64,000 bases of DNA, taken from NCBI GenBank assembly GCA_039680605.1, contig JBDKTA010000044.1, positions 1 to 64,000 on the forward strand. The letters run 5' to 3'. The position numbers were made by a program, and so were the translations under genes. The notes below the pieces were generated by a model. The model saw nothing but the letters and a program-made list of their open reading frames with translations. It was not told the DNA's origin and did no database searches. Below, piece after piece: positions 1 through 64,000 of the stretch. Positions within the stretch are counted from its first letter, which is position 1, and each line of letters opens with the position of its first letter. The stretch comes from Planctomycetaceae bacterium (GTDB lineage: Bacteria; Planctomycetota; Phycisphaerae; SM23-33).

Positions 1-2
1 CC

Positions 3-116
3 GGGCGTACGTTGGAGGAACTCATTGGTGTGATCGGCCAAGCTCTCAGGGCCGTGAGCGCGGAGGAGTGCCAAGGCTACTTCCGTAGCTGCGGATACGC
101 TACAGATGATCGCTAG
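3..116 (+). CDS. IS630-type transposase, C-terminal 37 codons only
   Basis: The window opens inside a reading frame that ends at a TAG at 114-116. Its last residues read EECQGYFRSCGYATDDR. This matches the usual C-terminus of IS630-family transposases (consensus near AEECxxYFxxxGY), which follows the DDE catalytic domain. Only the tail is inside the window, so I cannot tell whether the upstream part is intact. I see no clear terminal inverted repeat in the 139 bases after the stop. The family call rests on this short tail alone. Confidence 0.7.
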   Translation, partial: GRTLEELIGVIGQALRAVSAEECQGYFRSCGYATDDR

Positions 117-255
117 ATGCTCTAAGAAACGGCCGCCATGGCACCCGGCGATCAGGGATCGTGGCTGTCCGTCCCTTCGGGACTCCCCGCCACGGCACCT
201 GGGGGCCGAGGCGATTTGCTGTTCCCCGACAGGTGGGCGGGGGTTATGAACGTGG
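117..255. other. Short intergenic stretch after the transposase tail
   Basis: This stretch separates the transposase end from the beta-propeller gene. It may contain the right end of the insertion element, but I could not recognise a terminal inverted repeat without the left end. I see no convincing promoter. Confidence 0.3.
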
Positions 256-3200
256 ATGCCCAAACGTGCTTTCAAATCGCTGATCGCAGCGCTGGTCCTC
301 TTGCCGGCGGCGGCTTTTGCACAGGGGCCGCCGCGGGCGCGGGAGGTGGACTATCTGCCGCCGGAGTGGACCGGGCCGCCGATCGTTTGGCGCGACACGT
401 GGGAGCAGACGCTGGCAGCCAATCCGCTGGGCGAGCCGGTCAAGGCCGGACGCGACAAGGCGGCTGCGGCTGTCGCATCTCGCACCCAGGCGCTTCGCAA
501 GATCACGCTGCTCAAGGCGATGATCGCGCGGTTCAAATCGCCGGCCGATCGGGAAAAGCACGCCGATGCCTATCGCCAGATCGCCGACGCGTACGCCCAG
601 GCCGGCAGCATGTGGTGGCGGTCCTACTACCTCTACGCGTTGATCAAGGAGTTCCCGCAGCGCAAAGACCTTGCTGCGGCGGCCTACGCCGACATCATCG
701 ATCAGCCCTTCCAGGATGCCGTCAAGAACCCCTCGGCGATGGACTGGGCTTTCGTCATGCAGGAGATCCTCGACCTCAACGAGGCCGGCGCCATCCCCAA
801 CACGGATCCGGTCGTCCTCGCGGCGCTGCAGCGAATGGCGGCGGCGCTGGCCGCCCAGCCGCGATACGACGCCTTTGCGGCGTTCTTCAAGGCGGTCGCC
901 CGCGTGGGCCCGCAGTGTCCTCGCGCGTACGCGGCCGCGGGCGACCTGTTGACGGCGATGGGGCACGGCGAGCAGGCGGCGGCGTATTACGACAAGTCAC
1001 AGGACGCGTCGAAGGGCATGGGGCGGGCGCTGCCCGGTCCGGCCATCCGCGTGCCCCGCAACGTCGACATGGAAATGCGGTGGGAAGCGGCCATCCATAT
1101 CCGCGAGGCCGAAGACGCCGCCGCCAAAGCCGACGAGCTGGCGCGCGTGGCCGACCTGGGCGGGCAGTCGGGCCTGCTGCTGCGAGTCAGCGACACGCAT
1201 TACATTTCCTACCGCGCCGCGGCCGACCAGGCCCTGTGTCACCTGCCGCCCCAGGCGCTGACGGCGCTGCGGACGGCGCAGGAACAGGCCGCACGCAACC
1301 TGGCCCAACAGCTTCGCCAGGGCGGCGACCCGCACGACCTGGCCAACCTGGCCAGGAAGTATCCCTGGGCCGCCAGCGTGCATGAGGCGCTGCTGGACTT
1401 CGGCGAGCACTCGCTCCGCGGCGGGCGGCGGCAGGGCGCCTTCGCGGCCTTTGGCGACGTGCTGCGTCACGCGGGAGACGCCGACCTGCGATTGTGCGCC
1501 CAAGTGGGGTTATGGCTGGCGCTGGCTCAGGAAAACGCCCCGCGCTGGCAGATCGACGCCGCCATGGCGGCGGTGCCTGACAGCACGCTGCTGCCGTGGC
1601 GCGGCGGCAGATCGCCGGCGGCGAAGATCAAGGAAGCGATTCTGTCGGCCGCGGCGGGGGCGAGCGAGCGCCCGATCGCGTTGGCATCGCTGGTTCGGCG
1701 GCGCATCGAGCTGCCGCCGCTGTGGGCGGCGCCGAGCGGCGCCGGCGCTCCGCGCGACGTCGGCCCGGTGGATGCGATCCAGGTCGACGGCGATGCGATG
1801 TTTGTCAGCGGAGCGAAGCTCGCCCGGTTCGCCGCGGCCGGCGGCAAGAGCCTCTGGGTACACGCGCCGCCGCAGGAAGCAACTAATGCTGCCAAGGTTC
1901 CTGCGCAAGGCGTGACGTTTGTCGAAGCGTCGCGCTGGTGGCGGCAGAACCTCCCGCGGCCCATCGCCGTGCGCGGGCCCGCCTCGTCGGCTCTGGGCGA
2001 TGTCGCCGCGGCGCTGGGAACCTTGCGGGCGTTCTACACGCTCGTCGATGGCGCCAAGCCGCAGATCGAGGCCTGCGACGTTCGCGGCGGCGCCGCGCTG
2101 TGGACCACCGCAGAGTCGAGTGAGTGGAAGAACCTTACGCCACTGAGCGAGCCGACCGTCGCCGAGGGGCGTCTGTACGCGCTGGCGGTGCAGGGCGGCG
2201 AGGATTCATCCGCGCTGACGCTGGTGTGCCTGGACGGGCGCAGCGGCCACCTGCTCTGGAAGCAGGGCATCGGCAGTTGGGACCGCGGCGACTTTGAATC
2301 GGCGCGGGGGGCGTGCTGCGTGTCGGTGCATCAGGGGTCGGTGTACTGCGCGACGAACCTGGGGATCGTGGCCCGCTGCGACGCCCGCGACGGGACGGTG
2401 GAATGGCTCAGCGGCTACGCCGGCTCGGCCGGTCAGTCGTCGCGGGAGGGGGCCGGGGCGATCGTGGCGGGCGAGACAGTGCTGGTGGCGCCGCGCGACC
2501 ACAGCGGCGTGTTGGCGCTGCATCGCGACAGCGGCAAACTGCTCTGGGAGGCGTTGCTGGTTCCCTCGGACAGGCTCGTCGGCGTCAGCGGCGGCACTCT
2601 GGTGTGCGTCAACGGGCAGTGGCTGGCGGGGCTGGATGTCGCCACCGGGCGCGTGCAGTGGTGCCGCTCTTTCGAGCAGGGCACCGGTTCGCAGGCCGCC
2701 GTGGTCGCCGGCGAGGTCATTCTCGTCAGCGGCGCTGTCGCGCACCGCCTGCAGGCCCAGACGGGCAAAACGCTCGAGCAGCGCGATCTCAACTTGGGCA
2801 GCCTCTGGCAGCACGCGATCTTACCCGACGGCTCGCTGGCTGAAGTGGCCGGGCCGACGCTCGCGGCCGGCAGGAGTGTCTCCCTCGCCGAGGGGGCGGA
2901 TATTTTCGCCGCGCCGGCCGACATCAAAGAGGTCTGGAGCCTGCCCTGCCAGAACCCGATCCTCGTGACGCCGCCGCAGGACCGCGACGCAGGCGCGCTG
3001 GGCGTGCTGGTCGGCCGCCAAGCCGCGTCCCTGCAACTGCGCGGGCAAGTCAAGATCGCCTGGCAGCAATTCCTGCCCGCCCAGGCCGCCGGTGGCAGCA
3101 TTGTCGGCGGCCGCATGGTGCTGCGAAGCGGCCACGACCTGACCGCCCTGGACCTCGCTGACGGAACGCTGCGCTGGTCGGTCAAGTTGCCGTTTTGTCC

Positions 3201-4116
3201 GTACCAGATCGACGGCGACGACTCGTTCGTGGCGGCGGCAACCTGCCCGTGGAGGCTGGGCAACAGTTGGGAGCCTTATGCTGCAGCCGTCGATGGCGGC
3301 ACGGGCAAGGTGCTCTGGTCGCGCCCCTTCAGCGACCCGATGCGTTTCCGCCCGCGCCAGGGGCTGCTGGGCATGCGGTTCGAGCGCGGGGCTGACGCGC
3401 GGGCGCAACTGCACCTGTTCCTCACCGCAGCCTTCGGCGGCGACGGGGGAGCGTGGCAGGTGGCCGACGTGGCGGTCGACGCCACCAGCGGCGGGGTGCG
3501 ACAAATCTCGCCGCTGCTGGACGACCTGGTGAACTGGCCGGACTGCTCGGCCTTTGGCCCCGCCGGCGTGTGCTACATCAACGGCGCCTTGCGGGCGAAA
3601 TATCGCCCAGCCGTGGGCGACCCGGGCGTCACCGGGGCGTGGCGCCGCGGGGCGGACCCGCGCATCACGGAGATCTATCCCTGGTGCATGGGCGTGCGAT
3701 CCAAAGCCGACGGGGCGTACCTGCGGTTCTACGGGCAACTGTTCCGCTTTGACCCCGCAACGCGGAAGGAAATCATCTATAACCTGCCGCCCGGGCCCGA
3801 GCAGACGCTGCAGGGCATCTACGATTTCCGCGTCGTCGGCAGCAAGATGGTCGTGGTGTCGGGCCTCAAGGGCAAGTACCTGCACCGACGCGAGCGCCAG
3901 GACATCGACGTCAAGTGGGCAAGGATCGAGCCGCGGATGCATGTGGACGTCTTCGACGCCGTGACGGCGGTCCATTTGTCCCGCCGCGAACTGACCGGCG
4001 CCGCGTGCAGCCAATCCTATCGCCAGGACTGCGACGCTCAGGCCGTGATCCTGGACAACGCGGTCGTCGTCGCCGACAGTGCGGGCGTTCACGTCTATGG
4101 ATGCCCGCGCCCCTGA
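256..4116 (+). CDS. Secreted PQQ-like beta-propeller protein, 1286 aa
   Basis: The ATG opens a clean signal peptide (K/R-rich start, hydrophobic core, AAAFA before QG near residue 23), so the product is exported. The first half is alpha-helical, TPR-like and rich in alanine and arginine. From about residue 490 it runs into repeated beta-strand blocks of the PQQ/WD-like type, with motifs such as DGRSGHLLWK, DARDGTVEW, HRDSGKLLWE, DVATGRVQW and DLADGTLRW. These are the W-docking strands of an eight-bladed propeller. A close paralogue lies at 26355-31109: both begin with PPEW/PPQW followed by W-x-x-TWE and share the blade around YCxTNxGxxARCD. No catalytic residues are visible, and PQQ binding is not implied by the fold. 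Likely roles are polymer or protein binding at the cell surface. The function is unknown. Confidence 0.85.
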   Translation: MPKRAFKSLIAALVLLPAAAFAQGPPRAREVDYLPPEWTGPPIVWRDTWEQTLAANPLGEPVKAGRDKAAAAVASRTQALRKITLLKAMIARFKSPADREKHADAYRQIADAYAQAGSMWWRSYYLYALIKEFPQRKDLAAAAYADIIDQPFQDAVKNPSAMDWAFVMQEILDLNEAGAIPNTDPVVLAALQRMAAALAAQPRYDAFAAFFKAVARVGPQCPRAYAAAGDLLTAMGHGEQAAAYYDKSQDASKGMGRALPGPAIRVPRNVDMEMRWEAAIHIREAEDAAAKADELARVADLGGQSGLLLRVSDTHYISYRAAADQALCHLPPQALTALRTAQEQAARNLAQQLRQGGDPHDLANLARKYPWAASVHEALLDFGEHSLRGGRRQGAFAAFGDVLRHAGDADLRLCAQVGLWLALAQENAPRWQIDAAMAAVPDSTLLPWRGGRSPAAKIKEAILSAAAGASERPIALASLVRRRIELPPLWAAPSGAGAPRDVGPVDAIQVDGDAMFVSGAKLARFAAAGGKSLWVHAPPQEATNAAKVPAQGVTFVEASRWWRQNLPRPIAVRGPASSALGDVAAALGTLRAFYTLVDGAKPQIEACDVRGGAALWTTAESSEWKNLTPLSEPTVAEGRLYALAVQGGEDSSALTLVCLDGRSGHLLWKQGIGSWDRGDFESARGACCVSVHQGSVYCATNLGIVARCDARDGTVEWLSGYAGSAGQSSREGAGAIVAGETVLVAPRDHSGVLALHRDSGKLLWEALLVPSDRLVGVSGGTLVCVNGQWLAGLDVATGRVQWCRSFEQGTGSQAAVVAGEVILVSGAVAHRLQAQTGKTLEQRDLNLGSLWQHAILPDGSLAEVAGPTLAAGRSVSLAEGADIFAAPADIKEVWSLPCQNPILVTPPQDRDAGALGVLVGRQAASLQLRGQVKIAWQQFLPAQAAGGSIVGGRMVLRSGHDLTALDLADGTLRWSVKLPFCPYQIDGDDSFVAAATCPWRLGNSWEPYAAAVDGGTGKVLWSRPFSDPMRFRPRQGLLGMRFERGADARAQLHLFLTAAFGGDGGAWQVADVAVDATSGGVRQISPLLDDLVNWPDCSAFGPAGVCYINGALRAKYRPAVGDPGVTGAWRRGADPRITEIYPWCMGVRSKADGAYLRFYGQLFRFDPATRKEIIYNLPPGPEQTLQGIYDFRVVGSKMVVVSGLKGKYLHRRERQDIDVKWARIEPRMHVDVFDAVTAVHLSRRELTGAACSQSYRQDCDAQAVILDNAVVVADSAGVHVYGCPRP

Positions 4117-4123
4117 TCTTCGT

Positions 4124-5314
4124 TTATCCCGCCTCGGCGTTGGACAGGGCGTACCGGAACGTCGCGGCGATCGCCCCGGTGTCGGGCATCTCGTTACGCG
4201 GCAGGACGTGGATCGTTCCGCCGTTTTGAAACGTCTGCGCCGCGGCTAGGTCGAAGAGGTCTTCGTCGCCGTCCTGCTGGGCGTCGTGAATCTCCATCTG
4301 CCCGCTGTCGCCGTCGTAGCGGCCCCAGCACTGGTCCTCGCCAGAGACAAACAGCGTCTCGACGCGCCCATATCCGGCGGCTGAGAGGATCTCCTCGATG
4401 TTGCTCGATGCGTGAGGCGTTGAAGCCAACTGGCGGTAGAGATCGCCATGGCGGCGCCTCGTGAGCGAGAAGTGCTCGCCCATCTCCCGCATCGCCAGTG
4501 CGTGCAGGTCCTGTGGGGCCAGCAACTCAGGATTGCCATCGACGGATCGGTCATAGAGGAACCGATAGCTGCAGCACTGGCGGAACATGCCCGCCAGCGG
4601 TTCACACGCCGCCAGCACCAGCGGGACGGTTTCGCCAGCCAGCACGTTCTGAAGGCCGGTGTCTACCAGGTGGCAGAAGTCCAGGAGGTACTTTTTCTTG
4701 TCGGAGTCGTCCCCGCCGCCGCCCTGGGCGTGGAACATCGCCGGGCGTCTGGCGCCGGGGCCGTGCCCCGACGTTCCGGTGTGAAAGCTGACCTGGCGCT
4801 GAAACTCGTTGAAGCGCGTGGCCTCGGCATAGTCGCGAGGTATCGCCGGGGTCTCGACGGCCTTGATGCTCCTGCGGTCAACTTCGTAAAGCCTCACGTG
4901 ATTGGAGCTCAAGGCCAGAATGTAGAATTTTCCCTGGGGACTTACCGCCGCCAGGAGCGGTTTGATCTGGAATCTCGGACCCACGACGACCATCTCGCGC
5001 GGCGGCTGGGGCAGCAGAAAGACATAGTCTCTCTCCTGACCCAAATAGACGGCCAGTCCGTGGCACTGGTTTTCCCAAATGTGACCGGCGCCGACGCGTG
5101 CGGCCACGCCGTCAACTCGCCGCTGCGCCCGCGCGCCGGCGACGCCCAGGGCCATAAGACCGTTGCGAGCCTTTTCCAGCAGGTTCTTGAGCCGGAGGGC
5201 ATCTTCCTGCTTGGAGGGCCCGAACGGATGCATGGCCATGGTGATCGAAACGTTCTGCGGATGAACTTGCGACATCAACTCGCGGATGCGAGCCTTGGTG
5301 ATCTGCTCGGCCAT
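4124..5314 (-). CDS. Bacterial archaeo-eukaryotic release factor (baeRF) family protein
   Basis: This 396-aa protein resembles the bacterial eRF1-like families (baeRF, probably family 3 or 7). Its N-terminal part carries the family's pattern of a WEN..GLAVYLG stretch followed by a FLLP strand, then a central RNase H-like fold, and a C-terminal domain ending in GGTIHVLPRNEMP. That last segment corresponds to the eL30-like end of eRF1, which includes a VLP-type strand. The family is predicted to act on stalled or damaged ribosomes, but almost no member has been tested. GGAGG lies just before the ATG. The gene is convergent with the beta-propeller gene (7 bp apart) and divergent from the response regulator. 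Family assignment is from remembered motifs, so the subfamily number is uncertain. Confidence 0.65.
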   Translation of the reverse strand: MAEQITKARIRELMSQVHPQNVSITMAMHPFGPSKQEDALRLKNLLEKARNGLMALGVAGARAQRRVDGVAARVGAGHIWENQCHGLAVYLGQERDYVFLLPQPPREMVVVGPRFQIKPLLAAVSPQGKFYILALSSNHVRLYEVDRRSIKAVETPAIPRDYAEATRFNEFQRQVSFHTGTSGHGPGARRPAMFHAQGGGGDDSDKKKYLLDFCHLVDTGLQNVLAGETVPLVLAACEPLAGMFRQCCSYRFLYDRSVDGNPELLAPQDLHALAMREMGEHFSLTRRRHGDLYRQLASTPHASSNIEEILSAAGYGRVETLFVSGEDQCWGRYDGDSGQMEIHDAQQDGDEDLFDLAAAQTFQNGGTIHVLPRNEMPDTGAIAATFRYALSNAEAG

Positions 5315-5446
5315 GACGAGCCTCCTGCTTATTGGTCTAAGCTTCCCTTATTCACTATATGCGCGCCGGGCGAAGGAGAAAATGCCACCGCGATGGCGAA
5401 GCAGGACGGCCGGCGGTTTTTTTAGTGAACTTCCGCTGGCGCGTGT

Positions 5447-5452
5447 TATGAT
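5447..5452 (+). promoter_or_regulatory. Possible -10 element of the response regulator gene
   Basis: TATGAT at 5447-5452 is a good -10 hexamer 38 bases before the chosen ATG. The -35 region about 17 bases upstream (around 5424) is poor, so this would be a weak or activator-dependent promoter. It is a pattern match only. Confidence 0.25.
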
Positions 5453-5489
5453 TACGCCAAGTCGGGTTCGGGGATGGATGAGGATGCAT

Positions 5490-6173
5490 ATGAGCAAATC
5501 TGAAAAAGCGCGCGCCACGGTCATATTGACGAAGGTTCTGCTCGTTGAAGACCACCCGATCGTCCGGCAGGGCGTTCGGATGGTGGTCGAACGCGAGAGC
5601 GACCTGTGCATCTGCGGCGAGACGGATAACGCCGTTGACGCCCTGGTGATGATGGCCGCCCAGAAACCCGACGTGGTCCTGATCGACCTGAGTCTCAAGG
5701 ACAGCAGCGGCTTGGATCTGATCCGCCAGGCCAGCACGCAGTTCCCTGATCTGCGGATGGTCGTGCTGTCGATGCGCGACGAGGCGCTCTATGCCGAGCG
5801 AGTATTGAGATCGGGGGCGATGGGTTACATCACCAAAGAGGAAAATCCCGCCAACGTCATCGAAGGTATCCGGACGGTGCTGCGGGGAAATATCTATATC
5901 AGCGGGCAGATGTCGTCGAAGGTGCTCAGCCGTTTCGCCAACTCCGGAACCGGCGGCGGGCGTACCCCTTTCGACACGCTGACCGATCGCGAACTGGAGA
6001 TTTTCGAGCTGATCGGCAACGGTCTTCCGACGCGGGAGATCGCCCAGCGGCTTCACATCAGTTCCAAGACCGTCGATTCGCACCGCGAGAACATCAAGGA
6101 CAAGCTCAAATGCAGCAGCGCCTCGCGCCTGCTCCGCCAGGCGATCCACTGGGTGCAGTACCAGGAATGTTGA
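5490..6173 (+). CDS. NarL/FixJ-family response regulator
   Basis: From the ATG at 5490 the product is 227 aa. The receiver domain shows the acidic pair E20-D21, phospho-acceptor D66 in VVLIDLSL, S94 and the conserved K116 in YITKEE. A LuxR-type HTH follows at about 164-225 (LTDRELEIFELIGNGL, then SSKTVDSHRENI). It should bind DNA as a phosphorylated dimer. No histidine kinase is adjacent. The reading frame is open further upstream. I chose 5490 because AGG lies 6 bases before it and because the upstream extension is not domain-like. ATGs at 5478 and 5484 are alternatives. Downstream is a repeat-rich gap. Confidence 0.85.
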   Translation: MSKSEKARATVILTKVLLVEDHPIVRQGVRMVVERESDLCICGETDNAVDALVMMAAQKPDVVLIDLSLKDSSGLDLIRQASTQFPDLRMVVLSMRDEALYAERVLRSGAMGYITKEENPANVIEGIRTVLRGNIYISGQMSSKVLSRFANSGTGGGRTPFDTLTDRELEIFELIGNGLPTREIAQRLHISSKTVDSHRENIKDKLKCSSASRLLRQAIHWVQYQEC

Positions 6174-6452
6174 TCAAAGCGGTGATCGGTAATCAGTAAT
6201 CGGTAATCAGTTATCCCTGGCGAGTACTTCACCCGTCCATCCATCCACCCGTCCACCCATCCCTCCCTCCCCCCGTCCCTCTTCTCTCGTCCGCTTCTAG
6301 GTGTTTTCCCCAGTGCCTCTGGAAGTATCGGCAGGTCACAAAGCGGTAACAGCACCGATTGAAAGCTCTCCGGCTCAGGCCACAATTGAAGCAAGCGAGA
6401 CGGTTGGTCTCTGACGCCTCGAACGATCTTTATTTACTTGAGGATGTGCAAT
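6174..6452. other. Gap with a C-rich CCATCCACCC simple repeat
   Basis: No gene is visible here. Positions 6232-6285 are a run of CCATCCACCC and CCCTCC variants, a pyrimidine-rich simple-sequence tract. Just before it is a short AATCGGTAATCAG-type repeat. The final 30 bases hold the ribosome-binding region of the next gene. Confidence 0.6.
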
Positions 6453-6719
6453 ATGAAACTGGTCTTCAAAATGACTGCCCAGGCTGACGGGACATTCAAG
6501 GCCTGGTGCCCGGCGTTGCCCGGCTGCCGGGTCTGGGGGCACACGCGGCAGGAAGCCTCCCGCAAGATGCACGCGGCCGTCAGCGGATATCTGGCCACGA
6601 TGGAAGTGGCGTTGCCCAGGGAACTGGCTCGCCACCAGCCCAACAGCGCTCTGCCAAATGTTCTGACACTGCATTCTGACCTGGCCGGACAGGAGCATTC
6701 GTCGTTCTGCAGCGCCTGA
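6453..6719 (+). CDS. HicB-like small protein
   Basis: This 88-aa protein has the layout of HicB-type antitoxins: an N-terminal strand, then a DGTFKAWCPALPGCRVWG segment matching the family's DGxxxAxxPxLPGC-x-x-G core, then a helix with QEASRKMHAAVSGYL. There is no C-terminal DNA-binding domain, and no HicA toxin (short double-stranded-RNA-binding fold) is next to it. It may therefore be an orphan or a stand-alone HicB-like domain protein. GAGG 9 bases upstream supports the ATG at 6453; in-frame TTG (6438) and ATG (6444) codons are alternatives. It lies 15 bases before the sigma factor gene and may be co-transcribed with it. Confidence 0.6.
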   Translation: MKLVFKMTAQADGTFKAWCPALPGCRVWGHTRQEASRKMHAAVSGYLATMEVALPRELARHQPNSALPNVLTLHSDLAGQEHSSFCSA

Positions 6720-6734
6720 TTCGGCGAGGTCACC

Positions 6735-7778
6735 ATGAAAACAAATGCTTCACAATCCAAACGTGCAGTCGCGGCACGGCCGCGGTCTGCCCGCAGCGAC
6801 GGGTGGAAGGCTTCCTCAAGAGCCCGGGGCCCCGGTCAGGGCGGCAAGGACAGAAACGTGGTCAAAGCAATCGTCACATCCCGGCGGCGGGCCCCGGCGG
6901 CTTCCTGCAGCAGCAAAGATCTCGACAAGGAATGGCTGACCCGGATGGAGATGGAACTGCCCAGCCTGGATCACGTTCATCATCGCAGTTTCTCGCTGCC
7001 AGGGGCGGAGGAGCGGCTGTGGGGGCCGTCCTCGGCGTCGATCGACGTGCCGAACTACCGCCTGCTCCCGCAGGTGCTCGATGACGTGCCCGAGCAACCG
7101 CAGAGCCGCCCCTCGCTGCGAACGCACGAGGAGAAACTACTGTTCCTGCGATACAACTACGCCAAGTACCGCATGTCGAAGCTGACGCGCCGCAGCGGCG
7201 CTGCGACGCAGCAGTGGGGGCTCTGGCGGCGCCGCGCCCAGGACGCCCACCGCAAGATCGTGCATGCCAATCTGCCGCTGGTTCCGGCGATGGCCCAGCG
7301 AGCCACCCACAGCGGCGTGGAGTTCAGCGACCTGATCTCGGAAGGCTACATGGCCGTTCTGCGCAGCGTCGAGAAGTTCGACGTCGCGCGCGGGTTCAAG
7401 TTTTCGACCTACGCCTGCCGCTCGATCCTGGCCTGCTTCTCGCGCCTGGCCAGCAAGGCCCGCACGCGGCACAAATACTGCCCCGTGCAGTTCGACCCGG
7501 AACTGGAGCGCAGCGACTTCATCGAACAGCGCCACGAACAGCAGCGCACCGATGCCATCGACGTCGTGCGCCAGGTGCTGCTCAAGAACCATGCCGCCCT
7601 GAGCGACATCGAACGCACCGTCATCCAGGAACGCTTTGGAATGTCTGACGACGATCAACCGCGCACGCTCATGCAGATCGGCAAGATCCTGGGGTTGTCG
7701 CTGGAACGCGTGCGGCAGATCGAGAAGAGTTCGCTATCGAAGATCCGTTATGCCCTGGAGGGCAGCCTGGCGGTCTAA
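6735..7778 (+). CDS. Sigma-70 family RNA polymerase sigma factor
   Basis: This 347-aa sigma factor has region 2 at about 172-243 (the VEFSDLISEGYMAVLRSVEKFD core and the FKFSTYACRSIL -10 recognition helix) and region 4 at about 288-342 (LSDIERTVIQERFG, then an HTH ending LSLERVRQIEKSSLSKIR). Region 3 is almost absent: only some 45 residues separate the two. A LLFLRYNYAKYR segment at 136-147 resembles the pre-region-2 segment common in planctomycete sigma factors. The first 60 residues are basic and look disordered. GAGG 5-6 bases before the ATG sets the start. It is not the housekeeping factor and probably serves an alternative regulon. Confidence 0.85.
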   Translation: MKTNASQSKRAVAARPRSARSDGWKASSRARGPGQGGKDRNVVKAIVTSRRRAPAASCSSKDLDKEWLTRMEMELPSLDHVHHRSFSLPGAEERLWGPSSASIDVPNYRLLPQVLDDVPEQPQSRPSLRTHEEKLLFLRYNYAKYRMSKLTRRSGAATQQWGLWRRRAQDAHRKIVHANLPLVPAMAQRATHSGVEFSDLISEGYMAVLRSVEKFDVARGFKFSTYACRSILACFSRLASKARTRHKYCPVQFDPELERSDFIEQRHEQQRTDAIDVVRQVLLKNHAALSDIERTVIQERFGMSDDDQPRTLMQIGKILGLSLERVRQIEKSSLSKIRYALEGSLAV

Positions 7779-7798
7779 CCCACGGGGGGGAGACCGCC
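7769..7798 (+). terminator. Stem-loop over the sigma gene stop codon, possible terminator
   Basis: GGCGGTCT at 7769-7776 pairs perfectly with AGACCGCC at 7791-7798, with a 14-base loop that contains the end of the stop codon. There is no T-tract, so it could be a weak or Rho-assisted terminator or an mRNA 3' stabiliser. Confidence 0.35.
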
Positions 7799-7916
7799 AT
7801 CGCTCCCGCCGGGGCTATCGCAGTTGCCGACGGAAGAGTCGTCGCGGAGATGCGTTCTTCAGCGCCCTCTGCCTCGACTCTTCCGGCGCAACTGAGGCCC
7901 GGCCTCAGGGGATATC

Positions 7917-8105
7917 ATGAAAGCCATCGTCGACGAAACCTGCATCGGCTGCGAATTGTGCGTGGACATCTGCCCGGAAGTCTTCCAGATGGGCGACGAC
8001 GGCTTCGCCAAGCCCATCACCGACCCGGTCCCGGCGGAACTGCGCGCGAAAACCACCGAAGCCGCCGAGAGCTGTCCCGTCGATGCCATCCACATCGAGG
8101 AGTAG
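7917..8105 (+). CDS. Single-cluster [4Fe-4S] ferredoxin
   Basis: This 62-aa protein is a small ferredoxin. C9, C12 and C15 (CIGCELC) and C53 (SCPVDAI) are positioned to hold one [4Fe-4S] cluster. C19 in the CP that follows is the fifth cysteine, which in relatives can form a disulfide or hold a second cluster that is absent here. It is an electron carrier in the cytoplasm; the partner enzyme is not in the neighbourhood. The length is typical for the monocluster type. The start is supported by GGGGATATC upstream. Confidence 0.9.
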   Translation: MKAIVDETCIGCELCVDICPEVFQMGDDGFAKPITDPVPAELRAKTTEAAESCPVDAIHIEE

Positions 8106-8236
8106 CGCCGCCGTCTTTCGATCGGCCGCAGACCGGCGCCGAATCGCACAGACAACTACAGACGACGAAACTCATCGCGAAAGCGTACTTATTCTTTTCC
8201 GGTTTTCTCTGCGCCTTCGTGTCACACCTTGACCAT

Positions 8237-8267
8237 CCAAAGCGGCAGCTAAGGCTGCCGCACTCCA
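8237..8267. repeat. Palindromic dispersed repeat (GCGGCAG/CTGCCGC type), copy 1
   Basis: The palindrome has arms GCGGCAG and CTGCCGC around a CTAAGG-like centre and is flanked by CCAAA and ACTCCA. The same 31 bases recur at 37437-37467. A diverged form sharing TGGAGTGCGGC occurs twice near 54056 and 54850. The stop codon of the GH2 gene (8249-8251) lies inside it, so the last residues of that protein (VRQP) are encoded by the repeat. Confidence 0.85.
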
Positions 8268-10051
8268 TAGTGCTCGATCGCGGCCGGGCGCGCCTGCGCG
8301 CGGCGCAGGCGGGCGATGTTGAACTTGGGCTTGCGGTCGAAGAGGTAGACCCCGTTCTGCTCCTGAAAGACGTCGGTGAGCTGCGTGTAGCAGTAGCCGA
8401 ACATGTGCGGGTCGTCCAGCAGCACGCCGCAAAGGCCTTCGAACCGCTGGTAGAACTCTTCCAGCGTCATCGGCGACATGCCGAAGCCCCACGACAGATC
8501 GGAGGCGTACTTCTCGCGGTGCGTGTTCATCTCCAGGTGCCACCACGTGCCGCCGAACTCGCTGATGAAGAACGGCTGACCCGCGTACGGCAGCGACCAT
8601 TGGCCGGCCTTGCCCGGGTTGACGTACGGGTCGTCCTGCGCCAGGCTTGCGTGGCGGGCCTTGAAACTCGCCGGGTCCTGTTCGTAGTCGTGGCTGTCGT
8701 AGATGTCGGTGTCCTGCCGGCGGTGCGAGTAGCCCGACGCGTCGATTACCGGGCGAGTCGTGTCCATCGCCTTGGCGGCCAGGAACAGCCCGTGCGTCAG
8801 ATCGTCGAGCCCCTCGACGCCGTCGGGGATCGGCTGACCGGTCTCGTTGAGCGGGCACCATCCGACGATCGACGGGTGGTTGTAGTCGCGCTGCAGCACC
8901 TCGAGCCACTGGCCGATGTACGTAGCCTTAGGCGAGGCCTTGTCGATGCCCCAGTCGCCGAACTCGCCCCAGACCAGGTAGCCCATCCGGTCGGCGTGGT
9001 AGAGGAACCGCTGTTCAAACACCTTCTGGTGCAGCCGCGCGCCGTTGAAGCCCGCCGCCATCGACAACTCGATGTCCTTGACCAGCGCCTTGTCCGAGGG
9101 CGCCGTCAGGATGCCATCAGGGTAATAGCCCTGGTCCAGCACGAGGCGCTGGAAGACGCTGCGGCCGTTGAGCTTCACCGCCTTGCCGTCGATCGTGATG
9201 CTGCGCAGGCCGGCGTAGCTGTCAGCGGCGTCGATGACTTTGCCCCGCCCGTCGAGCAACTCGATTCGGATATCGTAGAGGAACGGATCTTCGCAGCACC
9301 ACAGCCGCCGGCGGCTCTTGGGGATCGGCAGATCGAGCGTGGGGGTGAAGTCCTGCGTGGCATCGGCCTTGACGGTGCAGACGATGCCTTTGGCGTCGCG
9401 CAGCGTCACGCGCAGGGCGGTGCCGGGGCGGCTGTTCGTGATGGGCTGGGTCAGCAGGAATCGCCCGCCGCGCACGTCGGGCGTGATCCGCGGGGGATTG
9501 AGACGCACCGCCGGAACCGGTTCCATCCACACGCTCTGCCAGATACCCGTCGTGCGCGGGTAGTTGCAGCCGCTGGGGTGGTATGCCCAGTTGATTTGCT
9601 TGCCGGCGGGTTTGCCGGCGTCGGCCCGTAGGTCCCGCGCGCGGACGACGATCGTCGCTTTGCCGCCGCCCTGGGCGGCTCCCGTCAGATCGCACGTGAA
9701 ACCGCACCACCCGCCGCGGTGCTGGCCGACCTTCCTGCCGTTGACCCAGACGGTGGCCTCGTAGTCGACGGCCTCGAAATGCAGCAGCACGTTTCGGCCG
9801 CTCCAGGCCTTGGGGATGCTCACCGTGCGGCGGTACCACACGGTGTTCATGAAATCCAGATGCTCCAGGCCCGAAAGTTTGCTCTCGGGGCAGAAGGGCA
9901 CGATGATCTTGTCCGCCAGGGGTCGCTCGGTCAAACCGCGTTCGGCCCCGGTGTCGCCGGCATCGATCTCGAACTCCCACGGGCCGTTAAGGCACAGCCA
10001 GTCTTTGCGCACAAACTGCGGCCGCGGGTACTCGTTCCTCGGAATCGCCAT
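8249..10051 (-). CDS. Glycoside hydrolase family 2 protein
   Basis: This 600-aa protein has the GH2 order: a jelly-roll sugar-binding domain (WYRRTV, EAVDYEATVWVNG, GTTGIWQ-like), an immunoglobulin-like domain, and a TIM barrel. The acid/base is E403 in CPLNETG and the nucleophile is E498 in FFISEFGG, both in their normal contexts. Likely substrates are beta-galactosides, beta-glucuronides or beta-mannosides, which the sequence alone cannot separate. There is no signal peptide from this start, so it is probably cytoplasmic. I chose the ATG at 10051 because AAAGGA lies just upstream; the frame is open 27 codons further. The stop codon sits inside a dispersed palindrome, so the native C-terminus may have been replaced. 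Confidence 0.88.
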   Translation of the reverse strand: MAIPRNEYPRPQFVRKDWLCLNGPWEFEIDAGDTGAERGLTERPLADKIIVPFCPESKLSGLEHLDFMNTVWYRRTVSIPKAWSGRNVLLHFEAVDYEATVWVNGRKVGQHRGGWCGFTCDLTGAAQGGGKATIVVRARDLRADAGKPAGKQINWAYHPSGCNYPRTTGIWQSVWMEPVPAVRLNPPRITPDVRGGRFLLTQPITNSRPGTALRVTLRDAKGIVCTVKADATQDFTPTLDLPIPKSRRRLWCCEDPFLYDIRIELLDGRGKVIDAADSYAGLRSITIDGKAVKLNGRSVFQRLVLDQGYYPDGILTAPSDKALVKDIELSMAAGFNGARLHQKVFEQRFLYHADRMGYLVWGEFGDWGIDKASPKATYIGQWLEVLQRDYNHPSIVGWCPLNETGQPIPDGVEGLDDLTHGLFLAAKAMDTTRPVIDASGYSHRRQDTDIYDSHDYEQDPASFKARHASLAQDDPYVNPGKAGQWSLPYAGQPFFISEFGGTWWHLEMNTHREKYASDLSWGFGMSPMTLEEFYQRFEGLCGVLLDDPHMFGYCYTQLTDVFQEQNGVYLFDRKPKFNIARLRRAQARPAAIEHYGVRQP

Positions 10052-10216
10052 CAGTAGTCCTTTCCACCAACGAAAAAGAGCCCGGACAAAACTCAGTGGT
10101 TGCAGGATAAGATCTTCGGCTATGCTTTCCAATAGATCGGGCGAAGATCCGGGAACTTTTCGCCGTCGCCGGCGTCCAATGGCCGGATGCTCGAAAGAGA
10201 CATACTGGAGAATCGC

Positions 10217-11338
10217 ATGAGAAAGATCGCCGCAATCGTGACCGTATTGTTCCTGGCCAACTTCGCCGTCGCCGACCTATGCCCCAAGTGCTCTGACAGA
10301 ATGTTCACCTGCGATATCGGCACGTGCCGAAGCTGCAGCGGGGATACCTCCAGCGGAGCCTTCACGCTCTGCCGGGCCTGCTCGGCCAAGCAGGGCAAGT
10401 GCCAGGCATGCCTGGCGGCGCTGGCGGCCGCGACAACGCAGCCTGCCACCAAGCCCGCCGACAAACCCGCGGACGAACCGGCGGCGAAAGTCGTCGCCGC
10501 GGACCAGGACGGAAAGACCGTCGAGGTGGCGATGGGGCAGAAGCTCATCATCCGCCTGAGCGGCAACATGACCACCGGATTCGCCTGGACCGTCGCCAAA
10601 ATTGAAGGCGACGCGGTCAAGCTCGTCGGCAAGATCGAATACGAACAAGCCCCCGCGCGCGGCCGCGTCGGCGTCGGCGGAACGTTCGTCGCCACGTTCG
10701 AGCCCGTCAAGGTCGGTCAAAGCGTTTTGACCCTGGAGTACAAACGCCCGTGGGAAAAGAACACCCCGCCGGCCAAAACCTTCACCCTGACGGTGCAGGT
10801 GAAGGCCTCTGCGCTCAAGGCCGCCGCAGAGTCTGCGCGCGAGCAGGAGCGGTTGCAGACGAGCAAGGCGGCCTGGCTCAAGCTCAAGGCCGCCTCTGGC
10901 GGCAATTACGAATACGACGTGAAGTTCCAGAGTTGGGTCGGATTCGGCCAGACGACCACCATCGTTGCCAAAGAGGGCAAGGTGGTCCAGAGGCGGCTGG
11001 AAAAGTTCAATCGAAACCAGGTGCAGGTGGTTCGCCTGTCGCCCGATGGGACGACGGTCGAGCAGCCTCAGCCCAAACCCGAGGGCTGGACCGAGAGCGC
11101 CGACGCGCTGGGCAGCCATGGCGACGGCGCGGCGGCCAAGAGCATCGACGAGTTGTATGATGATGCGCAGAAAGTGCTCGCCGTCGGCGTGCCCGAACAC
11201 GGCAAGCTGTACGTGGCCTATTATCCCAACGGCGTGCTGCAGCACTGCTTCTGGGTCGACACCCGCATCGCGGACGATGTCCCGCGCCACGGGCCCATCA
11301 TCAGCGCCTTGCGCATGGGCCAACCCGCCAATCCGTAA
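10217..11338 (+). CDS. Secreted chagasin-like cysteine-protease inhibitor with Cys-rich and DUF6174-like parts
   Basis: This 373-aa exported protein (signal peptide to about residue 19, ending AVA) begins with nine cysteines between 22 and 65, arranged as CxxC pairs. A chagasin (inhibitor family I42) domain follows with all three inhibitory loops: NMTTG at 117-121, GVGG at 152-155 and RPW at 177-179. In characterised family members these loops block papain-type proteases. The C-terminal third (YEYDVKF, VKDGKV-like strands) resembles DUF6174. GGAG 6 bases before 10217 sets the start. This combination of parts is not one I know. Divergent from the GH2 gene. Confidence 0.75.
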   Translation: MRKIAAIVTVLFLANFAVADLCPKCSDRMFTCDIGTCRSCSGDTSSGAFTLCRACSAKQGKCQACLAALAAATTQPATKPADKPADEPAAKVVAADQDGKTVEVAMGQKLIIRLSGNMTTGFAWTVAKIEGDAVKLVGKIEYEQAPARGRVGVGGTFVATFEPVKVGQSVLTLEYKRPWEKNTPPAKTFTLTVQVKASALKAAAESAREQERLQTSKAAWLKLKAASGGNYEYDVKFQSWVGFGQTTTIVAKEGKVVQRRLEKFNRNQVQVVRLSPDGTTVEQPQPKPEGWTESADALGSHGDGAAAKSIDELYDDAQKVLAVGVPEHGKLYVAYYPNGVLQHCFWVDTRIADDVPRHGPIISALRMGQPANP

Positions 11339-11432
11339 TGGGGAAACAGCGACCGCAGGCGTCAGCTCACGTGTTTCATTGGAACACGCGGGCTTTCAAC
11401 ATGCGCCCATGAGCCCTCGAAAGGAACCACGC

Positions 11433-13229
11433 ATGCGTCACATGAACAAGAGCGTCGTGCCAGGCCTGATCGTCGCCGCGGCAGTTGCCTTCGCGGCAAC
11501 CGCGCGCGCCGAAGAACCCAACGGACCCTTTGAGAACATCAAGTTCACCTCGTTATCGGTGAAGTGGCAGTACAGCAAGGACGGCGGCAAGACTTTCTCC
11601 GACAAGCCCTGCCCGCCGCCGCCGCCGGGAAGCGAGAAGTCCAAGGACAACGTCGACACGTCGATGTACCAGTACGTCTGGAAGGGCACGTTGGAGATTG
11701 CAGACCCGGCCAAGGTCGCCGGCGCGTTCGTGCGAATCTGCGAAGATAGCGACGACCCTCGCGCGTCCATCTGCAATGGAGATATCGTCGCAGCCAGCGG
11801 CGGGTACTGGAAAGACCTGGGCTTCTGCCCCACGCTGCTCGACGCCGTGATCAAGGTCAACGGCAAGGAGATCGAGCTTGCCCACGGACCGCTGCTGCAA
11901 TTCTGGGTGCCCCTGAGCGGCCTCAAGCAAGGCGCCAATACCATCGAGATCAGCGGGCACGTGTACACTTACTGGGGCGGGGCCGCCTGGACGGGCCTGC
12001 GAAAGCCTCCGACTCTCATCGACGCGAAGATTGTCGCTGCCGAGCCTCAGCCGGCCAACATCTACAACGGCCCCATCCTCGGCGACACCGGGGAGGGGTA
12101 CTTCACTTTCGCCTGCCGTACGCAGCTTCCGGCGGAACTGACAATCGAAGCCACGTCGACCGAGCCTGCCCGCCCGACTGTCAAGACTACCGCTCCCGTG
12201 GGCATCTGGCACCGCGTCAAGATCGAGCTGCCCAAAGATACGCGCAAGGTCTCCTACACCGTCTCGGCGAAGGTGGGCGATCACGTGACGAAACGCGGAC
12301 CGTACGCCGTCGCGCTGCCGGGCAAGGAGTTCCGCTTCGTCGCCCTGGGCAACATGCAGCAGCATCCGGTGGCGCCTGAGGAACTCACCAAGCACCCCTG
12401 GGCCGTCACCTCCAGGCTCGTCCTCAAGGCCCAGCCGAACTTCGTCCTCAACACCGGCAACCTGATGGAGCAGGAGTCGTGGTCGTTCAATCTCGAGGCG
12501 GCCTACGCCGCCCCTGCCGCCGAGATGCTCGCCCGCGTGCCGCATCTGGTGACCCCGTGCAACCGCGATTGGACGGGCATCTTCAACGAGCTGCACGTCA
12601 CGCCGGCCGCCGACACGTTCGCCCACAACTGGACGAAGGTGGTCGGCCCGGTGCGGTTCATCGGCATCGAGGGCAACGAAGCCTGGAAGAGCGGCGGGGC
12701 CAACACCCAGTGGCTCGAAGGCGTGCTCAGCCAGTCCAAGGACAAGTTCATCGTCGTCCTGTGCGGCTATCCTGCGTATACGTCGGGCATCAACAGCAAG
12801 CGGATCTACGGCGGGCGCCTGCAGACCCGCGACGTCATCATGCCCCTGCTGGACAAGTACAAGGCCACGATGATGCTCTCGAGCTGGGACCCGACGTACG
12901 AGCGCATCGAGCCCCAACCGGGCAAGGGCTGCACGCAGATCGTCACCGGCTGCAGCGGGTGGAAGAGCTGGCACAAGTGGGACGGGCGGTTCGGATCGCA
13001 CGAGCAGGGCCCCACCGGTCCCACCGCCAACGCCCGCGGCACCAGCGGCAAGCAGACCCTGCCTGACGGTCGCGAGTGGTGCGGCTACTTCGGCCCGCGC
13101 CACTTCTGCGTCTTCGACGTGACCGACAGCGCCATCCGGATGCAGGTGCTGGCCACCGGCGGCAATGCTGACGCCGACATCAAAGGGCTCAAGGTCCTCG
13201 ACGAGAAGACCTTCAAGCCCCGGAACTGA
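11433..13229 (+). CDS. Purple-acid-phosphatase-like protein with substituted metal ligands
   Basis: This 598-aa protein has a signal peptide (to about residue 26, ARA), an N-terminal beta-sandwich part, a fibronectin-like domain near 200-290 and a calcineurin-like phosphoesterase domain from about 300. The order matches purple acid phosphatases. The metal-binding motifs are altered. Where the family has GD, this has LGNM (N307) and TGNL (N343). Where it has GNHE or GNHD, this has CNRD (N377, R378). The usual histidine strand reads CGYPAY. Two metals could hardly be held as in active enzymes, so it is probably a binding protein or uses another chemistry. AAAGGAA upstream supports the ATG at 11433, although the frame is open further upstream. 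Confidence 0.7.
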   Translation: MRHMNKSVVPGLIVAAAVAFAATARAEEPNGPFENIKFTSLSVKWQYSKDGGKTFSDKPCPPPPPGSEKSKDNVDTSMYQYVWKGTLEIADPAKVAGAFVRICEDSDDPRASICNGDIVAASGGYWKDLGFCPTLLDAVIKVNGKEIELAHGPLLQFWVPLSGLKQGANTIEISGHVYTYWGGAAWTGLRKPPTLIDAKIVAAEPQPANIYNGPILGDTGEGYFTFACRTQLPAELTIEATSTEPARPTVKTTAPVGIWHRVKIELPKDTRKVSYTVSAKVGDHVTKRGPYAVALPGKEFRFVALGNMQQHPVAPEELTKHPWAVTSRLVLKAQPNFVLNTGNLMEQESWSFNLEAAYAAPAAEMLARVPHLVTPCNRDWTGIFNELHVTPAADTFAHNWTKVVGPVRFIGIEGNEAWKSGGANTQWLEGVLSQSKDKFIVVLCGYPAYTSGINSKRIYGGRLQTRDVIMPLLDKYKATMMLSSWDPTYERIEPQPGKGCTQIVTGCSGWKSWHKWDGRFGSHEQGPTGPTANARGTSGKQTLPDGREWCGYFGPRHFCVFDVTDSAIRMQVLATGGNADADIKGLKVLDEKTFKPRN

Positions 13230-13238
13230 GCAGCCCCG

Positions 13239-13359
13239 TAGCACGGGCATCTTGCCCGTGAGTAGCATGGGCGTCCCGCCCATGCATGTCGCGGGCCGGG
13301 GTGGCACAGGCTTTCCAGCCTGTGCAGGCACAGCCTGGAAAGGCTGTGCCACCGTGCTA
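13239..13359. repeat. Cluster of palindromic repeats between two convergent genes
   Basis: Reading from 13239, the cluster holds one TAGCACGGGCA/TGCCCGTGAG hairpin, one TAGCATGGGCG/CGCCCATGC hairpin (13263-13285), and a 52-bp palindrome at 13301-13352 with GTGGCACAG and CTGTGCCAC arms. It ends in CCGTGCTA, which on the minus strand starts TAGCACGG and supplies the stop codon of the PHP-domain gene (13357-13359). The hairpins could stop transcription from both sides. Related copies are at 33290, 36340, 36476 and 56130. Confidence 0.85.
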
Positions 13360-15219
13360 CTGGATGTAGAACGGGCTCAGCCAGGCGCAGTGGCCGTCCG
13401 TCTGACGCACGCGGATGTAGTAGTACTCGTGGGAGGGCGCCTTGTCGGATGCCGGCGGCGTGTGCGTCCATTCGACGGTCACATCGTGCTGGTCGGAGGC
13501 CGCCTTGAAGGTCTTGAGCACCTTGCCGCAATGGATGATCTGCGTCTCGGCAATCGACGCCGTGCCATGTATGACGATCGTGAACTTCCGCGGCTGCTCC
13601 GGGGCGACCTGCACGTCGCTGCCGATCGGGGCGTCGTTCAAGCGGGCGTCGCCCACGATCCGCGCTCCGCTGGTGGCGTAGCAGCGGCGGGCGGCGATGG
13701 CGTCGAAGACCCCAGCCGTGTCGAGTTTCTCCGCCTGGACGGCCGTGATGCCGTGGTAGACGGCCTGGGGTTGGCCCGGCAGGGGGCGGTGGTTGTCGGA
13801 GTCGCCGGTGAAGGCCAGCTTATACCCCAGCGACAAGGCGTGGCGGATGGAACTGTCGTCCTTTCCGCCCCGCCCGCCGGCGTGCCACTGCGGCTCTTTC
13901 TCGTATGACTCCTGCGACCCCGGTCCGCGCATGATCTCGGCCGCTCCGAACGCCGACTTGTCGGCGATGTCGGGCCAGCGGGCGTTCTCGCCCAGCGGAT
14001 GGGCCGGTACGATCATCGTCTTGCCGGGGATCATCACGGCGCTCAGGGCCTGGCAGAAGGCGGCGGAGTCCAGGCCGCCCTTGGATCCGACGTTCTTGAC
14101 GTAGGCGGCCATCGCCTTCTCGAAGCTCTCAAAATCACGCGCCATGAGCAACTGGTGTCCGGGCGCGCCGGCGATCTCCAGCGCGGGCACGCGGCAGAAC
14201 TTGCCGGTCTGTTCGAACTGGCGCCCGATGCGGGCGTAGTCGACGTACGTCAGGTTGGCGAAGTCGCCCTGTTCGCTGATATGGTCGCCCGGGCCGGTGA
14301 AGTCCAGGCCGATGCGGGTCCGCGCCCAGGCGATCACGTCGGCGGTGGGGTAGTCGCCGTCGGAGAAGCTGGTGTGGACGTGGATGTCGCCGAAGTAGAC
14401 GGCCCGCCCGTCCAGGCTCCGCGGAAGGGCGCTGCTGCGGCAGGTTCGCCCGGCACTGTCGCTCACGTGCAGAGCGGCGGCGTCCTGCAGCGGCGCTGGC
14501 AACTGCACCTCGGTCAACTCGTAGCCCGGCGCAGCGGCGACGGTCATCGACTTGCCGCCCTCGTCCTTGATCGTGTACGTCACGCCCGCGCTGTCGGCAG
14601 GGTTGTCGCCCTTGTCGAAGGCCTGGATGAGCAGCCGCCCATCGGCCTTGCGGTACGCCTTGATGTACTGCGCCGGACCGCTGAGCGTCCGCACGATCAG
14701 CGGTTCGCTGACCGGCGCGGCTGCCTCCATGGCGACCGCCGCCGGCTCGAGCCACATGCTCGCCTGGCGCATCGTGTATCGCTGCGTGATGGCCGAGACG
14801 CCGTCATACTTGCGGCCGCGCACGGTCAGCTTCGTGCCCGCGGGCAATTCTTTGGGGGCTTTGATAACGGCCATCAGACCGTACTTCTCGTACTGGCCCC
14901 ACTTGCCGGTGATGTCTTCGAAGGTCGGCACGTCGCGCAGGGTCAGCGGCTCGCCCGCGACCGTGACGCCGGTCACCTGGAAAACGCCGACGATCACCGG
15001 GCGCAGCCGGCTCTCCTGGCGAAGGCGCAGATCCGTGCCGGCGGCAACGTTGCTGCGGAGGATCAATTCAAACGTCATCTCGGCCTGGTCCAGCCGCACG
15101 CCGGCGACCTTGGCCTGCCCCGCGCCCGCGCCGCTGGGCGGCGCCGCCGCGGCGGAACTTACCGTACAGCCCACCACAACGAGTCCTGCCACCAGAAGAA
15201 CGATTGTCATCTGCGTCAT
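13357..15219 (-). CDS. PHP-domain lipoprotein (DUF3604-like)
   Basis: This 620-aa protein has a lipobox (LVVVGC, C18), so it should be lipid-anchored. After a beta-rich N-terminal half, a PHP metal-dependent hydrolase domain starts at 278 with DIHVHTSFSDG. Further metal ligands are in FTGPGDHIS, PAHPLGEN and FTGDSDNH, as expected for a three-metal PHP site. PHP proteins hydrolyse phosphoesters, and the DUF3604 group is often found next to sugar or sulfatase genes; the substrate is unknown here. A short C-terminal beta domain follows. GGGAGC precedes the ATG. The TAG stop is the first three bases of a dispersed repeat. Confidence 0.8.
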   Translation of the reverse strand: MTQMTIVLLVAGLVVVGCTVSSAAAAPPSGAGAGQAKVAGVRLDQAEMTFELILRSNVAAGTDLRLRQESRLRPVIVGVFQVTGVTVAGEPLTLRDVPTFEDITGKWGQYEKYGLMAVIKAPKELPAGTKLTVRGRKYDGVSAITQRYTMRQASMWLEPAAVAMEAAAPVSEPLIVRTLSGPAQYIKAYRKADGRLLIQAFDKGDNPADSAGVTYTIKDEGGKSMTVAAAPGYELTEVQLPAPLQDAAALHVSDSAGRTCRSSALPRSLDGRAVYFGDIHVHTSFSDGDYPTADVIAWARTRIGLDFTGPGDHISEQGDFANLTYVDYARIGRQFEQTGKFCRVPALEIAGAPGHQLLMARDFESFEKAMAAYVKNVGSKGGLDSAAFCQALSAVMIPGKTMIVPAHPLGENARWPDIADKSAFGAAEIMRGPGSQESYEKEPQWHAGGRGGKDDSSIRHALSLGYKLAFTGDSDNHRPLPGQPQAVYHGITAVQAEKLDTAGVFDAIAARRCYATSGARIVGDARLNDAPIGSDVQVAPEQPRKFTIVIHGTASIAETQIIHCGKVLKTFKAASDQHDVTVEWTHTPPASDKAPSHEYYYIRVRQTDGHCAWLSPFYIQ

Positions 15220-15452
15220 GTTGCTGCTCCCTTGCTTGTTGGCGAGTCCGATTCTACCGCGCGACGATCCGTCTTTCAGCCGCCATTTGGCCGGGCAACG
15301 GAACGTTGCGAATTGATGGCGGCCGGGCTACAATCAATTGCTGGCCGCACAGCACGTCGGACCGACAGGCGTTGGCAGCGGTTGCGGCCGGTGCCAGCAT
15401 GGGCCTGCACTCAGACCTGAGAAACCGGGGCAGGGGGTATAGGAGCGCGACG

Positions 15453-16883
15453 ATGCAGCCGAACGAACCAGCGGCCTTCAGACACGCGGTGTGCGTGTAT
15501 CCCTATCGGCGAGAGCTCAATGAGGCGGGTTTCTGGCCGCCGCTGGGGCTCGAATTCATTGCCGCTGTCGTCCAGCGACACGCCCGGACCCTGGATGTGG
15601 TCGATCTTCGAATGGAGAAAGGGCGAACAGGCGACTTCCTGCGACCGGAGACAGACCTGGTCTGCTTCTCGGTCAATTGGGACCTCGATCGCGAGTTTCT
15701 GGACGAAGAAATCCGTTCCGTGCCGCCGGGGATTCTCACGATTGTCGGCGGCCGACACGCAACCGAGTGTCCGGAGCGGTGGCTGACGGAGTTCCCTAAT
15801 ATCGATGCAGTGGTCCGAGGCGACGGCGAGGAGGCGATGGAGGAACTATGTCGGGGCGTGCCGATGGACGAGGTTGCCGGGCTGAGTTTCCGCAAGGACG
15901 GGCTCATCCGACATAATCCCAACCGGACCCTCGGCCAAGCGCCTGACGACCTGTACCCCGACCGCCGGCTCCGCCGCGGGGCGTACGTCCTGAAGATCAA
16001 GGGCGTCAGCACGGGCCTGAAGGTCGATTCGATCGCCACCTCGCGCGGTTGTCCGTTTCAGTGCAAGTTCTGTTCATTCAATCGAAACCCCTGGGGCGAG
16101 AAGCGCAAGTGGACGGCCCGGTCGCCGGAGTCCGTCGTCGATGAACTGGGGCAGATGGACGCTCGACTGGTCGGCTTCACCGACGATCTGTTCACGCACG
16201 ACATGGACCGGGTCGAACGGATCTGCGACCTGATCCTCGCCCGGGGCATCCGCAAACAGTATATCGTCAACGCCCGACTGGAGATCGCCCGGCGCCCGGA
16301 GGTCCTGCGGAAGATGGAGCGGGCGGGTTTCCTCATGCTCCTTCTGGGCATCGAGTCCGCCCACGACAAGACCCTGCAGTCCATGCAGAAGGGCTTCGGC
16401 GTGGCGCGGATCCGCAAGTACTTCGAGGTTCTGCGCCACAGCCGCATGATCCTTCACGGCTATTTCATCCTTGGCTGCATCGGGGAGAGCGTCAAAGACA
16501 TGCTGGCGATCGGCCCCTTCGCTCGCCAACTCGGCCTGGACACGATCGGTCTTTCCTGCCTGCGATACAGTCCCTACTCCGGCCTGGACGAACTGGTCGC
16601 TCAAAGCCCGGGCTATCAGATTTCCAGCAGCGGAAAGATCTACTCCGACCACTGCTCCGGCAAACAGATGCGGCGAGTGCGGCGACAGATACATCGGGAG
16701 TTCTATACAGCCGCCGGGGTTGCACGCATGGCCCGAAAAGGGCTGCAGGTTGGTGCGGTGAGCCTGTTGCCCGGCGTGCTGCCCTACTTGCCGAAGATCG
16801 CTCTGCGATGGATGACGTACTTGCGGGACAGGTCCAGGCGCCGCGCCCAGAAGCGACGCGACGGAGCTGCTCCGCTCTCCTGA
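15453..16883 (+). CDS. B12-binding radical SAM protein, class B methyltransferase-like
   Basis: This 476-aa protein has an N-terminal cobalamin-binding-type domain (about 12-140, with PPLGLEFIAA, the IVGGRHAT strand and VVRGDGEEA) and a radical SAM barrel with C200, C204 and C207 (CPFQCKFC) holding the [4Fe-4S] cluster. The cobalamin-base-off DxHxxG motif is not obvious, so cobalamin may be bound differently or not at all. The C-terminus is basic and may sit near the membrane. AGGAG 7 bases upstream sets the start at 15453. A second protein of this class is at 31496, but the two are only distantly alike. The substrate is unknown. Confidence 0.8.
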   Translation: MQPNEPAAFRHAVCVYPYRRELNEAGFWPPLGLEFIAAVVQRHARTLDVVDLRMEKGRTGDFLRPETDLVCFSVNWDLDREFLDEEIRSVPPGILTIVGGRHATECPERWLTEFPNIDAVVRGDGEEAMEELCRGVPMDEVAGLSFRKDGLIRHNPNRTLGQAPDDLYPDRRLRRGAYVLKIKGVSTGLKVDSIATSRGCPFQCKFCSFNRNPWGEKRKWTARSPESVVDELGQMDARLVGFTDDLFTHDMDRVERICDLILARGIRKQYIVNARLEIARRPEVLRKMERAGFLMLLLGIESAHDKTLQSMQKGFGVARIRKYFEVLRHSRMILHGYFILGCIGESVKDMLAIGPFARQLGLDTIGLSCLRYSPYSGLDELVAQSPGYQISSSGKIYSDHCSGKQMRRVRRQIHREFYTAAGVARMARKGLQVGAVSLLPGVLPYLPKIALRWMTYLRDRSRRRAQKRRDGAAPLS

Positions 16884-16917
16884 TCTCGCTGCCTTCCTGG
16901 CAGCCTTTCGTAACCAC

Positions 16918-16991
16918 TACGCCCGAGAGGATTCGAACCTCTGGCCTTCTGCTCCGGAGGCAGACGCTCTATCCAGCTGAGCTACGGGCGC
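16918..16991 (-). tRNA. tRNA-Arg(CCG)
   Basis: The 74-base cloverleaf on the minus strand starts GCGCCCGTAGCTC. The acceptor stem has 7 pairs with G1-U72 as a wobble. The D arm is GCTC/GAGC, the anticodon stem TCTGC/GCAGA with loop CTCCGGA (anticodon CCG, reading CGG), the variable loop 5 bases, and the T arm AGAGG/CCTCT around TTCGAAT. No 3' CCA is encoded. It lies 34 bases after a radical-SAM gene and next to a repeat-rich gap. Confidence 0.95.
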
Positions 16992-17236
16992 GTTTCGATT
17001 TCCGATTTTCAATTGGCAATTTCCCAATTGATCAATCCGGAAAACGTATTCTTGCACCTGGCCGCGCGGAAGTCAACATAACCCGCGCCAATCGTGTTAT
17101 GCTTGGCCCCATGGCGACCCGCGAGAAACAACAACGCGTGTCGCCATGCCACCCATTCTTCTTCCATCCATCCAATCTTCCACCCTTCCATCATTCCCCT
17201 TTTCCTCTGCGACCTCCGCGGTCTCCGCGGTGAATC
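16992..17236. repeat. Repeat-filled gap next to tRNA-Arg
   Basis: 16997-17031 is an AATT-rich CCGATTTTCAATTGG-type repeat related to the array at 50380. 17110-17154 is a copy of the CATGGCGAC/GTCGCCATG palindrome family, a shorter version of 31242 and 43491. 17160-17205 is a CCATCC/CTTCC pyrimidine repeat, and 17207-17232 is a CTCTGCG..CCGCGGT..CCGCGGTGAA repeat related to those at 43614, 43760, 54103 and 54772. No gene is visible. Confidence 0.7.
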
Positions 17237-18262
17237 TCACGAAACGGTCAGCACGATCTTGCCGAACTGCTGTCCGCTTTCGAGTCGCTGGGTGGCCTGG
17301 TGGATCTGCTCCAGCGGCCATGTCGAATCGATCACCGGCGCCATCGCCCGATCTGACATCAGGTGCAGCAGCTCGTCGAACTCCTCCTGGCTGCCCAGCG
17401 TGGCTCCCAGCACCGAAAGCTGTTTCCAGTACAACGTCGAGATGTCGGCCGTCGCCTCGGCCCCGCCGGTGACGCCGCAGTGTACGATACGTCCGCCGCG
17501 GCGGGCGGCCTTGAAGTTGATGCCCCAGGTCGCGCCGCCCACAGAGTCAATCACCACGTCGACGCCGCGCCCATCGGTGGCCGCCAGCACCGCCTCGGCC
17601 ACGTCGCCAGCCGTGTGGTAGTTGATGCCTGCCGCCGCCCCCATCTCTTTCGCGCGGGCAAGCTTCTCGTCGCTGCTGGAGGTGACGATCGCTCTGCCGC
17701 CGGCGGCCGTGACGAGCTGCAGCGCCGCCAAAGCCACCCCCCCGCCAATGCCGTGGATCAATACCCTCTCGCCGACGAACAGATGCGCCCGCGAGAACAC
17801 CATGCGAAAGGCGGTCAGGTGGTCGACGCAGATTGCCGATGCCGCCGCGAAATCCAAGTGCGCGGGCTTGGGATGCAGTGAGTAATCCGGCACGGCCACG
17901 TACTGCGCGAACGCCCCCGGCCGCGCCACGCCGATGATGCCCTCGACCATCCGCCGCCCGTGTGACAGCGGCGCGTCGGCCTCGATGCGGTCGAGGCCGC
18001 TGTGCATCACCACCTCCTGGCCGACATCGAGCCCGCGGGCGCCGGGGCCCAATTCGGCCACTACGCCGGCGGCGTCGCTGCCGAAGACCCACGGCAGCGG
18101 CACGTCCTTGCGCGAACCGCGGCGGATCCAGATGTCCAGATGGTTCAACGCCGCCGCCCGAACCTCCAGCAGCGCCTCGCCCGCCGCCGGCTTGGGCCGC
18201 TCGATGTCCTTGATCTGGATCGCATCAATGTCGCCGAATCGTTCCAGCACCGCCGCTTTCAT
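17237..18262 (-). CDS. Zinc-free MDR-family oxidoreductase (quinone-reductase-like)
   Basis: This 341-aa enzyme of the medium-chain dehydrogenase/reductase superfamily has the GroES-like domain at the front (ALNHLDIWIRRG, FGSDAAGVV) and a Rossmann domain with VLIHGIGGGVALAALQ near 165-180 for NAD(P)H. The catalytic zinc cysteine is absent, as in quinone reductases and crotonyl-CoA reductase relatives. The likely reaction is NADPH-dependent reduction of an activated double bond or quinone in the cytoplasm. AGGAG upstream supports the ATG at 18262. It stands alone with no operon partners. Confidence 0.85.
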   Translation of the reverse strand: MKAAVLERFGDIDAIQIKDIERPKPAAGEALLEVRAAALNHLDIWIRRGSRKDVPLPWVFGSDAAGVVAELGPGARGLDVGQEVVMHSGLDRIEADAPLSHGRRMVEGIIGVARPGAFAQYVAVPDYSLHPKPAHLDFAAASAICVDHLTAFRMVFSRAHLFVGERVLIHGIGGGVALAALQLVTAAGGRAIVTSSSDEKLARAKEMGAAAGINYHTAGDVAEAVLAATDGRGVDVVIDSVGGATWGINFKAARRGGRIVHCGVTGGAEATADISTLYWKQLSVLGATLGSQEEFDELLHLMSDRAMAPVIDSTWPLEQIHQATQRLESGQQFGKIVLTVS

Positions 18263-18299
18263 GGTCGGCTCCTTTCGGTCAATCCTAGGCGGAGAGAAA

Positions 18300-18366
18300 C
18301 AGCTACGTCCACGAATGTGACGAATTACACGAATGGGGACGGGGAGTGCGCGATTGCAGGATTAAG
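18300..18366. repeat. Dispersed intergenic repeat with CGTCCACGAATGTGACGAA
   Basis: The first part (about 18304-18333) recurs at 21605-21624 and, reversed, at 37537-37560. The second part (GGGACGGGGAGTGCG.. to GGATTAAG, 18334-18366) recurs in both arms of the inverted repeat at 21484-21781. No coding potential is visible. Confidence 0.7.
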
Positions 18367-18390
18367 GAAACCGAGCATCCGGCTCGCCGG

Positions 18391-19701
18391 CTATGCCCCG
18401 GCCTGGTCCTGCATGGTCTTCCGCACTTCCTGGCTGAGCCGAACCGCACACCAGTTGCGGCCGCACATCGAGCAGAAGTGCTCTTCGGTGCTGACGTCGC
18501 GGGTGCGGATTTCTTTGGCGGCTTCACTGTCGAAAGCCAGCTCGAATTGTTTCTTCCAGTCGAAGTCGGCTCGGGCGGCGGCCATCCGGTCGTCCCAGTC
18601 GCGGGCGCCGGGGAGGTGGCGGGCCACGTCGGCGGCGTGGGCGGCGATCTTGTAGGCGATGCATCCGGTTCGCACGTCCTCGGGGCGGGGCAGGCCCAGA
18701 TGCTCGGTGGGCGTCACGTAGCACAGGAAGCTGGCGCCCCAGTAGGCCGCGGCCGTGGCGCCGATGCTCGATGTGATGTGGTCGTAACCGGGGAACACGT
18801 CGGTCACCAGCGGGCCCAGCACGTAGAACGGCGCGCCGTCGCAGCAGTCCTGCTGGCGTTTCATGTTCATCTCGATCTGATCGAAGGGCACGTGGCCGGG
18901 GCCTTCGACCATTACCTGCACGCCGGACTTGCGGGCGCGCTGCACGAGGTTGCCCAGCACTTCGAGCTCGGCGAACTGCGCGTCGTCGGAGGCGTCGGCC
19001 AGGCACCCCGGGCGCAGACCGTCGCCCAGCGAGTACGTCACGTCGTACTCGGCGCAGATGGCGCTGATCTCGTCGAAGAGTTCGTACATCGGGTTCTCGC
19101 GACCGTGATGGACCATCCACTTGGCCAGGAGGCTTCCGCCGCGCGAGACGATGCCCAGCTTGCGCGTGTTGGCCAGGGGCAGGTGCTTTCGCAGGAGTCC
19201 GGCGTGGATGGTGAAGAAGTCGACGCCCTGTGCGGCCTGGCGCCGGATGGTCGCCAGGATGTCCTCGCGCGTGAGGTCCTCGATGGGCTTGTTGACGATC
19301 ATCGAGTAGATCGGCACGGTGCCGATGGGCACGGAGGCGTTGGCGATCAGGTGCTCGCGCGTGGCGTCGAGGTCGCCGCCGGTGGACAGGTCCATCACCG
19401 CGTCGGCGCCGTACTTGACAGCCCACTGCAGCTTGGTCAGCTCGAGGTCTTTGCAGCTGCTGACGGGCGAGGCGCCGATGTTGGCGTTGATCTTGGTGGT
19501 GACGCATCGGCCGATGCCGCAGGGCGCCAGGGTGACGGCCGCCCCGGCCGGAGGCGCCAGGTGCAGGCGGTTTGCGGGGATGACGAGCCGGCCGGCGGCG
19601 ATTTCGTCGCGGACGGTTTCTGCCGGCAGCGACTCGCGTTGGGCGACGATTTTCATCTGGGGCGTGATGGTTCCCGCCCGGGCGTGCTGGTACTGGGTCA
19701 T
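18391..19701 (-). CDS. thiC: Phosphomethylpyrimidine synthase ThiC
   Basis: This 436-aa protein is ThiC, which rearranges aminoimidazole ribotide to hydroxymethylpyrimidine phosphate in thiamine synthesis. The non-canonical radical SAM cluster motif CSMCGRNWC (C410, C413, C418) is present, as are the family segments GIGRCVTTKINANIG, VEGPGHVPFDQIE and DGLRPGCLADASDDAQ. The start at MTQYQHA gives the usual length for bacteria lacking the long N-terminal extension. It begins 8 bases after the stop of the UVR-domain gene, so the two are probably one transcript. I found no TPP riboswitch in front of either gene. Confidence 0.97.
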   Translation of the reverse strand: MTQYQHARAGTITPQMKIVAQRESLPAETVRDEIAAGRLVIPANRLHLAPPAGAAVTLAPCGIGRCVTTKINANIGASPVSSCKDLELTKLQWAVKYGADAVMDLSTGGDLDATREHLIANASVPIGTVPIYSMIVNKPIEDLTREDILATIRRQAAQGVDFFTIHAGLLRKHLPLANTRKLGIVSRGGSLLAKWMVHHGRENPMYELFDEISAICAEYDVTYSLGDGLRPGCLADASDDAQFAELEVLGNLVQRARKSGVQVMVEGPGHVPFDQIEMNMKRQQDCCDGAPFYVLGPLVTDVFPGYDHITSSIGATAAAYWGASFLCYVTPTEHLGLPRPEDVRTGCIAYKIAAHAADVARHLPGARDWDDRMAAARADFDWKKQFELAFDSEAAKEIRTRDVSTEEHFCSMCGRNWCAVRLSQEVRKTMQDQAGA

Positions 19702-19708
19702 GGGGTTG

Positions 19709-20485
19709 CTATTCCTGGGAGAGGCGTGCCGATTGCTCGGTGGCCCGGCGGAGCTGGTCGCGAAGCTGGGCGGCTTCCTCGTACCGCTCATCGGTGACGG
19801 CTTTGTCCAGCGCTTCTTTGAGTTTCTGCATCGGGTCGGCGGGGATTCGCGCCTCGATCTCGCTGACCATGGCCTTGAGGATGGCGATTTCGCCGGAGCT
19901 TTCGATGGCGTCTTCCTGTCCGAACTGGCGGCAGAAGTCTTCGATGTCTTTGATGCCCTTGCGCACCGACGCCAGGGCGGTCTTGGGGCGGTTCTGCTTC
20001 AGCGCCAGCCTCGCGCGGGCGCGGGCGATCATCATGATCACGTACGGGCGGTACTGCTCGAGGGCGTACTTGTCCGACTCGTCGCGGGCGTAGCGGCGGC
20101 AGAGATCGAACGCCCGGACGTTGCGCATCGCGTCGCGCTCGACGCTCTCGTAGTCTTCCAGCACGAACTCGGCCAGGTAGCGGTGGTAGTACATCACGCC
20201 TTCGCCGCGCAGCAACTCGCAGGCCTGCTCATCGAGGTCGAAGCCCTCGTCGCTGCCGTGCTCGTCGACCCAGCGGCGCAGCAGATGCTCGTGGTAATCG
20301 AGCAGGCTCTCGTAGCCGTGGGGGCGTTTGCCGTCGGGGCGGCCTTCGGCTTCCATCTGCAGCAGCCCCAGGTCCAGGCGGAGCTGGATCTTGCTCTTGC
20401 CGTCGGCGCCGCGGATGCGCCGGGCGGTAATCTGGCCGGGCTCATAAGGCCAGTCCGACAGAATGTTCGTGATATCCAGTCCCAT
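19709..20485 (-). CDS. UVR (UvrB/UvrC) domain protein
   Basis: This 258-aa protein has a short alpha-helical N-terminus, a long helical middle (including YRPYVIMMIARARARLALKQ) and a C-terminal UVR motif at about 218-252 (LKEALDKAVTDERYEEAAQLRDQL). That motif mediates UvrB-UvrC contact in repair and also occurs in ClpC and McsA-type stress proteins. No nuclease or helicase domain is present, so it is a UVR adaptor of unknown job. It is the promoter-proximal gene before thiC. Confidence 0.75.
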   Translation of the reverse strand: MGLDITNILSDWPYEPGQITARRIRGADGKSKIQLRLDLGLLQMEAEGRPDGKRPHGYESLLDYHEHLLRRWVDEHGSDEGFDLDEQACELLRGEGVMYYHRYLAEFVLEDYESVERDAMRNVRAFDLCRRYARDESDKYALEQYRPYVIMMIARARARLALKQNRPKTALASVRKGIKDIEDFCRQFGQEDAIESSGEIAILKAMVSEIEARIPADPMQKLKEALDKAVTDERYEEAAQLRDQLRRATEQSARLSQE

Positions 20486-20538
20486 CGTCTACATTCTATC
20501 GCTGCACAGGCGTGGCGTGTAGGGAAACCTCTGTTAGC

Positions 20539-20570
20539 GGAAAAACGCCCAGCCATTGCAATGGCTGGGC
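20539..20570 (-). terminator. Rho-independent terminator of the lipoprotein gene
   Basis: On the minus strand a perfect 24-base palindrome (GCCCAGCCATTG joined to CAATGGCTGGGC, 20547-20570) is followed by GTTTTTCC. It lies 10 bases after the lipoprotein stop codon. This is a textbook intrinsic terminator. Confidence 0.85.
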
Positions 20571-20580
20571 TTAGGAACTT

Positions 20581-21405
20581 CTAGCGTGCCGGCGCTGGGG
20601 CGGCTGCCGCCGGCGCGGGCGGGCGCGGGGTCAGACGGATGTTCAGCAGGTCCATGTCGAGAATCTTCTTCTCGCCCAGCAGCGTGTTTTGCCCGATGGC
20701 GAAGACCTCGATGCGGCTGGGGAACCGCATGTCCTTGCCCAGGCGGGTGAAGGTGTACCGGGTGATGGTTCCGCTCTGGCCCGGCGCGTCGCCGCCGGAG
20801 GTGGCGAACTGCAGCAGGTTGCTGCCGCGGTCGAGATAGTACGCCTTGGCCCAACCGTCTCCTGCCGCGGCGACGCGGATCGCGTCGATGCCGTCGATGC
20901 GGGCGCGGCTCTGGCGGCCGGGCCGCTGGCTCGTGTGGACCGAGACCAGGTTCAGCACTCCCGGGGCCCGTTCGAGGACCATCGGCAGGGCGTTGGTCAG
21001 GAGGGTTTGCAGATCGCTCTCGCGGGCGGGGGCGGGATGAAAGGCGACCTTGCCCTCTGGGTCGACGACGGCCTGCCACGCCCCGGCCGGGCGGGTCGAG
21101 CTGGCGGTAAGCGTCCAGTTGATCAGATCGATCGCCTGGCGATGGCGGTCGACGTGTGCGGTTCCGCCGTCATTATAGAAGGTCACCACCGCGTCGTAAG
21201 TGACGGTCTGCACGTTCTGCCAGGCCTCGATGCCGCCCATGGCTTTGATGCTGGCGGCGACGGCGCCCGAGGGCGCGATCAGCGCGGGCGGGGGCGGTTC
21301 CTGCACAACCGTCGCGGGCGCGGGGGTCGGCTTGACCACGCAACAGCCAACCAGGGCAGGGACCGCTGCAGCGATCATCGCAAATGTCCAGGGGCGAACG
21401 TTCAT
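20581..21405 (-). CDS. Predicted lipoprotein of unknown function
   Basis: This 274-aa protein has a signal peptide with lipobox ALVGC (C21) and a second cysteine directly after. A proline-rich linker follows (PAPATVVQEPPPPAL), then one beta-rich domain with GGIEAWQNVQ near 70. This resembles the LolA/LppX-like outer-membrane-lipoprotein carriers and related fold proteins, but the match is weak. The C-terminus is an alanine-proline tail. GGAG precedes the ATG. It has its own terminator. Confidence 0.65.
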   Translation of the reverse strand: MNVRPWTFAMIAAAVPALVGCCVVKPTPAPATVVQEPPPPALIAPSGAVAASIKAMGGIEAWQNVQTVTYDAVVTFYNDGGTAHVDRHRQAIDLINWTLTASSTRPAGAWQAVVDPEGKVAFHPAPARESDLQTLLTNALPMVLERAPGVLNLVSVHTSQRPGRQSRARIDGIDAIRVAAAGDGWAKAYYLDRGSNLLQFATSGGDAPGQSGTITRYTFTRLGKDMRFPSRIEVFAIGQNTLLGEKKILDMDLLNIRLTPRPPAPAAAAPAPAR

Positions 21406-21483
21406 TGGTGTTCTCCTTTTCGAGCGTCAAAGTACAACGGCAAAACCGCCCAGTCAATCGATTGCGGATTTTTAAGCAGTGAG

Positions 21484-21781
21484 GGACAGGGAGTGCGGGA
21501 TTAAAGGATTAGGGGGATTAAGAGGATTAAGAAAGTAAACGGAGACTGCTGAAATTAGCGGCGGGGCTTGCCCCGCGCGTCCCCATGACTCGGGGAAAGA
21601 ATTACGTCCACGAATGTCACGAACCTGTCCGCCGTAGCCTTGGCGAAGGCGGATGGCACGAATAAAGAGAAAAGAAACAAAGATGAGGACGAGGACGAAA
21701 ACTCTCCCCGTTCTCTCTTTGTTTTAATCCTCTTAATCCCCCCAATCCCGTCCCAATCCCGCACTCCCCGTCCCCGTCCCC
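21484..21781. repeat. Imperfect inverted repeat enclosing two other dispersed repeats
   Basis: Left arm 21484-21532 and right arm 21723-21781 are inverted copies of a GGGAGTGCGGGATT.. to GGATTAAGAGGATTAA sequence. Between them are the CGTCCACGAATGTCACGAA repeat (21605-21624) and the 30-bp CCTGTCCGCCGTAGCCTTGG repeat (21624-21653), which also occurs at 37509-37538 and 51560-51589. The layout resembles a non-autonomous element or a nest of successive insertions. It fills the 402-bp gap 21406-21807. Confidence 0.6.
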
Positions 21782-21807
21782 GGGCTCTGAAAAGAAACAA
21801 CCGACGT

Positions 21808-22551
21808 CTACGCTTTCCTGGCGATCAGCATCACCGTTTCGCTCTTGAGGTCGTGAAGCGTCGAGAAGTCCAGGCCGCCGAATTGCTGCACGTCGGTCCA
21901 TCCGCAGCGGGCCAGGGCGGCGGTGATCTCGGCGACCCTCCAGGGGCGCAGGGTCGTGCTGTGCAGGGTGTGAACGGCCTGTTCGCCGGCCCAGGTGATT
22001 TCCAGGATGTTGAACCGCAGGCGGTCGTTAAGGAAGTCGTAGAAGCGGACGAAGGTCTGCTCGCCGCTGCGGTCGATGCCGACGACGCGCTCGCCGAGCC
22101 TGAGGACGCGATCGTAGTTGAGCAGTTGAAGCACGCACACACCTCCGAGGCGGACAATCGCGGCGAAGGCGGCCAGGGCGGCCTCGATCTCGTCGGCGGT
22201 CAACAGGTGCGGCAGCGAGTTGCCCATGCACAGCACGGCGTCGACAGGGTCCTCGACCCGTCCGGCCAGGTCCTGCATGGGCACGCACATCCAGCCGACG
22301 TTCAGTCCGGCCTTGAGGGCCGCCGAAGCCGCCTCGTCGACCATCGCCGCCGAGATGTCCGTGCCGGTGACGGTTACGCCCGCCCTGGCCAGGGCAATGG
22401 CATAGGCGCCGGTGCCGGTGGCGGCATCGACGGCCGACGCGGTCGGGTAGCGCTTGAGAAACTCCCCGACGAAGGCTTCGATCACCTTCACGCGCCCGGC
22501 GGCGCCGGTGATCTTGTCGTAGCCGGCGGCGATTTCGTCATAAAAGGTCAT
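21808..22551 (-). CDS. SAM-dependent methyltransferase, class I
   Basis: This 247-aa protein has the class I methyltransferase fold. Motif I is AVDAATGTGAYAIALA near 39-55, an acidic end of strand beta-2 follows in GTDIS, and a C-terminal beta-hairpin with VAEITAALARCGW is present. The substrate is unknown; it resembles small-molecule methyltransferases of the UbiE or methyltransferase-type-11 class. The ATG at 22551 has no strong ribosome-binding site. It is not clearly in an operon, because repeat sequence lies on both sides. Confidence 0.75.
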   Translation of the reverse strand: MTFYDEIAAGYDKITGAAGRVKVIEAFVGEFLKRYPTASAVDAATGTGAYAIALARAGVTVTGTDISAAMVDEAASAALKAGLNVGWMCVPMQDLAGRVEDPVDAVLCMGNSLPHLLTADEIEAALAAFAAIVRLGGVCVLQLLNYDRVLRLGERVVGIDRSGEQTFVRFYDFLNDRLRFNILEITWAGEQAVHTLHSTTLRPWRVAEITAALARCGWTDVQQFGGLDFSTLHDLKSETVMLIARKA

Positions 22552-22740
22552 GATGCGCCCTGAGCTATTCTAGGCCCCGGCTCCAATTTCCAATTGGGAG
22601 AAACAAATCCGAAAACCGAATTTCGAAATCCGAAACAAACAGTTGAAACAACAAAGAACAAACAACAGAGGAATCCGCGCCAGGAGGTCTTTCAGGTTGT
22701 TGTTCAATTGGAAATTGAAAATCGGAAATTGGAAATAGTC
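22552..22740. repeat. AATTGGAAATTG-type intergenic repeat
   Basis: Short AAATCCGAAA and CCAATTTCC segments (22587-22640) and a GGAAATTGAAAATCGGAAATTGG-like tract (22703-22738, written here as a family name) share the core of the 63-bp array at 50380. This AT-rich repeat stands out against the GC-rich background. No gene is visible. Confidence 0.65.
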
Positions 22741-24564
22741 CTAGTCGTTCATCGTCGCGGCCATGCGGTGGACGGCGTCGTAGTGGCGGCACATGACGGC
22801 CCAGTCGAACTGGTCGGCCGTGCGTTCGACCTGGTTTCGCATGGTGATGCGTTGGCGGCGATCCATGCGGCAGAACTGCAGCAGGCGCCCGGCGAGCTGC
22901 TGGGCAGACTCCTCGAACGACTTGCCGCGGCGGGGCACGACGTAGATGCCGGATTCATCATGATCGGGCATGGCCTGCGAGACGTACGAGCCGAAGCCCG
23001 ACAAGTCGCTGGTGACGGCAGGGATCCCGCGCGCGACGCACTCCAGCGGCGTGTAGCCCCACGGTTCGTAAAAGCTCGGGAAGATGCCCAGGTGACAGCC
23101 GCGCACGAACTGGTCGTAGTCCATGCCCCACAGCGGATTGTTGGCGTTGACGAAGTCGGGGTGGTAGATCACCTTGACGCGGTCGTCGGCGCCGTTGACC
23201 AGGTTGAGGTAGCGAAGCTGGTTGAGCACCTCGTCGTGCTGGTCGTCGACCAGGTCGTGCGTGACGATCGTCGGTAGCGAGTGGCTCTTGCGGGCGTGCA
23301 GCAGGCGCTTGAGCCGCAGCCGCCAATAGTCGTCCACCAGGGCGTTGCAGTCGGGGATCTGCCCGCCGGCGGCCGCGGCGAAGAGTCGCTGGCCGATCTG
23401 GTCGCGAATCGCCAGGCAGTTGCGCTGGAGCTCCTCGAGCATCGCGATTCGGTTGAGCACCTCGGCGTTGATCGAGCGGAACGGCTGGCGCGTGATCAGG
23501 AAGAACACCACCGTGCGGTCGCTGCCCTGCAGCAGCGCGTTGAGCCGCGCCATGCACTCCAGCGTCAGGTCGTAGCCCTTGTTGCGGTACTCGTAGCGCC
23601 CCGCCGAGAAGAAGTACAGCGTGTTCTCCAGGTCGAAGGTATAGCTGGGGAAAAACTCGCCCATCACGAAATGGTTGATGCGTTCCTTGTACTGCAGGTG
23701 CAGGTTCTGGAACTCGTGCATCGCCACGAAGCGCTCGATGTTCAGCCCGTTGGGCAGCAGCGCCGTCGGGCGGCGCCCCAGCAGGTGGTCGCACTCGTCT
23801 GCGGTGATCTGGCTCAGCGTCGTCAGCACGTGCGCCCCGTGGGCGGCGGCGCGTTCGAGCTTCACGTGCGGCTCGATGTTCATCGCGCGGGCCTCTTCCA
23901 GCCAGTTCACGCGCGCCAGGCGGTTGTAGAAGCCCAGGTCGCTCGAGGCCAGGTACCGCCCCAGCAGCGTCGCGTGCGTGGTGAAGACGATCGACACGCC
24001 CAACTTCGCCGCCCGCAGCGCAGGGATGGCCGAGCCGCCCATCCATTCGTGGAAGTGCGCGATCACCGGCGTGCGCGACGCGTGTTCGGCCATCAGGAAG
24101 CGGAAGAACTGCTCGACGCTCCAGCCGAAGGCGATCACCTCGTCGAACAGCGGCTCGACGGGGCAGTGGATGGCGAAGTCGCGCCAGAAGCGGTAGCGGA
24201 TCTCCGCCAGGCGACCAAAGGCCGCCCGAAGGTCCAGCAGGATCGTGCGCGGCTGACCGGTGATCAGCCATCGCCCGTGATGGGCGGTGATCCCGAGTTC
24301 GGCGAGCTTTTTCACCACCTCGGCCAGGTGCCCGGTGGGGCGGATCTCTTCGAACTCCAGCGGGCTGACCTCGTCGTTCCACGGACCGATCAGGCAGTAG
24401 TGGTCGCCCCATCGCTCGACCATGCAGGGCGTCTTGCTGCGCAGGACGGTGTAGATGCCGCCGACCTGCTGGCAGACTTCCCAGGCGATCTCGAACAGCA
24501 GCCCCTTGCCCGCCGGCGCCGCCTCGGGGGCGGCCTCGGGTTCTTTTCTGCTTCTGCGACTCAT
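22741..24564 (-). CDS. Glycogen synthase, eukaryotic-type family GT3
   Basis: This 607-aa protein aligns with the animal/fungal-type glycogen synthase family (GT3) rather than bacterial GlgA. The N-terminus has FEIAWEVCQQVGGIYTVLRSK and YCLIGPW, with KVGGIYTV as the family signature. The acceptor side has HFHEWMGG and the C-terminal domain has PSFYEPWGYTPLE with the E-x7-E pair used for donor glucose. It would build alpha-1,4-glucan from UDP-glucose; whether UDP- or ADP-glucose is used cannot be seen. GT3 synthases are known in some planctomycetes and Bacteroidetes. The start overlaps the thioredoxin stop by 4 bases (ATGA), so the two genes are coupled. Confidence 0.9.
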   Translation of the reverse strand: MSRRSRKEPEAAPEAAPAGKGLLFEIAWEVCQQVGGIYTVLRSKTPCMVERWGDHYCLIGPWNDEVSPLEFEEIRPTGHLAEVVKKLAELGITAHHGRWLITGQPRTILLDLRAAFGRLAEIRYRFWRDFAIHCPVEPLFDEVIAFGWSVEQFFRFLMAEHASRTPVIAHFHEWMGGSAIPALRAAKLGVSIVFTTHATLLGRYLASSDLGFYNRLARVNWLEEARAMNIEPHVKLERAAAHGAHVLTTLSQITADECDHLLGRRPTALLPNGLNIERFVAMHEFQNLHLQYKERINHFVMGEFFPSYTFDLENTLYFFSAGRYEYRNKGYDLTLECMARLNALLQGSDRTVVFFLITRQPFRSINAEVLNRIAMLEELQRNCLAIRDQIGQRLFAAAAGGQIPDCNALVDDYWRLRLKRLLHARKSHSLPTIVTHDLVDDQHDEVLNQLRYLNLVNGADDRVKVIYHPDFVNANNPLWGMDYDQFVRGCHLGIFPSFYEPWGYTPLECVARGIPAVTSDLSGFGSYVSQAMPDHDESGIYVVPRRGKSFEESAQQLAGRLLQFCRMDRRQRITMRNQVERTADQFDWAVMCRHYDAVHRMAATMND

Positions 24565-24905
24565 GAAGGCTTCTCGTGTGCCATGAAGGCCTCGATCATC
24601 GTGACGATCCGCAGCTTGTCTTTGACATTCACCAGGCGCCGCACTTCCTGTCCTGACGACAGCAGCACCAGCACCGGGATCGTGCTGATGCCGAACCGCC
24701 GGCCCAGAGCTTCCTGCTTATCGACATCGACTTTATACACCTTGAGCCTTCCGTGAAAATCGCCCGCCGCTTCCTGCAGCGCCGGTTCCAGGCGACGGCA
24801 GTCGATGCACCAGGGGGCATGAAAGTCTATCAGCACCGGCAGCGCCGAGCGCCCGATTTCGTCGTCGAACGAGTCTTCAGAAAGTTCCGCAATGTCCTGG
24901 GGCAC
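24561..24905 (-). CDS. Thioredoxin with atypical WCIDC active site
   Basis: This 114-aa protein has the thioredoxin fold. The active site is W32-C33-I34-D35-C36 instead of WCGPC, and the cis-proline is in STIPV near 74-78. The CxxC cysteines are kept, so redox activity is likely, but the middle two residues control the potential, and ID should differ from the thioredoxin norm. It could reduce a cytoplasmic partner; coupling to glycogen synthase suggests redox control of that enzyme or simply a shared transcript. The start codon is GTG with GGAGA upstream. Confidence 0.85.
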   Translation of the reverse strand: MPQDIAELSEDSFDDEIGRSALPVLIDFHAPWCIDCRRLEPALQEAAGDFHGRLKVYKVDVDKQEALGRRFGISTIPVLVLLSSGQEVRRLVNVKDKLRIVTMIEAFMAHEKPS

Positions 24906-25509
24906 AACCGTCTCCTTGTCGTGGCGGGTCAGCAGTCCAGGGCAGATAGTATCGCAGCGCCGCCGCGGCGGAAAGAAAATCCCTTTGGGATAGCTCCTGA
25001 GCTTGGTCTATTCCGCATATGTCCACCGCCGAGGTCGAATAGCGCAGGGCCGGCAGCATCGGGTTCCGTGGCGCGAAGGGCCGCAGGCCTGAAGAGCCAC
25101 GATCCCTTAGCTCATGCAGTCTTCCGGGCTCATACCTGGGGTTTGGGTGCTTTTTGGGTGCTTTTACGGTGCATTTTGGAGGGGTTGGCGGTGTGATCCA
25201 TCTCTGAGCGTCGAGATGTCCGCAGAACAGTCGATAATCTGCCGTTTTTTGACTTGCAAAATTGCGGTTCCGTGGTAAGGTGATCACAGGTCGAGCGTAG
25301 GCCTTGTGTTTGAGCGATTGCAGAGGCGGCCCCTTCATCAGGCGGCCGAAAGCGCTCAACGGAGGCAGGCATATCTCCGACCGTAGTGGTTTCATATTGT
25401 GCTTCACGAATCATCTTTTTGCTGTTATCGCGGCTGGCAGTGATTGTGTTTTCCCATCGTTGCGATGGGCCTGTCAACGTCAGCAATGGCCAAAGGAAAG
25501 GGAAACGAG
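24906..25509. other. 604-bp region before the PEP-CTERM gene, no gene recognised
   Basis: Reading frames are open on both strands in part but none shows domain-like sequence or a good ribosome-binding site. The region is less GC-rich towards its right end, which would fit a long leader. A candidate promoter is listed separately at 25249-25278. No repeat family from the rest of the window is present. Confidence 0.5.
25249..25278 (+). promoter_or_regulatory. Possible sigma-70 promoter before the PEP-CTERM gene
   Basis: TTGACT at 25249-25254 is followed 18 bases later by TGGTAA at 25273-25278, a poor -10. The start codon is some 230 bases away, giving a long 5' leader. This is a pattern match only. 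Confidence 0.25.
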
Positions 25510-26241
25510 ATGAAGATCCTTACAGCGATTGCAGTTGTTCTTGCGGCAGGCGGGACGCTCTGGGCGGCGCCGGTGACGGTTTTCCAAGACACTTTTGACG
25601 GTTACAGTTCGTGGCAGAACCCCGATGGCGGATGGCAGAATCCGGGTTCACTTTCCGTTGCCGACCGCGGTGGTGGAGACAAGTATATTTACAGTGTGGC
25701 TTACAATGTTTGGGCAATGCCATACCACAGTGCCTCCATCGACTGGGCCAACGTCGACAAGGTCACAATTACCGCCAGCATGATGACATCCGGAGCTCGG
25801 ACCTGGGTAGGCCTGACCCGCAACTCTGCTCCGACCGAAGAAATGTTCTACATGGGCGAGTACGGGTTCGCATATAACGAAGGCGACCCACCCACTTCGT
25901 ATAACCATTTTGGGATCAAGTGGGATGGCGTCCTCTATGCCAGTACTGTCCGTACAGATGCGGCATGGCATACGCTTTCAATGGTCATCGATCAGACCAA
26001 CGACCGCGTTGACCTGTTTATTGACGGCGGCACAACCTCGATCGCCACGGTCAACGGTCTTGGCACTAGTTATCTCGACATCGGCAACATCGGAATGCGC
26101 ATTCAGAAGCACGGGTACGTGTCTGCCGTGTCGGATGTTCTGTTGCAGACCGAAATCGTCGCGCCCGTCCCCGAGCCGGCGACGATGAGCCTGTTGGCGC
26201 TGGGCGGTGTGGCGGCGGTGATTCGCCGGCGCAGAAAATAG
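25510..26241 (+). CDS. PEP-CTERM sorting-signal surface protein
   Basis: This 243-aa protein has an N-terminal signal peptide (about 1-20, ending LWAAP) and a C-terminal PEP-CTERM signal: PVPEPATMSLLALGG, a hydrophobic stretch, then RRRRK. Such proteins are processed by an exosortase and exported to the surface or matrix. The body is about 200 residues of beta-sandwich with many aromatic and asparagine residues and resembles LamG/concanavalin-like domains. AAGGAAAGGG upstream supports the ATG at 25510. An intrinsic terminator follows. Confidence 0.85.
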   Translation: MKILTAIAVVLAAGGTLWAAPVTVFQDTFDGYSSWQNPDGGWQNPGSLSVADRGGGDKYIYSVAYNVWAMPYHSASIDWANVDKVTITASMMTSGARTWVGLTRNSAPTEEMFYMGEYGFAYNEGDPPTSYNHFGIKWDGVLYASTVRTDAAWHTLSMVIDQTNDRVDLFIDGGTTSIATVNGLGTSYLDIGNIGMRIQKHGYVSAVSDVLLQTEIVAPVPEPATMSLLALGGVAAVIRRRRK

Positions 26242-26272
26242 TCCGCGCGGCGGTAACGTTTGTTTTTCATCA

Positions 26273-26304
26273 ATGCCCCGGCACTGCGATGCCGGGGCAT
26301 TTTC
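26273..26304 (+). terminator. Rho-independent terminator after the PEP-CTERM gene
   Basis: Stem ATGCCCCGGCA (26273-26283) pairs with TGCCGGGGCAT (26290-26300), with a 6-base loop, followed by TTTCTG. It lies 31 bases after the PEP-CTERM stop codon. The near-symmetric stem could also act on minus-strand transcripts from 26355, where AAA-rich sequence flanks it. Confidence 0.8.
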
Positions 26305-26354
26305 TGCGCTCAGGGCGCTGGTTGATGGAGGGGCGGCGGGCGCGATGCGGGGGG

Positions 26355-29300
26355 CTACCGGCGGAACGTTGCTGCCGTCCGCCCGATTGCTTTAAGGGCG
26401 GGCAGGCAGTCCACCTCGATGAGCCCGCTTCGCATGGCTTTGGCGTCCCAGGTGATGACGCCGCCGCGCTTGAGCAGGGTCTCGGTGATGGCGGCTGGCC
26501 GATCGCCCTGCCATCGCACCGCCGCGCCGCGCTGGGCGCCCCAGGTCGCCCCCAAGGGCAGCACGGCGTGCCACTGCAGGCCGTCCACTCGCCGCCCTGG
26601 GCAGGAGAGCTTTGCCGCATCGGCGAAGAACGAGGCCGTGAAGTCTTCATACGGGCTGTTGCGCCGGGGCACGCCCTCTCGCCCGAAGCCCACCAGCGCG
26701 TCGGGGTTGCCCGCGCGGGCGGCCGCGGCGAGCATGCGCTGCAGCACCGCCGCGTCGTTGATCCCGGCGATCCACCAGGCTTTGACCGCCGTCCCGTAGC
26801 GCCGCGACCACTCCTCGATGACCGCCGCGGAACCGGCCGCCTCGCCGATGTCGCCGGTGCCGGCCCCGGCGGTGCAGTAGAGCACCAGGGCGATGCCCTG
26901 CTTGTCCAGCTCGCCGGCCAGGTCGGCAATCAGATCTCGCTTGGGCGCGAGACCGGGGCGGTCCTTCTCGATGACCGAGTTGGGCGCCAGCGGAAAATCG
27001 CCGTGGTACCGCACGGGGATCATCAGGTATCCGGCGCCGCATTCCTTGAGCTGGCGAGCCAGGGCGGGGGCGTCGAAGGCCGCCACGGTCGCATCCCACT
27101 CCTGTGGCGTTCGGATGCGCTGGAGCGTGGGGGCATAGAACAGGAACACGCCCCACTTGCTCTTGTAGAACCACTCGGTGCTGGGGGGCTTGGCGGGCGT
27201 TGCGCGGGGGGCGGGCTTGGCCGCGGCGGCGCCCGAGGCGTAGATCCGCACCGCCCGCGGGTCGGCCACCACCACGCCATTGTCGAGGATGCGAGCCCGC
27301 GTGTCGAAGCCCGCCAGATCTTTGAGGCCGCACAGGGCGTCGGGCAGTTCCTGCCTCGCCAGGTGCCGCCCGGTGGCGGGGTCGAACATGTCGACGTACA
27401 TTCGCGAGTCGGCAAGGCTGTAGAAGGGCGGGGGGGCGGGCTGCCCGCCGACGGCGCGCATCTGTCCGGTGACGCCTGAGACGACCCAGGCGGCCTCGCC
27501 GCCGGGGCGGAAGTCGTGGATGACCGCCTGGATCATGCGGGCGTCCTTGGGCGGCGTGTAGACCGTCTGCCTGCGGGTGGACAGGTCGAACTCGAACAAC
27601 TGATCGACGGCGTTGGCGTAGATCGCCTTGCCGGTCCAGCGGATCTCGGCCAGGTGGCGGAAGTGGTTCCAGGCGTTCAGGTGGAACTTAGTTTCCCAGG
27701 CGGCGGCCTGGTCGCCTCCGCCGCCGCGGGGCGCCACGTGAACTCGGGCGTCGTGACCCATGAACCGCATCGAATCGCCGTCGAGCGAGGCGTAGCCTGA
27801 CCAGTTCATGTCGTCGGGCATGAAGCGGCGGATGTCGCGGATGGCGCCGGTGGCGGCCTCGAACGTCACCAGGCTCCACCGCCATCCGACGTCGCCCCAG
27901 AGCGTGTTGATGACGACGTCGACGCCGGCCTGTCCCTGGCGGTGCAGTGCCGCGTCCCAGATGCCCCCGCTGAACCGCGCCCCCAGCGCCAGGCTGCGCG
28001 TCCAGAGCAGCTTGCCCGACGCCGCGTCGATCACGGCGACGTGCGGTTCGTGCGCCGTCGCCGTCACGGCGAAGATCGTTGCTGCGTCGCCGCCGAGGGT
28101 CCCGGCCAGGAACCCCAGCTCGAGCGACCAGAGCAACCGCCCGTCGCCGGCGTCGTACGCGCGCAGCTCGTGCAGCGTCGCCGCAATCACGCGGTCGCCT
28201 GCCGCCACGACCGCCTGCGGCTGCCGCTCCAGCAGGCGCTGCCAGGCGATCTGCCACTTCGGATGCGTCTTGAGGCATGCCAGCCGCCGCCCGCTGACGA
28301 CGGCCATGAATCCGTCGGCCTGCCCTTGCGGCGGCAAAACGAGCGTGGCCCGCGGGGCGTTCAACTGCCAGATGCACTTGAGGGGCAGTTGCAGCCCGCC
28401 GCCGGCGCCGTCGCGCGGAGGCTCTGGCGCCAGCGGCGGGGCCTCCACCTCGACGATGCTACCGTCGCCGAGCATGATCGGCTCGGCGTTGGGACCCGTC
28501 GCCAGACTGGCCGACTCGACGTCGCGCCCCGTCTGGGCAGAGATCCGATGCACCCTGCCGCCCGAAATGACCGCCACTTCGCCGCCGCAGACTGCCCCTT
28601 GGCCGGCGATGCCTCCGCGAAACTCCCGGCACCAGAGCTGGCGGCCGCTGGCCAGGTCCACCGCCGCCAGCCACCGCTCGTTGGCGCCGATCACGGCGCT
28701 GCCGGTCACGCCCAGCAGGCGGTCCGACGGCGTCAGCACGGTTTCCCAGAGCCCCCGGCCGCTGGCTGTGTCGAAGGCAAGAATGCCCGTGTGATCGCGC
28801 GGGGCGATCAGGAGCTTCCTGCCCGCGACGATGGCGCGGCTGCCCTGGCGGGCGAAGTTCACCGACAGGCACCCGCGCGCCTGGATGGCGCTGGCGTAGC
28901 CATGCACCCACTCGACCATCCCGTCGCGCACGTCGCAGCGGGCGATCAGCCCCATGTTCGTCGAACAGTACACCGCCCCGTCATGCACGGTGACGGCCGC
29001 CGATCGCTGCGCCAGGTCCAGCAGCGTGTGCGGTTGCCATCCGATGTCGCGCTTCCAGAGCAGTTGTCCGTCCTCGCTGGCCAGGCACGCCAGGTGCAGC
29101 AGGACGGGGGTGCCCGCGTCGCGCCCGGGACCTTGACCGGCGTCGCGGGCGATTTCGGCCGGCGCGGCCAGAACGTAAACGCGCCCGTCGACGACGGCCG
29201 GTTCGCTCATGAAGTTCAGGTCTCTGCAGTCGCTGCGGTCCCGCGTCGACCACGCCTCGCGCCCGGTCGCCAGGTTCAGGGCCGTCACCATCCAGCGCCC

Positions 29301-31109
29301 CTGCTGGAGCGTCAGGGTGAAGGCAACGGAACCGTCGTCGCACACCGCGGCAGGGCCCACCGCGACGGGGCGGCGGCTGAAGGGGAAGTGCCGCATGTCG
29401 CCCAGGTAGCGCCACGCCGCGGCGGCGTCCCACGAGGGGGGCTCCTGCGAGGCCTCGCCGGGCGGATAGGTCCACACCGGCGTGGGGCGGCCGCTGTCGT
29501 AGCGAGCGATGCGTCCCGGGCCCGAGACAATCAGCGCCGCCCCGGTCGTCGCGATGGCCTGGACCGGCCAGGGGCTGTGCGCGCCCTGGTCGGCGGGCGG
29601 GCCCTGGAGGTCGTCCGTCGGCCAGTCCGGCGGCAGGCTGATGCGCCGGCGCGCCAAGGCGTTCAGCGCCAGCGAGCGGGTCTGGTCTGCCGCGGCGGCC
29701 TGGGCGAGCAGTTGGCTCTTGAGCTTTCCTGCGGGAATGGTTCCGCCGAACCAGGGCATGAGCGTCTCGTTGGGCACGGCGTCCATGGCGGTCTGGAAGT
29801 CGGCCCCGCTGCTTTGGGCCAGCGCCATCCACAGCCCGGCCTGGGCGGCGCGTCGCAGCGCCGGGTCGCCGCCGCGGCGGGCGGCGTCGCGGAAGGCGGC
29901 GATCGCCCACTGGCAGCGCCCCTGGCGCAGGGCCTGCTCGGCGAAATCCACCTCCAGCTCGTGCAGGTTCGCCGCCCAGGGATATTGCCTCAGCCCCAGC
30001 GCCAGGTCGTCGCCGCTGCCGGTCAGGCGCACGGCGTCGGCGATCCGGGCGGCGCCCTTGAACTGCGCCGCACGCAGCGGCTCGAGCCGCTGGGGCGTCA
30101 GCTCGTCCAGCGCCGCCGCGGCCATCACCTGGAACGACACATAGTGCGACTCGTCGCGCTTCATGAACGCTTCGCTGCCGGCGGCGCGGTCGAGGATCTC
30201 CTGCGCCGCGGCCGCGTCGAGCGCGCCGGCGGGGTTGGAAAGCTTGTCGCCCTGCGTCAGGGCCTCCCAGCGGGTCTGGAGCTCCTGGTTCTGGATGAGG
30301 CCCTCGATCGACCCGGTGGGGGCGTCGGTCAGCAGGGCGAAGGAGTTTGGGTTTCCGGCGCGGTCTGCCCACTTGGCCGCCGCCACGAAGTGACCGTACG
30401 GCAGGAGGAGGTTCTGGGCGATCTCGTTGAACCGGGGCACCGTCTTGCCCAGCCGCTCGATGCGGTCGAGCTCGCCGGCGAAAACGTCGTAGCGGTCCTC
30501 CTGGACGCTCATCTCGGCCAGCGCGCCCGCCGCCTGCGCCAGCAGCGGGCTGTCGTCGGCGATGACGCCGCGGGCGTGCAGCGCCAGCACGTCGTCGATG
30601 GCGAACTTCCACTGCGCCGCGTCGGGGCTGAAGTAACTGCCGGCGTAGGGCCACTGCATCATCCAGCCGTACGCCTCGGCGTGCTGCTCTTTGCGGGCGG
30701 GGAAGTCGTGTACCAGCTTCCAGCCCCAGTAGCTTCGCCAGTAGCCCATGCCCAACTGCTGGTAGCTCATGGCGATGGTGCGGTAGGCCTGGAGGTGCTT
30801 GTCCTTCTCGCGGGGGAACCGCTCCATCAGCGCCTTGTGTAACGCGATCCGCCGCAGCGCCACGATCTGACCGGCCGCCTGAGCCAGGCTTTTGTCGGCC
30901 GAGAGCTCCTCGCTCCACGCCTGCTCGCTGTTAGCCGCGACAGTCGCCTCCCACGTCGGCTGCCAGACGATGTTCAGGGCGGTCCACTGCGGGGGAAAGA
31001 AGTCGATCTTGCGCGGCGCCGCGGGCTGCGCAGCGCACAGCGCGCCGGTCAGCATCGCAACGGCCACCAGTTGAGGGCACAGCAGTCTCACGACACGATT
31101 ATGCAGCAT
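26355..31109 (-). CDS. Secreted PQQ-like beta-propeller fused to a GH29-like domain
   Basis: From the ATG at 31109 this protein is 1584 aa with a signal peptide (LTGALCAAQ near 20-28). The first 1250 residues match the layout of the 256-4116 protein: an alpha-helical front, then propeller blades such as ASEDGQLLWK, DVRDGMVEWV and DTASGRGLWE. The last 275 residues are extra: EWFYKSKWGVFLFYAP, a Y/G-rich strand, YGTAVKAWWIAGI and WDAKAM. The front of this tail resembles alpha-L-fucosidase family GH29 (EWFxxxKFGIFIHWG). The catalytic residues of GH29 are not clearly kept, so it may be a lectin-like relic. The frame is open 14 codons upstream of 31109, but MLHNRVV fits a signal peptide better. 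No strong ribosome-binding site is visible. Confidence 0.75.
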   Translation of the reverse strand: MLHNRVVRLLCPQLVAVAMLTGALCAAQPAAPRKIDFFPPQWTALNIVWQPTWEATVAANSEQAWSEELSADKSLAQAAGQIVALRRIALHKALMERFPREKDKHLQAYRTIAMSYQQLGMGYWRSYWGWKLVHDFPARKEQHAEAYGWMMQWPYAGSYFSPDAAQWKFAIDDVLALHARGVIADDSPLLAQAAGALAEMSVQEDRYDVFAGELDRIERLGKTVPRFNEIAQNLLLPYGHFVAAAKWADRAGNPNSFALLTDAPTGSIEGLIQNQELQTRWEALTQGDKLSNPAGALDAAAAQEILDRAAGSEAFMKRDESHYVSFQVMAAAALDELTPQRLEPLRAAQFKGAARIADAVRLTGSGDDLALGLRQYPWAANLHELEVDFAEQALRQGRCQWAIAAFRDAARRGGDPALRRAAQAGLWMALAQSSGADFQTAMDAVPNETLMPWFGGTIPAGKLKSQLLAQAAAADQTRSLALNALARRRISLPPDWPTDDLQGPPADQGAHSPWPVQAIATTGAALIVSGPGRIARYDSGRPTPVWTYPPGEASQEPPSWDAAAAWRYLGDMRHFPFSRRPVAVGPAAVCDDGSVAFTLTLQQGRWMVTALNLATGREAWSTRDRSDCRDLNFMSEPAVVDGRVYVLAAPAEIARDAGQGPGRDAGTPVLLHLACLASEDGQLLWKRDIGWQPHTLLDLAQRSAAVTVHDGAVYCSTNMGLIARCDVRDGMVEWVHGYASAIQARGCLSVNFARQGSRAIVAGRKLLIAPRDHTGILAFDTASGRGLWETVLTPSDRLLGVTGSAVIGANERWLAAVDLASGRQLWCREFRGGIAGQGAVCGGEVAVISGGRVHRISAQTGRDVESASLATGPNAEPIMLGDGSIVEVEAPPLAPEPPRDGAGGGLQLPLKCIWQLNAPRATLVLPPQGQADGFMAVVSGRRLACLKTHPKWQIAWQRLLERQPQAVVAAGDRVIAATLHELRAYDAGDGRLLWSLELGFLAGTLGGDAATIFAVTATAHEPHVAVIDAASGKLLWTRSLALGARFSGGIWDAALHRQGQAGVDVVINTLWGDVGWRWSLVTFEAATGAIRDIRRFMPDDMNWSGYASLDGDSMRFMGHDARVHVAPRGGGGDQAAAWETKFHLNAWNHFRHLAEIRWTGKAIYANAVDQLFEFDLSTRRQTVYTPPKDARMIQAVIHDFRPGGEAAWVVSGVTGQMRAVGGQPAPPPFYSLADSRMYVDMFDPATGRHLARQELPDALCGLKDLAGFDTRARILDNGVVVADPRAVRIYASGAAAAKPAPRATPAKPPSTEWFYKSKWGVFLFYAPTLQRIRTPQEWDATVAAFDAPALARQLKECGAGYLMIPVRYHGDFPLAPNSVIEKDRPGLAPKRDLIADLAGELDKQGIALVLYCTAGAGTGDIGEAAGSAAVIEEWSRRYGTAVKAWWIAGINDAAVLQRMLAAAARAGNPDALVGFGREGVPRRNSPYEDFTASFFADAAKLSCPGRRVDGLQWHAVLPLGATWGAQRGAAVRWQGDRPAAITETLLKRGGVITWDAKAMRSGLIEVDCLPALKAIGRTAATFRR

Positions 31110-31241
31110 GGGCACAGAAAATTCCGCGCTGAAATGCCCTCCATGGCACAAACCGGCATCTCTTTAACCCCCGCCCCGGACAATGCGATTGAAGAAACCA
31201 GCCGCCATGGCCGCGCTGCTCGCCTCGCCGTACCCGAAGGC

Positions 31242-31340
31242 GGGTGGCATGGCGACACACGTTTTTGTTTCTCGTGGGTCGCCATGACCAGCGCATGTCC
31301 ATGGCGACCCGCTGAACAACGCGTGTCGCCATGCCACCCG
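31242..31340. repeat. CATGGCGAC/GTCGCCATG palindromic repeat, long copy
   Basis: Two CATGGCGAC-type arms, each paired with a GTCGCCATG arm, form a compound hairpin of about 99 bases. Near-identical copies lie at 43491-43591 and, in part, at 17110-17154 and 56075-56120. It sits between two divergently transcribed genes (31109 minus, 31496 plus). The remaining bases of the 386-bp gap 31110-31495 show no gene. Confidence 0.85.
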
Positions 31341-31495
31341 TCAAATGCGGCGGCATCTAGTTACTTGTGCCCCTCTCCTCGTTCTTCTCTGTGCCCCTGT
31401 GGCCCAACTTCCTGGCGCGGCCGCCCGCAAAAGCCTTTGTGGCCCCGGACGCGGATGCTATGATGCATCTCTTTCCCCCTGGCAGGAGTTTGTGG

Positions 31496-33292
31496 ATGGA
31501 ACTGCCGCGCCGCGATGATGACGACCGATTGCTGCCCGCCGGCGAGGCGACAGACATCCGGCGGCGCCTGCGCGTTAAAGCCGCCTCCCACGATCTGGCC
31601 AGCGTCGCCCTGTGCGCCTTCGACCACCGCACGCGAATGCTCCCGTTCATCTACGCCGACTTGCGGATGGCCCCAGCCGGAATCCGCGCCATCGGCTCGG
31701 CGCTGGCTGATAGCGGGTTCGAAAAAACGCGCCTCGTGCTTCAGCAGTGGAACCCCAACGTTCACGCCGGCCGCGTGCGGCTTGACGGGCGCCTGCCCGA
31801 CATGCTGCTGATCTCGAGCATGGGCCTGCACATCGACCGCGCGCGGCGGATGCTGCGCCAGGCCTGCGCGATCGACCCGGCGCACCGCCCGCTGATCGTC
31901 GCCGGCGGGCCCTCGTGCGTCTATGCGCCCTGGGACCTCTTCAGCCCCGACGACGCAGACCCGTGGCGCGCGGATATCGCCGTCACCGGCGAAGACTACG
32001 TCTTCCTGGCCATGCTCGAAGCCGTCCTCGACACCCGGGCGCCGGGCGAGCCCCTGCGGGCCGCCTTCATGCGCGCCAAAGCCTCCGGCGCCCTCGACGC
32101 CGTGCCGGGACTGGTGTATCCCGTCGGACCCGACGGCCGCGCGCCCGAGGCCCTGGTCGACACCGGCATCCAGCGCCTCTGCGGCGACCTGGACGAACTG
32201 CCCGACCCCACGCTGGGGTACTCGCTGCTCGAGCCGCCCAGCCGCCGGCGCGATCTGTCCGGGGCGCCTATCCCCGCCAACAGCGTACACAAGCACACGC
32301 CCATCGGCTCGCTGGCGATGACCTTCGGCTGCCGCTTCTCCTGCGGGTACTGCCCGATCCCCGCCTACAACCAGCGCACGTACCGCGCCAAGAGCGGGCC
32401 TCGCATCGCAAAGGAAATGTCGCAGCTCGCCAGCCAGTACGGCATCAAGTATTTCTTCGGGGCCGACGACAACTTCTTCAACGACCCGCCACGGTCGCTG
32501 GCGATCATCGAGGCCATCGCCGCCACCACCGGCACCTGGGGCAAGAAGCTCGGGCGCACCGTCCGCTGGGCCACCGAAGTCACCGTGCATGACGTGCTGA
32601 CGATGAAGGACCACCTGGCGGTGGCGCACAAGGCCGGTCTGCGGGCGCTGTGGATGGGCGTCGAGGACATGACCGGCACGCTGGTCAAGAAGGGCCAGAC
32701 CGTCGACAAGACCATCGAGGCGTTCCGCCTGCTGCGAAGCCACGGCATCTGCCCCATGCCGATGATGATGCACCACGACGATCAGCCGCTCTGGACGCGC
32801 ACGGGCGCCGGCGGGCTGCTCAACCAGGTGGGCCTGCTCAAGAAAGCCGGCGGCGTGGCCATGCAGGTGCTGATGATCACGCCCTCGGCCGGCTCGAAAC
32901 TTTACGTCGACACTTTCACCTCCGGCATGGTGCTCGAGAGCGTCGGGTCGCGCCAGGTTCAGCCGCACATGTACGACGGCAATTACGTCATCGCCTCCAC
33001 CGCCCGCCGCCCGTGGCGCAAGCAGTACAACCTGATGATCGCGTACCTGTCGTTCTACAATCCCCTGCGATTGATCTGGACGCTGCTGTGGCGCAAAGAC
33101 CGCCTGGGCTTCAAGCCCGCCGGCGTGCAGTTCATCGGCATCGGCGGCCTGCTCCAGACCGTCCGCCGCACCTTCACCTGGGGCCTGCGCCTGGCAATGT
33201 GCAAGATCACCCGCCTCAAAGCCCCGCTGGCCAGCCCCATCCCCATGCGAGCCCCCGACGGCGCCCGTGCGGCCCATGACATCTCGCAGTAG
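31496..33292 (+). CDS. B12-binding radical SAM protein of unknown substrate
   Basis: This 598-aa protein has an N-terminal cobalamin-type region (about 90-175, with AGGPSCVYAPW) and a radical SAM barrel with C279, C283 and C286 (CRFSCGYC). An FGADDNFF strand follows. The C-terminal domain is about 200 residues and lacks an obvious known family. The start at 31496 is chosen for AGGAG 7 bases upstream; the frame is open earlier. The stop codon TAG (33290-33292) is the first three bases of a dispersed palindrome, so the C-terminus may have been set by the repeat. Methyltransferase- or cyclase-type activity on a lipid or cofactor is possible. Confidence 0.78.
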   Translation: MELPRRDDDDRLLPAGEATDIRRRLRVKAASHDLASVALCAFDHRTRMLPFIYADLRMAPAGIRAIGSALADSGFEKTRLVLQQWNPNVHAGRVRLDGRLPDMLLISSMGLHIDRARRMLRQACAIDPAHRPLIVAGGPSCVYAPWDLFSPDDADPWRADIAVTGEDYVFLAMLEAVLDTRAPGEPLRAAFMRAKASGALDAVPGLVYPVGPDGRAPEALVDTGIQRLCGDLDELPDPTLGYSLLEPPSRRRDLSGAPIPANSVHKHTPIGSLAMTFGCRFSCGYCPIPAYNQRTYRAKSGPRIAKEMSQLASQYGIKYFFGADDNFFNDPPRSLAIIEAIAATTGTWGKKLGRTVRWATEVTVHDVLTMKDHLAVAHKAGLRALWMGVEDMTGTLVKKGQTVDKTIEAFRLLRSHGICPMPMMMHHDDQPLWTRTGAGGLLNQVGLLKKAGGVAMQVLMITPSAGSKLYVDTFTSGMVLESVGSRQVQPHMYDGNYVIASTARRPWRKQYNLMIAYLSFYNPLRLIWTLLWRKDRLGFKPAGVQFIGIGGLLQTVRRTFTWGLRLAMCKITRLKAPLASPIPMRAPDGARAAHDISQ

Positions 33293-33338
33293 CACGGGCA
33301 TCTTGCCCGTGAGTCACACGGGCGCCCCGCCCGTGCTG
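33290..33338. repeat. TAGCACGG palindromic repeat pair at two convergent stop codons
   Basis: TAGCACGGGCA with TGCCCGTGAG (33290-33313) is followed by a CACGGGCG/CGCCCGTG hairpin (33316-33336). The first three bases are the stop codon of the radical-SAM gene. On the other strand the HEPN stop TGA (33339-33341) directly adjoins CAGCACGGG. Confidence 0.85.
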
Positions 33339-33749
33339 TCATTGGATGAGAGAAGCCACAAGATCTATGACTTGCTTAGCGGCCTTCATGGCCTGCGCCG
33401 CTTCCGCTGAAGTGTAAGCGTCGCCCGGCACCAGATCGGGCAGGCCATTGGGATACCTTGTCGGAATATAAAGTTTGTCGAGACGCGCTGCTTGATTCTT
33501 AAGCTTGCCGAGCGTTGAGGCGACAGATTGATCAGGGAAATCCTGGATCAGTTTCAAGACACTGTGTCCCCACGGATCGAAGCTGTGGAAATACCATAGC
33601 GCCTTGACGGCTTTCTCGGCAGCTTGCTGGGACTGAAAGCAGGCCCATTCGTGGCTGCCCATCGCACGTGAGCCTTGGGCGGTTTTGAGATCGCGCTGGG
33701 CTTGCTCAAGCCAGCGAGCGGCTTGTTGTGCGTTTTTTTCCAGACTCAT
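33339..33749 (-). CDS. HEPN-domain protein of an MNT/HEPN pair
   Basis: This 136-aa protein is a HEPN domain (all-helical, ACFQSQQAAEKAVKALWYF, WGHSVLKLIQDF). In the MNT/HEPN toxin-antitoxin class HEPN is the RNase-like toxin, but the usual R-x4-6-H catalytic motif is not clear. The pattern with G..EWACFxxQQAAEKAxKAL is that of the stand-alone HEPN proteins that partner with an MNT nucleotidyltransferase. Its start overlaps the end of the MNT gene by 44 bases, so they are translationally coupled. Confidence 0.8.
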   Translation of the reverse strand: MSLEKNAQQAARWLEQAQRDLKTAQGSRAMGSHEWACFQSQQAAEKAVKALWYFHSFDPWGHSVLKLIQDFPDQSVASTLGKLKNQAARLDKLYIPTRYPNGLPDLVPGDAYTSAEAAQAMKAAKQVIDLVASLIQ

Positions 33750-34050
33750 ATAGAATGATTCCTTCCTGCAGCGCGCGGCGAACGAACGCGCGGTCCTTCA
33801 TATCCTCAAACTCGGCAGGAGTATAAACCAGGACCTCGATGGCCTCGTGCAGCGCCTCCGACAGAGGAATCATGTACCGCACGAGCCGGTCCAGGAAGCG
33901 ATCATTCGTCTCTTCCACGAAAATAACGTCGACGTCCGAATGCCGCGTCGCCGTTCCGCGCGCATGCGAGCCGAATAACACTGCCAAGGTCGCGCCGTTA
34001 GCTCGTGCCGCCTGCCTGACCGCCCGTCGAATTGCCGTAAGATTCGTCAC
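33706..34050 (-). CDS. MNT nucleotidyltransferase of an MNT/HEPN pair
   Basis: The product has the nucleotidyltransferase signature GSHARGTATRHSDVD: G27, S28, then D39 and D41. A third acidic residue lies in EVLVY. In MNT/HEPN systems this protein AMPylates and silences the HEPN toxin. No ATG fits. The frame is open far upstream, but coding similarity begins at VTNLTAIRRAV, so I placed a GTG start at 34050. GGAGG is 17 bases before that GTG but only 5-6 before an in-frame ATT, which could be the real start. Confidence 0.7.
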   Translation of the reverse strand: MTNLTAIRRAVRQAARANGATLAVLFGSHARGTATRHSDVDVIFVEETNDRFLDRLVRYMIPLSEALHEAIEVLVYTPAEFEDMKDRAFVRRALQEGIILYESGKKRTTSRSLA

Positions 34051-34179
34051 GTCAAGAACAATACCAGCCTCCGGGCAGGCGAACAAGAGAATCGACGAGC
34101 CTTTCCGTCTCGATTCTCGATCTTGCTCGCCTCCGCCGCCTCCAATAGAATCATATCTTCCACAAAAAGGAATCCTTCC

Positions 34180-36339
34180 ATGACCCAAGCTGCCGCGCCT
34201 GACGCTCCGAAATCCAAGCCCGCCAAACCCGCCTACCTCAACGCCTCGCTGCCCATGCCGCAGCGCGTGGCCGATCTCATCGGCCGCATGACCATCCAGG
34301 AGAAATGCACGCAGATGCTCTTCGACGCCCCGGCCGTCGAGCGGTTGGGCATTCCGGCGTACAACTGGTGGAACGAGTGCCTCCACGGCGTGGGGCGGTC
34401 CGGCATCGCGACGGTCTTTCCCCAGGCGATCGGGATGGCCGCGTCGTGGAACGTCGATCTGATGCAGAAGGTCGCCTCGGCCATCGCCGACGAAGGGCGC
34501 GCCAAGTATCACCACTACCTCCGCCGCAACGACGCGGACATCTATAAGGGCCTGACCTTCTGGACGCCCAACGTGAACATCTTCCGCGACGGCCGCTGGG
34601 GCCGCGGGCAGGAAACCTACGGCGAGGACCCGTACCTCACCGGCCGCATGGGCGTGGCGTTCGTCAAGGGGCTCCAGGGCGACCATCCCAAGTACCTCAA
34701 GAGCGTCGCGACGCCCAAGCACTACGCCGTTCACAGCGGGCCCGAGCCGCTGCGGCACGGATTCGACGCCATCGTCAGCAAGAAGGACCTGCGCGAGACG
34801 TACCTGCCGGCGTTCCGCGACACCGTCGTCGAGGGCAAGGCCCTGTCGGTGATGGGCGCGTACAACCGCGTCAACGGCGAGGCCTGCTGCGCCAGCAAGA
34901 CCCTGCTGCAGGAAATCCTGCGCGACGAGTGGGGCTTTGAAGGCTACGTCGTCAGCGACTGCATGGCCATTTGCGACATCCACGAGCATCACAAGATCAC
35001 GCACAACGCCACCGAGTCGGCCGCACTGGCCACCGAAAACGGCTGCGATCTCAACTGCGGCAAGGCATACCACTCGCTGCTGGCCGCGGTGCAGGGCGGT
35101 CTGCTGAGCGAGGCGTCCGTCGACCGCGCGCTGACGCGGCTGTTCATGGCGCGGTTCCGCCTGGGGATGTTCGACCCGCCGGCCAAGGTGCCCTTTGCCC
35201 GCACGCCGTTCTCGGTCGTCGACTGCCCCAAGCACCGCGATCTCAACATCGAGATGGCGCGGCAGTCCATCGTGCTGCTCAAGAACGAGGGCAACGTCCT
35301 GCCGCTGAAGAAGAACGTCAAGACCATCGCCGTCATCGGCCCCAACGCCTACGCGCCCAACGTGCTGCTGGGCAACTATAACGGCACGCCGAGTGAATCA
35401 ATCACGCCGCTGGACGGCATCCGCCGGGCCGTCAGCAAGCAGACGCGCGTGCTGTATCAGCCGGGCTGCTTCGACTTTTCGGACAAGGACAACGAGTGGG
35501 TCGGCCGCGCGTCGCGCGGGTTCGCCGAGGCTCTGGAAGTGGCCGAGCAGGCCGATGTAATCGTGGCGGTCATGGGCCTGACGCCCGATCTCGAGGGCGA
35601 GGAGATGGGCGGCGAGGGCGGCGGCGACCGCGTCCGCATCGGCCTGGTCGGCATGCAGGAGCAACTGCTCCAGGCGCTGCACGCCACGGGCAAGCCCGTC
35701 GTGCTGGTGCTGCTCAACGGCAGCCCGATCTCGATTACGTGGGCGGCCGAGAATGTCCCAGCCATCGTCGAGGCGTGGTACCCCGGCGCCCAGGGCGGCC
35801 GGGCGATCGCTGACGTGCTCTTTGGCGACTGCAACCCCGCCGGCCGACTGCCGGTGACGATCGTCAAGTGCCTGGCCGACGTTCCGGACTTCAAAGACTA
35901 CGCGATGAAGAATCGCACCTACCGCTACATGGAAGCCGAGCCGCTGTATCCGTTCGGATTCGGCCTGAGCTACACGACCTTCGCCTACGACAAGCTCAAG
36001 ATCAAGCCCGCCGCCGGCGGGTCGTTCGCCGTCAGCGTCGAAGTGACCAACACCGGCAAACGCGACGGCGACGAGGTCGTGCAGCTTTACGTGACCGACG
36101 AAGAGGCCTCGGTAACCACGCCCAAGCGCGACCTGCGCGGCTTCAAACGCATCACGATCAAGCGCGGCCAGAAGAAGCGCGTGGCCTTCACCCTCACGCC
36201 TCGCGATCTGTCGCTGATCAGCAACGACGGCAATCGCATCCTCGAACCAGGCTGGTTTACCATCACCGTCGGCGGCTGTCAGGAAGGCCTCAAGGGCCGA
36301 TTAGAAGTGATCGGGCAGAGGCAGGAACTGCCGTATTAG
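34180..36339 (+). CDS. Glycoside hydrolase family 3, beta-glucosidase or beta-xylosidase
   Basis: This 719-aa protein has the GH3 order: TIM barrel with nucleophile D260 in GYVVSDCMAI, the alpha/beta sandwich domain (IVLLKNEGNVLPL, EGEEMGGEGGGDR for the acid/base loop) and a C-terminal fibronectin-like domain (EVTNTGKRDGDEVVQLYV). The N-terminal YNWWNECLHGV is typical of plant-xylosidase-like GH3. No signal peptide is seen, so the enzyme is probably cytoplasmic. AAAAGGAA upstream supports the ATG at 34180. It would release glucose or xylose from plant-type oligosaccharides. The TAG stop is followed directly by a palindrome. Confidence 0.92.
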   Translation: MTQAAAPDAPKSKPAKPAYLNASLPMPQRVADLIGRMTIQEKCTQMLFDAPAVERLGIPAYNWWNECLHGVGRSGIATVFPQAIGMAASWNVDLMQKVASAIADEGRAKYHHYLRRNDADIYKGLTFWTPNVNIFRDGRWGRGQETYGEDPYLTGRMGVAFVKGLQGDHPKYLKSVATPKHYAVHSGPEPLRHGFDAIVSKKDLRETYLPAFRDTVVEGKALSVMGAYNRVNGEACCASKTLLQEILRDEWGFEGYVVSDCMAICDIHEHHKITHNATESAALATENGCDLNCGKAYHSLLAAVQGGLLSEASVDRALTRLFMARFRLGMFDPPAKVPFARTPFSVVDCPKHRDLNIEMARQSIVLLKNEGNVLPLKKNVKTIAVIGPNAYAPNVLLGNYNGTPSESITPLDGIRRAVSKQTRVLYQPGCFDFSDKDNEWVGRASRGFAEALEVAEQADVIVAVMGLTPDLEGEEMGGEGGGDRVRIGLVGMQEQLLQALHATGKPVVLVLLNGSPISITWAAENVPAIVEAWYPGAQGGRAIADVLFGDCNPAGRLPVTIVKCLADVPDFKDYAMKNRTYRYMEAEPLYPFGFGLSYTTFAYDKLKIKPAAGGSFAVSVEVTNTGKRDGDEVVQLYVTDEEASVTTPKRDLRGFKRITIKRGQKKRVAFTLTPRDLSLISNDGNRILEPGWFTITVGGCQEGLKGRLEVIGQRQELPY

Positions 36340-36476
36340 TAGCACGGCCGTCCCGGCCGTGAGTGGCATGGGCGTCTCGCCCATGCTCTTGCGGTGTGGC
36401 ATGGGCGTCTCGCCCATGCTCCCCGGATTGCACGGGCAAGATGCCCGTGCTACTCACGGGCAAGATGCCCGTGCTA
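36340..36476. repeat. Cluster of palindromic repeats between GH3 and phosphatase genes
   Basis: It starts TAGCACGGCCG..CGGCCGTG directly after the GH3 stop codon. Two copies of a CATGGGCG..CGCCCATG hairpin follow, then two CACGGGCA/TGCCCGTG hairpins in the opposite direction, ending at CGTGCTA (36476). The stop codon of the minus-strand phosphatase lies inside the last unit. Confidence 0.9.
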
Positions 36477-37419
36477 CGGCTTCAAGCACCGCAGTGTGGC
36501 AGTGGCCGTTAGTGGCCACGATGCCGCGGTTGTTGATCAGCTTTGGACCCTGGGAGAAATCCAAATCTTTGCCCGCCGCGTCGGTCACGCGGCCGCCGGC
36601 TTCGGTGATGATCAAGTACCCGGCCGCGTGGTCCCACACGTTCTCTCGATAGTCCGGCGTCTTGGGATTGGGCAGGCGCAGGTAGGCCGAGGCGTCGCCG
36701 CGGGCGACGATGGCGTACTTGGCCTGGCTGTCCATGCGGATCGACGGCCGCGTGATTTTCAGCCGCGCCGCGATCGCCGCGTGACGGTCGTGATCGGTGT
36801 GGCCGCTCTCGACGCTCTCGGCCAGCACCAGTTCGGCGTCTCGCGAGACTCTCAGCGATCTCGGCTCGCCGCCGAGGGGCATCTCGACGGCCCCGCCTCG
36901 GGCGGTTGCATAGAACGTACAGCCGATCTGGCCGTTGTGGGCCGGAAGATTCGGGCACCCCAGCACGCCAACCTTGATCTGCCCGTCGATCCGCAGCGCC
37001 AGGGCGATGGCGTATTGCTCGCGGCGAAGAAAGCCCTTCGTGCCGTCGACGGGGTCGACGATCCACTGGCGGGCAGCCGAATCGCCGCGGCCGGCGTCGA
37101 TCCACGAGCAGATGGTTTCCAGGTCCGGCGCGGTCACGGGGTCATAGCCGGCGTGGATGGCGGCGACGAGTTGCCTGCCCATCTCGCCGTCGCGCATGAC
37201 CTGCGTGGCGTGCTCTTCGGCCAGGATGGAGTCGTTGGGGAAGGCTTTCTGGATCGCGCGGCAGATGATGGCCTGGGCGCCGAAGTCGGCGATGGTGACC
37301 GGGCTGCGGTCATCTTTGGCCAGCGAGGACGTGATGAGCGACTGCTGCACGTGCAGGCAGTAATTCATCGCGTCGCGAACGGCGCCGAAGGCGACGCTGG
37401 TTTCTTTGGTCAGATCCAT
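36454..37419 (-). CDS. 3'(2'),5'-bisphosphate nucleotidase / inositol-phosphatase family protein
   Basis: This 321-aa protein belongs to the Mg-dependent, lithium-sensitive phosphatase family. It has AEEH near 67-70, DPVDGT at 122-127 and VWDHAAG near 260. The sequence around GTKGFLR favours 3'-phosphoadenosine 5'-phosphate hydrolysis (as in HAL2/CysQ) over inositol phosphatase. It would remove PAP formed in sulfate transfer. The final residues ARASCP and the stop codon are encoded by the TAGCACGG repeat, so the original C-terminus was probably altered. A TTG seven codons upstream is an alternative start. Confidence 0.82.
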   Translation of the reverse strand: MDLTKETSVAFGAVRDAMNYCLHVQQSLITSSLAKDDRSPVTIADFGAQAIICRAIQKAFPNDSILAEEHATQVMRDGEMGRQLVAAIHAGYDPVTAPDLETICSWIDAGRGDSAARQWIVDPVDGTKGFLRREQYAIALALRIDGQIKVGVLGCPNLPAHNGQIGCTFYATARGGAVEMPLGGEPRSLRVSRDAELVLAESVESGHTDHDRHAAIAARLKITRPSIRMDSQAKYAIVARGDASAYLRLPNPKTPDYRENVWDHAAGYLIITEAGGRVTDAAGKDLDFSQGPKLINNRGIVATNGHCHTAVLEAVARASCP

Positions 37420-37436
37420 CTGTGATTCAAAAACTT

Positions 37437-37561
37437 CCAAAGCGGCAGCTAAGGCTGCCGCACTCCAAGGGGCCGCGCTGCGATCTCAGTCTTTTTCCAT
37501 TCGTGTCATCCGCCTTCGCCAAGGCTACGGCGGACAGGTTCGTGACATTCGTGGACGTAAC
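37437..37561. repeat. Palindromic repeat (copy 2) plus the 30-bp TCCGCC repeat and CGTGACATTCG repeat
   Basis: 37437-37467 is the GCGGCAG/CTGCCGC palindrome, identical to 8237-8267. 37509-37538 is the reverse complement of the 30-bp CCTGTCCGCC repeat (21624, 51560). 37537-37560 is the reverse of the CGTCCACGAATGTCACG repeat (21605). They follow each other between the 5' end of the phosphatase gene and the stop codon of the isomerase gene. Confidence 0.85.
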
Positions 37562-37565
37562 TTCT

Positions 37566-39065
37566 TCAGCCCTCAAACGGGTTCTCGCCGGCGTACAGGT
37601 TGCCCGGCGCCAGCGGGGTGTTGATGTCGGTCAGGCCCAGCATCGCAGCGGCATCCCAGAGCACTTTGCCAACCGTCTGGAACGCCACCGCGCCGTGGTG
37701 CGGGAACTTCTTGCCGATCAGCACGTGGCGGTAGAACCGCGCGAAGTGCGGTATCGCGAACACGCCGATGCCGCCGAAGCTGCGCGGGTCGAGGTCCAGG
37801 ATGTTCCCGTCGGCCACATAGCTGACGAGGTTGCCGTCGGCCGTGCCCTGGATGCGGAAGAACGTGATGGGTCCGGGGCGGAGCTGCCCCTCGAGCGTGC
37901 CGCGGGTGATGTCGGGGGCCTGCTTGGGGTCTTCCATCAGTCGGTTCATGATGAGCTGGAACTTCATCGAGCAGCTCTTCATGCAGCAGGCCGGCGTGTT
38001 GCCGCAGTGGAAGCCCATGAACAGGTCCACCGGCTGGGCGCCCATCAGGTTCATCCGCCCGCCGATCATGTCGGCAGGCACGGTGTTGTTGATGTCCAGC
38101 AGCGTCGCCGGCGTGTCGCTGGCGAGGTAGCACAGGTACTCGCTCAGGGCGCCGTAGATGTCGACCTCGCACGCCACCGGCATGCCGCGGCTGCTCATGC
38201 GGCTGTTGATGTAGCAGGGCACAAAGCCGAAGGCCTTCTCGAACGACGGCCAGCATTTGTTGGCGAAGATGGCGTACTGTCGGCTGCCGAGGTTCGCCTC
38301 GGCCCAGCGCACCAGCGCCACCTCGAACCGCGCCAGCTTGGGCAGCAGGTCGGGGTAGGCGTTGCCTTCGCCGAGTTCCTTGGCCATGTCGCGGGCGGTT
38401 TTCTTGACGTCGGCGTCGTCTTCGGCGACGGCCTGGTACGCCAGCAGCATGTCCAGCTCGGAGTTCTCCTGCACCTCGACGCCCATATCGTAGAGCTGCG
38501 AGATCGGGGCGTTGCAGGCGTAGAAATCCTGAGGCCGCGGTCCGAACGTGAAGATCTTCAGCCCCGCCACGGCGAGCTGAATGCGGGCGATCTTCGTCCA
38601 GTGGCCGATCTTGGCCGCCAGCTCGTCCGGCAGACCCACGGGCATCTGCGGGATGTAGACGTTCAGGTTGCGCAGGGCGAAGTTGATCGACGCGTTGAGC
38701 ATGCCGCAGTACGCGTCGCCGCGGCCGTTGATGAGCGACTCGCCTGACTCCTCCGCCGCGGCACAGACCATCACCGCTCCGCCGAAGCGCTCGGCGAAGA
38801 TCGCCAGCGGGCCCTCGGGTCCGAAGTTGCCCAGGAAGATCACAGCCGCATTCGCGCCGGCCTCGGCGGCCTCATCCAACGCCGCCAGCGTGTCCTTCTC
38901 GTTCTCGATAACGGTCTTGAGGGCGGTGACGTTGAGCCCGGCGGCCTTGCAGGACTTGTTCAGTGCCGCGAGGCGTTTGCGGGTGAGTTCGATGGGGAAG
39001 CAGTCGCGGCTGACGCCGACGAGCGCGATCTTGACCTGCGGTGCGTTGGGTAGTGCCTTTGCCAT
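37566..39065 (-). CDS. L-fucose/L-arabinose isomerase family protein
   Basis: This 499-aa protein has the FucI/AraA family pattern: N-terminal ALVGVSRDCFP, a middle with CWPSFEKAFGFVPCYINSRM, and FMGFHCGNTPACCM near 350. The metal ligands E and D of FucI (in the TERG and VDMS-like stretches) are not clearly visible, so I cannot confirm sugar-isomerase activity. It could interconvert L-fucose and L-fuculose, or act on another sugar. AGGAG 8 bases before 39065 sets the start. The frame begins at a TTG two codons upstream. Confidence 0.7.
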   Translation of the reverse strand: MAKALPNAPQVKIALVGVSRDCFPIELTRKRLAALNKSCKAAGLNVTALKTVIENEKDTLAALDEAAEAGANAAVIFLGNFGPEGPLAIFAERFGGAVMVCAAAEESGESLINGRGDAYCGMLNASINFALRNLNVYIPQMPVGLPDELAAKIGHWTKIARIQLAVAGLKIFTFGPRPQDFYACNAPISQLYDMGVEVQENSELDMLLAYQAVAEDDADVKKTARDMAKELGEGNAYPDLLPKLARFEVALVRWAEANLGSRQYAIFANKCWPSFEKAFGFVPCYINSRMSSRGMPVACEVDIYGALSEYLCYLASDTPATLLDINNTVPADMIGGRMNLMGAQPVDLFMGFHCGNTPACCMKSCSMKFQLIMNRLMEDPKQAPDITRGTLEGQLRPGPITFFRIQGTADGNLVSYVADGNILDLDPRSFGGIGVFAIPHFARFYRHVLIGKKFPHHGAVAFQTVGKVLWDAAAMLGLTDINTPLAPGNLYAGENPFEG

Positions 39066-39171
39066 GTTCAATCTCCTGCGCGATCGAGCGCGTGAATGTG
39101 CCGCAAGTCTATATTCCCGCCGCGGGCATGTCCAGCGGGGCTGAAAAGATGCTAAGCCGCAAGTGGCGCAA

Positions 39172-40398
39172 TCAGCGGCGGATTTCGAGGCCTAGCACGG
39201 TGATGTCGTCGCTGGCTTTGGCGTGGGCGTCGATCTGCGTGGACAGTTCCGCGATCAGCTCGTCGCAGGGCAGAGCCGCCCAGGGCGAGAGCAGGTCGCT
39301 CATCGGGAGGCGCGGCTGCGCGGTGATGGTTCGCAGGGCCTCTTCGATCCCGTCGCTGTAGAACACGACGCGGTCGCCGGCTGCCAGTTGCACGGTCCGG
39401 GCCTGGAAGGTGGCGTCGGGAAAGACGCCCAGCAGTCCGCCGTCGCAGGGGAGGATTTTGATGGAGCCGTCGGCGCCCAGCAGCAGCGCCTCGGGGTGTC
39501 CGGCGCGGCAGTAGGTCATCTGCAGGGTCTGGGTGTTGAGGACGGCATAGATCGCCGTGCAGAAATGGCACGAGGAGAGATTCTGCTGGCAAATCGAGGT
39601 ATTGAGCTCCCGCAGCGACAGGTCCGGCGGAATGATCTGGTAGCTGTTGCCGCTGACGCGCTTGGTCTGCAGGGCCTTCTTGATGAACATGGTCAGCAGG
39701 GCCGCGGGCATGCCGTGCCCGACGGCGTCGGCGACGTAGAACCCGATAAAGCGCTCGTCCAGGCGCGTGACGTCGTAGATGTCGCCGCTGAGCCAACTGG
39801 CGGGGCTGAACAGCGCCGCGAAATGCGCCGGTGGAACTTCCGGCAGGCGCTGGGGCAGAAAGTCCTGCTGGAGCTTGGCGGCCAGTTGCATCTCCTCGTT
39901 GAGGCTGGCCACCGCGTCGGCGGCGCCGGCGCGGGCATGGTGGGCGGCCGCCAGCTCGCTGCGCAGGCCACGGACCATGGGTTCGATGCGTGCGAGCGTT
40001 TCGAGCTTGGCAGCGAGTTGCTCGGCGGGCGTGGCGAGGTCCAACCCGATGCATCGCCCGCTGTCCTGGTTGATCAGCGACCAGGCGACCGACTCGCCGC
40101 GAGGCAGCATGAACACGCACAGCCCCGTCGTCGCAGGCAGGCTCTCGAGCAGGCGAATCATGGCGGCAGGGTCCGACGCCTGACCGTTGGGATAGACGAC
40201 GGTGAGGCCGTCGTGAGGTTTGTCGGCGGCAGGGTCGCTGAGGCGGCGCGTGTGGAAAACCCACCCGCGCGTCGCCGCGACCACGTTGGGCGGCGCCGGT
40301 TCATCGGAACACCAGATGACCTTGGGTTGCCTGTTCAAGAAAGCCCTCTGCATCCGCGCGAAGTGTCCGCGGGCTGGCGGTTTTCCTGTAGGACTCAT
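39172..40398 (-). CDS. SpoIIE-type PP2C serine phosphatase
   Basis: This 408-aa protein ends in a PPM/SpoIIE phosphatase domain (about 190-405). AAKLQQDFLPQRLP starts the family, GDIYDV and YVADAVGHGMPAALL carry metal ligands, and the C-terminal SDDITVLGLEI closes the domain. The first 150 residues, with LFVFMLPRG-like strands, may form a sensory domain but match nothing I know. In this class the phosphatase removes phosphate from an anti-anti-sigma factor to release a sigma factor; no partner is adjacent. The ATG at 40398 has no clear ribosome-binding site. A TTG sits 6 bases upstream. Confidence 0.85.
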   Translation of the reverse strand: MSPTGKPPARGHFARMQRAFLNRQPKVIWCSDEPAPPNVVAATRGWVFHTRRLSDPAADKPHDGLTVVYPNGQASDPAAMIRLLESLPATTGLCVFMLPRGESVAWSLINQDSGRCIGLDLATPAEQLAAKLETLARIEPMVRGLRSELAAAHHARAGAADAVASLNEEMQLAAKLQQDFLPQRLPEVPPAHFAALFSPASWLSGDIYDVTRLDERFIGFYVADAVGHGMPAALLTMFIKKALQTKRVSGNSYQIIPPDLSLRELNTSICQQNLSSCHFCTAIYAVLNTQTLQMTYCRAGHPEALLLGADGSIKILPCDGGLLGVFPDATFQARTVQLAAGDRVVFYSDGIEEALRTITAQPRLPMSDLLSPWAALPCDELIAELSTQIDAHAKASDDITVLGLEIRR

Positions 40399-40439
40399 CG
40401 TCAACGCCCGGCGGGGGCTTTAGTAACGAAAGGCGGCCG

Positions 40440-40898
40440 TCAGGGGCGGATGTGGATCTGCTGCCCGACCGCGACGTTGTGGCGCGCCAGCGACCCGGCG
40501 GCCACTTCCAGGGCGTACTGGGCGGGCTGGCCGGAGCTGTACGCGACGCGACCGACGCGGTCGGGTTCGGCCTTCATCGTGTGCATCGAGACGACGACCC
40601 CCTGCTCGTCGAGGAAGGCGATGTCGAGGTCGATGAAACAGCCGCGCATGCAGAACTCGAGCACCTGAGGATTCTCGTAGATGAAAAGCATCCCCGCGTC
40701 GTCAGAAAGACTGGTGCGTCCGCTGAGGCCCTGGTATCGCTGCTCGTATGTGCGGGCCAGTTCGAGATGCCAGGTGTGGCCGTTGACGGAGGCGGTCGGT
40801 CCGCCCTGGGCGTTCGGGGCGGCGGCGGGCCGGCTCGGATGCGAGCACCCGGCCAAAGCCGCCGCGGCGATCGCGATGGCGAGGGATGTCGCTTTCAT
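40440..40898 (-). CDS. DUF192 lipoprotein
   Basis: This 152-aa protein has a lipobox (AALAGC, C18) and a DUF192 domain: ARTYEQRYQGLSGR, FIYENPQVLEFCMRGC, LDIAFLDEQGVVV and ALEVAAGSLARHNV. DUF192 is a small extracytoplasmic barrel of unknown function. The front region contains an AAAPNAQ-type linker. Its start overlaps the maf stop by 4 bases (ATGA), so the two are translated together. Confidence 0.88.
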   Translation of the reverse strand: MKATSLAIAIAAAALAGCSHPSRPAAAPNAQGGPTASVNGHTWHLELARTYEQRYQGLSGRTSLSDDAGMLFIYENPQVLEFCMRGCFIDLDIAFLDEQGVVVSMHTMKAEPDRVGRVAYSSGQPAQYALEVAAGSLARHNVAVGQQIHIRP

Positions 40899-41530
40899 AG
40901 GCTGTGCCCGTCGCGGCAGCAGGGGTCGCCGGCGTCGCGCGTGGTCGCCAGGGCGAGCATGCGATCGAGCAGTTCCATCGGCAGGCCGACGACGTTGGTG
41001 AAGCTGCCTTCGATTTTGGTGATGAACCGGTCGGCCGTTTCCTGAATGGCGTAGGCGCCGGATTTGCCCTGCCACTCGCCGCTGTCGAGATAGGCGGCCA
41101 CTTCGGTCTCGCTCATGGCTCGCATGGTGACGAAGGTAGTATCGGAGGCGATCAGGCGTCGTGGTCCCGGGCCCAGCAGCGCCACGCCGGTGATGACGCT
41201 GTGGCGGCTGCCCGAGAGCGTCTGGAGCATCGTGCGCGCCTCGAGACGATGGGCGGGCTTGCCCAGGAGCGTTCCGTCAGTGGCGGCCACCACCGTGTCG
41301 GCGCCCAGGACGAGACTCTCGCTGTGGCTTTCGGCTACGCTTCGGGCCTTGTAGTACGCCAGAGCCTCGGCGGTCTGGGCGGCGGTCATGCCCGGCTGGA
41401 GCGAAGCGGGCTCGTCCAGCGGCGGGTCGACCGCCCTGAATGCGATACCGCCCTGGCGCAGCAGGCTCCTGCGTCGCGGGCTGGAAGAGGCCAATATTAA
41501 ATCCATCGTGCGGGTCATTTCGGTCATCAT
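40895..41530 (-). CDS. maf: Maf-family nucleotide pyrophosphatase
   Basis: This 211-aa protein has the Maf signature: LASSSPRRRSLLRQ at the front, GADTVVAATDGTLLGKP for the catalytic loop, and SGEWQGKSGAYAIQ. It hydrolyses non-canonical or methylated nucleoside triphosphates to monophosphates, either as house-cleaning or to delay septum formation. The start could be 41530, 41527 or the ATG before DLILASS (41506); upstream SD signals are weak in all cases. Coupled to the DUF192 lipoprotein gene. Confidence 0.92.
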   Translation of the reverse strand: MMTEMTRTMDLILASSSPRRRSLLRQGGIAFRAVDPPLDEPASLQPGMTAAQTAEALAYYKARSVAESHSESLVLGADTVVAATDGTLLGKPAHRLEARTMLQTLSGSRHSVITGVALLGPGPRRLIASDTTFVTMRAMSETEVAAYLDSGEWQGKSGAYAIQETADRFITKIEGSFTNVVGLPMELLDRMLALATTRDAGDPCCRDGHSL

Positions 41531-41673
41531 GATATCACGTCCGATTGCCGGTGTCTGCGATGATAAGTGGCAAAGAGGGCAGATCTGGTTACAGGGATGG
41601 TAAGAGAAACAATCTGTAGGTGGATTTCCGATATTTATCTCAGGAAAAGAAGGCTGTTTTCAGGGATTCCCTC

Positions 41674-41702
41674 TTGATCAAAGCAGGATGTCGCTGTAAA
41701 AT
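41674..41702 (+). promoter_or_regulatory. Sigma-70-like promoter of the coiled-coil gene
   Basis: TTGATC (41674-41679) and TAAAAT (41697-41702) are separated by exactly 17 bases, a near-consensus pair. The start codon of the small gene is 90 bases further. The rest of the gap 41531-41791 shows nothing else. Confidence 0.65.
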
Positions 41703-41791
41703 GCAGCCACACTTAGCTATCAGGAGTTCAGGAGACTAGCGGCGGCCGTTTTAGAGGAAGCGGGTGCCGCGCATTAGGGGCCGGATTTCAA

Positions 41792-42067
41792 ATGAATGAA
41801 TTAGCATTGAAAGAACGCCTGGCGGAGTTGCGTGAAGCAATCTGCGCTTCGGGCCTTCCGGACGCAAAATACGTTTCCGATCAACTGCTCACCAGCGATC
41901 TGATCTGCGGCGAGACCGACTCGGTCGAAGCCGACCTCGATCAACTCCGCCTGCAGATGAAGTACATGCTGTTCGACCTCGAAGCCACCCGGCGCGAGAA
42001 TCGATATCTGCGACAGATGCTCGAGACCCGCCCGCCCAACGCCCCCGGCGAAACGCCCGGATTCTGA
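41792..42067 (+). CDS. Small coiled-coil protein of unknown function
   Basis: This 91-aa acidic protein is almost all helical. LKERLAELREAI and the region DQLRLQMKYMLFDLEATRRENRYL near 49-72 would form a coiled coil. The C-terminus is a proline-rich tail. It has its own near-consensus promoter and strong terminator, so it is probably a genuine monocistronic gene despite the small size. It ends 24 bases before the terminator. I do not recognise the family. Confidence 0.65.
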   Translation: MNELALKERLAELREAICASGLPDAKYVSDQLLTSDLICGETDSVEADLDQLRLQMKYMLFDLEATRRENRYLRQMLETRPPNAPGETPGF

Positions 42068-42090
42068 CGCAACCGATACATCGATCTCAT

Positions 42091-42125
42091 GCCGCCCCTG
42101 CCGAAAGCAAGGGCGGCTTTTTTTT
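42091..42125 (+). terminator. Rho-independent terminator of the coiled-coil gene
   Basis: GCCGCCC (42091-42097) pairs with GGGCGGC (42111-42117), with a CTGCCGAAAGCAA interior and a run of eight T from 42118 on. It is a strong intrinsic terminator. Confidence 0.9.
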
Positions 42126-42359
42126 GGCAACCGGGCAAGGCCTTCTTCTCCCCGTGCCTTTCCGTCAAGTCTCCGCCACTCCGGCGACGATAGTGGAACA
42201 GCAAGCGGTAGGGGCCGCGACTCCACGCGCGTCCCAGATACTGCATGTCGGGAATCTTGTCGGCGACGGATCGCCGGCCGGGACGGGGTGGCCACGGAAG
42301 GCTGGAAAGATTTTCTAAGCTTTCGCTTTGCGTTTGGCCGATGTTAGGGTAGCATACAT

Positions 42360-43079
42360 ATGAAAGACCAACATGACAACCTGAGACGCGACGGGCGGGC
42401 GAGCCGGCCGGCGGAGCCCGCGGACGGACTGATGTACCCGGTGGAGAAAGAAACGCTGCCCGTGTGCCAGTTCGGCCCCGGCGGCGTGTATCGAACATCG
42501 TGGCCGGCGCGGTTTGCCCCGCTGCCGCTGGAACCGCCGACGGTCAAGATCGCCGATGAGGCCGCCGCCATGGGCCTGGAAGCTCCGCTGGTGAGCGTCG
42601 GGCCTGAGGGCATTGTCTGGCGGAAACGCCCGCAACGCTCAGGCCCTCACCAGGAAAACCGGGCGGGGTTCTGGACCGCCGTGACGGGTTTGTTAGGGTT
42701 TCGCGAGCACAAGGATGTCGTGCTGGCCAACGCCACGGCCCCGCTGGAGCAGGTGGCGATGGTTCAGCCGCCCGACGCCCGCCTGACGGCCGCGCGGGGC
42801 TACGTGGTCAGCGCGTCGCGTGCAGCCGCGGCTATCCGGGCACAGACCCAGGAGAACGAACATGCAGACAGAGACTTTGACTCCCCGACAGTTGGAGATC
42901 CTGAGGTACATCCGCGACTATCGCAACCGCTGCGGTTATTCGCCGACGATGCAGGAGATGGGCGATCATCTGCAACTGACAAAAGTCACGGTCTTCGAGC
43001 ACGTCGGCGCCTTGGAAAGAAAAGGGCTGCTCATCCGCGGGCCCAAGCACAAGGCTCGCTCTTTGCAGGTCCGGCCTGA
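42360..43079 (+). CDS. Hypothetical protein overlapping the lexA gene
   Basis: This reading frame of 239 aa starts at ATG 42360 and has high third-position GC throughout its first 170 codons, as expected for real genes here. It runs 218 bases into lexA, in a different frame, before stopping. Its sequence (GLMYPVEKETLPVCQ, EHKDVVLANATAPLEQV) matches no family I know. It may be a real gene with an overlapping end, or one that lost its original stop by a frameshift near 42850. The ribosome-binding region of lexA is inside it, so translation may be coupled. The gap before it (42126-42359) shows no clear gene. Confidence 0.45.
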   Translation: MKDQHDNLRRDGRASRPAEPADGLMYPVEKETLPVCQFGPGGVYRTSWPARFAPLPLEPPTVKIADEAAAMGLEAPLVSVGPEGIVWRKRPQRSGPHQENRAGFWTAVTGLLGFREHKDVVLANATAPLEQVAMVQPPDARLTAARGYVVSASRAAAAIRAQTQENEHADRDFDSPTVGDPEVHPRLSQPLRLFADDAGDGRSSATDKSHGLRARRRLGKKRAAHPRAQAQGSLFAGPA

Positions 43080-43473
43080 TTACTCCTTCGAAGACGAAAC
43101 GCCCAGCCGCATTCCGCTGGTGGGGCGCATCGCCGCCGGTGCGCCGATCGAAGCGATCGAGGATACCCGCAGCCTGGATGTGGACGAGCTTTTCGACGTG
43201 GGCGGCTCGACCTTCGCCCTGGAGGTCACCGGCGACAGCATGATCGAAGAGCACATCGCCGACGGCGACTACGTGATCTGCCGCCGCAGCGAAACCGCCC
43301 GCAACGGCGACAAGGTCGTCGCCCTGCTCGCCGACGGCGAAGCGACGCTCAAGACCTTCTACAAAGAAAAAGACCGCATCCGCCTCCAGCCCGCCAATCG
43401 CAAGTACAAACCGATCTACGTCCGCAACGTGGCGATCCAGGGCGTGGTCGTCGGCGTCATCCGCCGCGTCTGA
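42862..43473 (+). CDS. lexA: LexA-type SOS repressor
   Basis: This 203-aa protein is LexA. It has an N-terminal winged-helix DNA-binding domain (GYSPTMQEMGDHL, about 25-67) and a C-terminal S24 self-cleaving domain. The cleavage site is A92-G93 (IAAGAP), the nucleophile S126 (TGDSM) and the general base K164 (ATLK). RecA-stimulated self-cleavage would lift repression of repair genes. AGGAG 6 bases before the ATG sets the start. I see no operator of a known consensus. DinD, usually LexA-controlled in enterobacteria, lies 6 kb away. Confidence 0.93.
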   Translation: MQTETLTPRQLEILRYIRDYRNRCGYSPTMQEMGDHLQLTKVTVFEHVGALERKGLLIRGPKHKARSLQVRPDYSFEDETPSRIPLVGRIAAGAPIEAIEDTRSLDVDELFDVGGSTFALEVTGDSMIEEHIADGDYVICRRSETARNGDKVVALLADGEATLKTFYKEKDRIRLQPANRKYKPIYVRNVAIQGVVVGVIRRV

Positions 43474-43812
43474 GCCGCTGGCGGCGGAATGGGTGGCATG
43501 GCGACGCACGTTTGGGTTTCTCGTGGGTCGCCATGATGCTCAGCGCACGCCCATGGCGACCCGCAGAACAACGCGTGTCGCCATGCCACCCCAAGCTAAT
43601 CCGAAAACTGCATGAACCGCAGAGATCGCAGAGCACGCGGAGTAGCAAATGGCTTAAAACAAGACCATCTAACGTCGCCGTCGGCGTTAATTCGAAAAAA
43701 CAGACTGTCCCCGCTTCCGTAGTTTTCTGTAAATCTTTTCGTTCAAAACATCTCTGCGGCCTCTGCGATCTCAGCGGTGAAATATCTGGGGTAATCCGCA
43801 ATCCGAAATCTG
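43474..43812. repeat. Repeat-filled gap after lexA
   Basis: 43491-43591 is the second long copy of the CATGGCGAC/GTCGCCATG compound palindrome. 43612-43635 is ACCGCAGAGATCGCAGAGCACG and 43743-43790 is its reverse-complement-like CTCTGCGGCCTCTGCGATCTC (written as family names), so the two form a large imperfect inverted repeat. No coding sequence is visible. Confidence 0.75.
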
Positions 43813-45717
43813 CTACTCGACGTTCACCACGCGCACCTGGCCGAGCACCGTCCAGACGATGTACATGGCCGAGACGCTGTCGCGCGTGCTGCGCTCGATC
43901 TCGCCCACTCGCAGGCGGTCGGCCCCGATGAACGCGAACGCGCCGCTAGTGCCCATCTGCTCCTCGGGCTCGAACGTCTTGGTGTACCGCGCCCGGTTCG
44001 AGAGGCGCACGGCCGCCACCTTGCCGCCGAAGCCCTTGGTGCCCCAGTATCCGGCGTTGGACCCGGCCCCGCCGCCGATGGACGCGCCCTCGGCGTCGCC
44101 GGGAACGGCGGGCGTTCCGACTTGGCGTTCGGCAAGCATTTTGCCGTCGACCCACAGCGACAGGTGCCCCGCGGCGTATTGGATCGCGACGTGGCACCAT
44201 TTGTTGCGGTCGCCCAGCGGGGCCGATATCACCGCCGCCGCAACGGGCTCTGTCCGGTCTTTGCCCTGGTCGTCGCGGAAGTGGCGGAGGTGTTCCTTCG
44301 CGTCGCCGAAGGCGAAATGCAGGCGGTCCTTGAACAACCCCAGCGCCATCCCCGTGCGCGACGAGCCCTGGTCGATGATGATCCCGTCGTCCTTGCCGGC
44401 CTGCATCCACAGGTCGATCGTGCGATACGCGTACGCGGCGCGGAACTGCGCCGGCGAGTTCGACACCAGCCGCCCCGACGACAGATCCAGCGTCCGCACG
44501 AACTTCATCACCTGGCGGGTCTTCTTCTGCTCCAGGCTCAGCAGCATCGCCTCGACGCTCTTGAGGGCGGCCGACGCCTGGGCCCGGCGGGTGTCGGCGG
44601 TTTCGTGCAGATCGAGGTACTGCTGGAGATACTCGCGCGCCCGCTGTCCGATCAGCGCTTTGCCCTGGTCGGTCGCGCGCTCGAGCAGCCCCTCGTACCA
44701 CAGCCCCAGGCGCAGGCTCTGGTGCTCGTCCATCGCCGCCGCGCTGCGCTGGGCGTCGGGCAGATTGTCCCGATAGTCCGCCGGCGCCCCCGGCGTCAGC
44801 AGGGCCGCCGCCTTGTCCGGGGCGTTGCGCTCCACCACGTACAGGCGCATCAACTCGTTGCGGGCGTTCTGGTCGGCGGGGTTGGCCTCGATGCGCTTCC
44901 GCAGCACCGTCATCGCGATGCCGATGGGCTTCAGCGCCGCGTATCGAGCCTGGGCGGCCTCGAGCGCCTCGACCTTGTCCGACTTGATCGCCTTGGCCGC
45001 CGGGATCGCCCGGTAGCAGGCGTCGCAGGCCTCGTTGAACGCGTCGTCCTCGGACAGCGCCTCGGCCAGCCGGAGCGTGTCGGCCACGAGCAGGTTCCCA
45101 TCGCGCACGCGGTCTTCGCCGTGGCTGGCGGCGAAGCTCTTGCGCCGGATCTCGACCAGCGCCTCCAGCCACGCCCGGCTCTTCCACGGCGCCAGGGCGA
45201 GCAACTGCTCCAGCGCCGTCGCGGCCGTCGTCTGCCCCGCCGCGCTGGGCGCCGACAGCTCGTAGGCTTTCTCGCACATCGCCGCGGCGAAGAACACGTC
45301 CTCTGCCGCCTCGGCCTGCATTGTCAGAATTGCCTCGGCCAGCGACAGGTCGTCCTGGACTGCCGGCGTCGCCAGCGCCGCGCGAACGTGCCTGCCCAGG
45401 ATGCGATCGAACTCGCCGGCGGCCTTCTTGACTTGCTGGGCCCGCTGGGCGTCGGTGAGCCTCTGGGCCTGGGCGACGGGCGAGGTCGCCGCCGCCGACG
45501 CCGGACGGCTCGACGCCGCCCCGCGCGCCTCGGGTTGGCTGGCGGCCGCCGGGCGGGTGCTCGCCTGCCCCGCCGGTCGAGCGACCGGTCGACCCGCCGG
45601 CCGGCTGGCGGCTCTGCGTGCCGGACGCGACGTCGGCGCAGCCGCCGTCCCGCCCGCCGACCCCAGTACCATCGAAGCGACCATCAAGGCCGCCGCCGTC
45701 GCAGCGCCACGTTCCAT
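43813..45717 (-). CDS. Exported protein with helical repeats and a LamG domain
   Basis: From the ATG at 45717 this 634-aa protein has a signal peptide (AAALMVASMVLGSAGGTAAA), a long proline/alanine/arginine-rich linker (RPA-repeats, about 27-75), a helical TPR-like region and a C-terminal LamG/concanavalin-like domain from about 420 (FRAAYAYRTIDLWMQAG, WCHVAIQYAAGHLSLWVDGKML, GKVAAVRLSNRARYT). That domain usually binds glycans. AGGTGG upstream supports the start; the frame is open some 70 codons further. It could be part of the outer cell envelope. Confidence 0.75.
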   Translation of the reverse strand: MERGAATAAALMVASMVLGSAGGTAAAPTSRPARRAASRPAGRPVARPAGQASTRPAAASQPEARGAASSRPASAAATSPVAQAQRLTDAQRAQQVKKAAGEFDRILGRHVRAALATPAVQDDLSLAEAILTMQAEAAEDVFFAAAMCEKAYELSAPSAAGQTTAATALEQLLALAPWKSRAWLEALVEIRRKSFAASHGEDRVRDGNLLVADTLRLAEALSEDDAFNEACDACYRAIPAAKAIKSDKVEALEAAQARYAALKPIGIAMTVLRKRIEANPADQNARNELMRLYVVERNAPDKAAALLTPGAPADYRDNLPDAQRSAAAMDEHQSLRLGLWYEGLLERATDQGKALIGQRAREYLQQYLDLHETADTRRAQASAALKSVEAMLLSLEQKKTRQVMKFVRTLDLSSGRLVSNSPAQFRAAYAYRTIDLWMQAGKDDGIIIDQGSSRTGMALGLFKDRLHFAFGDAKEHLRHFRDDQGKDRTEPVAAAVISAPLGDRNKWCHVAIQYAAGHLSLWVDGKMLAERQVGTPAVPGDAEGASIGGGAGSNAGYWGTKGFGGKVAAVRLSNRARYTKTFEPEEQMGTSGAFAFIGADRLRVGEIERSTRDSVSAMYIVWTVLGQVRVVNVE

Positions 45718-45882
45718 AGACCCACCTCGTAAGAGTCGCGACGCCTCCCCCCGCAGCCGCCGCCGGTCCAAGGCATTATAATACCTAACGCCCCCGCCGG
45801 GCCAATGTTGCTTTGCGGCCAAAGAATCGCCCCGCCAATCCCCACCCCGCCGGTCAAGCCCGCCTCCACCGCGACTTGCACT

Positions 45883-46048
45883 TTCCTTGCACTTTGTTGT
45901 ACTTTTCACAGCACTTTCGCGGAAGTGCAACAACGGGGCATCCGCTGATAGCCGATGGCTTAAAGCTGATAGACCTCACCACAATTGTCGTTCCTTGCAC
46001 TTTGTTGTACTTTTCACAGCGGTTTCGGTGGAATCGCAACAATCAGTT
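45883..46048. repeat. 58-bp direct repeat pair with TTGCACTT arms
   Basis: Copy 1 is 45883-45940 and copy 2 is 45991-46048. The first 30 bases (from TTCCTTGCAC to TTTTCACAGC) are identical, and the rest is similar. In copy 1 TTGCACTT at 45886 is mirrored by AAGTGCAA at 45923, giving an inverted repeat. The pair lies in the 541-bp gap 45718-46258 between the LamG gene start and the accessory block end. No gene is visible there. Confidence 0.8.
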
Positions 46049-46258
46049 TCAAAAAGGTCTTAAGCGATATCCTCTTTCGCTCGAAAGACGAATACTCGTC
46101 AGCCCAGAGCACAACGCCCGCGTCGCAAAATCTTCTGGTTCTATGATTTTGTGGTGATGTCCCCTTCCTCTGTGGCTACTGGCTATGAATGAGCACGCCG
46201 GGTGCGAGTCTCTTACCGGATGTCCTCTCAGGCAATCCGCCATCAGGTATTCCCGGCT

Positions 46259-48244
46259 CTATATGATCTCAAATCCCACCTCGCGCAGGTATTCAAACGT
46301 CGGATCGTAATATGCGGTCCTGCGGGTGGGATCGGAGGGGTCGCCGTTGGGGACAACGATCACCATTCCCTGGCGCGCCCGGGTCAGCAGGACCCGATAC
46401 GAATTCTTGAGGTACATCTGGCGATGCGACTTGCGGATGTTCTCCCAGCGGTGCCCTCGTTTGAATGACCAGTGCTGCCAGCCCTTGTCGCTGTAGCGGA
46501 AGTCTGCGTCCCACGTTACGCAGGTCCAATCCAACTCCAAGCCCTGCACAGCAAACTCAGTCGCCACATCCTCCAGATAGTAAGAAGATCGAACGTCTTC
46601 TTTAGGATTCAAAAACCAATGGACCGGATCCATGGGCGCCTTCACGTGGATAGCGTGAGGGCGGAGTCGCTCGGCTTGCGATGAAACTATGATCCCGTAC
46701 CTCTCTGAGCCCCTGGCCTTCCATCGCAGCCATTCCTTGGCTGTGCGCACGTCGCGCGTGACCACGAGGGGATACTTGGACCTAATCTTGGCCAGCGTCC
46801 CCCGCGCGGCGTCGCCCTCGAGGTCCAGAATCTGCTTAACGAGCAGCGATACGTGCTCAGCACGAAAGGAACGCATCGAGACGGCCAGATGCAGTTCGTC
46901 CGCGTAATTCACGTGCCGCAGGGCTTTGATTCTTTCCAGCGCCTGCCCGGCCGCGTATTCGCTATCCGTCAGACGCGGCGACACATACACGTGCCAGTCT
47001 GGGTACGCGCGCTGGAGCGACTCGATCCACTCGCTGATGCCAGCCTCGCCAGTATTGATCTCCTGGCCGCCACCGACCAGGCAAACAATGACGGCCCAGT
47101 CGTTGTGGCGGTCCAGGCATGAGATCAGGAACTGGGGCTCGGAAAGGTCGAAGTTGAGAACCTTCTTTTTGTTGCGCATGAACTTGGCCGTCTGCTCTAA
47201 GTCCCACGCGCGCTGGGCCTCGTCAAAGATGGCCACGTGTTCAATCGGCGGACGCAGTCTATCGACTAGGCAATCGTCGCGGAAATGGTGCACGTTCTGG
47301 ATGAACTGCTTGACTGTGCTCCGGGCCTCCCCCAGGGAGAGTCTATTGCCTTTTTCACGCTGGCGTCGGACTTTATCTCGCGCCAACGCTTCACAGAGAA
47401 TCTTGACCAAGGGCCCGTTGCCCGAGAGGAAGACGCTGTAGAGCTCGGTATCCTTGTCACTATGCTTGTTTGCAATATCCAGTCCCACAAGCGTCTTGCC
47501 CGCCCCCGGCACGCCGGTTACGAAGCAGATGGCCTTGTGCTTCTCCCCCTGGGCACGGCTTATAATGTCTGAAATGCAGTTGGATGTGCCTGTGAGGTTA
47601 ATAGCCTCGGCATCGCGTCGGGAGATTTCCTCCACCGAGTGCCCGCGATAGAGCGCCGTGGCGGCCTCAACGATCGTCGGCGTGGGATGATACCGCCCCT
47701 GCTCCCATGCGGCCGCATCAATCGCCGGGCCGTCAACGAAGCTCAGGACGTTCTTGATCACCTCGCCAAGATGGGACCTGGTGCTGCGAATCGGCTGTAG
47801 AATCCGGTCGTTCTGCGGCGTCATGGCAATGGTTGTCGCCGCGCGCCTTGCCTCGGTAGGAATCAGTACCGGCGCGATCGCGCAGCCGTGGCTGGGCTCG
47901 TGAAAGTTCTTCAAGTCCAGCGCGTAATCCCAGACCTGATCGATCGCGTGGCCCGCGAAGTCCTTTTCCCCGACCTTGAACTCCAGAACGAATACAACGT
48001 GATCGACGATGACCACCACATCGATTCGCCGTCCCAGCCGTGGGATGGAGTATTCAAAAAACACCGCTCCGCGGCCGCGGTAGTCCGTCAGCACGTCTGT
48101 GAGGATGGCGATCTCTTCCTGCCAAGCATCGGTCTGTGTCGTTTCGGTAGCAAATTCGGCTCCGCGAGCAAGGGCGCCCAGAATCGCATCTGGCTCCTTG
48201 TCGAGAAATCCCGCAATTGGATCGGAATAGTAATGCCGTTTCAT
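46259..48244 (-). CDS. PD-(D/E)XK nuclease fused to a DUF2075 superfamily 1-like helicase
   Basis: This 661-aa protein has an N-terminal restriction-endonuclease-like fold: D75 (RRIDVVVIV) and E88-x-K90 (VLEFK) are the PD-(D/E)XK catalytic set. A DUF2075 ATPase follows: Walker A GVPGAGKT at 244-251, Walker [10 protein letters not shown] at 339-347, an arginine-finger-like motif [15 protein letters not shown] at 618-632. DUF2075 ATPases are found with restriction or anti-phage systems and in Schlafen-like proteins. It would cut and unwind nucleic acid. It is the last gene of the dinD-HNH-helicase block. No ribosome-binding site is visible. The third-position bases are less GC-rich than in the neighbouring genes. 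Confidence 0.85.
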
Positions 48245-48295
48245 GGGCAGGGGAGATTATGCCAAGTGGGACGTTTGAGAGCAACACCTCAAAGA

Positions 48296-49222
48296 TCACG
48301 AGGCTTTCTCGAACTTGTGGTGCGTCCGATGCCAGCGCAGGCAATCGAGGTCCGGCCGAAGGTAGGGGTTATCCGGCAGAAGAATTTCCCGGCCCGCCAT
48401 TGGCTTGAGCAAATAGGCCTCTTCGCCCGCTTCGTCAAAGCGGGCTTGGGCGACTATTACGCGCATGTCCGGGCTGATGGACCAGAAGCCCCGATCGAAG
48501 AGCCAGTGCGCGGTCTTGGTCAGCGCGATCCCGTTGCCGGGATGATTGGGCCCGCCCTTCTTGAACTGGTGGATGTGGGCTGCATCAAGGGGCGTTACTC
48601 CATCGACCGAAATCATGCGATACCGCGTGAGGGCGCACGTGTAGTTGTAAGCCGGCAGAACCCGAATGGAAAACCTGGCGTCGCGCTTGGCCTGCGAATC
48701 ATCCGCCGTCAGGAAACGTGATGCATCGGCGGCAACAACATCGTCGGGAGGAGCCTCTATCCCAAGAAGAGCGTAGAGTTCCGCCCTTTCGCTTGGCTTG
48801 AAATACTTGGCGATCAGGGTTCGCCGCGCCAGAGCGCGGAAGGATGAATCGCACAGGCATATCCAGAATGAAGGATCCAATTGCGCCAGCTCTGCGCGCT
48901 TGCGATCCTCGGCGGGTCGGCCGTCTGCCTCCAGGGGGTTCCATACTCCCTCGCTGCGAAGATGGAAGAATGGAAGCCTCACGTCAGGCTTTGTGCGTCG
49001 CCTCTCGGCCACGATCTTCCAGTAAGAGCTGAAGCGAAACGCAAGGTCGCCGTCTCTTCTCAGGATCGCGCCGCTGAGTTTTCCCTCCTCAGCCAAATCA
49101 CAGGCGACCAATAGCAAAAGAGGCTTGTGCGGCGCTATCCCCTTGGCGGGGTCGTAATGGATATTGCTGAGAACGCCCAGCCAGCGGATATCTTCAGAAG
49201 CTCCCAGAGTGGACCCGTTCAT
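48296..49222 (-). CDS. HNH endonuclease with possible sulfur-binding N-terminal domain
   Basis: This 308-aa protein has a C-terminal HNH nuclease of the HNH_2 type: the CALTRYRMI strand, DAAHIHQFKKGGPNHPGNGIAL for the metal-binding H and N residues, and HWLFDRGFWSIS. The N-terminal half has APHKPLLLLVACDL and FFHLRSEGVWNP, which resemble the phosphorothioate-sensing (SBD) domain of type IV McrA-like restriction enzymes. If correct, it cleaves DNA with a phosphorothioate backbone. The start at 49222 is not certain, and no ribosome-binding site is visible. Gaps to its neighbours are 51 and 73 bases. Confidence 0.72.
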   Translation of the reverse strand: MNGSTLGASEDIRWLGVLSNIHYDPAKGIAPHKPLLLLVACDLAEEGKLSGAILRRDGDLAFRFSSYWKIVAERRRTKPDVRLPFFHLRSEGVWNPLEADGRPAEDRKRAELAQLDPSFWICLCDSSFRALARRTLIAKYFKPSERAELYALLGIEAPPDDVVAADASRFLTADDSQAKRDARFSIRVLPAYNYTCALTRYRMISVDGVTPLDAAHIHQFKKGGPNHPGNGIALTKTAHWLFDRGFWSISPDMRVIVAQARFDEAGEEAYLLKPMAGREILLPDNPYLRPDLDCLRWHRTHHKFEKAS

Positions 49223-49295
49223 GGGTGAACAAGATATCGGTGCGCCGCGGGATCCGCAAGTACGGATGTCGGGAGGGCTGCAGGCCGCATCCCGG

Positions 49296-50162
49296 TCAGG
49301 TTCCCGCCTTTGTTTCGCCTTCGAAGGGCTCGACTTCTTTGGGTAGCTTCTTCTGCTGCGACGCCAGGCGGCGCTGGACCTTCTTGACGTCCTCGGCCGC
49401 CGGGAGCGACTCGGGGACGATCCCGCGGGCGACGAGCAGGCCGCGAACGTCTCGGTTGTTCTTGACGTGCTCGTCGGCAATGACGCCCTCAGTGCGCAGG
49501 TCGTTGGCCTTGATGTTGAAATTGGTGATCTCGTTGGCGAAGTCCTTGGCCTTGATCGTGATGGTGGGCAGGAAGTCCGCCAGCGGCCGCGTCCTGGGCA
49601 CGCGAAGCTTGGCCTTCATATCCTGCGTGGTGCGTCCGCCAAAGAGGGCGGTATCGCCCTTGCTGCGAATCCGGGCGAAACTCTCATGCGCCCGCAGTCG
49701 GTCGAAGATGACGTCCGAAAGCTCCTTCTCCGAATGAGTGAGTTTCTTTCGCGCGTTGACGCGCTCGGCCTCGGCCAGACGTTGCTCGACTATCTCCTGC
49801 TTGCGGGTCTGGACGGCGAAGTAGGTTTGGGCGAAGGCGATCTGTTCCTTGGCCGGATCGCCGTTCTGGGCGATCAGATAGCAGGCGTAGCGGGTCAGGG
49901 CGATGTCCTGAATCTCCCTGACAGCCCCCGAACCCAGGTCGACCATTTTCGTCAAACCACGAAAATGGTCCTTCGGATCACAACCACTCTTTGTGCAAGC
50001 AGTTATAGCGCGATCAACAACCTTGGCAAAGCTCTCCCACCGTGCATATTCCAGCAGCACTTGCAGGTCGCGGGCACACCAGTATTCCACCCCGCTTTCG
50101 GAGTCCTTGTGGACCATGTCTTCAAAATTCGCATGCAGTCGAACGACGATTTCCTTGTCCAT
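49296..50162 (-). CDS. dinD: DinD-like DNA damage-inducible protein
   Basis: This 288-aa protein matches DinD: the front FEDMVHKDSESGVEYWCARDLQVLLEY, middle ALTRYACYLIAQNGDPAKEQIAFAQTYFA and the tail DEHVKNNRDVRGLLVARGI. In E. coli DinD is LexA-controlled and inhibits RecA strand exchange by binding RecA filaments. AAGGGG lies upstream of the ATG at 50162. It opens a three-gene block with HNH and helicase genes, so the DNA-damage link may be shared. No LexA box of a consensus I know is upstream. Confidence 0.85.
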   Translation of the reverse strand: MDKEIVVRLHANFEDMVHKDSESGVEYWCARDLQVLLEYARWESFAKVVDRAITACTKSGCDPKDHFRGLTKMVDLGSGAVREIQDIALTRYACYLIAQNGDPAKEQIAFAQTYFAVQTRKQEIVEQRLAEAERVNARKKLTHSEKELSDVIFDRLRAHESFARIRSKGDTALFGGRTTQDMKAKLRVPRTRPLADFLPTITIKAKDFANEITNFNIKANDLRTEGVIADEHVKNNRDVRGLLVARGIVPESLPAAEDVKKVQRRLASQQKKLPKEVEPFEGETKAGT

Positions 50163-50379
50163 GTCTTACCCCTTCAATAAGTCGAGCGAACTATTTTCCC
50201 AATGTCGGCAAAAGCATTGCGGCCTTTCAAAGACGATGGGGCAGTCCCCTGTCGGAAAATGCCCTGCGGGGCATTATGCCTTCGCGGCGGCCGGTTCGCA
50301 AGACAGTAGGGCATTTGCAATTTCCAATTGGGAATTTCCAATTGAAGAGGGAACCGCGCCGGCTCCGGCGTGAGCCTTC

Positions 50380-50727
50380 CGGCAAATTGGAAATTGGAAA
50401 TCGGAAATTGGCAATGGAGGAATCGTACCGGCTTGGGCTTCCCGGCAAATTGGAAATTGGAAATCGGAAATTGGCAATGGAGGAATCGTACCGGCTTGGG
50501 CCTCCCGCCAAATTGGAAATTGAAAATCGGAAATTAGCAATGGAGGAATCGTACCGGGTTGGGCTTCCCGGCAAATTGGAAATTGGAAATCGGAAATTGG
50601 CAATGGAGGAATCGTACCGGGTTGGGCCTCCCGGCAAATTGGAAATTGGAAATGGAGGAATCGTACCGGGTTGGGCCTCCCGGCAAATTGGAAATTGAAA
50701 ATTGAAAATTGGAAATCGGAAACGGCA
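50380..50727. repeat. Tandem array of 63-bp units
   Basis: Units start at 50380, 50443, 50506, 50569, 50632 and 50681 (cggcaaattgg). The first four are full 63 bp, the fifth is 49 bp and the last is partial. Between copies there are only a few differences. Since 63 is a multiple of three, one reading frame stays open as a 21-residue repeat with AMEESYR[L/V]G, but nothing suggests translation. The core GGAAATTGGAAATCGG also occurs at 16997 and 22703. The rest of the gap 50163-50770 holds the dinD leader and no gene. Confidence 0.9.
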
Positions 50728-50770
50728 TCCTTCCTGCCGTCGCGGCGGGCTGTCGGGTACTATTACGGTG

Positions 50771-51547
50771 ATGGGCGCGAAGGCTCAATTTGTCATTGGC
50801 ACGTGCGGGTATTCGTTTGGCGACTGGGTTGGGAGTTTTTATCCGGCCCAGGTTCGGACGGGGGATATGTTTGATTATTACGCGCGGCAGTTTGCGGCTG
50901 TCGAGTTGAACTTCACGTACTACCGCATGCCGTCGGCCGCGACGATGGGGGCGCTGGCGGGCAAGAGCCCGGCGGGGTTCGAGTTCTGGGTCAAGGCCAA
51001 CCAGGACACCACGCACAAGCAGCTTCGCGAGGCGGCTGGGCCGTTCCTCGAGGCCCTGGCGCCGATGTCGGCGGCGGGCAAATTGGCCGGGGTGCTGCTG
51101 CAGTTTCCCCAGTCGTTCCATCGAACGGTGGGCAATCGCAAGTACCTGGCGGCCGTCTGCGACGACCTGGCGGCGGTTCGGTTGGCGGTGGAGTTTCGGC
51201 ACTGTTCGTGGCAGGACGAGGCGGCTATGCAGTCGCTGCGAGAGCGGGGCGTGCTGCTGGTGGTACCGGATGTTCCGGACCTGGCCGAGCTGTACCATCA
51301 CGCCCCGGTGGCCACGGCGGGGGCGGGGTACTTCCGCCTGCACTCGCGTGACGCGGCCAAGTGGCACGCGGGCTACGCGGCCCGATATGATTACAATTAC
51401 GGTGACGCCGAGCTGGAAGAGATCGCCCGCGGCTGGTCGTCGCTGGAGGCGCCGGTAGACAAGGTTTACGCGTTCTTCAACAACTGCCACGCCGGCCAGG
51501 CGGCCGCGAATGCCAAGGCGTTCGAGCGGATTGTGCGGGAACTCTGA
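50771..51547 (+). CDS. DUF72 family protein (YecE-like)
   Basis: This 258-aa protein has the DUF72 TIM-barrel pattern: GTCGYSFGDWVGSFYP at the front, VELNFTYYRMPSA, GFEFWVKANQ, GVLLQFPQSFH and VEFRHCSW. The C-terminal YFRLHSRDAAKWHAGY with DKVYAFFNNCHAGQAAANA is conserved. The family is widespread; its activity is not settled, and it has been suggested to act on nucleic acids or sugars. The frame runs upstream into the tandem array, so the ATG at 50771 is the best start. Confidence 0.9.
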   Translation: MGAKAQFVIGTCGYSFGDWVGSFYPAQVRTGDMFDYYARQFAAVELNFTYYRMPSAATMGALAGKSPAGFEFWVKANQDTTHKQLREAAGPFLEALAPMSAAGKLAGVLLQFPQSFHRTVGNRKYLAAVCDDLAAVRLAVEFRHCSWQDEAAMQSLRERGVLLVVPDVPDLAELYHHAPVATAGAGYFRLHSRDAAKWHAGYAARYDYNYGDAELEEIARGWSSLEAPVDKVYAFFNNCHAGQAAANAKAFERIVREL

Positions 51548-51785
51548 GTGGTGAGTGGACCTGTCCGCCGTAGCCTTGGCGAAGGCGGATGGGTGGATGA
51601 ATGGATGGATGGATGGATGAATGGATGAATGGATGAGTGGATGAGTGGATGAATGGACCTGGGTTAGAGGTTAGAGGTTGGAGGTTGGGGATTTTCGCTG
51701 AGGTTTGTGGTTTGGGACTTTGTTCTTTTGGGTTTCCTTCGGATTTCGAGTTTAGGATTTGGGGTTTTCCCCCAAAGGGGGCATG
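51548..51785. repeat. Simple TGGATGAA repeat and 30-bp dispersed repeat
   Basis: 51560-51589 is the 30-bp CCTGTCCGCCGTAGCCTTGG repeat. 51591-51656 is a microsatellite of TGGATGAA, TGGATGGA and TGGATGAG units. A GGTTAGAGGTTAGAGGTTGG repeat follows at 51663-51686. Then short TTTCGAGTTTAGGATTTGGGG. No gene is visible until the GH130 ribosome-binding region. Confidence 0.75.
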
Positions 51786-52844
51786 ATGCCGCTACTGCAA
51801 CGACTGGCTGCCAATCCGCTGCTGACGCCGCAGGACGTTGCCCCCACGCGGGGCGACCTGGAGGTGCTCTGCACGCTCAACCCCGCGGCAGTGCGCCTCG
51901 GCGACGAAACGCTGCTGCTGGTCCGCGTCGGGGAGCGCCCGATCCCGCAGCCGCAGTACGTCAGCTACCTCATCTATGACGCCGCGGCCGGGGCCATCGA
52001 CGTGAAGCACATCGCCACCAGCGACCCGGACCTGACGATGCCCGACGCCCGCGGGTATCACTACCGCGGACGCATGCTCCTGTCGAGCCTGTCGCACCTG
52101 CGGATCGCCCGCAGCCGCGACGGCGAGCACTTCAGCTTCGACCGCAAACCGGCGATCTTCCCCGTCAACGAGTACGAAGCGTACGGCTGCGAAGACCCGC
52201 GCATCACGTTCACCAACGGGCAGTATTACATCACGTACACCTCCGTCAGCGACCGCGGGGTGACGGTCTCGCTGGCCTCGACGAGCGACTTCGTCGAGTT
52301 CTACCGCCACGGGGTGATCTTTCCGCCGTACCAGAAAGACGTGTGCATTTTCCCCCGCAAGATCCAGAACATGTACGTCTGCCGCCACCGCCCCTACAGC
52401 AGCATCTTCAACCCCCCGTGCATCTGGACGGGATGGTCGCCGGACCTGGAATCATGGGGACGCCACGAGCTGACCCTGGCCCCGACGCCCTCGACGTGGA
52501 TGGGCCAACGCGTCGGATGCGGTGCCGCGCCCATCGAGACGCCCGAGGGATGGCTGGAAATCTTCCATGCCGCCGACGAACAAGGCCGATATTATCTCGG
52601 CGCGATGCTCAGCGAACTCGAACGCCCTCAGCGGATCATCAGCCACAGCGCCAGGCCCGTCCTGGAGCCCCGCGAGAGCTACGAGATGGCCGGCATCTAC
52701 GCCAACTGCGTCTTCTCCAACGGACTGACGGTAGACGAGGACGGGCGAATCGTGGTCTACTACGGCGCAGGCGATCGTGTCTGCGCCGCCGCCACGACCA
52801 CGATCGACGAGATGGTGGCGGCCGCCAAGGATAGCCGGATTTGA
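51786..52844 (+). CDS. Glycoside phosphorylase/hydrolase family GH130
   Basis: This 352-aa protein has the GH130 five-bladed propeller sequence: LNPAAVRLGDETLLLVRV, the catalytic-loop region EAYGCEDPRITFTNGQYYITYT, VCIFPRKIQ and PIETPEGWLEIFHA. Members phosphorolyse beta-1,4- or beta-1,2-linked mannosides, releasing mannose 1-phosphate; a few are hydrolases. The exact subfamily cannot be told. AGGGGG 5 bases before the ATG at 51786 supports that start; ATG 51783 is an alternative. The next gene starts inside its stop codon (TTGA), so they are coupled. Confidence 0.9.
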   Translation: MPLLQRLAANPLLTPQDVAPTRGDLEVLCTLNPAAVRLGDETLLLVRVGERPIPQPQYVSYLIYDAAAGAIDVKHIATSDPDLTMPDARGYHYRGRMLLSSLSHLRIARSRDGEHFSFDRKPAIFPVNEYEAYGCEDPRITFTNGQYYITYTSVSDRGVTVSLASTSDFVEFYRHGVIFPPYQKDVCIFPRKIQNMYVCRHRPYSSIFNPPCIWTGWSPDLESWGRHELTLAPTPSTWMGQRVGCGAAPIETPEGWLEIFHAADEQGRYYLGAMLSELERPQRIISHSARPVLEPRESYEMAGIYANCVFSNGLTVDEDGRIVVYYGAGDRVCAAATTTIDEMVAAAKDSRI

Positions 52845-53959
52845 GCGACTCGAAAATACGAATCTGCCACGTGATCGGCGACCTGCGTCCCAGCGGGGCG
52901 GCGCGCAGCGTGTGCGAAATGTCGCGGCGCCTCAACCGCGACCGCTTTGACGTGCGGGTGCTGGCGCTGCGGGGCGGTTCGGCAGCACAATGGTTCCAGG
53001 ACGCCGCCATCGACGTGACGGATCTGGAGATGACGCACCCGTGGCGCCTGCTGCGCCTGCGCGGTCTGAGCGACCAGCTCCGCCGCCTGCATCCGGACAT
53101 TGTCCACACGCATCTGTATCAGGCGGACCTGGCCGCTCGCCCGGCGGCGCGCCTGGCGGCCGTGCCGCACCTGATCCACACCGCCCGCACGCCGGCGGGC
53201 CGGTTCCGCCCGTGGGAGTTCGCCTTCACGCGGTTCCTGGCGGGGTACTGCGACCGCCTGGTGTGCGTGAGCGAGTCGGTGCGGCAGTTTCATCAGCGTC
53301 GCAGCGGCCTGCCGGAGGAGAAGTACGCGCTGATCCCCGACGGGATCGACATCGAGCGTTTCGCCCCCGCGCCGCGGCTTCGAGAGGCGATGCGGCGCCA
53401 GTGGGGCGTCGACGAGCGGCAGATCGTCGTGGGGTTCGTCGGGCGGCTCAATGCGCAGAAGGGCATCGACACGCTGCTGTCGGCCATCAGCCACCTCGGG
53501 GCGCGGGGCAACCCGGTCAACGTGGTGATCGCCGGTCAGGGGCCCCGCCAGGCCATCGTGCGCAACTTTATCCGCTACGGCGAGGGCGGGCGAAGCTGCC
53601 GCCTGCTGGACTTCGTCGACGACGTGCCCGCGCTGCTCAACGCCCTGGACATCATGGTCCTGCCCAGCCGCTGGGAGGCGTTCGGAACGGCCGCCGCCGA
53701 AGCGATGGCCGTCGGCCTGCCGGTGATCGTCAGCGACACCGGGCACCTGCGCGACCTGGTCGCCCACCGCCGCACGGGAATCCTCATCGACCCCGGCGAC
53801 TCGGTCGCCCTGTCCGAGACGATCCTCGAACTGGCCGCCGACGCGCCCCTGCGCCAAACGCTAGGCGCGGCCGCCCGCGAGCACGTGCGGGCGACGTACC
53901 CGATCGAAAAAACCGTCGCCGCCCACGAGGCGCTCTACGAACAAGTGGCGGGGGGATGA
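52841..53959 (+). CDS. GT4 family glycosyltransferase
   Basis: This 372-aa protein is a GT-B-fold glycosyltransferase family 4 enzyme. The N-terminal domain has HVIGDLRPSGAARSVCEMSR and HTHLYQADLAAR. The C-terminal domain has VVGFVGRLNAQKGIDTLL, the E-x7-E pair in EAFGTAAAE near 280 (donor nucleotide sugar) and VIVSDTGHLRDLV. It transfers a sugar to a lipid or exopolysaccharide acceptor. The start is TTG at 52841, overlapping the GH130 stop by 4 bases. Confidence 0.9.
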   Translation: MSDSKIRICHVIGDLRPSGAARSVCEMSRRLNRDRFDVRVLALRGGSAAQWFQDAAIDVTDLEMTHPWRLLRLRGLSDQLRRLHPDIVHTHLYQADLAARPAARLAAVPHLIHTARTPAGRFRPWEFAFTRFLAGYCDRLVCVSESVRQFHQRRSGLPEEKYALIPDGIDIERFAPAPRLREAMRRQWGVDERQIVVGFVGRLNAQKGIDTLLSAISHLGARGNPVNVVIAGQGPRQAIVRNFIRYGEGGRSCRLLDFVDDVPALLNALDIMVLPSRWEAFGTAAAEAMAVGLPVIVSDTGHLRDLVAHRRTGILIDPGDSVALSETILELAADAPLRQTLGAAAREHVRATYPIEKTVAAHEALYEQVAGG

Positions 53960-54000
53960 GGAACTCACCGCAGAAACCAAGGAAGAATGGAATGGGTGGA

Positions 54001-54098
54001 AGATTGGAATGATGGAAGAGTGGGCGGCTGATCCCGTCGCCGCAAGGCGACCCTGGAGTGCGGCGGCACCGACGCCGCCCTGGATGTTTTTCAAAACC
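54001..54098. repeat. Direct repeat upstream of the lyxose isomerase gene
   Basis: About 95 bases are repeated with few changes at 54806-54896. Each copy contains a GTCGCC-GCAA-GGCGAC hairpin and a GGCGGC/GCCGCC hairpin. The rest of the gap 53960-54250 is filled by ACCGCAGAGGTCGCAGAG and CACAGAGGTCACAAAGAGC-type repeats. Confidence 0.8.
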
Positions 54099-54250
54099 AG
54101 TTCACCGCAGAGGTCGCAGAGAACGCAGAGAAGAAGCTTTGCCACAGAGGTCACAAAGAGCACAGAGAAGAACTTTGTTTTTGACCCCCCCTCTGTGTTC
54201 TCTGTGACCTCTGTGGCAGAGTTATTTCCCCGAACCCGAGGACGTGAGAG

Positions 54251-54766
54251 ATGGCGAAGAAAACGAAATCCGCCGTGGGCGCGCAGAAGAACAAGGGGGT
54301 GTACGTTTCGATCACCGGCCGGGCGGCCGCGGCGGCGATGGCGGCGTTTCGCCGGCAGATGCGGGCGTGGAAGGTTGCCCTGCCGGCCTCGGCCGAGCCG
54401 CTGATCATCGACTTCGGCCTGGGCGAGTTTGACAAGACCGGGCTGATCGAGGTCTGGATCGCCAACGAGGTGGAAGCGGGGTATTGCGGCAAGTACCTCT
54501 TCCTCTTCGACGGCCAGACCTGCCCCATGCACTGCCACAAGATGAAGCACGAGACGTTTTTCGTCGCCCAGGGTAAGGTCCGCATGACCGTCGGGGCCCG
54601 CACGCGGATCATGAAAGCCGGCGACGTGCTGGCCATGCCCCCCGGCCCGCGCTACCGCCACCGCTTCACCGGCATCGGCAGCGCGCTGCTGCTGGAAGTG
54701 AGCAAACCCAGCCTGGCCTGCGACAACTACTTCGACGACAAGAGAATCACCGGGGGCAAGGAATAG
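54251..54766 (+). CDS. D-lyxose isomerase-like cupin protein
   Basis: This 171-aa cupin matches D-lyxose ketol-isomerase-type proteins: the GKYLFLFDGQTCPMHCHKMKHET stretch holds three histidines and a glutamate of the metal site (H-x-H-x..E), and RHRF gives the final histidine. A cytoplasmic sugar-isomerase role (D-lyxose to D-xylulose) is likely. GAGG lies upstream, at 54239-54242, and the ATG is at 54251. The gene is flanked by two direct repeats, so it may have moved as a unit. Confidence 0.82.
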   Translation: MAKKTKSAVGAQKNKGVYVSITGRAAAAAMAAFRRQMRAWKVALPASAEPLIIDFGLGEFDKTGLIEVWIANEVEAGYCGKYLFLFDGQTCPMHCHKMKHETFFVAQGKVRMTVGARTRIMKAGDVLAMPPGPRYRHRFTGIGSALLLEVSKPSLACDNYFDDKRITGGKE

Positions 54767-54805
54767 ACGATTCACCGCAGAGTTCGCAGAGACCGCAGAG
54801 ACAGA

Positions 54806-54896
54806 GATTGGAATGATGGAGGATTGGGCTCTCGTCGCCGCAAGGCGACCCTGGAGTGCGGCGGCAGCGACGCCGCCCTGGATGTTGTTCAAGACC
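54806..54896. repeat. Direct repeat downstream of the lyxose isomerase gene
   Basis: Second copy of the repeat at 54001. It includes AGATTGGAATGATGG, the GTCGCC-GCAA-GGCGAC hairpin and the GGCGGC..GCCGCC hairpin. It is preceded by an ACCGCAGAG repeat. The remaining bases to 54973 show no gene. Confidence 0.8.
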
Positions 54897-54973
54897 CTCA
54901 CTGTCGCTGAAGGCCTCGCTCACGTCGCCCCCTGCGCTGCCTGCGGATGGGGAGAAAGACTTGGCATGATCCC

Positions 54974-55411
54974 CTACTTTTGCAGCGGATCCACCACTTC
55001 AATAAACGTGAAGCGGTGGAAGTCGGTGTCGCGGGTATAGATTCGGCTCAGGCCGTGCTCTTTCATCAGGGCGGCGATGTGGAGATCGAAGACGGTGTTG
55101 CCCCCCGACACGTGTGACTGCGCGGCGAGGTCCGCCAGCACGGCCATGTGGCGAGGCGTCTCGGGCAGCAGGCTCAGGTTGTCAGCCTCCATCAGGGCGT
55201 TGATGAACTGCAGGGCTTCGGCCAGGCTCCAAGGATGCCGCAGCACCTTTCGGTGCGTCACGACGCGGAGGAACTCGTAGACGGTTGGCCATGTCAGGTA
55301 CCAGGGTTCGACGCCGCGGCGCAGGCCCTCGATCAGTTTCAGACATCGCGCATGCTCATCGGCGTGGCGGTCAGCGGCATAGACGAGGATGTTGGTGTCG
55401 ACGACGAACAT
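54974..55411 (-). CDS. vapC: PIN-domain toxin VapC
   Basis: This 145-aa PIN-domain protein starts VVDTNILVYAAD, with the first catalytic aspartate D5. Further acidic residues are in VYEFLRV, VFDLHIAAL and TRDTDFHRF. It would cleave specific RNA (tRNA or rRNA) and is held in check by VapB just upstream. The ATG is 2 bases after the VapB stop codon, so the pair is co-translated. Confidence 0.9.
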   Translation of the reverse strand: MFVVDTNILVYAADRHADEHARCLKLIEGLRRGVEPWYLTWPTVYEFLRVVTHRKVLRHPWSLAEALQFINALMEADNLSLLPETPRHMAVLADLAAQSHVSGGNTVFDLHIAALMKEHGLSRIYTRDTDFHRFTFIEVVDPLQK

Positions 55412-55413
55412 GT

Positions 55414-55647
55414 CTAATCCTTGGAAGATTCCATCGCCTCGTAGAGCGCTTCGCGATTGGCGATGTCCACCAACGCCCCGCCGCTGTCGAACGTCGGCAG
55501 GGGAGGAGCCTTCCTGTGGCGGTGGGGCTGTTTGAGACTCGTCCGCAACGCGGCCTCGACCAATTCCGACATGGTCCGCCCCTGTCGGGCCGCCTCTTCC
55601 TTAAGACGCTTCATCACCCCGTCATCGATGTTCAACGTGGTCTTCAT
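55414..55647 (-). CDS. vapB: Ribbon-helix-helix antitoxin VapB
   Basis: This 77-aa protein has an N-terminal ribbon-helix-helix (MKTTLNIDDGVMKRLKEEA, then GRTMSELVEAAL) for DNA binding. A proline-basic linker and an acidic C-terminal helix follow, which probably wrap the VapC active site. The start at 55647 is chosen for the RHH pattern; an ATG at 55659 is in frame. A 16-bp palindrome lies across the start. Confidence 0.85.
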   Translation of the reverse strand: MKTTLNIDDGVMKRLKEEAARQGRTMSELVEAALRTSLKQPHRHRKAPPLPTFDSGGALVDIANREALYEAMESSKD

Positions 55648-55661
55648 ATGGTTAACCATAT
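55646..55661. promoter_or_regulatory. Perfect 16-bp palindrome at the vapB start, probable operator
   Basis: ATATGGTTAACCATAT is a perfect palindrome overlapping the vapB start codon. RHH antitoxins bind such palindromes at their own promoter, so it is the probable VapBC autoregulation site. Confidence 0.65.
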
Positions 55662-56230
55662 CATGCATATGGCGAAATGTCAACCGGCGATTCAAATGTC
55701 CTATCGGCGAAAGGCTTGGCCGCAACGGGCGTAAAGAACACGGAGAAAGTGAAGCTTGACAGTGATCAGCCAGCGGCAGGCGAAAGCGTCGAGCTGGGCG
55801 GCCAGGGCGGGTTGATCGCTTCGATTTTGCTGCGAAATTTCATAATGCGATTTTCACCAAAGGGCCGATAACCACACGAAGGGCGGATAGCGCCCTGGCT
55901 TGAGTATCGCGCTGATTGACAAGTTTCTCTAGTGAGTCAGCGCCCGGCCAGAGATTGGTTGGGCGCTATCGGATGTCTTGGCCGGGCATGGATGCCCCGG
56001 CGGGGGCGCGGCGCGTGCGGCCGCACAGGTCATGGAAGATCGGCTTGGCCAGGGAAGGCCACGGCAGACGGCGCGGGTGGCATGGCGACACACGTTTCTG
56101 TTTTCGTGGGTCGCCATGGGTATCCGGGTGCATGGGCGAGACGCCCCATGCCACACACGGATGCATGGGCGGGACGCCCATGCCACAAAAGCGGCACCCG
56201 GCCAGGGAAGGCCTAACAGAGACTGGACAG
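55662..56230. repeat. Gene-free stretch with palindromic repeats upstream of the dcw promoter
   Basis: 56075-56120 is a copy of the CATGGCGAC/GTCGCCATG family. 56130-56186 holds two GCATGGGCG/CGCCCATGC hairpins. Inside 55662-56074 I see no gene. GGCCAGGGAAGGCC occurs at 56049 and 56205. The region is likely to hold upstream dcw signals or degenerate sequence only. Confidence 0.65.
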
Positions 56231-56259
56231 ATTTTTTTGTGATGAATCGCTTTTTTTTG

Positions 56260-56303
56260 TTGTTGGTTTCCCTGTTAGTGGTTAATATTCCCTAGCCATC
56301 CCA
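56260..56303 (+). promoter_or_regulatory. dcw promoter (Pmra) with three MraZ boxes
   Basis: TTGTTG (56260-56265) and TAATAT (56283-56288) are separated by 17 bases, a good promoter 39 bases before mraZ. TCCCT at 56269, TCCCT at 56289 and TCCCA at 56299 read on the minus strand as AGGGA, AGGGA and TGGGA. Their spacing is 20 and 10 bases, that is, all on one DNA face. MraZ is known to bind TGGGA-type direct repeats at 10-bp spacing near its own promoter. Confidence 0.7.
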
Positions 56304-56326
56304 GCCGGTGGCGGAAAGAACCTTGA

Positions 56327-56806
56327 ATGGCGCTGTTCGTGGGAGAGTTCGAGCAACTCATCGATGCCAAGCATCGCTTGGCTATCAGTGCGGCGTTGCG
56401 CGACTGCATGGATCCCAAGGAAGACGGCAAGGATTTCATCCTGGTTCTGGGTCCGGACCGGCATCTGTGGCTTTATCCGGACCTGTACTACCGTCGCCTG
56501 GCGGCCAGCCTGAAGCGTTCGCCCCTGCCCACTCGCGACAAGCGGAAGATCGATCTGTTCTTCGCGATGGCGCGGATGCTCAAGGGCGACTCCCAGGGTC
56601 GCGTCGTGCTTCCGGAAAAGTCGATGCAGCGGGCGGTGATTGCAGACAAGGTGACGCTGCTGGGAATGGACGATCACATCGAGATCTGGCCCAGCGAGGA
56701 ATGGGACGCTCGAGTCGACAGCGAACTGCCCGTCTACGGCGACATGCTTTACGACGCGGCAGACGCGCTGAACGCACAGAATAAACAAGGCGCCTCAACG
56801 GACTGA
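56327..56806 (+). CDS. mraZ: Transcriptional regulator MraZ
   Basis: This 159-aa protein has two AbrB-type swapped-hairpin repeats: GEFEQLIDAKHRLAISAALR and ARMLKGDSQGRVVLPEKSM, each with a D/G-R core. It binds direct repeats at the dcw promoter and controls the cluster. The start ATG has GGAAAG 10 bases upstream. It is the first gene of the cluster; candidate MraZ boxes lie upstream of it. Confidence 0.95.
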   Translation: MALFVGEFEQLIDAKHRLAISAALRDCMDPKEDGKDFILVLGPDRHLWLYPDLYYRRLAASLKRSPLPTRDKRKIDLFFAMARMLKGDSQGRVVLPEKSMQRAVIADKVTLLGMDDHIEIWPSEEWDARVDSELPVYGDMLYDAADALNAQNKQGASTD

Positions 56807-56899
56807 GGCGTGGGAATCGCCCGCGGGCCGGTCATGGTTGACCACGCCCGCGGCGGACTTAAGAAAAAGGAAAGCGGTCCCGGGAGACAACGGACTGAA

Positions 56900-57142
56900 A
56901 TGGCCACCTCTCAGACATCCCAGAGCCACTCCACCGGAAGGCATGGAAGCCCTCCCGCGAGCCTGGCCGAACTTCGCCGACAGCTTAACCGGCCATCTTT
57001 GATGACCGATGGGCACCGGCAGCGCCTGCTGGACTTAGTTCAGAAGCTCAGGCGGGTTCAGGGACTGGGCGGTTGCTACTCCCGGGTCGCTTTCTCTCCT
57101 CACGTGGCCGTGGCGGCGGCCGCCTGTGCCGCCGGCGACTGA
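56900..57142 (+). CDS. Small ORF between mraZ and rsmH
   Basis: This 80-aa ORF starts MATSQTSQS and has a short RRQLN..RQRLLDLVQKLRRVQ helical segment. No known dcw protein of this size fits here. GGAGA is 12-17 bases upstream. The frame also runs from a GTG at 56810. It ends 15 bases before rsmH. It may be a real but unknown small protein or just a leader. Confidence 0.4.
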   Translation: MATSQTSQSHSTGRHGSPPASLAELRRQLNRPSLMTDGHRQRLLDLVQKLRRVQGLGGCYSRVAFSPHVAVAAAACAAGD

Positions 57143-57157
57143 GGCGAGGTCAAGGCC

Positions 57158-58063
57158 ATGACCGGCCTGCCCGCTCACAGTCCCGTGATGCCCCAGGACG
57201 TCGTGGAACTGCTGGGCGGACCGGGGCGACATGTGTTTCTGGACTGCACCGTAGGCCTGGGCGGCCACGCGGAGCTGCTGTTAAGTCAAGCCCCTGTCGA
57301 TGCTCAACTGATCGGGATGGACCTGGACGCCGGCAATCTCGTCCGCGCGGGTCAGCGGCTCAAACCGCTGGGAAAACCGGTGCGGCTCTTTCAAGGCAAC
57401 TTCTCCCAAGCCCGCGCTGTGCTCGATGAAGCCGCCATCTCCAAAGTCGACGCCCTGCTGGCCGATCTGGGCGTGGCGTCGAGCCAACTCGACGATCCCG
57501 CTCGCGGTCTGAGCTTCTCCCAGGACGGTCCGCTGGACATGCGGTTGGACCGCACCGGCGGCAGGCCCACCGCGGCGGACCTGGTAGCCAAGATGGACGA
57601 AGGCGAACTGGCCGACCTGATCTACGCCTATGGCGAGGAGCGTTACAGCCGCCGGATCGCCCGGGCGATCGTGCTGGCGCGGCAGAGCAAGCCCATCACC
57701 ACCACCGGCGAACTGGCAGCGATCGTTTTGCGGGCGTATCCGGGAGCGGCCAAGGCGACGCGGCGGGGCGTACATCCGGCCACCCGGACCTTCCAGGCGT
57801 TGCGAATCGCCGTTAACGGCGAGATGGAAAATCTCGACGCCCTGTTGAAGGCTCTGCCCGATCTGGTCAAGACCGGCGGGCGGGCGTGCATCATCAGTTT
57901 TCACTCACTAGAGGACCGGCGTGTCAAACACGCATTTGCGGACCTGGCCCGGGCGGGCCGGGCCGCTCTGATAACGAAAAAACCCAGGACGGCAGACGAG
58001 GACGAGATTGCCCGCAATCCGCGGAGCCGCTCGGCCAAGCTGCGGTGCCTGGAAATGACGTAG
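57158..58063 (+). CDS. rsmH: 16S rRNA (cytosine-1402-N4) methyltransferase RsmH
   Basis: This 301-aa protein is RsmH (MraW), which methylates N4 of C1402 in 16S rRNA. Motif I is DCTVGLGGHAELLL, and LLADLGVASSQLDDPARGLSFS and GGRACIISFHSLEDRRVK are family signatures. The GAGG upstream of ATG 57158 supports the start. Position after mraZ is standard for the dcw cluster. Confidence 0.97.
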   Translation: MTGLPAHSPVMPQDVVELLGGPGRHVFLDCTVGLGGHAELLLSQAPVDAQLIGMDLDAGNLVRAGQRLKPLGKPVRLFQGNFSQARAVLDEAAISKVDALLADLGVASSQLDDPARGLSFSQDGPLDMRLDRTGGRPTAADLVAKMDEGELADLIYAYGEERYSRRIARAIVLARQSKPITTTGELAAIVLRAYPGAAKATRRGVHPATRTFQALRIAVNGEMENLDALLKALPDLVKTGGRACIISFHSLEDRRVKHAFADLARAGRAALITKKPRTADEDEIARNPRSRSAKLRCLEMT

Positions 58064-58100
58064 CGGCTCAAGGACGTGCCGCTGCCGGAAGGAGCCGGAC

Positions 58101-58877
58101 ATGGGCAGGGAAACTCGCATCGGACTGCTGGTGAGCCTGGGATTCGTCGTGGTTTTCGGACTGGTGCTGGCCGAGTTGACCGGGCTGGATCCGGCCGGTC
58201 CCGCCGCGGCGCCCTCGGCGGCGGTGACGGGGACGGATTACAGCCACGCCTATCCCATCGAAGAACTGCGGGTCTCGGAGAGGCCGGCGCCGCGCCGGGC
58301 GGTCGGACATTCCGCCGAGCGTCCCTCCTCCTCCCAGCGCAGAGCGGCGGTGGTGCAGCAACAAACCAATCCCCAACCTCCGCGGCCCGTGGCCGAAGCG
58401 CCTCGCCCGCTCAACCGCCAGTACACCGTCGTGCCCAGTGACACGCTGATCGGGATCGCCCGCAAAGTCTACGGGCGGGCGCACGGCAACGAATACCGCC
58501 GCATCCTTGATGCCAACCGCAGCCTGCTGGCCGGCGAAACTTCGCTCAAACCCGGCCAGACGCTGGTGATTCCTGCTCTTCCCGGCGCCGCGCCCGCCCG
58601 CGCCCAAGAGGCGACCGATCGGCTGGCGCCGGCGCCGGTGGCGCACGTGGCGGCTTCACAGGCACCGGTGGCCGCCATCACCCGCGAGACCAGCGCTCCT
58701 CCGGCGGGGTGGGTCTACATTTTCAACGGCAACGAGACGCTCCAGAAGATCGCTTGGACGTACTACAACGACGACAGTGGCGCCGCTGTGCAGCGGATTA
58801 TCAATGCCAATCCCGGGCTGGAAACGCTCAGCCGCTATCCGGCCGGGATGAAGATCGTCATCCCCCCAGCCCGCTAA
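58101..58877 (+). CDS. Membrane-anchored protein with two LysM domains
   Basis: This 258-aa protein has one N-terminal transmembrane helix (about 8-26, GLLVSLGFVVVFGLVLAE), a proline-rich linker and two LysM domains, at about 112-156 (YTVVPSDTLIGIARKVYG) and about 210-256 (YIFNGNETLQKIAWTYY). LysM binds the glycan strands of peptidoglycan. It stands between rsmH and ftsL, where most dcw clusters have no gene. GGAGCC upstream supports the ATG at 58101. It may tether the divisome to the wall. Confidence 0.85.
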   Translation: MGRETRIGLLVSLGFVVVFGLVLAELTGLDPAGPAAAPSAAVTGTDYSHAYPIEELRVSERPAPRRAVGHSAERPSSSQRRAAVVQQQTNPQPPRPVAEAPRPLNRQYTVVPSDTLIGIARKVYGRAHGNEYRRILDANRSLLAGETSLKPGQTLVIPALPGAAPARAQEATDRLAPAPVAHVAASQAPVAAITRETSAPPAGWVYIFNGNETLQKIAWTYYNDDSGAAVQRIINANPGLETLSRYPAGMKIVIPPAR

Positions 58878-58887
58878 AGGACCTGCA

Positions 58888-59172
58888 GTGCGAATTGCCA
58901 TTTTGATCATCGTGATGGTTGGGCTGACCGTGGCGCTGGTGCAGATACGCCGCGCCGAGATTCGCACGCACCACCAGATCCGCCAGCTCGAGGCTCGCCA
59001 GGCGGTGCTGGCGCGGCGCCTGGGCAGCCAGCAGGCCCAACTGGCCGGTCTGACGCAGCAGCAGGCCCTATGGCAGCGGGCTCAGAAGATGGGCCTGGGG
59101 CTGATCGACACCACGGCATCGCGGCGAAACATCGCGGCCCGTCCGCCGGCGACGGGGGGCAACTCGTGGTAA
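58888..59172 (+). CDS. FtsL-like small division protein
   Basis: This 94-aa protein has one N-terminal transmembrane helix (about 3-20) followed by a long coiled coil (QIRQLEARQAVLARRLGSQQ). Size, topology and position between rsmH and the class B PBP gene fit FtsL, which links to FtsB/FtsQ. Sequence similarity in FtsL is always weak, so the assignment rests on context. The start is GTG with AAAGGA upstream. Confidence 0.7.
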   Translation: MRIAILIIVMVGLTVALVQIRRAEIRTHHQIRQLEARQAVLARRLGSQQAQLAGLTQQQALWQRAQKMGLGLIDTTASRRNIAARPPATGGNSW

Positions 59173-59185
59173 CGCGGAGGCAACC

Positions 59186-60946
59186 ATGAAACCTGCAGTC
59201 CCGGGGCGCTGGCGGCTGGAAGCGGCCTTTGCAGCCGTGGTGGTCGCGCTGGTGGGACTGGCCTGCGCCCAGGCGACGCTGGTTCACAGCGGCAAGGAAA
59301 ACGCCGAGGCCCGCATCCGCGTGCAGCAGACCATGACCGTGCCGTTGCCCGGGCGTCCGGGGACCATTCTGGCCCGCCAGCGCACGCGGTACGCCACGGT
59401 GGCCTCGAGCCATCTCGTCGGCGGCGTGTACGTCGACGCCCGCATGATCGACGAAAGCCAGTCTGACGAAGTCGCCATCGGCATCGGCAAAGCCGTCGGC
59501 CTGTCCGCCCAGGACCGCATGTATTTCGTTCCGGCCGTTCAAGACAAGATTCTTCGCCGCCGCGATTCGGGCTATGTGCGTGTCATCAAGGCCGCCGACG
59601 AGCAGCAGATTCAGAATGTCCAGCGGCTCAAGATGCCTTCGGTCGGGATCGACTATCACTGGCAGCGGGAGTACCCCAACGGGTCGCTGGCGGCGGCGGT
59701 GCTGGGGTTCCGCCGCCCCAACGGCGAGCCCGGCGGCGGGGCTGAACTGTTCTTTCGCCAAAGCCTCCAGCCCACCGACGGCGAAAAGGTCATGCAGACC
59801 GACGCGCGGCGCCGGGCGATCTGGCTCGACGCCTCCAGGAGCAGCCCGCCGCGCGACGGGTACAACGTGTTCCTGAGCATCGACCTGTCGATGCAGGCGA
59901 TCATGGAAAAAGCGTTGGCCGAGGCGGTCGAGACCTACGGCGCCAAGTGGGGCAGCGGCCTGATCGTCGATCCCTGGACCGGGCAGGTGCTGGCGATGGC
60001 GTCGGTGCCGACGTTCGATCCGTCGTCCTACCAGAATGCCTCGGATGACAGCCGGATCAATCGCTGCATCAGCATGCCCGTCGAGATGGGCAGCGCCATC
60101 AAGCCGCTCTTCGCCGCCGCGGCAGTCGAGCAGGGCCTGGTGAATTACCAGACCCTGATCAACTGCGAGGACGGCCACTACCGCGCCCCGCGGGGGGGAA
60201 CCATCACCGATCACGGGCAGAGCTATCAAATGCTCAGCGTGTCGGACATCATCAAGCACTCCAGCAACATCGGGATGGCCAAGATCGGCGAGATGATGGG
60301 CAACCGCCGCCTCTTCGAGTGGGCCACGGCCTTCGGTCTGGCCGACCGCACGGGCATTCCGCTGCCCGGCGAGAGCGGCGGAATCGTCCGTCCGTTGCGC
60401 AAATGGGATGGCTACAGCACCCGCCGCGTGCCGTTCGGGCAGGAAATTTCGACGACCCCGCTGCAGCTTGCGATGGCCTTCAGCGCCTTGTCCAACGGCG
60501 GGCTGCTGCTGGAACCGCAGCTTGTCGATTACATCGCCCGTCCCGACGGAACGGTGATTCACCGCGGCAGACCCAAGGTGGTGCGGCGCGTGATTTCCCC
60601 GGCCACCGCGGCCGCCACCGTCCAGGCCATGCGCGGCGTCGTCGAGGCGGGCACGGCCAAGGAATATCCCCTCGACGGGTGGACCAGCTTCGGCAAAACG
60701 GGAACCGCTCAGATCCCCGGACGGACGGGGTATCAGGAGGGGGCGTACGTCGCCAGCTATATCGCCGGCGCCCCGGCCGATCGCCCGCGGGTCGTGTGCC
60801 TGATTTCGGTCTATTGGCCCGACCCGGCAAAAGGGTATTATGGGGGCAAGGTGGCCGCGCCCTATGTCAGGCAGGTGCTTGAACAGACCCTGGCCTATTT
60901 GAATGTGCCCCCCGACGCGCCGGCCGCCGTATTAGTAGCTCGATAA
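59186..60946 (+). CDS. ftsI: Class B penicillin-binding protein (FtsI-like transpeptidase)
   Basis: This 586-aa protein is a class B PBP. After one transmembrane helix (about 13-30), a pedestal domain follows, then the transpeptidase domain with S303-x-x-K306 (GSAIKP), S359-S-N361 (HSSN) and K504-T-G (FGKTGTA). It crosslinks peptidoglycan at the septum. The SxxK is preceded by MPVEM rather than the usual EPGS, a minor difference. Position in the dcw cluster supports FtsI. Confidence 0.92.
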   Translation: MKPAVPGRWRLEAAFAAVVVALVGLACAQATLVHSGKENAEARIRVQQTMTVPLPGRPGTILARQRTRYATVASSHLVGGVYVDARMIDESQSDEVAIGIGKAVGLSAQDRMYFVPAVQDKILRRRDSGYVRVIKAADEQQIQNVQRLKMPSVGIDYHWQREYPNGSLAAAVLGFRRPNGEPGGGAELFFRQSLQPTDGEKVMQTDARRRAIWLDASRSSPPRDGYNVFLSIDLSMQAIMEKALAEAVETYGAKWGSGLIVDPWTGQVLAMASVPTFDPSSYQNASDDSRINRCISMPVEMGSAIKPLFAAAAVEQGLVNYQTLINCEDGHYRAPRGGTITDHGQSYQMLSVSDIIKHSSNIGMAKIGEMMGNRRLFEWATAFGLADRTGIPLPGESGGIVRPLRKWDGYSTRRVPFGQEISTTPLQLAMAFSALSNGGLLLEPQLVDYIARPDGTVIHRGRPKVVRRVISPATAAATVQAMRGVVEAGTAKEYPLDGWTSFGKTGTAQIPGRTGYQEGAYVASYIAGAPADRPRVVCLISVYWPDPAKGYYGGKVAAPYVRQVLEQTLAYLNVPPDAPAAVLVAR

Positions 60947-60960
60947 CTGGACCGACGGCT

Positions 60961-62430
60961 ATGCGTTTTTCTGAGCTTCTGAAATCGTCCCGGATCCCGC
61001 ACACGCGCCATGGGCGCGACGTCGAGGTCGCCGATCTTACCGACGACTCCCGCCAGTGCCACGGCGGTTCGTGTTTCATCGCCGTGCGGGGCACTGCCGC
61101 CGACGGGCACAAGTTCATCGCCGCCGCCGTCGCCGCCGGATGCGCCGCCATCGTCTGCCAGGACCCCGCCGCCGTGCCCGCCGGCATGCCCCATGCCATC
61201 GTCGGCGAAAGCCACCTGGCGCTGGGGCATCTGGCGCAGGCGTTTCTGGCCTGGCCCGCGCGCAAGCTCACCGCCGTCGGCGTCACCGGAACCAACGGCA
61301 AGACCACCGTCACGTGCCTGCTCGAGGGCATCCTGCAGGCCGGCGGTCAGCGGGTGGGGCGCTTGGGAACGATCGGCTACAGCACGGGGCTGCGGTTTAT
61401 CCCCGCCCCGACCACCACGCCCAGCCCGCTCATGCTCGCCCAGGCCTGCGACGAGATGGTCCGATGCGGCTGCCAGTACCTGGTCATGGAGGTCTCGTCG
61501 CACGCCCTGGCGCAGGATCGGGCGGCCGGAATCGCCTTCCGCACCGGCGTGTTCACCAACCTCACCGGCGACCATCTGGACTACCACGGAACGATGGAGG
61601 CCTACGCCGCCGCCAAGCGCAGGCTCTTCGAGCAGCTCGACGCGACCGCCACGGCAGTGCTCAATCGCGACGACCCCTCGGCCGACGCTCTTGCGGATGC
61701 GGCACCGGGGCGGGTAATGTGGTATGGTTTGAGTTCAGCCGCCGACCTCTACGCCAAGATTCTGCGGCTCGATGAGACCGGCGGGGAGTTTGATCTGATT
61801 GAAGCCGGCCAGTCGGTGCGGATCCGCACGCCGCTGATCGGTCGCCACAACGTTTCCAACAGCGTGGCGGCCGCCGCCGCGGCGCGGAGCCTGGGCGTGG
61901 AGATGGACACCATCGCCCAGGGGCTCCAGCAGGTGTCGCTGGTGCGCGGGCGGCTGGAACGGGTGCCGGCAGATGCGCCCTTTGAGGTGTTTGTGGATTA
62001 CGCTCATACCGATGACGCGCTGGCCAACGTGCTGGGGGCACTGCGCCCGATCACCAGCGGGCGCATTATCGTCGTGTTCGGTTGCGGCGGCGATCGCGAC
62101 CGCACCAAGCGACCCCGGATGGCGGCGGTGGCCCAGAGCATGGCCGACCGCGTGGTGGTCACCTCCGACAACCCCCGCGGCGAAGAGCCCGCCGCGATCA
62201 TCGACGAGATCATGACGGGCTTTGGTCCCGACGCCGCCGAGAAGGTCGAGGTCGAGAGCGACCGGCGATCGGCGATCGCCCTGGCGATCTCGCGGGCCGG
62301 CAAGGGCGATGTGGTGCTCATCGCCGGCAAGGGGCACGAGTGCGAGCAGATTATCGGCAAGCGGAGAGTTCACTTTGACGACGTCGAGGTGGCCCGCCAG
62401 CTTCTTGCCCAGAGGGACAAGGCGCCATGA
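60961..62430 (+). CDS. murE: UDP-MurNAc-tripeptide synthetase MurE
   Basis: This 489-aa ligase has the ATP-binding GTNGKTT at 110-116, TTTPSPLMLAQ, EVSSHALAQDR and DYAHTDDAL. The DNPR at 403-406 is the signature for meso-diaminopimelate, so the third residue of the stem peptide should be DAP. It acts in the cytoplasm. The start follows the ftsI stop by 14 bases. The stop overlaps murF by 4 bases (ATGA). Confidence 0.97.
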   Translation: MRFSELLKSSRIPHTRHGRDVEVADLTDDSRQCHGGSCFIAVRGTAADGHKFIAAAVAAGCAAIVCQDPAAVPAGMPHAIVGESHLALGHLAQAFLAWPARKLTAVGVTGTNGKTTVTCLLEGILQAGGQRVGRLGTIGYSTGLRFIPAPTTTPSPLMLAQACDEMVRCGCQYLVMEVSSHALAQDRAAGIAFRTGVFTNLTGDHLDYHGTMEAYAAAKRRLFEQLDATATAVLNRDDPSADALADAAPGRVMWYGLSSAADLYAKILRLDETGGEFDLIEAGQSVRIRTPLIGRHNVSNSVAAAAAARSLGVEMDTIAQGLQQVSLVRGRLERVPADAPFEVFVDYAHTDDALANVLGALRPITSGRIIVVFGCGGDRDRTKRPRMAAVAQSMADRVVVTSDNPRGEEPAAIIDEIMTGFGPDAAEKVEVESDRRSAIALAISRAGKGDVVLIAGKGHECEQIIGKRRVHFDDVEVARQLLAQRDKAP

Positions 62431-63857
62431 AACCGTTGTTGGGCGAGGAAATTCAACGCGCCGTCCACGGACGATGGTTGACCCGCGGCGCCTCCGAGAA
62501 AATCCTCGGCGTCAGCATCGACTCCCGAACCGCCCGCGCGGGCGAGCTCTTCATCGCCATCGTCGGAAAGAACCACGACGGCCATTCCCACCTGGCAGCG
62601 GCGGCCGACGCCGGATGCACCGCGGCGATTATCTCAAAGGACTACCGCCCCTCGGCGAAGATCCTGCAGCGCTTTGGCGTGGGCGTCCTGGCGGTCGATG
62701 ACACCACGACCGCTTTGGGCGATCTGGCCGCTTTCTACCGCCGCCACGTTTCGGCGGCGGTGGTGGCTGTCACCGGTTCCAACGGCAAGAGCACCGTCCG
62801 GCGGATGATCCACCACATTCTCTCCAAGCGACTGACCGGTTCGTGTGGGCTCAAGAACCACAACAACCACATCGGCGTGCCGCTGACGCTGCTGGCCGTC
62901 GAGCCCAAAGACGACTTCGTCGTCAGCGAGATGGGCACCAGCAGCCACGGCGAAATCGCCCGCCTCTCGCAGATCGGCCAGCCCAACGTGGCCGTCATCA
63001 CCTCCGTCAGCCCCAGCCACCTCGAAGGCCTGGGCAGCGTCACGCACGTGGCGGTGGAGAAGGCGGCGCTGCTGACGCACCTGGCCGCCCGCGGCCTGGC
63101 GATCGTCAATGCCGACAGCAAAGAACTCGACCGCGCGCTGTCCAACTACAAGTGCAACGTGATCCGCTTCGGCGCCTCGGCGGGGGCGTCGCTGCGACTG
63201 ACGAATTACACCCCCTGCGGCACGGGGCAGGAGTTCGTCATCAACAACCGCCTCAAGGTGACCCTGTGCGTCTGCGGCAGGCACAACGCCTTGAATGCCC
63301 TGGCTGCCATCGCCGTGGCGCAGCGCTTCGGGTTCGCCCAGGGCGAGGCCGCCAAGGCCCTGGCCGACTACCAGGGCATGGAGATGCGCCTGCAGTTCGT
63401 GGACCTGGGCCACTCGACGCTGATCAACGACGCCTACAACGCCAACCCCGCCAGCATGCTGGCGGCGGCGGACGTGCTGGCCGACAGCGCCGGGCGCCGC
63501 CGCGTGATGATCGCCGGCGACATGCTCGAACTGGGCGGAAAGTCCCAGTCGTTCCATGAAGACGTCGGACGCAAGCTGGCCCAGTTGAAGATCGACCTGC
63601 TCATCGGCGCCGGTCCGCTGGGCGCCCGGATGGCCGCGGCGGCGGCGGAGGCGGGTTTGGCCGCCGAAGCCTTCAAAAGCCCCGAGCACCTCGCCGATCA
63701 CCTCGGCGCCCTGCTGCAGCGGGGCGACACGATCCTGATCAAAGGCTCGCGCGGCGCGCAGATGGAGCGGTTGATCGAGCCCATTGCCGCGGCCCTGGCG
63801 GGCGCCCCGGACACGCTGCGCGCCCGCAAGGGGCGGGCGAAGGACGGCGCCAAGTGA
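62427..63857 (+). CDS. murF: UDP-MurNAc-tripeptide--D-Ala-D-Ala ligase MurF
   Basis: This 476-aa ligase has the ATP-binding GSNGKST at 117-123, KNHNNHIGVPLTLL, EMGTSSHGEI and INDAYNANPASM. It adds D-Ala-D-Ala to the stem peptide. The front domain has SIDSRTARAGELFIA. It overlaps murE (ATGA) and mraY (GTGA), so the three are translationally coupled. Confidence 0.97.
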   Translation: MKPLLGEEIQRAVHGRWLTRGASEKILGVSIDSRTARAGELFIAIVGKNHDGHSHLAAAADAGCTAAIISKDYRPSAKILQRFGVGVLAVDDTTTALGDLAAFYRRHVSAAVVAVTGSNGKSTVRRMIHHILSKRLTGSCGLKNHNNHIGVPLTLLAVEPKDDFVVSEMGTSSHGEIARLSQIGQPNVAVITSVSPSHLEGLGSVTHVAVEKAALLTHLAARGLAIVNADSKELDRALSNYKCNVIRFGASAGASLRLTNYTPCGTGQEFVINNRLKVTLCVCGRHNALNALAAIAVAQRFGFAQGEAAKALADYQGMEMRLQFVDLGHSTLINDAYNANPASMLAAADVLADSAGRRRVMIAGDMLELGGKSQSFHEDVGRKLAQLKIDLLIGAGPLGARMAAAAAEAGLAAEAFKSPEHLADHLGALLQRGDTILIKGSRGAQMERLIEPIAAALAGAPDTLRARKGRAKDGAK

Positions 63858-64000
63858 TCTACTGGCTCTTCCTATCGCCCAAGAACGAAGCCCTCCTGCT
63901 GCGTCTGGCGGGGGCGGGGGTCTTGAGTTTCCTGCTGGTGGTGCTGCTGGCGCCGCGCGTCATCCGCCTGCTGGTGCGCTACAAGGTGGGCGACCGCCCG
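63854..64000 (+). CDS. mraY: Phospho-MurNAc-pentapeptide transferase MraY, N-terminal part
   Basis: The GTG at 63854 overlaps the murF stop by 4 bases. The visible 49 codons start with IYWLFL, a transmembrane helix (VLSFLLVVLLAPRVI) and YKVGDRP, which is the usual N-terminus of MraY. The product would transfer phospho-MurNAc-pentapeptide to undecaprenyl phosphate (lipid I). The gene runs off the window end. Confidence 0.9.
   Translation, partial: MIYWLFLSPKNEALLLRLAGAGVLSFLLVVLLAPRVIRLLVRYKVGDRP

Follow-up and report, generated by a model that had tools for sequence, protein, structure and literature searches.

A probable acquired cluster of three independent candidate defence genes, one encoding an SBD-HNH endonuclease, in a Planctomycetaceae genome

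Three adjacent genes at positions 46,259 to 50,162 of the window, by which we mean the whole 64,000-nucleotide stretch of DNA analysed, probably form a small defence island gained by horizontal transfer, in which each gene is intact and mechanistically independent of the others (probability about 0.78). The block is read as an acquired cluster of independent genes, rather than as a three-part system, because the families concerned do not travel together elsewhere. We infer the defence role of the three genes, their acquisition by transfer and all of the biochemical activities assigned to them below. What had been taken for a new three-gene system is removed as a false lead, and three correctly placed genes stand in its place; the dnd-linked relatives of the HNH protein are the more interesting lead.

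The gene block and its surroundings

The window is part of one contig (C44) of a genome of 5.23 Mb in 72 contigs, which is estimated to be 95% complete and 1.8% contaminated. The features referred to throughout are as follows.

46259..48244, minus strand: fusion of a PD-(D/E)XK nuclease with an SF1/Schlafen-group-3 helicase, 661 amino acids, PADLOC PDC-S41 (matches to PDC-S41 and PF09848)
48296..49222, minus strand: predicted SBD-HNH endonuclease, 308 amino acids (PF13391, NF045808 below its cut-off, SBD-Hga profile, SBD structure matches)
49296..50162, minus strand: DinD-family protein with a BRO-N domain, PADLOC PDC-S13, 288 amino acids (NF008573, PF02498 Bro-N, PDC-S13)
45887..46020, plus strand: two copies, the 2 in the window, of a 24-mer dispersed genome-wide; outside the block
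50365..50716, plus strand: AT-rich tandem array (63-bp repeat) upstream of dinD, with its sub-unit also elsewhere in the genome; outside the block

All three reading frames (DinD, SBD-HNH and nuclease-helicase) are intact. The sequence-only reading of this DNA had described three minus-strand genes separated by gaps of 73 and 51 bases, and its coordinates, strand and gaps are all correct. The genes around the block are ordinary and encode LexA, LamG, DUF72, GH130 and glycosyltransferase proteins. Scans for promoters and terminators gave matches at chance level only.

Codon use sets the block apart, as had been proposed from its lower GC content at third positions. GC3 is 0.73, 0.69 and 0.76 in the three genes, versus 0.83-0.92 in the 17 other genes of the window, and the relative codon adaptation of all three is the lowest among the 20 window genes on which these statistics are based. 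The repeats reported on both sides of the block do exist, but they do not mark it. The 24-mer behind the repeat pair at 45883-46048 occurs in 69 copies genome-wide and in none of 30 relatives, and the array at 50365-50716 is a low-complexity 63-bp tandem repeat of AAATTGG-type sequence that is present elsewhere in the genome too. The flanking repeats, being genome-wide or low-complexity, were thus ruled out as the ends of an island, and a search for RNA elements at the repeats gave no Rfam match.

The relatives include no further genome from the genus to which the window belongs, and the flanking genes have no usable synteny in 30 relatives, so an insertion event is invisible and an empty-site comparison impossible. 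That the block might be part of a phage was also considered and rejected: single window proteins had no match in IMG/VR, and alignment-based IMG/VR scans gave only distant, unlinked relatives.

Identity and predicted roles of the three proteins

The ATG start of the HNH gene is backed by an alignment in which relatives begin at about the same place. Its product matches PF13391 above the gathering score and the NCBI model NF045808, "phosphorothioated DNA-binding restriction endonuclease", at 1e-31 and 110.1 bits over model positions 18-280 of 284; because this score lies under the 180-bit cut-off, the protein is not filed under that narrow model. A sulfur-binding domain (SBD) spans residues ~5-155, with a pocket of H32, K33 and P84, and an HNH domain (H216, N230, H239) spans residues ~185-265. 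These six residues are invariant in 16 sequences. AlphaFold2, run on 16 sequences, modelled most of the N-terminal half with confidence, and a comparison of this half with solved structures placed all solved SBDs, that is the seven entries 8h0l, 7ccd, 7cc9, 7ccj, 5zmo, 5zmn and 5zmm, in the top seven rows (Z 14.1-11.1), the next, unrelated row being at 7.2. A profile search likewise recovered SBD-Hga (8h0l) at an E value of 1e-10 with the HK and LP positions aligned. The sulfur pocket of ScoMcrA is formed by H116, R117 and P165 (PMC6224610), to which H32, K33 and P84 of the window protein correspond. The position of ScoMcrA Y164 is conserved in a subset only (PMC6224610); it is leucine in the window protein and methionine in some relatives. 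Given the structure ranking, the SBD-Hga profile match and the invariant residues, the earlier suggestion of an SBD-like N-terminus was right at the level of fold and pocket.

The closest named relatives of the HNH protein are mostly from Planctomycetota MAGs. We infer that the protein cleaves phosphorothioated DNA. It is most likely a modification-dependent (type IV) restriction enzyme, in which the SBD would bind phosphorothioated DNA and the HNH domain would cut it. The host genome, at 95% completeness, yielded no DndC above the cut-off and no DndD; the one weak DndC match lies on another contig (C54), where a prophage-like region contains a PAPS-reductase-like gene with no dnd neighbours. 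Because no phosphorothioation genes of the dnd type were found, the host would tolerate such an enzyme, and the absence of detected DndC and DndD makes a type IV role compatible with host survival.

The nuclease-helicase matches PADLOC PDC-S41 almost end to end (residues 1-659 to model positions 1-651 of 657, E 2.2e-285) and PF09848, the SLFN-g3 helicase family, at 272.7 bits. We take PF09848 to be the former DUF2075. The PD-(D/E)XK nuclease occupies residues ~35-130 and the SF1/Schlafen-group-3 helicase residues ~200-640. In an alignment of 15 sequences, with identity down to 32%, residues D75, E88, K90, Q103 and Y107 do not vary, and conservation extends to the helicase motifs GVPGxGKT, DEAQRAW, QGLE and YRVL. 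The structure model has an alpha-beta-beta-beta-alpha-beta core at residues 35-129, which is the PD-(D/E)XK order of elements. The fusion of a restriction-type nuclease (D75, E88-x-K90) to DUF2075, read earlier from the letters, is thereby upheld by invariant residues, modelled core fold and family match. Among PDB structures the motor is closest to UvrD (Z 14.3), human SLFN11 follows at Z 13.2, and EcoR124I HsdR aligns across both nuclease and motor at Z 9.9; because these Z values are moderate, the matches of the motor place it in its superfamily and carry no functional claim. In other genomes the nuclease-helicase mostly has unrelated neighbours, and a few loci adjoin genes that look C5-methylase- or Vsr-like on sequence inspection. 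The protein is most likely a single-gene system, whose SF1 motor would translocate on invading DNA while the RecB/HsdR-like PD-(D/E)XK domain would cut it.

The remaining gene is dinD: its product scores 344.9 bits against NCBIfam NF008573 (cut-off 242), matches PF02498 (Bro-N) and matches PADLOC PDC-S13 over its full length at 2.3e-110. The notion that the block is damage-triggered came only from the name DinD; the regions upstream of dinD and lexA contain no common palindrome and no known form of SOS box, although the LexA motif of this lineage may differ. E. coli DinD modulates RecA, acting on RecA filaments, according to work cited in PMC4457935. Relatives of the window's DinD adjoin genes whose sequences read as hsdM, hsdS and hsdR in five loci (L125 and L127-L130), with a similar arrangement in L133; another sits between type III-like genes (L126), and others are alone or follow plasmid-borne ParA/ParB or rep genes. 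DinD, a BRO-N protein, probably modulates DNA or recombination and would be no dedicated partner of the other two proteins, because its relatives, where they are not alone, belong to restriction-modification operons or follow plasmid partition genes.

The block cannot be called undescribed in the sense first proposed, as its two outer families are already the PADLOC phage-defence candidates PDC-S13 and PDC-S41. A literature search found no published test of either candidate and nothing on DUF2075 in defense.

Gene neighbourhoods and competing explanations

Among 392 genomes of the phylum, the nuclease-helicase family was counted in 48, DinD in 17 and HNH relatives in 15. DinD is near the nuclease-helicase in none of 34 loci, most of which have several kilobases of flank. 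SBD-HNH is near it in one of the 34 (L041 of genome G335), where the HNH protein, 30% identical, is encoded directly downstream, in an order opposite to that of the window. A search through 84,980 species genomes found 17 HNH relatives, none of which has either partner in flanks of up to 8 kb, several of the comparison loci stopping at a contig edge on one side and some of these close to the HNH gene. The DinD loci examined likewise contain no member of the other two families; in genome G109 a broken DinD adjoins an HNH protein whose N-terminus is unlike an SBD on sequence inspection. The sequence-only reading had proposed one functional unit and had itself named a failure of the three families to co-occur as grounds for giving it up. 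No trio was found in the 34 nuclease-helicase, the 17 SBD-HNH or the DinD loci, and by that rule the proposed unit fails.

Such a unit would have DinD sense or answer damage or single-stranded DNA, SBD-HNH nick the modified invader and the nuclease-helicase degrade from the nick. We regard it as very improbable: the trio is absent from every other locus examined, the families partner differently elsewhere, and lexA and dinD have no common SOS-like motif upstream. The unit would nevertheless account for the co-orientation, the short gaps and the common atypical codon use of the genes, as well as for the one reversed HNH/nuclease-helicase neighbourhood in G335. This neighbourhood, and the fact that co-orientation with short gaps permits a single transcript, count against the independence of the genes. 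A statistical association of another kind concerns the nuclease-helicase and DinD, which reside in the same genome slightly more often than chance would give, five times where 1.9 would be expected (P 0.03; it is one of the three pairs compared); this could indicate weak functional linkage or just defence-rich genomes.

An alternative that we consider unlikely, if less so than a three-gene system, is that the block consists of orphaned restriction parts, the HNH gene having come from a dnd locus, DinD from a type I/III locus and the nuclease-helicase from a C5-methylase locus, as remnants with little or no function. Their relatives do adjoin dndC, hsd-like genes and C5-methylase- or Vsr-like genes, respectively; in one locus (L106) no more than the C-terminal part of dndC is left next to an intact HNH gene, and a second nuclease-helicase is present in the host genome as a C-terminal fragment. 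The three frames of the window are intact, however, the HNH and nuclease-helicase proteins keep every invariant residue, and each gene has many relatives that stand just as alone, all of which counts against such remnants.

Relatives of the window's SBD-HNH gene are repeatedly found in dnd operons, in some cases forming a compact DndC-(short DndD)-SBD-HNH set. DndC is present above the family cut-off in 7 of the 18 HNH-bearing genomes tested, the window's own genome excluded. It is encoded directly upstream of HNH in L110 and in L102, where the order is DndC, HNH, DndE-like and DGQHR; a short DndD-like gene lies between DndC and HNH in L114 and L134, and the set in L117 comprises DndC, DndD, AIPR, a dnd-associated methyltransferase and HNH. 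For SBD-HNH enzymes in general the dnd linkage is reported to be under 3.6% (PMC7461809); the window's subfamily adjoins dndC far more often than the wider family does. Its dnd-linked members are spread over the HNH tree, where at least four changes are forced, and for this reason dnd linkage defines no single HNH clade.

These arrangements raise the question of why an SBD-HNH protein, expected to cut phosphorothioated DNA, should be encoded directly beside a gene that makes phosphorothioated DNA. Either these enzymes have a novel way of reading the host's own mark, or the pairing is somehow tolerated, a different sequence specificity being one example. It is conceivable, though we hold it only tentatively, that the window's HNH protein is an orphan of a compact phosphorothioation system of other genomes, composed of DndC, a DndD-like ATPase of short or full length and an SBD-HNH effector, in which an SBD without an NTPase reads the sulfur marks of the host itself; the orphan would then attack marked foreign DNA.

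Comparison with known systems

The HNH protein resembles the SBD-HNH type IV enzymes SprMcrA and EcoWI (PMC7461809) in its N-terminal SBD, C-terminal HNH domain and HK...P pocket, and differs in scoring below the NF045808 cut-off and in having leucine at the position of ScoMcrA Y164. The window's host has no detectable DndC or DndD, as one would expect of the host of an enzyme that cleaves phosphorothioated DNA. The IscS-DndBCDE-DndI and SspABCD-SspE systems (PMC11662687) also have an HNH nuclease that responds to phosphorothioation, as is predicted for the window, and relatives of the window's HNH gene adjoin dndC. DndI and SspE sense through a DUF262 NTPase and work jointly with the modification genes (PMC11662687), whereas the window's protein has an SBD and no NTPase, in a genome where no dnd genes were found.

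The DinD protein is like PDC-S13, with a full-length match and a score above the DinD cut-off, and several of its relatives lie inside type I/III restriction loci. The nuclease-helicase matches the single-gene candidate PDC-S41 end to end, with no difference found at the sequence level. It aligns with the type I subunit HsdR of EcoR124I, from which it differs as a single polypeptide without HsdM/HsdS. The helicase model also aligns with human SLFN11, which together with SLFN14 represents the Schlafen group 3 helicases; where these have the Schlafen RNase core, the window's protein carries a PD-(D/E)XK nuclease.

DinD relatives and restriction genes

Type I or type III-like restriction subunit genes flank or adjoin DinD-family genes in comparison loci L125, L126, L127, L128, L129 and L130, and several of these gene pairs are separated by very short gaps. 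The arrangement suggests an accessory role in restriction. On several plasmids dinD lies close behind ParA/ParB or replication genes:

L245:4119-6843, plasmid dinD with these genes
L247:4096-6807, the same arrangement
L248:4305-6768, the same arrangement

SBD-HNH relatives within dnd operons

Relatives of the window's SBD-HNH nuclease are directly included in dnd (phosphorothioation) operons:

L102:1217-6355, dnd operon with SBD-HNH relative
L110:2824-4838, likewise
L114:5351-8882, likewise
L117:571-8304, likewise
L134:4901-8219, likewise

L114 and L134 carry a compact set of DndC, a short DndD-like ATPase and SBD-HNH. The L102 HNH is ~72% identical to the Planctomycetota protein of the window; the contig that encodes it is assigned to a Klebsiella pneumoniae MAG and was probably mis-binned.

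Related genes and a dispersed 24-mer in the same genome

The window's own genome (G000) also holds a prophage-like region (L138, C54:26000-45000) with RecT-like, PAPS-reductase-like and C5-methylase-like genes. Further features are:

window 42862-43473, + strand, LexA gene, about 3 kb past the downstream end of the three-gene block
C58:11013-11798 (L132), second, distant DinD gene
C39:37309-37674 (L058), a further PDC-S41 gene present as a C-terminal fragment, with 75% identity
window 45887-45912 and 45995-46020, copies of the 24-mer GCACTTTGTTGTACTTTTCACAGC

This 24-mer is scattered over 69 places in G000, often as pairs spaced about 90-270 bp, within a conserved core reaching about 45 bp; it was not found in 30 relatives, and the element had no Rfam match.

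Neighbors and fold of the nuclease-helicase

C5-methylase-like or Vsr-like genes lie near PDC-S41 nuclease-helicase genes in L032, L035, L036 and L039, and PDC-S41 may serve as the nuclease component in some modification systems. Some Schlafen structures align over both nuclease and motor of the model of window 46259-48244 (residues 7-632, rmsd about 8.5). This whole-protein alignment hints that the Schlafen linker domain may correspond to the PD-(D/E)XK domain of the window protein.
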